DNA from: a virus
Length of the DNA stretch: 26,106 nucleotides
Virus record (IMG/VR): IMGVR_UViG_3300031974_001524
Span: 1 to 26,106 of that record
Reading direction: 5' to 3' (one strand)
The notes beneath the pieces are model-generated. The model was not told where the DNA came from. It saw only the letters and a list, made by a program, of their open reading frames with translations, and made no database searches. Every line of letters starts with the position of its first letter. Position 1 is the first letter of the stretch. A program made the translations under genes and the position numbers. This document shows positions 1-26,106 of this stretch, piece by piece.

Positions 1-1148
1 TTTGTCAGTGTGCCGTTGGCGTCCGTCACGATGAACCCGGTCATCATGTGAACGTCTAGCGTCTTCATAATTAAAACGCGATTCTCGTCGAAGACTAAAA
101 GGTCTACCACCTCGCTATTGGAACCGAAGTTGATCCTAAACAGTTGATTAAAGAACGTGTGCGCGTGGTCTAGCGCGTCACTTACTGCTATGAAGTCACG
201 CTTGTTGCCATACGCCGTGCTGCTTGCATCGTACTTCGTTGGCACGATGATTCGGTTTGCAACGTGAACGCCATGCGAGGCGTTTGGCATGATCGTGCTT
301 AACTGAGTCCACTTTCCAGAAGCGGTACTTGGGCTTTCGCCTGCGGAGGTAATTGTCGAACACGAATAATATTCTTTATTGTTTGTGGCGGTAATGGTGC
401 CAGTCGCTGCTGAGTTGCTGCTGCTGGTAAAGTAGGTGAATGTCGTGTCGCTGGTCTTGGTGATAGAAAAGCGGCCATTAAACTCAGGCTCGTTCGCTCC
501 GGCGATGGTGACATCCGCACCAGTGACGAAGCCGTGGGCTGCGCCTGTCGTCACGGTTGCTGTGCCAGTCACTACGCCACTCAGGGGTAATCCCGGCGAA
601 AACGTAAGGCCACTAACCGACACCAATGGGCCGAAGGCTACCTCGTCGCTAACAGCGTATGCCTTGGTAGCATCCCACTGCTCGATCATGTCTTCAAAGC
701 CAGTGTCCTCACTGGTCATTACGAGCGGTGCGAAGTCTTCGCCACGGAACATGATTAGCTTGTTAAATGCTTGCGTGAAGTTGACCTCGCCAACCAGCAC
801 CACGCCTGTCGGTAAGGCTAACTCGATTGGGTTGTTGCCCTGTCGTGTGTAGTAGGCTTTGCCGTCTGCCGCGATAACCACGAACTCCAAGTTGCTGTCC
901 GGGTTGCGGAACACGCCGACTCCATGCACTTCGCCAAACGGACGTACACGGTTATCAATCTCAGGCGTCAGGTTGTTAATCCAACTAGGCTTGTAAACGC
1001 CCTTGCGAGTCGCAGCCACGCCGTTGCGGAAGCGCATATTCCGCGCCTCACTCGCCATGCCAGCAGGCAAACTGCCTGCGTCCAAGCGTGGGCTGATACC
1101 CATGAACTGAGTATCACCGTCAATCTGACTCTGTGCGTCTCGTGGCAT
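1..1148 (-). CDS. Large virion structural protein, 5' part only
   Basis: The gene starts at 1148 and runs off the left edge, giving at least 382 residues without a stop. The N-terminal segment FMGISPRLDAGSLPAGMA, followed by NMRFRNGVAATRKG, resembles the start of large structural proteins of short-tailed environmental phages, which are often predicted to form beta-propeller tail or stabilising parts. Residues 180-270 are rich in Thr, Ser and Gly and contain a beta-sandwich-like stretch. I see no signal peptide or membrane segment. The start overlaps the stop of the upstream lipoprotein gene by one base (TAATG), so the two are probably translationally coupled. The role as a virion protein is inferred from late-operon position and sequence style; the exact part is unknown. 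Confidence 0.6.
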   Translation of the reverse strand, partial: MPRDAQSQIDGDTQFMGISPRLDAGSLPAGMASEARNMRFRNGVAATRKGVYKPSWINNLTPEIDNRVRPFGEVHGVGVFRNPDSNLEFVVIAADGKAYYTRQGNNPIELALPTGVVLVGEVNFTQAFNKLIMFRGEDFAPLVMTSEDTGFEDMIEQWDATKAYAVSDEVAFGPLVSVSGLTFSPGLPLSGVVTGTATVTTGAAHGFVTGADVTIAGANEPEFNGRFSITKTSDTTFTYFTSSSNSAATGTITATNNKEYYSCSTITSAGESPSTASGKWTQLSTIMPNASHGVHVANRIIVPTKYDASSTAYGNKRDFIAVSDALDHAHTFFNQLFRINFGSNSEVVDLLVFDENRVLIMKTLDVHMMTGFIVTDANGTLT

Positions 1149-1381
1149 TAGTTTCCTGCTTCCAGTTGTGCTTCAAGTTGTAATGCGTAATCAGCCAACT
1201 CTCGGACGAAGGCTTCTGCCTCCGGCCCGGAGTTGACCGCCTGACGTAGACCTGCGCTATGCTTCTGCATCAGATCCGTTACTCCCGTCAGGCGAGGACT
1301 CAGGCAACTGCTTGGCAACAGCAATAAGATCGTCAACAGCGCGACGTTTCTCGGCCAACCTTTCCAGTGCCTGTTTCTCAT
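1148..1381 (-). CDS. Small lipoprotein, candidate outer-membrane spanin (Rz1-like)
   Basis: This 77-residue protein has a lipoprotein-like signal peptide: four basic residues, the hydrophobic run VALLTILLLL, then LPSSC with a candidate lipidated Cys at residue 27. The lipobox is not canonical, because Pro sits where Leu, Val or Ile is usual. The rest is helical and acidic (AEAFVRELADYALQLEAQLEAGN). Its first 125 bases overlap the preceding small gene in another frame, an arrangement like Rz/Rz1 spanin pairs. It lies directly after holin-type genes. An o-spanin acting at the outer membrane in the last step of lysis is the best guess. Against it, the partner gene lacks the N-terminal membrane anchor expected of an i-spanin. 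Confidence 0.5.
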   Translation of the reverse strand: MRNRHWKGWPRNVALLTILLLLPSSCLSPRLTGVTDLMQKHSAGLRQAVNSGPEAEAFVRELADYALQLEAQLEAGN

Positions 1382-1460
1382 CTAGTTTCTTTCCGATGTT
1401 TTGCAGTTGCTCAACGATCTGCGGAATGGCCGCAAGACCCTTTAGTGCTGCAAGCCACAT
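1257..1460 (-). CDS. Small coiled-coil protein of the lysis cassette
   Basis: This 67-residue protein begins MWLAALKGLAAIPQIVEQLQ, an amphipathic helix, and continues with a charged coiled-coil segment (KKLDEKQALERLAEKRRAVDDLI) and a polar, acidic tail. The start codon overlaps the stop of the holin-like gene as TGATG. The 3' half is shared, in another frame, with the lipoprotein gene. Its position between holin and lipoprotein suggests a lysis accessory role, but no strong membrane segment is visible and I do not recognise the family. Confidence 0.5.
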   Translation of the reverse strand: MWLAALKGLAAIPQIVEQLQNIGKKLDEKQALERLAEKRRAVDDLIAVAKQLPESSPDGSNGSDAEA

Positions 1461-1660
1461 CAGCCCCGTGGCCCTGCTGCCTTGGTTGCTCCACGCGCCT
1501 GCGAGTACCCCAAGCTGGCAAGGGCAGCGGCAATAAATGCCACAGCCTTCTCGACAGGCTCAGTGCCTTCAGGCGTGATGATTCCACTAGCGTACAGCAC
1601 GCCGCAAAGTGTTGCGACAGATGCCAGCCAGAACTCAGTTGTTTTGTATCCCGGTTTCAT
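1460..1660 (-). CDS. Holin-like protein with two membrane segments
   Basis: The 66-residue protein begins MKPGYKTTEFWLASVATLCG. It has two hydrophobic stretches, residues 9-25 and about 32-50 (AVAFIAAALASLGYSQARG), separated by a short turn, with a basic C-terminus. This is the layout of small phage holins that make pores in the inner membrane at lysis. The same frame is open to an ATG at 1699, but the extra 13 residues are polar and would overlap the upstream gene. The 1660 start has GAAAG upstream and gives the typical K-T-T-E-F-W start of this holin type. Neighbours are an XhlA-like protein upstream and a coiled-coil protein downstream. Confidence 0.65.
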   Translation of the reverse strand: MKPGYKTTEFWLASVATLCGVLYASGIITPEGTEPVEKAVAFIAAALASLGYSQARGATKAAGPRG

Positions 1661-1688
1661 TGTTATCTTTCGTTTGTATCCACCCGAT

Positions 1689-1907
1689 TCATCCACCAAA
1701 TACTTTACTCAGCGCAGCCGCTCCACCTGCGGAGCCTGCACACACGCTGCCTAGCAGCCACCAGCGGAAGGCTTCCAGCCTTTCAATGCGTTCCTCGTGC
1801 TGCTCGATCTTGCTCAAAATCTGCTCAAGCCTCTCCGTGTTCTGCACCTGCCGCGCTTCCATGCGCGTTAGAATGCTGTCTATGCTGCCGGGGTTGTACT
1901 CCTGCAT
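1689..1907 (-). CDS. XhlA-like holin accessory protein
   Basis: The 72-residue protein has a heptad-rich coiled coil (about residues 8-46, RMEARQVQNTERLEQILSKI and onward), then WWLLGSVCAGSAGGAAALSKVF as a C-terminal membrane segment. A coiled coil followed by a single C-terminal membrane helix is the layout of the XhlA (haemolysin) family, which works with a holin in lysis. It lies just upstream of the two-helix holin-like gene. The start overlaps the stop of the preceding basic protein as TAATG. A class III-type holin is the alternative. Confidence 0.6.
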   Translation of the reverse strand: MQEYNPGSIDSILTRMEARQVQNTERLEQILSKIEQHEERIERLEAFRWWLLGSVCAGSAGGAAALSKVFGG

Positions 1908-2059
1908 TACTTCTTCTTTCTGGCAGTCCTCGCTGCCGCCTTAAACGCCGCTTTAGATGGCGCACCTTTTGATCCAGCCTTCCGCATCTTCTCTCCAGAG
2001 CCTGCTTTAATGCGCTTACGTTTCGCGTGTATGTTTGCGTATAGTCCCGGTTTCTTCAT
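1907..2059 (-). CDS. Small basic conserved phage protein (KKPGLYANIHAKR type)
   Basis: This 50-residue Lys/Arg/Ala-rich protein starts MKKPGLYANIHAKRKRIKAG and ends with a run of Lys. I recognise the opening as a short conserved protein common beside late genes of environmental phages; its function is unknown. The in-frame ATG at 2074 adds five residues, but the 2059 start has GGAAG eight bases upstream and begins three bases after the previous stop codon, so I prefer it. A nucleic-acid or capsid-DNA contact role is possible from the charge alone. Confidence 0.6.
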   Translation of the reverse strand: MKKPGLYANIHAKRKRIKAGSGEKMRKAGSKGAPSKAAFKAAARTARKKK

Positions 2060-2061
2060 GT

Positions 2062-2346
2062 TTAACACTTCCATCTTTTGCGGGCTTGGTTCAGCCGCGA
2101 GTTTGGGTCTTTTGCTGCTTTCGGAAACTTCTTCGCCTGACCTGCCGATCTGGCGCAGTACGATGCCCGCCGCTTGGCGTCCTTGCTGCCTGCTTTAACC
2201 TTTCCAGTCACCGCGGTCTTCAGCTTAGACCCGGGGTTAGCCTTCCGGTAAGCCGCCACGCCCTTCTTCGTCATCCCGGCCCCTGACTTGGTGGGCCGGT
2301 AGTTGGCCCCCTTGCCTTTGGTGGTTCTGGCGATTGATTTAGCCAT
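2062..2346 (-). CDS. Basic phage protein, DUF6321-like
   Basis: The 94-residue protein starts MAKSIARTTKGKGANYRPTK and contains GAGMTKKGVAAYRKANPGS, then KRRASYCARSAG and a final RKRWKC. This order (G-x-G-x-T-x-K-G, NPGSKL, a K-rich segment with RR.S.CAR, and an R-W-x-C end) matches small conserved cyanophage and marine-phage proteins grouped as DUF6321; that family name is from memory. The frame is open to 2445, but the extra 33 residues lie inside the upstream gene and look non-native. It overlaps the upstream gene by eight bases. Function is unknown. Confidence 0.65.
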   Translation of the reverse strand: MAKSIARTTKGKGANYRPTKSGAGMTKKGVAAYRKANPGSKLKTAVTGKVKAGSKDAKRRASYCARSAGQAKKFPKAAKDPNSRLNQARKRWKC

Positions 2347-2815
2347 CTTGCTTGCCCCCCTCTGCCGCCTTCTCTTCAGCTTCCATCCGATCACGCTCGG
2401 CCTGTTCATCAGGATTGATCGGCCAGTTTTGCACAATAGCATCAATGGCTTCGTAGCTTTCAGCAGTGCTGTACTGTTGCTCTAGGCGGTCTGCTTCGGC
2501 AATTACAGCGGCACGGTATTCAGCCCAATCTTCTGCTACCTCTCGATTACGTTCAATTTTGGCGATTTGCATCCAATCGCTGCCAGCCAACATCTTACCC
2601 GCAGTGTCTTTAGCCCGCACAATGCCGTCTGCCTTCTCACGATCCAGTGGCGCACGGACTACTGGTGGTTCTTCAGGAGCCACCCATGAGAAGCCTTGTG
2701 CCTCCTTGTCGGCGGCGGATGACGCACGAAGCCAGTTGGCTGGGAATGAAATGTTGTTATGAGAAAAGGCTTTGTCTTGAGGCAGCACCCGACCTTCTTT
2801 TGTAATGTATGGCAT
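2339..2815 (-). CDS. Tail-fibre assembly-like protein
   Basis: This 158-residue protein has an N-terminal segment MPYITKEGRVLPQDKAFSHN and a C-terminal helical region MLAGSDWMQIAKIERNREV followed by DWAEYRAAVIAEAD and QNWPINPDEQAE. The pattern 'L-x-x-SDW, then an acidic helix, W-x-x-YR' is typical of phage tail-fibre assembly and XkdW/DUF4376-like proteins, which often follow the fibre gene they serve. Here it directly follows the 918-residue LamG-type fibre protein. A chaperone role in fibre folding or attachment is inferred from motif and position. Confidence 0.6.
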   Translation of the reverse strand: MPYITKEGRVLPQDKAFSHNNISFPANWLRASSAADKEAQGFSWVAPEEPPVVRAPLDREKADGIVRAKDTAGKMLAGSDWMQIAKIERNREVAEDWAEYRAAVIAEADRLEQQYSTAESYEAIDAIVQNWPINPDEQAERDRMEAEEKAAEGGKQDG

Positions 2816-2824
2816 GATTAAATC

Positions 2825-5581
2825 TTATCTGGCGTTGGCGTGTTTAAATGGTGATTCGGCAAAGGCGGCATAGATGAACGTCTGGTTATTAGCGTTTGTG
2901 CCGCTCACGGATGTGCGGATTTTCACCCCGTTTGACAGAAAATCCATTTTGTAGTTTGAACTGGAACCCGCTTGCTCGTAGGTGGACAGGTTTGGAAACA
3001 GGCCAAGGTCTACCGTGTTGTAAGTTTCTCGTTCAGCATCCACTATGACCCAGTTAGTTGTTCCAGTGGATTGCTTGTACATGAAAAATTTTGGCCTAAA
3101 AGAAAGATGTACCATAGGCCCATCCGAGCTTCCATTGCCCGTGTATTTGCCGAAAGAAGAATAAGATTCGACGCCAGCCCAAGCGTACATCACATACGTT
3201 GCTCCACTGTCATTTGCAGCGTGTCCGTAGCTGCTATCGTTATTAACTGTAATAGTCGTATTTTCAGAGCCGCTCTTTGGGATTGCTGGAGAGTTAATCG
3301 GGTCATAAGAGTCCCACGTCCGATTGAGCCAAAGCAATGGGTGTGTGCCATTATAGTAGTTAGTGCCCAGAACGGTGTCTTTGTGGTAGACGTTCCATCC
3401 CCCATCTGCGCTATTACTATCCGTCCTTGCTTTCGTGATAATAAACTCTGGCTCGGCTCCGAGGCTGTGGGTCAGGTCTTGAGTGTCACCATCACTTCCG
3501 TTGCCGCCGTAGGTGATGATGGTGAACGCCGCGGCGGAGTTGTACGACTCTACCGTAGGCGATGAAGATTCCACCACTCCGGTCACAGCCGCATTGGAGC
3601 TATCGTGTGAGCTAGGGATGTAAAAGTTGCTGCCGTCTGCTGGAGTTGAGCTATAACCGTCGTAGTTGTTTCCGTTCCAAGAAGCCAGTGTGTTATTAGA
3701 CGAATCTTTAAGTATGGCGTACATAGCAGTCCAATCCATCGAACTGTCTACGTCCCACACCACCTTGATCTTATCAGTGTCGTTCGTTTTAATCGTCCAA
3801 GCTGTTGAACTGCCGCCCGTGTAGGCTGGTTGCGTAATGTCTTTTAGCTTGGTCGCACCCTCCCACACTTCCAGCTTTGTGTTGCCCCAATCACTTCCAC
3901 TCCCCCAAAGGTCATCCACTTCTAGGGTCATCGTGTGCGAGCGGGTGACTGGGCCTCCTTGGTGGGCTTTCCAGTTCCAGCTAATGAAATCTTTGCCCGA
4001 AGTGTTGGTGTATGAGTAATGCGATGAAGCAAGAGTAAAGCCCTCACTTCCAGTGTCGCTATCAAAAGACGCTACGCGCTGGGTGCTGTCTTCGGTGTTT
4101 GTGCTGTTAGACGCTAAAGCTCCAGCGGAAAGACCACGAACTGAATCATAGAAGCCGTGCCAATAGCCAGAATCTTCTCGACGCTTGATCCAAGTAAGGG
4201 CTGGAGTGAATCCAAGGTTTATTTCCTCGCTGCCACCAGCCCCTGTGTACGTTGCTGGTAAAAAATGCTCTTCAGGGTTAACAGTGGGTGTGCCGAGATT
4301 GCTGGTGTTCAGCGAGGTAGCTGTTGTGCTGCCAACACTCGGAGCAGTCCCCCACCATTCACCAGCTTCAAAATATCCAGTAATAGATGTCGCGCCTGTG
4401 TCGTGTGAGGTGGCTGTAAATGTTGCACTGCCATCAAAATCAATGCTGTCGGATGACGTTAGGCTTTTCAACAGGGTCATCGTTCCGCCGGAAGTAACAG
4501 AGTAAAAATCAGCTTTGTTATTTGCTCCATCGAACGCGATGCCCAAGCGGTTGCTGCCGACTGCCGAAACTGATGTGCTACCGGAAGGTGAATCAACATT
4601 GCCGCTTGATCCGTAATAGCACCCGCCATAATTCGTGGTGTATGAGTCTGCGTGTCCATCATTCCACCTTGCCCGAACTACCCCCGCCCCCGAAATGCTC
4701 GATGTGCCACCGCTGAAGGCAAACTCCGCATAATGAACGCCGCTGGACGCGATGGTTGTGGATGTGTGGGCCACGCCTCCAGTGTAGGTGGCTACGGTGT
4801 TGCCTTCGCTGTATGTGAAAATATTAGAGGTGCTTGACCGCTTGATCAGAGGGTTCCACGTTGCGTGGTTCTTAAATGGATTGTCCTCGCGAATGTCCGC
4901 CGATGCCAAACCGCTCGCAGTAAAATCATTAGACCCCGCATCGTCCTCCCCGATGCTTGATGTGTTTTCAAAAAGCAGGTGAAATCCATTTGTGCCAACG
5001 CCCGTAAATGCTTTGGGTTTTAGTCCACCATAGTCATTTGATTCAGTAAATGAGGTGTGATCTAGCGCACTACCCTCGACCCCGTACACATCGGCAATGT
5101 AACCCTCTAGCTCGTTCTGGTTGAGCCACGCGCCGAGCCTCATGCTGCCCCACGCTTGAACCCCCGTTATTCCAGATAAAATAGATTCACCATTATAGTA
5201 AACTGTTGCCGTGCCGGAATTGACGCTGATGCAAATATGCGCCCACCCTGCTGGATCGCGGTAAACTCCTGTTGAGTATGTGGTGGATGATCCGTTCCAA
5301 AAGCCTAGCTTATCAGTGTTGCTTGAATCGGTTGTTCCTCGAAAACTTAATCCTTCACCAGCCGAACCAGAGATGCCCCACGTTGCGAGGTATTGCGCTT
5401 GAGATGGGCCAGAGATGGTTGCTCGCTTGACCCAAAATGCCAGCGTCCAAGTTGTGCTGGTGCTTCCAGTTGATCGTGAGAGGTACGCACTTCCGTCAAA
5501 CCGCAGCGAACGTGTCACAGGGTCGGCTGGGGTTGAGTCAGCCGCCGCGCTTCCTGCTGGTAATATTAGGTTAGCTCCCAT
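2825..5581 (-). CDS. Tail fibre or receptor-binding protein with LamG-like and DUF7483-like domains
   Basis: The 918-residue protein has a concanavalin A/LamG-like domain near residues 25-215, opening with SLRFDGSAYLSRSTGS and WTLAFWVKRAT. The middle (about 230-690) is Ser/Thr/Gly-rich with further beta-sandwich-like repeats. The C-terminal 250 residues carry FGKYTGNGSSDGPMVHLSF, RPKFFMYKQSTGTTNWVI and the end YAAFAESPFKHANAR, which I recognise as the DUF7483 type found in marine-phage tail proteins. LamG-like folds often bind sugars, so a role in host-surface recognition is likely. It starts four bases after the collar-type fibre gene and is followed by a fibre-assembly-like gene. Confidence 0.75.
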   Translation of the reverse strand: MGANLILPAGSAAADSTPADPVTRSLRFDGSAYLSRSTGSTSTTWTLAFWVKRATISGPSQAQYLATWGISGSAGEGLSFRGTTDSSNTDKLGFWNGSSTTYSTGVYRDPAGWAHICISVNSGTATVYYNGESILSGITGVQAWGSMRLGAWLNQNELEGYIADVYGVEGSALDHTSFTESNDYGGLKPKAFTGVGTNGFHLLFENTSSIGEDDAGSNDFTASGLASADIREDNPFKNHATWNPLIKRSSTSNIFTYSEGNTVATYTGGVAHTSTTIASSGVHYAEFAFSGGTSSISGAGVVRARWNDGHADSYTTNYGGCYYGSSGNVDSPSGSTSVSAVGSNRLGIAFDGANNKADFYSVTSGGTMTLLKSLTSSDSIDFDGSATFTATSHDTGATSITGYFEAGEWWGTAPSVGSTTATSLNTSNLGTPTVNPEEHFLPATYTGAGGSEEINLGFTPALTWIKRREDSGYWHGFYDSVRGLSAGALASNSTNTEDSTQRVASFDSDTGSEGFTLASSHYSYTNTSGKDFISWNWKAHQGGPVTRSHTMTLEVDDLWGSGSDWGNTKLEVWEGATKLKDITQPAYTGGSSTAWTIKTNDTDKIKVVWDVDSSMDWTAMYAILKDSSNNTLASWNGNNYDGYSSTPADGSNFYIPSSHDSSNAAVTGVVESSSPTVESYNSAAAFTIITYGGNGSDGDTQDLTHSLGAEPEFIITKARTDSNSADGGWNVYHKDTVLGTNYYNGTHPLLWLNRTWDSYDPINSPAIPKSGSENTTITVNNDSSYGHAANDSGATYVMYAWAGVESYSSFGKYTGNGSSDGPMVHLSFRPKFFMYKQSTGTTNWVIVDAERETYNTVDLGLFPNLSTYEQAGSSSNYKMDFLSNGVKIRTSVSGTNANNQTFIYAAFAESPFKHANAR

Positions 5582-5585
5582 TCGA

Positions 5586-7415
5586 TTAACTCACGTTCAG
5601 TTGGCGACCCACTTCGAGTAGGTTTGTGCCGTCTCCTCGGAATACGAGAATGTCTTTCGCACTGGCAGTTGTAGTCAGCGTGGGAGCCGTTCCCCCAGCC
5701 CATTTAAACACTGCATCCCAAGCTGCGGTACGACTGCCTGTGCTGTCCTGAATAAGCGTTATTGAGTAAAACCCACCGTCCTGAATGTTGGTAGGTGCGT
5801 CAAAGGTGGTGTTATTTGTGAGAGTCAACTCGCAGACTTGATTAGTAGATAAATCCCAATCCTGCGTAGCATCGAAAGTTAATTGGGTGCTGTTGAAATT
5901 TTGAGCGGCAGACCACTCGGTTGCCACATCGGTCTTGCTGGTGTCGGCATCGTAGGCTTGAACGTCCGTGCCGATGACGAGTCCCGTTATAGTTTTGTTG
6001 GAAAGAGTCTGAGTAGCAGATGTGCCGACAATCTCTTGATCAGAACCCGCAGGAAGAGTGAGCGTGTTGGTTACAGCGGCTGAATGCGGTTGAGCAATAA
6101 TAGTCTGCCCGTGACTGTTTGATTCGCAGTTCAGCTTAATTGCACCAGCGTTGGTGTTACCCTTAAACACCGTTGCCCCTGTGCCGTTCGGAGCAATCTC
6201 AATGTCAGCGTTGGATGTGCTTACAATGTCCTGCCCGTTGACATCTAAATCGCCACCTAGCTGCGGTGTAGTATCCTCGGAGACGTTAGCAATCTTTCCG
6301 TTCCACGTTGACGCGCTAGAAACGTAACTGTCAGCAATTGCTGTACCCTGCCACGTTCCTGTCGCAATCGTCCCCAAAGTCGTAAGGTTTGTTGACCCAG
6401 CCCAAGTAGATAATGCAGTGTCTTCTACACTGCCCAAACCCACATCACTGGCAGTAGTATTGCTGTTAAGTAAGGTAGCAATGCTGGTAAGGCCAGTTCC
6501 GCCATTAGCAACGGGGAGTGTACCTGTTACGTCACTCGTCAGGTTAGCACTAAGAGTGCCGCCGAGGGTTAAGTTGCCCGAACTTGTGACCGTGCCACTC
6601 AAGGTTAGCCCGGATACAGTGCCAGTGCCGCCCACGCTGGTTACTGTGCCAGAGCCGCCTCCGCCTCCGCCTGACCCACTGCTGGCTGCCGTGATCCGGC
6701 CCTGTGCGTCCACCGTAATATCAGCATTGGTGTAGCTGCCAGCAGTCACACTTGTGTCAGCAATCTTCGCAGCCGTCACGGCGTCATCAGCGATCTTATC
6801 GGTGGTTACAGCGTTATTAGCAATAACCGTTGCCCCGTCACCTGTGGAAGTTACATCGCCAGTGTGGTTCGGGTGGCTGTAATTGTTTGCGCTTGCAGTG
6901 ATTCCATCTAGCTTGGTTTTATCGCCATCGGCAAAGGCACCCTCGGATGGTTTAGGCTGAAGGGTTGAGATTGTAACGCCCTTGACTCCGGCTAGATCGG
7001 TAAGCTCGGAGTCCATTAGTGCGCCAGCGGCTTCCACGTTAGTCGCGTCAGTTACATCAGCCGAAGTCTCGATGCCGTCTAGCTTAGTTTTGTCACCATC
7101 AACGAATGCACCTTCAGACGGAGCAGCTTGCTTTGCGTCCAACTCAGCCTGAGTCACTTCAGCGTTCAATGTGTCGCCAGAGAAGCTGAGTCCATCACCC
7201 GCCGTAACAGTGGCTTGCTTCGCGTCCAGAGAAGTTTGCAGGTTAGTCACATCGCTGATCGCGTGCGTGTGGCTGCTGTCTGCTTTGCTTGCCAGTAGGT
7301 TGCTGACTGTGACCTTCTTGGTAGTAGACGTTGAGGTGTCCACCACTGGCACGACATCATCGCTTGCAGGTGTGCCGCCGAGTGCTGTTAGCTCTGAGAT
7401 TTTCTTGTTCGCCAT
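5586..7415 (-). CDS. Tail fibre protein with repeated collar modules
   Basis: The 609-residue protein starts MANKKISELTALGGTPASDD, the usual opening of modular phage tail fibres. Two copies of PSEGAFxDGDKTKLDGI lie near residues 98 and 157, followed by HTGDVTSTGDGATVIANNAV and AVTTDKIADDAVTAAKIADT repeats. A Gly-rich hinge (GSGGGGGGSGT) sits near residue 250. The C-terminal part, ending FKWAGGTAPTLTTTASAKDI and ILVFRGDGTNLLEV, is typical of fibre ends. GAGGGG about nine bases upstream is a good ribosome binding site. The fibre probably links the tail to the LamG-bearing protein encoded next. Confidence 0.75.
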   Translation of the reverse strand: MANKKISELTALGGTPASDDVVPVVDTSTSTTKKVTVSNLLASKADSSHTHAISDVTNLQTSLDAKQATVTAGDGLSFSGDTLNAEVTQAELDAKQAAPSEGAFVDGDKTKLDGIETSADVTDATNVEAAGALMDSELTDLAGVKGVTISTLQPKPSEGAFADGDKTKLDGITASANNYSHPNHTGDVTSTGDGATVIANNAVTTDKIADDAVTAAKIADTSVTAGSYTNADITVDAQGRITAASSGSGGGGGGSGTVTSVGGTGTVSGLTLSGTVTSSGNLTLGGTLSANLTSDVTGTLPVANGGTGLTSIATLLNSNTTASDVGLGSVEDTALSTWAGSTNLTTLGTIATGTWQGTAIADSYVSSASTWNGKIANVSEDTTPQLGGDLDVNGQDIVSTSNADIEIAPNGTGATVFKGNTNAGAIKLNCESNSHGQTIIAQPHSAAVTNTLTLPAGSDQEIVGTSATQTLSNKTITGLVIGTDVQAYDADTSKTDVATEWSAAQNFNSTQLTFDATQDWDLSTNQVCELTLTNNTTFDAPTNIQDGGFYSITLIQDSTGSRTAAWDAVFKWAGGTAPTLTTTASAKDILVFRGDGTNLLEVGRQLNVS

Positions 7416-7426
7416 TGGATGCCCCT

Positions 7427-8134
7427 CTAATAAGTTTGAATGTCAAGCCGGCGCGTTTGGCCTTGCTGACGGTAAAGTTTATCGGCCTCCATCATCAGAA
7501 GGCTTTCAGCATTACGGTCACCCGCCATTGCCAGTTCGTTGTTGCCGGTCGCCCGGAGGTAGTCTGAGTAAACGCCGCGAATCAGGTACGACTGAAAGAT
7601 CGCGGGTATCTTAACCAAGTCCCATTTCGATGACGTGGTGGACGGTGACTCGTTGACGGCCACCGCCGTGTTTGCATCATAAAAATTACCAGCATGATAA
7701 ACCTGATCACCGCTGCTATAGGTGCTGGACGATGAGTACACGCTGCCGGTCAGGCTGGGCCGCACAATGCGGTACTCCAGCCAGACCGGGGTAGCGTTGT
7801 CCCTCAACTGAACATAGCGGTTTGTTCCATCGTTATAAATTGACCAAGCAAGCATGTCGTTGATCGTTGTCTTGCGTGGGTTCTTGCTGGTTACATTCAG
7901 AATCTCCCCAGCGTCTGCCGGGTAAGATGCAACCTCTACACCGTCTGTGTCGGTCACTGCCGCGCTAACTACGCGAATGGTGTCCGGCCAATACTCACCC
8001 TCCCAGCACATGCCTAGCCGGCCATCAGCCATATCTCTGAAGCGGTTAAACTCAGACGCACTGAGATTGTCAGGATCTAGCCCAGACAAGTGGGCCGCCC
8101 CGTTCAGGATCGATGAAAAGTTTAATGTTCGCAT
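7427..8134 (-). CDS. Head-tail connector or tail adaptor protein
   Basis: This 235-residue protein sits directly after the portal gene. It starts MRTLNFSSILNGAAHLSGLD and has an N-terminal helical part with FRDMADGRLGMCWEGEYWPD. Near residues 130-175 there is a carbohydrate-binding-like insert (YSSGDQVYHAGNFYDANTA, then a W), and the protein ends in a helical C-terminus (YSDYLRATGNNELAMAGDRN and onward). Position after portal and the helix-insert-helix layout fit adaptor or tail-tube proteins of short-tailed phages. The chitin-binding-like insert (pattern Y-x-x-GD-x-V-x-Y-x-G-x-x-Y) is unusual in a connector and may decorate the virion. Confidence 0.6.
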   Translation of the reverse strand: MRTLNFSSILNGAAHLSGLDPDNLSASEFNRFRDMADGRLGMCWEGEYWPDTIRVVSAAVTDTDGVEVASYPADAGEILNVTSKNPRKTTINDMLAWSIYNDGTNRYVQLRDNATPVWLEYRIVRPSLTGSVYSSSSTYSSGDQVYHAGNFYDANTAVAVNESPSTTSSKWDLVKIPAIFQSYLIRGVYSDYLRATGNNELAMAGDRNAESLLMMEADKLYRQQGQTRRLDIQTY

Positions 8135-8135
8135 T

Positions 8136-10238
8136 TTAGTAGCCGGATGCTGACGGAGATACTCCAGTCAGGCCGATTTGCTTGTTCTGCTGCTGGGCAA
8201 CGCCCATCTGTAAATTCTGCACATACTTGCCGAACAAATCCTTGAACAGTTCGTTGCCCTGTAGTGCCTCCTGCACGCCCGGACTGCTGCTCGCAATCTC
8301 TTGGGCGAACTGCATCTTGGTGCCGGCTGTCGGATCATTGCTGGCATCGGTGTAGGTCGCCTCGACACCGTTCATCATACCCACAATCTCGCCCTTCACT
8401 TCCTCGTACATCTTACGACTGGCACCCATCTGGTCGGTGAGCAGTTCGTCTGCGCTTTCAGGCGCAACTGCCTTGAGCAGCTTGTTAACCAACTTACTGC
8501 GGTCGATTGTCCCGGCCATGTCGAGCGGCACGATGGCTTGCGCGATGGTTTGCATCTTCTCCTTCACCAGCTCGTTATCCATCTCGCTCACATTGAATCG
8601 CAGATTGAAGTCGTACCGGGAGGCGTCATGCGTGATAGCCTCGCTTGCCGCACTGCTCGTGATCCGGACAATTTCTTCAGGGCTTAAATACTGGATGCAG
8701 AGCCTGAACATCTGGCGGTAAACCTCAGAGTAATCCCGCAGCCACTCATTGATCATGCGCTGCTGCTTCATCATGGTCTGCGTCTGAGGCACCTTGCCGT
8801 TTGGCCGGCCAAAGTAGGTGTCAACCTGTAGCTGCACAGCCTCGATCAAATTGAACGCAGTCTGCGGTGGCCGGGATGGCGGTTGCAGGAACTGGTAGTC
8901 GCCAGCCTTGGTGACCGGTAACTGCTGTCCGGGGCCAATCTTGTTGGCTAGTCCAAGGCGTTTATTGACCTGCAATGGCGGCATAGTCTCAAAGCTGGTG
9001 CTGTCAAAGATTGCGTCACGCTGCGCTTTGATTTCGTTCTGCCATGTTTGCACAAGGTGCGGAATGCCACGGCACTCAACGACCCGGCGTGCAACGCTTT
9101 CGCGCCGGAACAAAACAAACGGGTACTGGTTGTGCGCGTAGTCGAGCATTTCATGCTTCGCAAACTTCACCTTGCCATCTACGGCCTGCATAAGCGGGCA
9201 GAAGATGGTGTAGTAGATTGACGGCACACCGTTGGCATCCATCTGCCGGGTGTAGGCGTAGGTAATCTCAACCAAATTGTCGCCACGCTGGAACTCGCTA
9301 ACCAGCCCCTTGAGGGTTGTCTGGTCTAGGTAGTTAAGGCTCTTGCCGGCTGTGTTCAGTGCCTCCTCAACAAAGGACTCGTCCCACCCCTCAGTGGTCA
9401 CCTTGCTACGCAGCTCAACCTCAGTCATGTACTGCCGGCGGAAGATCACACGCGCATTTTGGATGTCGATTGTCTCCGGCGGAACGACAACCTCTTCGTG
9501 AGGCTTCAGGGCGACAGCCGATGGCCGGTTGCGGCAAATGTATGCCTCAGGGAAGACCGTTTTACCTTCCTCGCGTAATTCCTTCACGATCCGGTTAGCC
9601 CTGCGCTTCTTGAGGTCAGGCACGAACTGCATTAGAAGCTCGGCAGCCTGATCGGCGCGTTCCTTGTCTGCGACCATCTCAGGCAGCTCGGCCAGTATGC
9701 TGGACGGATCTACCTGTTGAGCCATCATAACAAGCTGCTCGATGCTGATCGGGTTATTGCGTAGGGTCGCCTGCTGATCCCAGCCGACAAACATAGCCGC
9801 CCACCCGTAGGTGTTCACATAGTTCGCCAGCAGTTCCGACTCCTCCTGCAACGTGTTTTGCATGGTGGAGCGAACCCAGTTCATCATGGTGGTAGCCGCA
9901 GCAGCCGGTTCGGTGTCTGTTAGCTCGACAGGGTTAACACGCAGGTCAGCTCGGCTGTGTGCTACAGCCAGCATGTCTACGCAGTCGTTGATGATCTGGT
10001 CGGCCAAATACACCCGGCAATCGGATGCCCCCTCGAACGGGAATGCCTGCTGGCCTTCAGGTAAATTCTTGCTCCATTTTTTGCCGTCATCAGACTGGCC
10101 TGTCCAACGCGCAAAACGGATGTCTTCAGCGTCACGCACGTTTTGCAGGGTAAGCCCCTCATCAAGTGCGCGGCGGTACTCAACAATAAACTCGTTAATG
10201 TCGGGCGTCTCAGAGAAGTGTGCGAGTTTATCGTTCAT
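8136..10238 (-). CDS. Portal protein
   Basis: At 700 residues it has the length of P22-like portal proteins, which form the twelve-fold ring through which DNA enters the head. The N-terminal region has TGQSDDGKKWSKNLPEGQ, AFPFEGASDCRVYLADQII and later YGWAAMFVGWDQ, a pattern I associate with podovirus portals. Residues 380-480 (FRRESVARRVVECRGIPHLV; LVQTWQNEIKAQRDAIFDST) are typical of the helical core. The C-terminus is Gln-rich. It overlaps the upstream gene by four bases (ATGA). It lies downstream of the capsid gene, which is not the usual order. Confidence 0.75.
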   Translation of the reverse strand: MNDKLAHFSETPDINEFIVEYRRALDEGLTLQNVRDAEDIRFARWTGQSDDGKKWSKNLPEGQQAFPFEGASDCRVYLADQIINDCVDMLAVAHSRADLRVNPVELTDTEPAAAATTMMNWVRSTMQNTLQEESELLANYVNTYGWAAMFVGWDQQATLRNNPISIEQLVMMAQQVDPSSILAELPEMVADKERADQAAELLMQFVPDLKKRRANRIVKELREEGKTVFPEAYICRNRPSAVALKPHEEVVVPPETIDIQNARVIFRRQYMTEVELRSKVTTEGWDESFVEEALNTAGKSLNYLDQTTLKGLVSEFQRGDNLVEITYAYTRQMDANGVPSIYYTIFCPLMQAVDGKVKFAKHEMLDYAHNQYPFVLFRRESVARRVVECRGIPHLVQTWQNEIKAQRDAIFDSTSFETMPPLQVNKRLGLANKIGPGQQLPVTKAGDYQFLQPPSRPPQTAFNLIEAVQLQVDTYFGRPNGKVPQTQTMMKQQRMINEWLRDYSEVYRQMFRLCIQYLSPEEIVRITSSAASEAITHDASRYDFNLRFNVSEMDNELVKEKMQTIAQAIVPLDMAGTIDRSKLVNKLLKAVAPESADELLTDQMGASRKMYEEVKGEIVGMMNGVEATYTDASNDPTAGTKMQFAQEIASSSPGVQEALQGNELFKDLFGKYVQNLQMGVAQQQNKQIGLTGVSPSASGY

Positions 10239-10612
10239 TTATAGACTTTGACTTTTCTGCCGTAGCCGGTCGGGATGAATCCATCACCACGGTAGCCAAC
10301 TTGAATCTTCCCAGACTTCGAGTTGACCCGGACATCTGGATTGTCCTCCAGATACCGCTTAACAAATTTTTTATCACCCCAAACATCGTAGCCCTCACGC
10401 TGCCCCCAATAATGGTAGGCGGTTGCCGGCACTGAGGCTTTCATCTGGCCCATGCCATCAACGTGACTGTACTCCTTGGAGTTGTTCGCGGCACCGTTGG
10501 CTCTAGCTTCAGAGTAGGCGGTGTCGCACTGTGAAAAGACCCTCTGCCGGAGGCGGGATGCAACTGCGTCCCGTAATTCCCCCGGCAGAGAGTTGATAGC
10601 TTCTTCAAGCAT
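10235..10612 (-). CDS. Conserved virion-associated protein of unknown function (YHYWGQREGY type)
   Basis: The 125-residue protein begins with a short helical part (MLEEAINSLPGELRDAVASR). Its core is rich in aromatic residues: YHYWGQREGYDVWGDKKFVK, then RYLEDNPDVRVNSKSGK. I recognise the 'YHYWGQR-x-GY ... W-x-D-x-x-F ... DNPxxRV' pattern from small proteins encoded beside portals in environmental phages, but know no function. It sits between capsid and portal genes and overlaps the portal start by four bases, so a head-completion or connector role is possible. There is no signal peptide or membrane segment. Confidence 0.55.
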   Translation of the reverse strand: MLEEAINSLPGELRDAVASRLRQRVFSQCDTAYSEARANGAANNSKEYSHVDGMGQMKASVPATAYHYWGQREGYDVWGDKKFVKRYLEDNPDVRVNSKSGKIQVGYRGDGFIPTGYGRKVKVYK

Positions 10613-10631
10613 TATAGCTACTGACTATGCT

Positions 10632-11630
10632 TTAGCTGGCTAGGTCGAACTTGCCGTGAGCAAGCGGATTCTGCACAACAAGAGCAGCAACAGCTTCGAT
10701 CATACGGATCGGGCCACCGCCAGCGTCAGGCAGTTCCTTCACTTCAGGCAGTTTGCCGTAGCGCAACTCGATGCCAGACATGTCCAACACATAACCGTCA
10801 GTTTGAGCGGGCATGAAGTTGTCAGGCACCAAGGAGCAAGTCCCGAAGTCGCCTTCAAACACATCCACGGCAATCGACACTTTCTTGCCGGATTGCGGCG
10901 AGAAGGTGCGGATCTGGGTGGCAGCAAGGTTGTTGCTGGCGTCAGTCACTTGGCGAGTGCCAGTGAGGCGGTCAGTGAAGGCACGCTTCAGGGTGCGGCC
11001 CAACGGCACAGTGTAGTTCTTGATGCTGCCGGTCTGAGCATAGATGCTCGCCAACACGTCCTGTACGGTCGTGTCAGTGATGTCGCTCGTCGTAGCAGTA
11101 GTCTCGATGCTGGCCGATGGGGTACGGAACCCACTATCAACCTGAAGCACGGAACCACCGCTGGTGCTGATCCAAGTGCCAAGGGCTTTGGTCAGGTAAG
11201 CGTTGGAACCGTCATCAGCTTGCGCGTCATTGGCAGACAGGATCGTACTTTCCATGTCGCGCTTGATTTCAACGAGCTTCTTGGCGATGCCGTTAGACAA
11301 CTCGTCTTTCAAGCCTGCAACATTGCTGACTTCCAGAGACAGCGGAGACACACGAATCGAGCGACGGAAAATCTGAACGTAGTTGCTCAGAATCGCACGA
11401 TTGGCTCCGGGGTTCTGGTAGTCAGACGAACCAACGTCTGTGCCATCAACAGTGCCAGTGGTAACTGCGCTGTCATAGCTGTCGGCTTGCCACTGCATGA
11501 GTGTATTGCCGGGTTTGCTTCCTTTCTTGGCGGAAGACACAACTGGACAGTCGTGCGCGTCTACCAAGGCGATTAAATCAGCGAGGTCTTCTCGCTTACC
11601 GATTTGAGTCCTCTCTAAAAGAGATGCCAT
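10632..11630 (-). CDS. Major capsid protein, SU10/DUF5309-like
   Basis: The 332-residue protein starts MASLLERTQIGKREDLADLI and contains YVQIFRRSIRVSPLSLEVSN, then a helix with AKKLVEIKRDMESTILSAND. This matches the major capsid family typified by phage SU10 (DUF5309), an HK97-type fold. The C-terminal half has PLGRTLKRAFTDRLTGTR and SGIELRYGKLPEVKELPD, typical of the A-domain and end strands. A strong ribosome site (GAGGAG) lies about nine bases before the ATG. It follows the acidic scaffold-like gene, as expected for a shell protein. The family call is by eye. Confidence 0.75.
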   Translation of the reverse strand: MASLLERTQIGKREDLADLIALVDAHDCPVVSSAKKGSKPGNTLMQWQADSYDSAVTTGTVDGTDVGSSDYQNPGANRAILSNYVQIFRRSIRVSPLSLEVSNVAGLKDELSNGIAKKLVEIKRDMESTILSANDAQADDGSNAYLTKALGTWISTSGGSVLQVDSGFRTPSASIETTATTSDITDTTVQDVLASIYAQTGSIKNYTVPLGRTLKRAFTDRLTGTRQVTDASNNLAATQIRTFSPQSGKKVSIAVDVFEGDFGTCSLVPDNFMPAQTDGYVLDMSGIELRYGKLPEVKELPDAGGGPIRMIEAVAALVVQNPLAHGKFDLAS

Positions 11631-11653
11631 TTTATATTTCTCCTCACATCTTG

Positions 11654-12673
11654 CTACATATCCGCAGCAAGTACATTTGCGAGGTCTTCCACTGAGCCTG
11701 AGTCTGTGAAGCGTTGGCGGGCAGAAGATGAACGGGCGGCTGACTCATTAACCGGGGCCGGTTCAGCGGTTGGGGCTGCCGGCTGTGCCGGTGCCTTTTT
11801 CGGCTGTGTAGCCTTCTTCGGTTTGGCAGCTTGCTGCTCTTGCGACAGGCGCATTTGCATTCCCATTAAAGTGTCACCAACGATGACCTTGTAATCAGGA
11901 AAGCGTTGAATCTCTGGAAACTCCCTCAGAATATTGTTGGCGGCCTGATACTCGGCTGACGCCTTATCGTTCCACCATTTGTACGACTTTAATGCGTACT
12001 GATCATTCTGCTGGTTTTCCTTGATCCACTGCTGTCGCTGCGGCAGCCACTTGCGGATAGCCTTTGATGCTCGTTTGCGTATATCACGCACCTCCTCGGC
12101 TGAATACTCTACCTCGCCTTCGGCTGTCTGGACGATTGCCCCGTCAGGGTTATCGTCACACCAGTCAAGCACCTGCTCTGCGTTTGCCTCCTCCTTCTGG
12201 ACATCCTCCGTCTTGGTGAGGTTAGCGAACGGATTGTCGGGTGTTACCGGCGCGGTTACGACCGACTCAGGTTCGGCAGGTTGCTCTTCCAGCTTGGCCT
12301 CGGCTGCCGCAAGTTTTTCTTCGGCTGCTTTGGCTCGCTTGGTGAGCTTATTCAGACGCTTCTGAAGGCCGCGAGGTATCTCCTCGTCGCCCTCCTCGGC
12401 GTCAGCATCATCAGCTTCATCTTCCCCGGCGTCTGCTTCCTGTGCAGGTTCAGCCGTCGGTTCATCCTCTGCTTCTGCTTCTTCTTCAGTCTGTGAAAGA
12501 ACCTCAGATTGGTTGCCTTCGTCCACCTCGGCTTCTGCCGGGGCTTCCTCTGGCGTTTCATCTGTCGGAACCTCAAGTTCCAGTGTTTGCTTTAGGGCGT
12601 CAGCCAGTGAGGCTTCGTCCGTTACGTCCACGGTTTGAGGGCTGTCCGTTTGCCCGCCTTTATTTGCTTCCAT
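11654..12673 (-). CDS. Scaffold-like acidic protein
   Basis: The protein has 339 residues from the ATG at 12673. The first 100 residues are extremely acidic. A coiled-coil segment follows (RGLQKRLNKLTKRAKAAEEK and onward), then a central helical domain with LDWCDDNPDGAIVQTAEGEV and RKRASKAIRKWLPQRQQW, then a Lys/Pro/Ala-rich tail. An acidic, helical, low-complexity protein just upstream of the capsid gene is the usual signature of a head scaffold. The frame is open to 12790, but the extra 39 residues are Cys/His-rich and unlike the rest. No convincing ribosome site is seen at 12673, so the start is tentative. No protease motif is visible. Confidence 0.65.
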   Translation of the reverse strand: MEANKGGQTDSPQTVDVTDEASLADALKQTLELEVPTDETPEEAPAEAEVDEGNQSEVLSQTEEEAEAEDEPTAEPAQEADAGEDEADDADAEEGDEEIPRGLQKRLNKLTKRAKAAEEKLAAAEAKLEEQPAEPESVVTAPVTPDNPFANLTKTEDVQKEEANAEQVLDWCDDNPDGAIVQTAEGEVEYSAEEVRDIRKRASKAIRKWLPQRQQWIKENQQNDQYALKSYKWWNDKASAEYQAANNILREFPEIQRFPDYKVIVGDTLMGMQMRLSQEQQAAKPKKATQPKKAPAQPAAPTAEPAPVNESAARSSSARQRFTDSGSVEDLANVLAADM

Positions 12674-12919
12674 TGCGTTTGTAGCCCGCAAAGAGGGCCA
12701 GTGTATTAAATCCAGCGTTTTGGTTATGTGAGGCACAGCGAACTCGCAGAAACACCGCGCCGTTATGGATTTGACAGCCGCCGGAAGCATTTGGCGACAC
12801 AGTGAATACCCTACGGGCCGTTAAGAGCCGTTAAGGGATATAAAAAGCGTTTAGATAGATTTTATTTAACCTTGAAGCACACTTCGTGCGTCTAACAAAA
12901 CAGAAAGGGGGCAATAGCG

Positions 12920-13021
12920 ATGGGTGGATCAGAAATTGCCTATACAATGGCCCTGCTCGACACGGCGGCCAACCTCGCGCTTGGAGTAGCGGCGGTGGCT
13001 TATGTGATCAGGGGCAAATAG
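12920..13021 (+). CDS. 33-residue membrane peptide on the opposite strand
   Basis: A short gene read from the plus strand encodes MGGSEIAYTMALLDTAANLA followed by LGVAAVAYVIRGK. Residues 10-29 form one likely membrane helix with a basic C-terminal end. AAAGGGGG lies about nine bases before the ATG and is a credible ribosome site. A strong rho-independent terminator begins eight bases after the stop codon. The preceding 70 bases are AT-rich and could hold a promoter, though I cannot fix one. It is the only plausible plus-strand gene in the window. Function is unknown; superinfection exclusion, an antiholin or a toxin-like peptide are all possible. Confidence 0.5.
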   Translation: MGGSEIAYTMALLDTAANLALGVAAVAYVIRGK

Positions 13022-13029
13022 AAAAACAG

Positions 13030-13060
13030 ACGGGCGGCCTTTTCGGGTCGCCCGTTTTTA
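13030..13060 (+). terminator. Rho-independent terminator after the plus-strand peptide
   Basis: ACGGGCGGCC at 13030-13039 pairs with GGTCGCCCGT at 13046-13055 (ten pairs, one of them G-U), with a six-base loop and a T run at 13055-13059. It lies eight bases after the stop of the 33-residue gene. Read on the minus strand, the same stem is followed, after a few bases, by five T's, so it may also stop or attenuate transcription coming from the terminase genes. It overlaps the stop codon of the minus-strand 78-residue gene. Confidence 0.8.
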
Positions 13061-13294
13061 CTCCTTACGCCCACGCGCCATTTCGCGGATAGACTCGAAG
13101 TGCGCGATCAGTTCACTGACAGCAGCGGATCTGCCGCAGGCGAACGCTCGCTGGTTAGCGTCCAGATTAATGTCCTGAGTGGCGATAATCTCAGACTGCT
13201 CGTACTCGCGCAGGTTAAGCATCATTTCTGTCCACAGCTCATTTTCGCCCTCCCACTGGAAGGCTGAATAGTTAATTTGATTTGATTCCAACAT
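13058..13294 (-). CDS. Small phage protein of unknown function
   Basis: This 78-residue protein starts MLESNQINYSAFQWEGENEL. Its helical C-terminus (DANQRAFACGRSAAVSELIA, then HFESIREMARGRKE) resembles small T7-like head-proximal proteins with an 'R-A-x-x-x-G-x-x-x-x-x-x-x-L' helix, but I cannot name a family. It overlaps the upstream HTH gene by 23 bases. Its stop codon lies in the 3' side of the bidirectional terminator, so it may be the last gene of the terminase transcript. Confidence 0.55.
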   Translation of the reverse strand: MLESNQINYSAFQWEGENELWTEMMLNLREYEQSEIIATQDINLDANQRAFACGRSAAVSELIAHFESIREMARGRKE

Positions 13295-13451
13295 GTTTCA
13301 GTAAATCGTCACGGTGATACTTATGCCTGCCACCCAGCATTCTGTAGGTCTTGATAACCTCCGCACGGCGCAGCTTTGCAATGTACTTGGTGGAAAGGCC
13401 GGTCAGCTCTGCTGCTTCAGATAAGCTAAGTAATAGCGGAAGTTTTTTCAT
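13272..13451 (-). CDS. Small helix-turn-helix DNA-binding protein
   Basis: A 59-residue protein starts MKKLPLLLSLSEAAELTGLS, continues TKYIAKLRRAEVIKTYRMLG and GRHKYHRDDLLKHVG, and ends at 13272. 'SLSEAAELTGLS...IAKLRRAEVI...GGRHKYHRDDLLKH' is the MerR/excisionase-type winged HTH pattern (HTH_17). The start overlaps the large-terminase stop as TGATG, so the two are coupled in translation. Possible roles are a terminase accessory that contacts the packaging site, or a regulator of the late genes. It is distinct from the second excisionase-like protein at 21547-21753. Confidence 0.65.
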   Translation of the reverse strand: MKKLPLLLSLSEAAELTGLSTKYIAKLRRAEVIKTYRMLGGRHKYHRDDLLKHVGIKSN

Positions 13452-15109
13452 CAGTAAGTTCCTCCACCCGTGGCCGCAAACGTCTTTTCGTCCACATGCG
13501 ACAGGTCGCTCGTTATCAGGTAGCGCAGCACGTCTATCGGATCTTTGAACTTGTTTTTGTCCGCCCCGGCACTGCTGACATTCTGCAAGCAGTCAATCAG
13601 GTTTCCGCAGTCTCGGCTGATGTATAGCTTCGGCTCGTTAATCATCGTTACCGGCTCCTCCGTGTTGTACGCCATCGCCTCGTTGATCTGCTGCACACCC
13701 TGATCGACATTCAGGCCGGGTGCCTGAGTGAACCACATCTCGTTCGGCTCATCGGCCAGCATTTCGATCAAGGTTATGCCGCCCTCCTTGGTCGCCTGAT
13801 GACTGCCGCCGGCTCGCGGATCGATAAACCGCTCCTCAATCTTCTCGCCATTCTCTAGCTCCAGAAACAGCTCTTTGTACTCGTTAATCCCCCTACCCTC
13901 CGGCTTCTGTGCCGGCCCCATCTGGCCCTCAACTTTATCGCCGGGGATAGCCCACTCACCATACGTCTCCTTGTCAGGCCACTCCCGGTAAACGTACATG
14001 CGGCCATCAGGCGTGCAGCGTAGCCACAGGGCTGACCAGTTGCGGCTGCCGGCAGGATCGACGCACATAAAGTTCGTACCCTCCGCCGGCACATCTTCAG
14101 GCTCCACGACATGATCCTTGCCGAACTTCGGAAACCAGTTTCCGGTAGCCTTCTCGCACCAGCCATAGGCACGCAGCCTAATGGTGACCGTGTTTTCACC
14201 CGATAAACTGCGCTTCATCTCTTCAGGGCTTTGAAACGGATTCATCTCAGAATGAAACCAAATCACGCCGCTGGATTCCTTTACGCATTCACCGATATAA
14301 GGCATGTGGCCGGGGCGACACCCAGAGGGAGGCGGGGAGGTTTGAAGCAGGGAAGCCTCCTTCTGCTGAGTGATTTTCGCCCCAGCCACAAAGTCATTCA
14401 CGACAGGCGTCCACCCGGTTACCGGGGTCGCACTGATTAACATCTTACCCGTACCACGACTGCCGCGCCTCGTGATTAAACGGTACTCAGCCGTTTCCAC
14501 CCAGTGGTACGGCACCAGCTCATCAAACCAAACCGCATCAGCCTCTAAACCCTCCAGAATGTCAGGCTGCTGGGCGTAGTTCAGGAAGAACACCTGCGAA
14601 CCGTTTGGCAGAATAAACGTGCCATCGGTAAAGCCGTTTTTCTGGCTGTAGTTGATGTTCGTAGTCTTGGTCTTCTTAATGTGCTTAAACTCAATCGGCA
14701 GCATGTGGAACATCGCCGGCTGCTGGTCACGAATACTGCTCGCAGCCGTCATACTGAAACACGCAATGCGACTGTTTTCCTTCTCCATCAGCATCTGCAT
14801 CAGCCACCAAGCACTGAAGGCCGTTTTACCGCTCCGGTTACCCCCGCTAATCAGTAAACGATCATTATCGGCCAGCAGACGTGCCGCATCCTTCCAATGA
14901 TCAGGGATAACCGTGTGCCGGTACGGGTCGAGATAGGACGGCCTCAGACGCTTGTAAAAATAGTCATACAGCCATGCAGAAACATGCTCTTGACCATTCT
15001 CAGCAACCTGATCAGCCAGAAACTCTCTGGTGATACCAAGGTGCCGGCTGGGCGGCCAAAGCAGGCACGTCTCCAGCAGCTCTTCAGGTGTCTTCGGTTC
15101 CAGATTCAT
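13451..15109 (-). CDS. Terminase large subunit
   Basis: The 552-residue protein is the DNA-packaging motor. The ATPase part has a Walker A motif GGNRSGKT at residues 89-96 and a Walker B with catalytic Glu, AVWFDE, at 192-197, followed by ISATPV near 225-230 (coupling motif). The nuclease part has acidic residues in MCVDPAG (D351), FIDPRAGG (D430) and FKDPIDVLRY (D523/D526), as expected for the RNase H-like fold that cuts concatemers. Length is normal. The gene overlaps the zinc-ribbon gene upstream by 26 bases and the HTH gene downstream by one. Confidence 0.9.
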   Translation of the reverse strand: MNLEPKTPEELLETCLLWPPSRHLGITREFLADQVAENGQEHVSAWLYDYFYKRLRPSYLDPYRHTVIPDHWKDAARLLADNDRLLISGGNRSGKTAFSAWWLMQMLMEKENSRIACFSMTAASSIRDQQPAMFHMLPIEFKHIKKTKTTNINYSQKNGFTDGTFILPNGSQVFFLNYAQQPDILEGLEADAVWFDELVPYHWVETAEYRLITRRGSRGTGKMLISATPVTGWTPVVNDFVAGAKITQQKEASLLQTSPPPSGCRPGHMPYIGECVKESSGVIWFHSEMNPFQSPEEMKRSLSGENTVTIRLRAYGWCEKATGNWFPKFGKDHVVEPEDVPAEGTNFMCVDPAGSRNWSALWLRCTPDGRMYVYREWPDKETYGEWAIPGDKVEGQMGPAQKPEGRGINEYKELFLELENGEKIEERFIDPRAGGSHQATKEGGITLIEMLADEPNEMWFTQAPGLNVDQGVQQINEAMAYNTEEPVTMINEPKLYISRDCGNLIDCLQNVSSAGADKNKFKDPIDVLRYLITSDLSHVDEKTFAATGGGTY

Positions 15110-15248
15110 CAGGTAAAATTACGGTTACCTCGGCAGGGCATTTAGAACACTTGAACTCAGTCAGTATTCCGCCCCTGTCCCAGCCAAGATCCTCCAGATC
15201 ATGGTCACTCTGCCATATAAGCTCAGATTGACAGTGCCAGCACTTCAT
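15084..15248 (-). CDS. Small zinc-ribbon protein
   Basis: This 54-residue protein begins MKCWHCQSELIWQSDHDLED and continues through LTEFKCSKCPAEVTVILP. Two CxxC pairs (residues 3 and 6; 34 and 37) form a zinc ribbon. I recognise the MKCWHC...LIW..DHD pattern from small conserved phage proteins next to terminase genes; no function is known to me. The start at 15248 follows a short non-coding stretch with repeats, and the 3' end overlaps the large-terminase start by 26 bases. Confidence 0.65.
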   Translation of the reverse strand: MKCWHCQSELIWQSDHDLEDLGWDRGGILTEFKCSKCPAEVTVILPDESGTEDT

Positions 15249-15256
15249 TTGTCATC

Positions 15257-15342
15257 CATTAGTGAGCGGCAAAACAGGTTGCCGATCAGAATTACCAGAA
15301 AGTGAGCGGCAAACAGAAGGGCCGGTACAGTGTTCACTAATG
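15257..15342. repeat. Direct and inverted repeats upstream of the terminase genes
   Basis: In the 154-base gap (15249-15402), AGTGAGCGGCAAA occurs at 15261-15273 and again at 15301-15313, exactly 40 bases apart. CATTAGTGA at 15257-15265 is mirrored by TCACTAATG at 15334-15342. A further pair, GCCGGTAC at 15321-15328 and GTACCGGC at 15410-15417, brackets the rest. Sites near terminase genes are often packaging signals (cos or pac), which would suit such repeats; a regulatory role is equally possible. Confidence 0.5.
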
Positions 15343-15402
15343 AGGTCAGGAGCTACACGCAGAACGCATAGAAAACCCCATGTGCGCGACTCTCTCACGC
15401 CT

Positions 15403-15603
15403 CTAGTCCGTACCGGCTTCATCAGATTGTTTGCCAAACTTCAAATCGTCAATTCCCGTCTGTTCGCCACGTTTTCGCAGCCACGCCTCCGCACGACGGT
15501 TAAACTGCTTACACTCCTCGATGGTCGGCCAGTCAGAGTGCGGCACAAACCCCGTATACTCGCCCTCAGTCGCCTGCCATTTTCGGTCGCCTCGGCCCGA
15601 CAT
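15403..15603 (-). CDS. Small unknown phage protein
   Basis: The 66-residue protein begins MSGRGDRKWQATEGEYTGFV and contains HSDWPTIEECKQFNRRAEAW, an Arg- and Trp-rich helical stretch, and an acidic tail. The frame is open to 15699, but those residues form a chance hydrophobic stretch inside the preceding gene. I prefer 15603 because AGGAGG lies nine bases upstream; the ATG at 15609 has only three bases of spacing. It overlaps the preceding gene by 38 bases. No known family. Confidence 0.5.
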   Translation of the reverse strand: MSGRGDRKWQATEGEYTGFVPHSDWPTIEECKQFNRRAEAWLRKRGEQTGIDDLKFGKQSDEAGTD

Positions 15604-15955
15604 ACCCATTGCCCTCCTTCCGTACCAAAACACGCATATCCGGCTTATACAGCCGATTATCGCCCACATTAGCCAAGCTAGGCTCACGCTCACCATCAAC
15701 CACTACCCGGATCAATCGAGGGTTCAGTATTCTCGCCCTCAAAACGACCGCTGCGCGTTCAGCAGGCTGCTCCGGTAAAATGTCACCCAGATCCACCGAA
15801 AGACGCTCAGATAGCCATCTCAGGCCAGCATCAGTCCATACGATTGACTTGCCAAACAGTAGCCAATGCTTCTCGCCCACCGCCTCCCGGCGTAAGTTAC
15901 GCAGCTCCGCCCTCGCGACTCCCGTGTGTTCTGCTAGATCGATTTCTCGTACCAT
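15566..15955 (-). CDS. Small protein with an N-terminal HTH-like segment
   Basis: This 129-residue protein opens MVREIDLAEHTGVARAELRN, then LRREAVGEKHWLLFGKSIVW and TDAGLRWLSERLSVDL. Residues 4-50 look like a helix-turn-helix followed by a wing. The C-terminal half is a basic beta-rich part (RARILNPRLIRVVVDGEREP; RLYKPDMRVLVRKEGNGYVG). GGGAG about eight bases upstream supports the 15955 start. It lies between the candidate small terminase and the large terminase, so a role in recognising the packaging site is possible; it could also be a regulator. Function is not known. Confidence 0.5.
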   Translation of the reverse strand: MVREIDLAEHTGVARAELRNLRREAVGEKHWLLFGKSIVWTDAGLRWLSERLSVDLGDILPEQPAERAAVVLRARILNPRLIRVVVDGEREPSLANVGDNRLYKPDMRVLVRKEGNGYVGPRRPKMAGD

Positions 15956-16126
15956 CCGTTTCTCCCGTTTTTCTGTTAGTTCGGCCTGCCGTGTGGCTGG
16001 CTATTTGCATAAATTAAATTACCCCACCAATCCGTCGAAACTGCCGCCCAGAATTTTCGCCAGCACCCCCCCGCCCCCTCTTGTGGTGTCGTTTTTTGAT
16101 CATACCATATGTTGGGGTGCGTTTGG

Positions 16127-16849
16127 TCACGGTTTTGCACTGCTTTCAGGATCTGCCTGTTTTTGTGGGTCAGAATGCGTGCCGGACACAGATTTCTCGT
16201 CTGGTTTGTCCCCTGATAGCCCGGAAAGCAGGCTTCCGAGGTCGTTTTTATCGAGAGAAACGTGGATATGCTCGTGTTTCTGCTGATTTTGCCCTGTTTC
16301 GGTGTGGTACTTGTCAGAAACTATCCCGTATGTGAACGCATACTGATTCGGACTCATGCGACCGCTCTGCACGGCATCCACCATTGCGTCAGATAGCAGT
16401 TCACGGAGGTTTTCTGCCTTCTGGGTCATCAGGTCGCGGTGGGACGGTATCAGATCCATGTGGCGTGCTTTTATCTCGCTTATGGTTGTCCGGCTGTAGC
16501 CGAAGCGGTCACCGATAGTCACCATTGGCACGCCTTCGCGTAGCAGCATGACGATGGCCCGGTAGGTGTCGTATGGGATGCCTGAACCGATGCCACGCTC
16601 TGGCTGGATGATGTTGACGGCTGCGCGTGTCTCCTGATCAACCGTAGCCAGCTCTGGTGCCGGGCCTAGCGGCGTTTCTTCTTCACTGCTTGCAAGAACT
16701 CCTTCAGCGGCTCCTGTAGCTCCGGTATCTGCCGGCAGCCGATCATCACTGACTCCACTTCGCTTGATGTGTACCGGCGTGGGTTGTCCTTGAGCATCAG
16801 CTTGGCTACGGCCTGCCACGCCGCCCGTTCCTCTGGAGTCATCCTTCAT
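16127..16849 (-). CDS. Candidate terminase small subunit
   Basis: The 240-residue protein has a disordered N-terminus of about 90 residues, then a helix-turn-helix: YRAIVMLLREGVPMVTIGDR, FGYSRTTISEIKARHMD (residues 95-132). A helical region follows (QKAENLRELLSDAMVDAVQS). HTH plus a helical oligomerisation region, a few genes upstream of the large terminase, is the usual arrangement for the subunit that recognises the packaging site. The C-terminus is polar. It starts inside the preceding gene, overlapping by 11 bases. The long N-terminal extension is unusual, so another HTH regulator remains possible. The 171 bases after it (15956-16126) show no gene. Confidence 0.6.
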   Translation of the reverse strand: MKDDSRGTGGVAGRSQADAQGQPTPVHIKRSGVSDDRLPADTGATGAAEGVLASSEEETPLGPAPELATVDQETRAAVNIIQPERGIGSGIPYDTYRAIVMLLREGVPMVTIGDRFGYSRTTISEIKARHMDLIPSHRDLMTQKAENLRELLSDAMVDAVQSGRMSPNQYAFTYGIVSDKYHTETGQNQQKHEHIHVSLDKNDLGSLLSGLSGDKPDEKSVSGTHSDPQKQADPESSAKP

Positions 16850-17102
16850 CGTCCTCCTCGTCGAATAGTCCGGCAGCGAACATGGCGGCCAATTCCAGCT
16901 CGCACTCCTCGCAGAGCGGGTGTTCGTCCTGCATCATGAAACTGATTGTGCGGCGAAATGCGTTGATGGCGGCGTCCCTTGCTTTGCCGGCTGGAGCGGT
17001 TACCTCGACATTCTCGTGGAATACGATCTTGCACTCGCAAACTTCGCAGGTTGCCACGCTGATGAACGTGTGTTTCTTGGCCTTCTGTTGGTTGGCACTC
17101 AT
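16839..17102 (-). CDS. Small zinc-finger-like protein
   Basis: The 87-residue protein starts MSANQQKAKKHTFISVATCE. It has paired cysteines at CEVCEC (residues 19, 22, 24) and PLCEEC (64, 67), so it probably binds zinc, and an acidic end (LFDEEDDEG). The frame is open to 17141, but AAGGAGG ten bases before 17102 sets the start there. The palindrome at 17161-17174 lies 58 bases upstream, making this the likely first gene of an operator-controlled transcript. Function is unknown. Confidence 0.55.
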   Translation of the reverse strand: MSANQQKAKKHTFISVATCEVCECKIVFHENVEVTAPAGKARDAAINAFRRTISFMMQDEHPLCEECELELAAMFAAGLFDEEDDEG

Positions 17103-17160
17103 GTTTCCCCATCCTCCTTGTAAAAGCCGCTCAGAACGCATCCTCGCGCCATTAACAGCT

Positions 17161-17174
17161 AGGTGTTAACACCT
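17161..17174. promoter_or_regulatory. Palindromic operator-like site A
   Basis: AGGTGTTAACACCT is a perfect 14-base palindrome directly after the stop of the gene at 17175-17525 and before the gene that starts at 17102. On the minus strand it lies between a TTGGTG stretch and TGTTAA, which might be weak -35 and -10 elements. Related palindromes occur at 21142-21156, 21875-21888 and 25160-25176, with a half-site at 22452-22467, so this is probably a repressor site. Confidence 0.55.
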
Positions 17175-17525
17175 TCACCAAGGTAACGAACCATTCGCTG
17201 ACTTGGCAACGGCGTTTTGTTCGCTAGTTGGACGATTTATTCGCAGCTTACGTTCGAGCTTTTCCGCGATTAGCTTCCGGCTGCTGTACTGCGCCTTCAG
17301 GCTGCCGGACAGCTTGTCGATCTGCTGGGAGTCGGTTGCGAATCGTAGCTGGTCGTTTATCATGTTGATACGCTCGTTGCATTTGAGCTGTGCTTCCTTT
17401 AGCCGGAAACACTCATCGCAATGAACCATGCTCCTAAATTGGGCCAGTTTCATGGCTGGGTAGTCGGTAGGTTCGGCGACGTGGACGGCGCACTTGCAGT
17501 GGGGGCATTTATGTTCTTGGCTCAT
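17175..17525 (-). CDS. Zinc-finger and coiled-coil protein
   Basis: This 116-residue protein has CPHCKC (residues 7-12) and VHCDEC (36, 39), a zinc-binding pattern. A long helical stretch follows (KEAQLKCNERINMINDQLRF; KLIAEKLERKLRINR) that could form a coiled coil. Its start overlaps the stop of the replication-initiator gene as ATGA, so it is probably made with it. A DNA-binding role in replication is suggested by position, but no family is recognised. Confidence 0.55.
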   Translation of the reverse strand: MSQEHKCPHCKCAVHVAEPTDYPAMKLAQFRSMVHCDECFRLKEAQLKCNERINMINDQLRFATDSQQIDKLSGSLKAQYSSRKLIAEKLERKLRINRPTSEQNAVAKSANGSLPW

Positions 17526-18307
17526 AGGTCTTGGATGGCTGCAAGATCCGCAGCGGTTTCGCGTTCGATTCGTTTCAGGTAGGATTCAGTTTCCCGCTCC
17601 TGCTGGCTCCGGCGTTTCGGTTCGATGCCCCACTCGGCAGTATCCTCATGGTAGCACTGCTGATTGAACCAAGTGGCTGGGTGCTTGATGTACTTGGCTG
17701 ACTCCGGGTCGGCGGCAATCTTCTGCTGGCAGGCCGTGGCCCAGAGTTTCGTTTTTTCTAAAAGGGCTTTGTAGGACAAGCCGTGTTCCTTCTTGGCCGA
17801 CTCTCGCTTTAGGGCCGCCTTGATGGCCTTCAGGGCATTCGGCTTGCCGGCCTTCCGTGGGTAGGCATCGTAAAGAGCCTTTGCTTGATCATCATCAACC
17901 TTACTGGTTCTTGACTGGTTCTTTACTGGTTCTTGACTGGTTAGGGTATCACTGTGGTACTGCGGTGGTAACTGTGTGGTACTACCGTGGTCACTCTCTG
18001 ATACCACCGTGGTAACTCTCTGATACCCCGTATCACTCTGATACCCCCCAGATTCACCCACCGGCAGGCGGTATAAGTTGGTGCGATTTGACCTCGTTTC
18101 GACCTCCAGCAGCTTCGCATCCTGAAGCTCGCGGATGGCCCTGATGGCCGACATTCGGCTGATGCCGCAACGCTCGGCCAGCGTGCTGACCGACGGCCAA
18201 GCCGAGTTGTTTTCTCTCCCGGCGTAATCGGCAATGGCGAGCAGTACGAGCTTCTGCAAGCCCTTGACTTTCGCCTCCCACGCCCATGCTGATGCTTTCA
18301 GGCTCAC
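17522..18307 (-). CDS. Replication initiator-like protein with N-terminal winged HTH
   Basis: The 261-residue protein has an N-terminal winged HTH (residues 15-80: GLQKLVLLAIADYAGRENNS, WPSVSTLAERCGISRMSAIR), the type found in phage replication initiators. A polar linker (88-135) joins it to a C-terminal region with ALYDAYPRKAGKPNALKAI and YIKHPATWFNQQCYHED, a pattern of DnaD-like or phage replication proteins. The DNA coding for the linker is made of iteron-like repeats, as in lambda gene O, where the origin lies inside the gene. It overlaps neighbours on both sides by four bases. It probably binds the origin and recruits the host helicase; no helicase gene is visible in the window. Confidence 0.7.
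   Translation of the reverse strand: MSLKASAWAWEAKVKGLQKLVLLAIADYAGRENNSAWPSVSTLAERCGISRMSAIRAIRELQDAKLLEVETRSNRTNLYRLPVGESGGYQSDTGYQRVTTVVSESDHGSTTQLPPQYHSDTLTSQEPVKNQSRTSKVDDDQAKALYDAYPRKAGKPNALKAIKAALKRESAKKEHGLSYKALLEKTKLWATACQQKIAADPESAKYIKHPATWFNQQCYHEDTAEWGIEPKRRSQQERETESYLKRIERETAADLAAIQDL
17903..18045. repeat. Iteron-like repeats, candidate replication origin inside the initiator gene
   Basis: An 11-base unit, ACTGGTTCTTG, is repeated at 17903, 17914 and 17925, with a partial copy at 17936. A 22-base unit (opening ACCGTGGT and ending CTCTCTGATACC) occurs twice in direct tandem, 17984-18005 and 18006-18027, with one difference, and is followed by a degenerate third copy to 18045. Shorter GTGGTA-type units fill 17950-17985. 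The repeats code for the unstructured linker of the initiator, so they are free to serve as protein-binding sites. Confidence 0.65.
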
Positions 18308-18780
18308 TTCTTAAACCTCCTCAATCTGTCTTGGGGCAGGGCGTAAACCGGCCCATAGCCCAAGTCTGTTAGTTGTGCCGGGTTGATCAGTTCATCGGCC
18401 TTGGCGTACCCGGCGATACGATAGGTCGGCATCTCACCAACCAGCAGGACGTACACGTCGCTGTCGGCTGGCTTCTTCTTCGTGTGGGCCAGTAGCTGAC
18501 CTTCAGGGTACTTCGTGACCTTCACGTCCACCGTCTTGCCCTTCAGCACGGCATCATGCCCGCCGCTAACAGGGCGGATCGCCATGTCAGGGCAGACGTT
18601 GAAGTGCTTGGCGAAAGCCAGCTCTGCGGCCATGCCTTCAAGGTCGGTGATGTGGGGTGACTGACTGCCTTGCTTCAGGTTGACCTGACCGGCGGCCCGT
18701 GCCGTCATGTAACGCATGGATGCCAGCATCTGCGCCACGGCGCACTCACTTGCACTCAGGGTTACAGTCGGCTGGTTCAT
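18304..18780 (-). CDS. PD-(D/E)XK nuclease-like protein
   Basis: The 158-residue protein starts MNQPTVTLSASECAVAQMLA. It has LEGMAAELAFAKHF with a candidate Glu (E53), then GGHDAVLKGKTVDVKVTK giving D76, D85 and K87. This E...D...D-x-K order with a strand before the last motif fits a PD-(D/E)XK nuclease fold. The later part (SDVYVLLVGEMPTYRIAGYA) is typical of restriction-like folds. The ATG at 18780 overlaps the stop of a tiny membrane ORF (ATGA); the frame is open to 18837. A role in DNA processing is inferred; activity is unproven. Confidence 0.6.
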   Translation of the reverse strand: MNQPTVTLSASECAVAQMLASMRYMTARAAGQVNLKQGSQSPHITDLEGMAAELAFAKHFNVCPDMAIRPVSGGHDAVLKGKTVDVKVTKYPEGQLLAHTKKKPADSDVYVLLVGEMPTYRIAGYAKADELINPAQLTDLGYGPVYALPQDRLRRFKK

Positions 18781-18860
18781 CGGAGCAGCATATAAATCAG
18801 GTAGCAGAACGCGAAAGCGAACAGCAGGTCGGCCCATAGCTCGAAATCTTTGTAGCTCAC
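18777..18860 (-). CDS. Tiny single-membrane-segment ORF
   Basis: From a GTG at 18860, four bases after the stop of the previous gene, the frame encodes 27 residues ending AFAFCYLIYMLLR, with one strongly hydrophobic segment. Its stop overlaps the start of the nuclease-like gene as ATGA. This tight fit on both sides supports it, but the ribosome site (GAAG) is weak and the start is not ATG, so it may be chance. No function can be given. Confidence 0.4.
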   Translation of the reverse strand: MSYKDFELWADLLFAFAFCYLIYMLLR

Positions 18861-18864
18861 TTTG

Positions 18865-19173
18865 TTAGGCTTCGATTTTATCGATCTTACGGCCAAGCGT
18901 TTGCAGGATCTTGTAGCAGGAATCCCGCGCATCTGACTCCCCCTCATATCCCATCTGAGCAAGCTCACAGGCTTTCGTAATCTGATCGCGTAGAGTAATT
19001 AGATATGTAACCTGATCGACTGCCTCCATGAGTGACTCAGTGTCTAGAGGCTTCTCCCACAGGTGGCCGCCATGTTCACAAATGCCAAGGCGATACTTCA
19101 TATCAACCAGCTCGACGAACTCGTTTTGAATGTGGCTGATGTGTTCCAGATCGGATTTTGTTGGTGCGTTCAT
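18865..19173 (-). CDS. Small protein with possible MazG-like features
   Basis: The 102-residue helical protein contains KYRLGICEHGGHLWEKP followed by SLMEAVDQVTYLITLRDQI. The pattern 'K-Y-x-x-G-x-x-EHGG-x-L' with a following acidic helix resembles small phage proteins related to the MazG/dUTPase-like all-alpha fold, which hydrolyse nucleotides. The clear E-x-x-E metal motifs of true MazG are not obvious here, so this is tentative. A strong AAGGAG site lies five bases before the ATG. Confidence 0.45.
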   Translation of the reverse strand: MNAPTKSDLEHISHIQNEFVELVDMKYRLGICEHGGHLWEKPLDTESLMEAVDQVTYLITLRDQITKACELAQMGYEGESDARDSCYKILQTLGRKIDKIEA

Positions 19174-19261
19174 TTTTCTCCTTATTAAATATTAGATCGT
19201 AGTTCTTTCGATACTCTGGTGAATGGTTATTGCGTGGGCTACTGCCCTTGCCGTTTTTCAT
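19103..19261 (-). CDS. 52-residue small phage protein (NYDLIF type)
   Basis: A short frame opens MKNGKGSSPRNNHSPEYRKN and continues YDLIFNKEK. I recognise '...NYDxIFxKK' as the core of very small conserved phage proteins. Its start overlaps the stop of the DnaA-domain gene (ATGA), which supports translation. The last 23 residues run, in another frame, into the gene that starts at 19173, where they look unconstrained. Function is unknown. Confidence 0.5.
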   Translation of the reverse strand: MKNGKGSSPRNNHSPEYRKNYDLIFNKEKNERTNKIRSGTHQPHSKRVRRAG

Positions 19262-19590
19262 ATCTGGTAGTCGTAGTCATCGTAGTCATTTTCGTAAGCA
19301 AGATGCTTTAGCTGCGACCACCTAACAGCCAGCCGCTTGTCGTATGACAACTGCTCTTCTAGCCTTTTCTTGGCGTGCATAATGGTGCCGTGATCACGGC
19401 CAAACGCTCTTGCTGTCTCTGAGTAATGACAGCCGAACGCCTTCCATGTAATCATCATCGCTACCCAACGCGCCTCGACCAGCGGATATTCCCGGCTGTT
19501 GATTCGGCTGCGTCCCATAATAGCTTCCGGGCGTAGGTGGTAAACCCTTGCAACGCCACGGACTATTCCTTCTACATTAACTCTATACAT
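19258..19590 (-). CDS. Stand-alone DnaA domain IV-like protein
   Basis: The 110-residue protein contains SREYPLVEARWVAMMITWKA followed by ETARAFGRDHGTIMHAKKRL (to about residue 77). This is the signature of the C-terminal DNA-binding domain of DnaA (the 'GRDHsTVihA' loop and the R-x-x-A-x-x-L helix). No AAA+ ATPase domain is present, so it could bind DnaA boxes but not load helicase. A good ribosome site (AAGGAG) lies nine bases before the ATG. It is close to the initiator gene and candidate origin, suggesting a role in initiation, or competition with host DnaA. Confidence 0.75.
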   Translation of the reverse strand: MYRVNVEGIVRGVARVYHLRPEAIMGRSRINSREYPLVEARWVAMMITWKAFGCHYSETARAFGRDHGTIMHAKKRLEEQLSYDKRLAVRWSQLKHLAYENDYDDYDYQI

Positions 19591-19591
19591 T

Positions 19592-20380
19592 TTATATCTC
19601 CTTGTTTGGTTTGTAGTTCTTCTCGTATTGCCACAGCTTCAATGCGGCCTTGAATGCCTCGAACGCTTCGGCCACTTCTTCGGGCGTCCACAGCTTGAGG
19701 TACGGTTCCTCCGCCTCGGTCGTGTTGATCGCAACACTGACAACGGGTGGCGGAACCATTTCGCAGCTCTGATAAAAGGCGAGCTGCATGACCCATTTAT
19801 TATAATAGGCCGGTTTATATACCGGCACCTTGGCACGGCTCTTCTTCATTTTTTGAGTCTTCCAATCGACCAGCACCGGGCCGTCACCACATACCTCGGC
19901 GGCCTTGCCTTTGAAGTAGATCATGGCGTCAGCCTTACCGGCGACACCGAGCTTGTGATTGACCAGCACTCGTTCAGTCCACTCCTGCGCCTTGATGTTG
20001 TCGGCTGCCCAAAGGCTAAACTTCTGCTGGATTGGGCAACGCTCATTCCAGAGCCGTCCACCAATCATTCGCTCGATGCCGTCATGCACCTCGGTGCCAA
20101 GGCGTGCTGCTTCGTTTCGCAGATTCTCACTTCGCTCAACCAGACGGCGACCGTAGCTTTCCTCACTCTCAGCTTCGCCGCGCTGCAATTCCACGGCTGC
20201 GCTAATTGCTTGGTTTAGCTTCCAACGCTCCAACCCGTCACTATGAACAATCGAAAGAATGCTAGTCGGGCTTGGGAGTAGATTTTCCTTACGCGCATCG
20301 CGCAAGGTGGCCTCATACCTCGGCTGACCATCGGCTGAATACCAATGACCGCCGCCGTCCGGTTTTACGAAAAGAGTCAT
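19592..20380 (-). CDS. RecB/Cas4-type PD-(D/E)XK exonuclease
   Basis: The 262-residue protein has LGTEVHDGIERM (residues 94-105), then a Glu region near 137, AGKADAMIYF (D151) and VLVDWKTQ (D172, K174), followed by WVMQLAFYQ. This is the full motif order of the RecB/Cas4-like nuclease family, including the QxxxY helix. The substrate is probably DNA ends during recombination or replication. It starts three bases after the SSB-like gene, and the pair resemble a phage recombination module. No separate annealase gene is recognised in the window. Confidence 0.75.
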   Translation of the reverse strand: MTLFVKPDGGGHWYSADGQPRYEATLRDARKENLLPSPTSILSIVHSDGLERWKLNQAISAAVELQRGEAESEESYGRRLVERSENLRNEAARLGTEVHDGIERMIGGRLWNERCPIQQKFSLWAADNIKAQEWTERVLVNHKLGVAGKADAMIYFKGKAAEVCGDGPVLVDWKTQKMKKSRAKVPVYKPAYYNKWVMQLAFYQSCEMVPPPVVSVAINTTEAEEPYLKLWTPEEVAEAFEAFKAALKLWQYEKNYKPNKEI

Positions 20381-20383
20381 GGC

Positions 20384-20830
20384 TTACCAATCGGGGTCTT
20401 CGTTTTTCCTTTTGTAACTAGATCCGTCTACGTTCTGACCGTCGGCGGGTGGTAGGACTGCTCCAATCTGAGTACCCGGACTACCATCATTCTTCTGAAA
20501 CTCCTGAATGTTGATAGTAGCCTGTGCGCCAACCAGCTTAGCTGTATCGAATGATTCCATCTCATCGGCTGTCAGGTCTGCACCACGCCAAGCCCTCAAG
20601 TCCTTGCGAAAAGTACCCTTCACATGCAGAGTAGAATTGTACTTACGAGTTATTGTCTTTGGTGATCCGTCGCTTCTCTTTTCTTCGAGCAAGAACACCA
20701 GCCAGATCTGATCTTTTTTGCCAAAATCTGTTTCCTGATCTTTCATCTCGAACTCATCGACGCACACGGCTTGATGCATTCCCGGCTTGGGATTTTCCCA
20801 GCCGCCTTCTTGTTTTGCTGTTAGTATCAT
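20384..20830 (-). CDS. Single-stranded DNA-binding-like protein
   Basis: The 148-residue protein has GMHQAVCVDEFEMKDQETDF and GKKDQIWLVFLLEEKRSDG, then a segment TRKYNSTLHVKGTFRKDLRA ending in WRGADLT. The order 'G-x-x-x-A-V-C-V ... Y-x-x-S-L-x-x-K-S-x-x-R-x-x-L-x-x-W-RG' is typical of phage OB-fold replication proteins. The C-terminus is polar and ends EDPDW, like the acidic tip of SSBs that binds partner proteins. The region before the ATG is a heptamer repeat with no purine-rich ribosome site. Confidence 0.6.
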   Translation of the reverse strand: MILTAKQEGGWENPKPGMHQAVCVDEFEMKDQETDFGKKDQIWLVFLLEEKRSDGSPKTITRKYNSTLHVKGTFRKDLRAWRGADLTADEMESFDTAKLVGAQATINIQEFQKNDGSPGTQIGAVLPPADGQNVDGSSYKRKNEDPDW

Positions 20831-20836
20831 ATTATT

Positions 20837-20871
20837 CGGTTTTCGGTTTTCGGTTTTCGGTTTTTGGTTTT
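20837..20871. repeat. Tandem heptamer repeat CGGTTTT
   Basis: CGGTTTT is repeated four times at 20837-20864, and a fifth copy (TGGTTTT) follows to 20871. On the coding strand this reads AAAACCG, with the first copy seven bases from the ATG of the SSB-like gene. It occupies the place where a ribosome site would normally be. Such a repeat could vary in number by slippage and so change expression. Confidence 0.75.
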
Positions 20872-20886
20872 GCAGTACGACTGCAA
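20870..20886. other. Short perfect hairpin between genes
   Basis: TTGCAGT at 20870-20876 pairs with ACTGCAA at 20880-20886, a seven-base stem with the three-base loop ACG. It sits between the stop at 20891 and the heptamer repeat. No T run follows on either strand, so it is not a standard terminator. It may stabilise mRNA ends or act as an attenuator. Confidence 0.5.
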
Positions 20887-20890
20887 AGTG

Positions 20891-21136
20891 TTAGCCAGTG
20901 AATGAGCCTCTGGCGTAAAACTGGTTTAAGTCGTAAGCCTTGCCAGACGCATTCCAGATCCGGCGTATGCTTGTTAGCTCGAAGTCTGGGTAGCGTTGGT
21001 CGAACTTGGCTTGAATGTCGGCCTCAGTTGGCCGCCCCATGAAACCGAGTGTGGTGCCATCGATCTGGCTTCGGTTGGATTCTGGACGCACTTTCATTGT
21101 GACATCCACCTCGTAATAAACTCCTGTTGTATTCAT
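20891..21136 (-). CDS. Small protein of unknown function
   Basis: This 81-residue protein contains VTMKVRPESNRSQIDGTTLG, then FMGRPTEADIQAKFDQRYPD and TSIRRIWNASGKAYDLNQFY. It is a mixed beta/alpha protein without known motifs. The ATG at 21136 has no ribosome site and lies below a strongly folded leader. The in-frame ATG at 21097 has GAGGTG about nine bases upstream, so the true start may be there. I cannot assign a function; position suggests a recombination or replication accessory. Confidence 0.5.
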   Translation of the reverse strand: MNTTGVYYEVDVTMKVRPESNRSQIDGTTLGFMGRPTEADIQAKFDQRYPDFELTSIRRIWNASGKAYDLNQFYARGSFTG

Positions 21137-21199
21137 AGTTCAGGTATTTTACACCTAGGGTAAGACATCCGCTGCCCTACCAACTAACTCTCCTTGTTT
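21137..21199 (-). promoter_or_regulatory. Structured leader with operator-like site C; tRNA-like
   Basis: On the minus strand this 63-base gap holds AGTTGGTAGGGCAGCGGA, which resembles a tRNA D-arm and the start of an anticodon arm. TAGGG...CCCTA can pair, and AGGT-GTAAAAT-ACCT forms a second stem with a seven-base loop. No TTCGA T-arm and no matching acceptor are present, so it is not a tRNA gene. The second stem, AGGTATTTTACACCT at 21142-21156 on the plus strand, belongs to the palindrome family seen elsewhere. Confidence 0.4.
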
Positions 21200-21550
21200 T
21201 TATTCTGACGGAGGCAGATCGCCTCGCAGAAACTTGGCAAACTCTTCGGCTGGTATGGTGACCAGCCACGGCGCATGGTTCTTCTTATGCGCCACTATCG
21301 GCACCTTGCCGGTGCCTTCGCAGTCTCGCTCTGCTTGCGAAACTGCATCGCCTACGTTCAGGCGTTCCACACACTTGACTTCCCAATGTATGTAATTCAG
21401 ATCCGGGCATACCACGTCTGGGAAGTCTTGCCCGAACTGGTCGCGGCCAGCGTTCTGGCAGCCGCGCTTGGCATCGTAGCCTTGCGATGCGAGGAACTGG
21501 CACCAAGCCCGTTCACCTCTCGCCCCTTTCGCTCTACTGTTAATACTCAT
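21200..21550 (-). CDS. Resolvase-like or VRR-NUC-like nuclease
   Basis: The 116-residue protein starts MSINSRAKGARGERAWCQFL. GARGERA gives E13, DFPDVVCP gives D45, and IHWEVKCVERL gives E57-x-K59. This E...D...ExK arrangement, with a following segment PIVAHKKNHAPWLVTIP, is typical of small PD-(D/E)XK nucleases, including Holliday-junction resolvases of phages. It overlaps the excisionase-like gene upstream as ATGA. A role in resolving branched DNA before packaging fits. A more general nuclease is the alternative. Confidence 0.6.
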   Translation of the reverse strand: MSINSRAKGARGERAWCQFLASQGYDAKRGCQNAGRDQFGQDFPDVVCPDLNYIHWEVKCVERLNVGDAVSQAERDCEGTGKVPIVAHKKNHAPWLVTIPAEEFAKFLRGDLPPSE

Positions 21551-21753
21551 GCTGCAATAAAACGCTGTAACGATTTAAGGGTGACCCGGATACCCTTCGG
21601 CCCGATGTGGACTGACTGTAGCTCGCCCTTATCGATCAGGTGCGATACATGCTGCACCGAGCAGTCGAGTGTCCGGGCCACGTTGGCCTTGCTGACTAGC
21701 CGGATCTGATCCAGCTCCTTGTGGACTTCGGCTATTGATTCGCTTAACGGCAT
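21547..21753 (-). CDS. Excisionase-like HTH protein
   Basis: This 68-residue protein starts MPLSESIAEVHKELDQIRLV and contains SKANVARTLDCSVQHVSHLI, then DKGELQSVHIGPKGIRVTLK. The 'A-R-T-L-x-x-S-x-x-x-x-x-x-L-I-x-x-G-x-L' pattern followed by a wing is HTH_17, the excisionase/MerR type. It overlaps both neighbours, the lysozyme-like gene upstream by ten bases and the resolvase-like gene downstream as ATGA. It could direct excision with the integrase, which lies 1.8 kb away, or regulate these genes. It is unlikely to be the main repressor, being so short. Confidence 0.6.
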   Translation of the reverse strand: MPLSESIAEVHKELDQIRLVSKANVARTLDCSVQHVSHLIDKGELQSVHIGPKGIRVTLKSLQRFIAA

Positions 21754-22370
21754 AGTGCTTCGATCTTTCGGCAGGCGCGTTGGGTGGTGGCCGGTGCTTT
21801 GCTCACGTCAAAGGCGACCTTGCGAAACGAACCGACTCCCCAGTTGTAGCCGGCATAGATCTGTGAGCGGGTTGGGGTGTTAACACCTCGATCACGCAAA
21901 TATCTTTCGATCCACGTCAAATAGCTTCTGGCGTACTCGCGTGACCACGCTGGGTGGGTCGCTCCTTGTTCGTAGCTGATGGTTTGAAGACCGGACTTCT
22001 GCCGGATTTGCGAGACGTGGTTCCACGTCGGTCGCCAGAATTGGTAGCCGCCCTTGGCGCGATAATTACCCGTCGCCTTGTTTAAGTCTCCAACTGCCGT
22101 GTGTCGCCCCGAGCTTTCCACCTGCAACACCGCTGCGAGCAGTTTTTCGCCCACTAGGCTTTGCGCCTGTGTTTTCAGCGATGAGGCTAGAAATATAGTC
22201 AGCAGTGCTAACACCGGCATTACGCGCAGCTTTGAACGCTGCTCTGTGGAGCTTTTCATCGATCCAGCAGGCGAGCAGCTTTTTATGTTTGGCGCGTTGT
22301 AGTGGCATTCGGGTTCGGCACCGTTGCCCGCCTCAACAGGCATGGTCAATATAATTTCTTCAACAATCAT
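21744..22370 (-). CDS. Lysozyme-like (lytic transglycosylase fold) protein with signal sequence
   Basis: From the ATG at 22370 the protein has 208 residues. A hydrophobic segment VMPVLALLTIFLASSL, followed by KTQAQS, looks like a signal peptide but starts about 50 residues in; a start at 22262 (MKSSTEQRSKLRV) would put it at the N-terminus. The mature part has LLAAVLQVESSGRHT with the candidate catalytic Glu, KGGYQFWRPTWNHV, and YAGYNWGVGSFRKV, as in SLT/goose-lysozyme folds. It should cut peptidoglycan and act as endolysin. Only 22370 has a strong ribosome site (AAGGAG). The 5' part overlaps an RHH frame. It is oddly distant from the holin cassette. Confidence 0.65.
   Translation of the reverse strand: MIVEEIILTMPVEAGNGAEPECHYNAPNIKSCSPAGSMKSSTEQRSKLRVMPVLALLTIFLASSLKTQAQSLVGEKLLAAVLQVESSGRHTAVGDLNKATGNYRAKGGYQFWRPTWNHVSQIRQKSGLQTISYEQGATHPAWSREYARSYLTWIERYLRDRGVNTPTRSQIYAGYNWGVGSFRKVAFDVSKAPATTQRACRKIEALCR
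21875..21888. promoter_or_regulatory. Palindromic operator-like site B inside the lysozyme-like gene
   Basis: GGGTGTTAACACCT matches site A at 13 of 14 positions and keeps the core palindrome GGTGTTAACACC. It lies inside a coding region, unlike the other members of the family. It may be an extra repressor or stoperator site, or it may be chance; a 12-base perfect palindrome matching site A makes chance less likely. Confidence 0.45.
22066..22308 (-). CDS. Ribbon-helix-helix-like protein in an overlapping frame
   Basis: The 80-residue frame encodes MPLQRAKHKKLLACWIDEKL, HRAAFKAARNAGVSTADYIS and SLIAENTG, which resembles the Arc/MetJ RHH fold (strand, helix, 'AGVSxxDYI' turn, helix). The C-terminal 30 residues are basic and low in complexity. 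It lies in a different frame from the lysozyme-like gene and is entirely contained in it. The ATG at 22308 has no good ribosome site; the strong one at 22370 serves the other frame, so coupling or frameshifting would be needed. A DNA-binding repressor is possible. Confidence 0.5.
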   Translation of the reverse strand: MPLQRAKHKKLLACWIDEKLHRAAFKAARNAGVSTADYISSLIAENTGAKPSGRKTARSGVAGGKLGATHGSWRLKQGDG

Positions 22371-22451
22371 GGTTATCTCCTTTTGGGTTTTTAGACAGCA
22401 GCTCTTAAATATGCGGGCTGCATCCGCACTAACCTCAATGTCGATCACGGG

Positions 22452-22489
22452 CATCTGAGGTATTTAACATTTCACATTATTGCATTCAA
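22452..22489 (-). promoter_or_regulatory. Putative promoter with overlapping operator half-site D
   Basis: On the minus strand TTGAAT (22489-22484) is followed after 16 bases by TTAAAT (22467-22462), a fair sigma-70 match. The -10 overlaps CATCTGAGGTATTTAA (22452-22467 on the plus strand), which contains the AGGTATT half of the palindrome family. Transcription would begin near 22452 and read the lysozyme-like and following genes, and the strong ribosome site before 22370 would then be about 75 bases into the message. Confidence 0.4.
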
Positions 22490-22513
22490 TATCGGGTTAC
22501 TAGCAGGTTATTC

Positions 22514-23749
22514 CTATTTATTAGCAATCTTCGTATATACATTTTCAGTTTCCTGACGATTGCCATCAGAAAGCTCAGTTTTGCCGCCCATGTTGATTTG
22601 CACTTCTGGCATGTCCACGAGGTCGGCGTAGTAGTTGTCAGTTGTCTTGGCTGACGCATGGCCGAGCAGTCTCTGGGCTGCGAATAAGCTCTTGGTTTGC
22701 GTGGCGACCTGTGCGCCGAACCATCGCCGCAACTCGTGCGCCTTCTTCTCGAACGGCCAGCCTAAATCATTGAACCACTTGCTCAGTCTGCGGCTAACGC
22801 CCTTGCTTCGCTCATTGGCAGTGGCGGCAGGCACAACGTACTCCGAGTCATCAGACATGGTGAGAAGGTCGGCATATACATCCTCTGGCAACGGCACCCG
22901 GCGATCCTTACGACCCTTCGGCACCCAGTCATCGGTAGCCTGCACATGGATTACCAGACGGTCGCCCAGCTTGGTGATCCACTCCTTTCGTGCCTGCATG
23001 GCTTCTTGCATCCGCAAGCCACAGCCAGCGGCCAGCCTGAACAACAGGTAGGCTGCCGGATCGGACTCCTTGAGGTTAGGCAGCTCAGTGAATACGCGCT
23101 GCACCCTTTGCTCGGTTTTGCTGAAATCATAAGTCACCGGCATTTCCTTGAGCGGTGGGTAGTCGGTGAACGAGCGGATGTCTGGCAGTCCGGGGTATAC
23201 GCCTAACGCCAGCAGGCGTCGGTTGAATACCATCCGAGCGTCAGCCAGCAGGCTGTTGGCTCCACGCTTGCGTGCCTCCAATGCCTTGCCCGCGCTGAAG
23301 CCAGCAAGCCGGTTACTGAAGAAGCGGTCAATCAACTGGCCGTCCAGCACGGTGGCTGGCAGTCGATCTACAGCCTGATTGGTCTTCAGATCCAGAGACT
23401 CGCGCATCAGCTTGTAGAGCCGATTCACGGCCTCAGTGATTGAGCGGTCAGCGATCTTGCCAGCCTGCACCTCACGGTAGCGTTCGATGATCTTGCCAAT
23501 AGTCAGCACACCGCTGACCGGCGTCTCACCACGTTGCACAGCCTGCCACTTACTGAATGCTAACTTTGCAGCACGGCCCACGTCCGAAGTGTCCAGCACA
23601 TACTGGTGGGCCTTACCAGCCTGAGTCCAGCGAACTCGCCACCGGCCCTGATAGCGTTCCTCCAAGGTCAAGGTAACGGCTGGCGTAACCACTCGACGTT
23701 TCGATTCAACCGTGTTGCCAGCTCGGTCGGTGTAGGGGATGATCTTCAT
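22514..23749 (-). CDS. int: Tyrosine-type integrase
   Basis: The 411-residue protein has an N-terminal arm-binding part, a SAM-like core-binding domain (about 85-190) and a C-terminal catalytic domain. Catalytic residues can be seen: GLR (R246), HELRR (H338, R341), LLGHAS (H364) and the Tyr in DNYYADL (Y373 or Y374), with KGRKDRRVPLP as the lysine-bearing hairpin. It catalyses integration and excision at the attachment site, here probably the tRNA-His fragment 1.5 kb upstream. The start at 23749 is chosen because GGAGGTG lies just upstream and the ATG overlaps the previous stop (ATGA). The frame is open to 23764. Confidence 0.9.
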   Translation of the reverse strand: MKIIPYTDRAGNTVESKRRVVTPAVTLTLEERYQGRWRVRWTQAGKAHQYVLDTSDVGRAAKLAFSKWQAVQRGETPVSGVLTIGKIIERYREVQAGKIADRSITEAVNRLYKLMRESLDLKTNQAVDRLPATVLDGQLIDRFFSNRLAGFSAGKALEARKRGANSLLADARMVFNRRLLALGVYPGLPDIRSFTDYPPLKEMPVTYDFSKTEQRVQRVFTELPNLKESDPAAYLLFRLAAGCGLRMQEAMQARKEWITKLGDRLVIHVQATDDWVPKGRKDRRVPLPEDVYADLLTMSDDSEYVVPAATANERSKGVSRRLSKWFNDLGWPFEKKAHELRRWFGAQVATQTKSLFAAQRLLGHASAKTTDNYYADLVDMPEVQINMGGKTELSDGNRQETENVYTKIANK

Positions 23750-24042
23750 TCCGTCACCTCCCATCCCATGCTTTCGATCACCTTGTCATGCTCCTTCTCA
23801 GCGTCATTCTTCCACACGGTTTTGTGTGAAAGGGCGTACCCGCCGCCCTGTGATTTTATCACATGAAAGAGCAAGCTGGCTGTGGGGCGTGGGGTTTCAA
23901 TCCGAATCACCCGCATCGGGTACTGTTCGCCGTCCTCAGTAGTCGGATAAGATTCAGCGAACTCAATGGCTTCACGTTTTGTATGAAAAAACTGCTGCTC
24001 CGGTTCGCCGTCTTCAAACCATGCTGTTTCGTAGATAATCAT
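23746..24042 (-). CDS. Unknown protein encoded before the integrase
   Basis: The 98-residue protein starts MIIYETAWFEDGEPEQQFFH and contains TKREAIEFAESYPTTEDGEQ, then YPMRVIRIETPRPTASLLFH. This is a strand-helix-strand layout without a known motif. It overlaps the next gene upstream and the integrase gene downstream as ATGA, so it is co-translated with them. An integrase partner or regulator is possible by position only. Confidence 0.5.
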   Translation of the reverse strand: MIIYETAWFEDGEPEQQFFHTKREAIEFAESYPTTEDGEQYPMRVIRIETPRPTASLLFHVIKSQGGGYALSHKTVWKNDAEKEHDKVIESMGWEVTE

Positions 24043-24230
24043 TTCGCCACCTCCTGAAGAATCTCAGTTGCGATTTGGCGGCGGCTGTTAACCTGCTGCT
24101 CGCGCAGCTTGAGCTGCACTTTTAGGATTGCATCTCGCTTGTCGTAGCGGTTGAAGTAGCCGCCTAGCTCGATGTAAAACTGCACGGCGTCGCGCAGTGT
24201 CTCTGACTGTAGTTCTGTTAGTTTGTCCAT
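24039..24230 (-). CDS. Small helical protein of unknown function
   Basis: This 63-residue protein begins MDKLTELQSETLRDAVQFYI and continues with KRDAILKVQLKLREQQVNSR. It is charged and almost entirely helical, perhaps a coiled coil. It starts after an AACAGGAG leader like those of two neighbouring genes, and its stop overlaps the next start as ATGA. No family is recognised. Confidence 0.5.
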   Translation of the reverse strand: MDKLTELQSETLRDAVQFYIELGGYFNRYDKRDAILKVQLKLREQQVNSRRQIATEILQEVAK

Positions 24231-24246
24231 GTCTGTATCTCCTGTT

Positions 24247-24426
24247 TTATTTTAAGGTTTTGCCAACACTAGGATGGCTGTTGACTGCACTCACGACAGC
24301 CTGCTTGAGCTGACCTTCAATGCGTTCGAGGAAGTCTGCGCTGACGCGCTGAAACTTACCGGCCCGGTCGCGCTGCGAAATTTCGAGGGCCAGCTTCTTG
24401 ACGTTCTGTTTGTTGATCAGGTTCAT
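24247..24426 (-). CDS. Small protein with possible histone-like fold
   Basis: The 59-residue frame encodes MNLINKQNVKKLALEISQRD, then GKFQRVSADFLERIEGQLKQ and AVVSAVNSHPSVGKTLK. 'V-K-K-L-A-x-x-x-x ... R-V-S-A-D-F-L-E-x-I-x-x-x-L-x-x-x-V-x-x-A' resembles the histone-fold helix pattern of small phage proteins. I base this on pattern only. Its start overlaps the preceding stop as ATGA, which supports a real gene. If correct it could bind and pack phage DNA or act as a transcription factor. Confidence 0.5.
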   Translation of the reverse strand: MNLINKQNVKKLALEISQRDRAGKFQRVSADFLERIEGQLKQAVVSAVNSHPSVGKTLK

Positions 24427-24761
24427 TTCGCCACCTCCTCATCGTAGATGGCGGTGCACCAGCAGTACATGCCCTCCGGGTAGAACCCGGCCTTGCCCAG
24501 AGCCTCGACCATCTTGTCGTACAGGTCGTACTGCATGTAATCGAGGTTGAATATGGGTGAGAAGTCGCCGCCGTCGTGGCAGACGATCAGGCACGACTCA
24601 TGCCCGTACCGCTCGCCGCTTTCCTTCCACTCGGTCGGAGTGTAGAAGGGTGTGCAGCCGCCAGTGCTGAAGCCCTTACGTCGCTTGGCGAAGTCGATAA
24701 GGATCTTCGCCGCCTGCCGCCCACGATTGGACAGCCCTTTTGGTATTTTTAGTTTTTCCAT
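24423..24761 (-). CDS. Conserved protein of unknown function (GGC-FYTP-EW type)
   Basis: The 112-residue protein starts MEKLKIPKGLSNRGRQAAKI and contains TGGCTPFYTPTEWKESGERY, then LIVCHDGGDFSPIFNLDY and MYCWCTAIYDEE. I have seen this 'GGC-x-x-FY-x-P-x-EW-x-x-x-GE-x-YG ... HDGGD' pattern in small bacterial and phage proteins without a known function. Cys, His and Asp residues could bind a metal. It starts after the CAGGAGCTACA leader shared with the 25105 gene. Confidence 0.55.
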   Translation of the reverse strand: MEKLKIPKGLSNRGRQAAKILIDFAKRRKGFSTGGCTPFYTPTEWKESGERYGHESCLIVCHDGGDFSPIFNLDYMQYDLYDKMVEALGKAGFYPEGMYCWCTAIYDEEVAK

Positions 24762-24762
24762 A

Positions 24763-24778
24763 TGTAGCTCCTGTTTGG
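24763..24778 (-). repeat. Repeated ribosome-binding leader, copy 1
   Basis: On the minus strand CCAAACAGGAGCTACA lies just before the ATG at 24761, with GGAG as the ribosome site. An identical 16-base copy precedes the gene starting at 25105. Looser versions precede 24230 and 19590 (CCAAACAAGGAGATATA). It looks like a leader module used for several early genes. Confidence 0.6.
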
Positions 24779-24781
24779 TTG

Positions 24782-25105
24782 TTAGATTAAATCCTTATCT
24801 TCCGCCCACTGCCAGTTATCGCAGATGACCTCCAACCGCGCCGCCGAGGCAGATAATTTCTCAGACTCCGAATCAATGCCCGCAACTAGGCCGCCAAGGG
24901 AATTGCCAAGTTGAGGGTTGCACTCAATGCCCCGCATGATTGCGTTAACCTCTTCAGGGCTTGAGGAGCCATTTATTTTCTCCTCTGCATTCTTGATTGC
25001 CTTGCTTGCCTGCTCCAGACGATTGGAGATTAGTTTGATGTAATGAAGTGCGTCACCGCACGCATCGAGTGCGGTAGTCCGTTTATGCTCTTGCTCAAGT
25101 GTCAT
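24782..25105 (-). CDS. Small coiled-coil protein of unknown function
   Basis: This 107-residue protein begins MTLEQEHKRTTALDACGDAL and contains SNRLEQASKAIKNAEEKING, then SESEKLSASAARLEVICDNW. Helical, heptad-rich segments dominate; a turn with SSSPEEV lies between them. No motif is recognised. It follows a strong ribosome leader shared with the next gene and is the first gene after attP on the integrase side. Palindrome E lies 55 bases upstream, so it may be under repressor control. Confidence 0.5.
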   Translation of the reverse strand: MTLEQEHKRTTALDACGDALHYIKLISNRLEQASKAIKNAEEKINGSSSPEEVNAIMRGIECNPQLGNSLGGLVAGIDSESEKLSASAARLEVICDNWQWAEDKDLI

Positions 25106-25108
25106 TTC

Positions 25109-25124
25109 TGTAGCTCCTGTTTGG
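25109..25124 (-). repeat. Repeated ribosome-binding leader, copy 2
   Basis: The minus strand reads CCAAACAGGAGCTACA, identical to the copy at 24763-24778, and places GGAG about ten bases before the ATG at 25105. The match of 16 bases between two otherwise different gene starts suggests duplication of a leader rather than a shared ribosome site alone. Confidence 0.6.
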
Positions 25125-25159
25125 ATTTTAGAATCGCCCGCGAACCGATCACCGGCGAC

Positions 25160-25176
25160 GAGGTATTAAATACCTC
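25160..25176. promoter_or_regulatory. Palindromic operator-like site E
   Basis: GAGGTAT (25160-25166) and ATACCTC (25170-25176) are mirror copies around TAA. The 16 bases at 25166-25181, read on the minus strand (CATCTGAGGTATTTAA), are identical to 22452-22467 on the plus strand. The site lies between attP and the gene that starts at 25105, a natural place for control of the integrase-side genes. Confidence 0.55.
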
Positions 25177-25267
25177 AGATGGCCCAATCGGCACAAGGAT
25201 TATTTGTCCTTTTTTTGTCCTGCGGGTTAGACAAGAAATGTCTGACGGCTGTTTCAGCCTGAAAAAA

Positions 25268-25315
25268 TGGGGTGATCGACCGGGCTCGAACCGGCGACAA
25301 CCAGAATCACAATCC
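25268..25315 (-). other. attP: 3' part of a tRNA-His gene
   Basis: On the minus strand this reads GGATTGTGATTC (loop with anticodon GTG, bases 25310-25308), then TGGTTGTCG, a TTCGAGC T-loop with a GCCGG/CCGGT stem, and ends CACCCCA at 25268 with six T's after it. The extra C before CCA and the GTG anticodon identify tRNA-His. The bases before it do not form the rest of a tRNA, so only the 3' part is present. Phages that integrate in tRNA genes carry such a piece to restore the gene. The gap 25125-25469 otherwise holds only repeats and sites A-E type elements; I see no gene in it. Confidence 0.75.
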
Positions 25316-25346
25316 CCTGTGTAATCGTGTAAAAACCCCAGAAACA

Positions 25347-25433
25347 TTAGGGTTTTGAGCCTAACGCCAGACTATAACTGCCGTACAGGGTTAATAGTTA
25401 ACATAGCTAACATTTGGGTTTGACCTAAACGCC
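25347..25433. repeat. Imperfect direct repeats beside attP, possible integrase or excisionase arm sites
   Basis: TTAGGGTTTTGAGCCTAACG with CC (25347-25368) resembles TTTGGGTTTGACCTAAACG with CC (25413-25433). Between them lies GTTAATAGTTAACATAGCTAAC, a cluster of related short units. On the other side of the tRNA piece TTTGTCC occurs twice near 25203-25220. Repeats on both flanks of an attachment core are typical integrase arm-binding sites. Confidence 0.4.
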
Positions 25434-25469
25434 GACACCGTGGCTATTGCCGAAAATTCCATTTGGCCA

Positions 25470-25802
25470 TCACAGCATTTTCTCAAGCACGCAGGTCACC
25501 CGTTCATTCTCCGCATCAATCGCACCCTCGTCTACAAACCGCTTGCTGCCCAGCTCGGTCAGGCGGGTAAGCAGTAGGTGAATGCACTCGTGTTTGGCAA
25601 CCGTATCGATCTGCTTGTCCGTCCAATCCTTTGCATCAGAAACGAAGACCACAGCCACGCACCCATCTGCATCGGCATCAATCTCAGCGTACTTGTCGGT
25701 GTACCGCTTCTGCTTAAAGGTAACAGTGTACTCGTTCAGGTTCAGGGCCGACTGCCATGAAAGAAACTCTCGCTTAAATCTGTTAAACTGCCTGACCTTC
25801 AT
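25470..25802 (-). CDS. HExxH-type small putative metallopeptidase
   Basis: The 110-residue protein starts MKVRQFNRFKREFLSWQSAL and has a helical N-terminal part, then a beta segment (YTVTFKQKRYTDKYAEID). The helix TVAKHECIHLLLTRL follows with the HExxH zinc motif (HECIH). A downstream helix (DEGAIDAENERVTCV) could supply the third ligand, as in SprT/ImmA-like phage proteins. It overlaps the gene upstream as ATGA at 25802. The alternative TTG at 25817 is less likely. A substrate is not known. Confidence 0.6.
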   Translation of the reverse strand: MKVRQFNRFKREFLSWQSALNLNEYTVTFKQKRYTDKYAEIDADADGCVAVVFVSDAKDWTDKQIDTVAKHECIHLLLTRLTELGSKRFVDEGAIDAENERVTCVLEKML

Positions 25803-26106
25803 TTTAATAGGTGCCAAGCCTCCTTGTAGCTATCGTACTTCGGCAACTGCCCCCTGTGCCTGCCGCCCGTCCAAGTGAACAGCTTGTAGTGCTTCACGTC
25901 TTCGACCGGGATGACGTACATTCCGACTGTGCTGGCGACCGCCACGATATAATCGCAATCCTCCTTGCTGTATGGCGAGGCACGTCTTGCTCCTTTGGTA
26001 AGGTTAACCTCAACTGTACCGTTTGGCTTCACAACATCTGAACCCTTAACCTGAATGCGGTTCACCTTGCCATTGAAGTCTGATAGCAAATCCCAAGCGG
26101 CCCCTT
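25799..26106 (-). CDS. PD-(D/E)XK nuclease-like protein, 5' end cut off by the window
   Basis: The frame stays open to the right edge (26106) with no ATG visible; before 26089 it reads GAAWDLLSDFNGKVNRIQVK. The motif RIQVKG (Q-x-K) after a helix, followed by VEVNLTKGA, YSKEDCDYIVAVASTVGMYV, PVEDV and FTWTGGRHRGQLPKYDSYKE, is the order seen in group I intron-associated and related PD-(D/E)XK endonucleases. Only the C-terminal 100 residues are visible, so any N-terminal catalytic residues are outside the window. It overlaps the HExxH gene as ATGA. Confidence 0.55.
   Translation of the reverse strand, partial: GAAWDLLSDFNGKVNRIQVKGSDVVKPNGTVEVNLTKGARRASPYSKEDCDYIVAVASTVGMYVIPVEDVKHYKLFTWTGGRHRGQLPKYDSYKEAWHLLK

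Follow-up and report, generated by a model that had tools for sequence, protein, structure and literature searches.

Crossovers centred on the anticodon are a standard class among the tRNA-type integration sites of the Islander database (PMC4383910). In mycobacteriophages, 30-45 bp is quoted as the typical length of the block shared by phage and host, while in tRNA-dependent lysogeny the core measures ~10 bp and integration leaves the tRNA unrestored, so that the phage must carry a tRNA (PMC10865867). For marine metagenomic phages, hosts have been assigned by matching attP to tRNA genes, with group G11, for example, being assigned to Verrucomicrobia SAG AAA300-K03; the same study cautioned that a tRNA match alone places the host only at the level of phylum or class (Mizuno et al. 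2013, PMC3861242).

The window analysed here is a 26,106-nucleotide stretch of viral DNA (IMG/VR record IMGVR_UViG_3300031974_001524). With a probability of roughly 94%, its segment 25202-25314 is the attP through which a temperate tailed phage enters the chromosome of marine Verrucomicrobiales, at their single tRNA-His(GTG) gene (Table 1). The tRNA-type attP of a tyrosine-integrase element is a textbook arrangement, of which this locus is a new example.

Table 1. Features of the putative integration site and its integrase gene in the window (L003-L007, host loci).
Feature	Position	Strand	Basis or remark
Probable attP core shared with host attB: tRNA-His 3′ half plus 66-bp trailer	25202..25314	-	blastn
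tRNA-His(GTG) 3′ part, positions 30-76	25268..25314	-	Identical to the complete tRNA-His genes of L003-L007
tRNA trailer with a T6 run and two small stem-loops	25202..25267	-	Common to only three host genomes
Anticodon loop TTGTGAT, probable strand-exchange region	25306..25312	-	Phage-host identity starts 2 bp 5′ of it; Islander class
Gene for a 416-aa tyrosine integrase, reading away from attP	22514..23764	-	Pfam Phage_integrase 4e-12; PHROG integrase 1.5e-25

Read on the minus strand from 25314 down to 25268, the tRNA part is 47 nt long (5′-GATTGTGATTCTGGTTGTCGCCGGTTCGAGCCCGGTCGATCACCCCA); it opens with the final two bases of the anticodon stem's 5′ strand and runs through the GTG loop to CCA. 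ARAGORN detected no complete tRNA in the window, thus the 5′ half of tRNA-His is absent there. The first-pass annotation had described exactly such a piece, a tRNA-His 3′ part from GTG loop to CCA without the 5′ half, and both the sequence and ARAGORN bear this out. The location that it gave (25268-25315) was correct, but its end lay one base too far, because base 25315 is already the first mismatch to the host tRNA-His genes and the true end is 25314; the strand (minus) had been left unstated. Furthermore, the search that it proposed, of the fragment against bacterial tRNA-His genes, came out as expected: among GTDB r220 genome contigs (84,980 species), a 42-mer of the fragment was matched exactly at five loci, all from Verrucomicrobiota and all five complete tRNA-His(gtg) genes. 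In IMG/VR the exact 42-mer was found at one locus, which belongs to a close relative of the window phage (L002). At the sequence level, these exact matches exclude a chance resemblance to tRNA-His. Two open frames across the site, 25043-25324 (+) and 25102-25347 (-), would encode tRNA-derived peptide (GDRPGSNRRQP, CDSGCRRFEPGRSPHF) and are unlikely to be real genes.

The similarity to the host is not confined to the tRNA. Homology takes in a further 66 bp downstream of the tRNA, as far as 25202, and the resulting 113-bp block is 98.2, 97.3 and 92.9% identical (blastn) to host loci L006, L007 and L005, respectively, where the first-pass annotation had anticipated a match of 46-48 bases and missed the trailer. 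The longest exact run between phage and host is 90 bp (25225-25314, with L007). Beyond both ends of the block, similarity to the host loci stops abruptly (blastn), and none was found elsewhere between the window and L003-L007. L003 and L004 share the tRNA plus only a few trailer bases. Predictions for the att region included neither an intrinsic terminator nor a promoter. The end of the block (25200-25221) holds two tandem 11-bp copies, TTATTTGTCCT and TTTTTTGTCCT, whose four variable bases covary in both; read on the minus strand, they are GGAC in the window and in host L006, GAGC in phage L002 and GTGC in host L005.

Each host locus runs uninterrupted through the site and represents an empty attB within a complete tRNA-His gene. 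When recombination was performed in silico, attB and attL yielded tRNA-His and attR and attP yielded none; the attL consists of the host 5′ flank followed by the phage core and arm, and its tRNA-His is complete and identical to that of the host. Together with the nearby integrase gene, this complete tRNA supports the earlier proposal that a tRNA 3′ end serves as attP of a tyrosine-integrase phage. Phage and host become identical 2 bp before the anticodon loop, on its 5′ side, a pattern that suggests a crossover centred on the anticodon. The tyrosine integrase would exchange strands in or beside this loop; at attL, the identical 3′ half and nearly identical trailer supplied by the phage would then restore the essential tRNA. 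The action of the integrase here, the precise position of the crossover and the existence of lysogens are inferred.

The integrase gene is located ~1.4 kb from the core, not adjoining it, and on the same strand as the fragment. Its translation contains catalytic-type motifs (GLR, HELRRW, LLGHAS and NYY), and the frame is full-length and looks intact. Neither an excisionase nor arm-type sites could be identified, which, like the distance of the integrase from the core, counts against the attP reading. Across attP from the integrase lies a PDDEXK_5 nuclease-like gene (25799-26089, minus strand), which adjoins a 115-aa gene with a HECIH motif. An Rfam CRISPR-DR36 match at 25603-25637 was rejected, as it falls under the gathering score and inside a reading frame. 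The segment 8136-15109 (minus strand) has an SU10-type capsid match, weak SU10-type portal matches and a terminase, whose sole match among 50,697 phage records is that of phage C75C1 (33%). The window phage belongs to a poorly sampled group of temperate phages.

Integrated copies were sought in several ways. The integrase protein revealed none in 320 genomes of the host order, neither the full tRNA-His pattern nor the trailer pattern revealed any in IMG/VR, and no attL or attR was found in either collection; integration itself is therefore inferred. Second tRNA-His matches in three genomes were considered as possible attR scars and rejected, both matches in G169 and in G172 being complete tRNA-His genes and the second one in G177 lying at a complete tRNA-Phe. 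A search of the five matching host genomes for the capsid protein, run without a positive control, gave no match. Distant relatives of the terminase, portal or integrase of the window do occur in other genomes of the order. All three are present together on one prophage-like contig of G089 (L041, G089:C163); in G023, terminase and portal relatives share one prophage-like contig and an integrase relative is found on a second (L043/L044); prophage-like contigs of G038 (L042) and G232 (L046) harbour distant terminase and portal relatives. The nearest integrase relative in the order (32-33% identical) is in G180 (L045; G180:C43, 2637-4194). There, a complete tRNA-Phe has its 3′ end ~0.4 kb from the integrase gene, which points away from the tRNA as in the window. 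This locus has the look of a further tRNA-targeting element, but no displaced tRNA-Phe fragment was seen over 40 kb of the G180 contig.

The lack of an integrated copy among the 320 genomes and IMG/VR would fit a fragment left over from an old integration, or a captured piece of host DNA, in a phage that no longer integrates there. Such a relic is very improbable, given the full-length integrase frame, a core that has kept 93-98% identity to the hosts of today (100% in the tRNA part) and the retention of the fragment in a phage whose flanking DNA is 5-6% diverged. That phage, L002 from IMG/VR, matches the window at 94.6% identity over 24759-25949 without a break at the core, and its copy of the tRNA fragment has the same position, with phage DNA on either side. 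Because phage DNA flanks the fragment on both sides, the site is read as attP rather than attL or attR. The position of the fragment, <0.9 kb from the contig end, might also be that of a chimera or of a prophage boundary (attL or attR) with host DNA on one side, yet this is scarcely credible: the tRNA 5′ half expected in attL is absent, the integrase side is phage DNA, and 25315-25949 recurs in the independent phage contig L002 (~94%) with no match in the host loci. A phage tRNA-derived piece with an RNA role instead of an integration site, to which the recognisable tRNA 3′ half might point, can be practically dismissed, as there is no 5′ half, no promoter was found and the match to the host covers a further 66 bp of trailer beyond the tRNA.

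With attP as the preferred reading, the trailer becomes informative about the host. Across the order, 115 of the 320 genomes match the att query at some level, mostly through the tRNA part alone, and merely three contain the 113-bp block: UBA8010 (G003, L005), ERR599032_bin.34 (G004, L006) and PL34863bin_20 (G005, L007). MutL, encoded beside the tRNA gene, is 95-99% identical among these three loci and 80-84% identical between them and L004 and L003; therefore L005-L007 form one close clade. A point against the attP reading is that the host genomes are incomplete MAGs. Each of the three has a single match to the phage att query, thus the tRNA-His gene is probably single-copy and essential, and its restoration would be needed. 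The expectation of the first-pass annotation that a tRNA-His match would allow host assignment held, with the exact core matches converging on one host group. As judged from sequence, the trailer, not the tRNA part, sets the likely host clade apart from other Verrucomicrobiota, and the likely host is a narrow marine group within Verrucomicrobiales, represented by three closely related MAGs. An otherwise orphan marine temperate phage gains a fairly precise host assignment in this way. Moreover, the att match gives a precise prediction of where the phage inserts and of the sequences of both junctions, namely host GAGCCCCAGATTGTGATT joined to phage TAATCCTTGTGCCGATT via the core, plus the reverse pair. 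The mechanism itself is textbook; such a testable host link is useful because phages of marine Verrucomicrobiota are poorly known.

The long trailer homology might reflect repeated exchange between phage and host, as phage and host variants of the clade seem to share trailer variants, including the 11-bp tandem repeat in which both copies change together; we regard this as rather doubtful. If true, the site could record phage-host pairing at the strain level or, alternatively, be a functional element selected in both phage and host.

Among described systems, the locus resembles the tRNA-type sites of class A (anticodon-centred) in Islander (PMC4383910) in that the element carries a 3′ tRNA half with the integrase in cis, identity runs from the anticodon on and the tRNA is restored on one side; unlike in that class, integrated copies of the window phage were not seen. 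The 113-bp block exceeds the mycobacteriophage range because it includes the trailer. A tRNA gene is likewise the integration target in tRNA-dependent lysogeny (PMC10865867), but the long core (113 bp) and the restored tRNA exclude that mode here, and the window lacks a tRNA gene of its own. Phage C75C1 (OQ984151) likewise has an SU10-type module of capsid and portal, its terminase being 33% and its capsid 30% identical to those of the window, yet has no annotated integrase. The marine phages of Mizuno et al. (PMC3861242) are alike in the logic of assignment, host phylum and marine setting; the window phage differs from the G11 genome in GC content (53.5 versus 43.8%) and from those assignments in that its host clade is narrowed further by the trailer.
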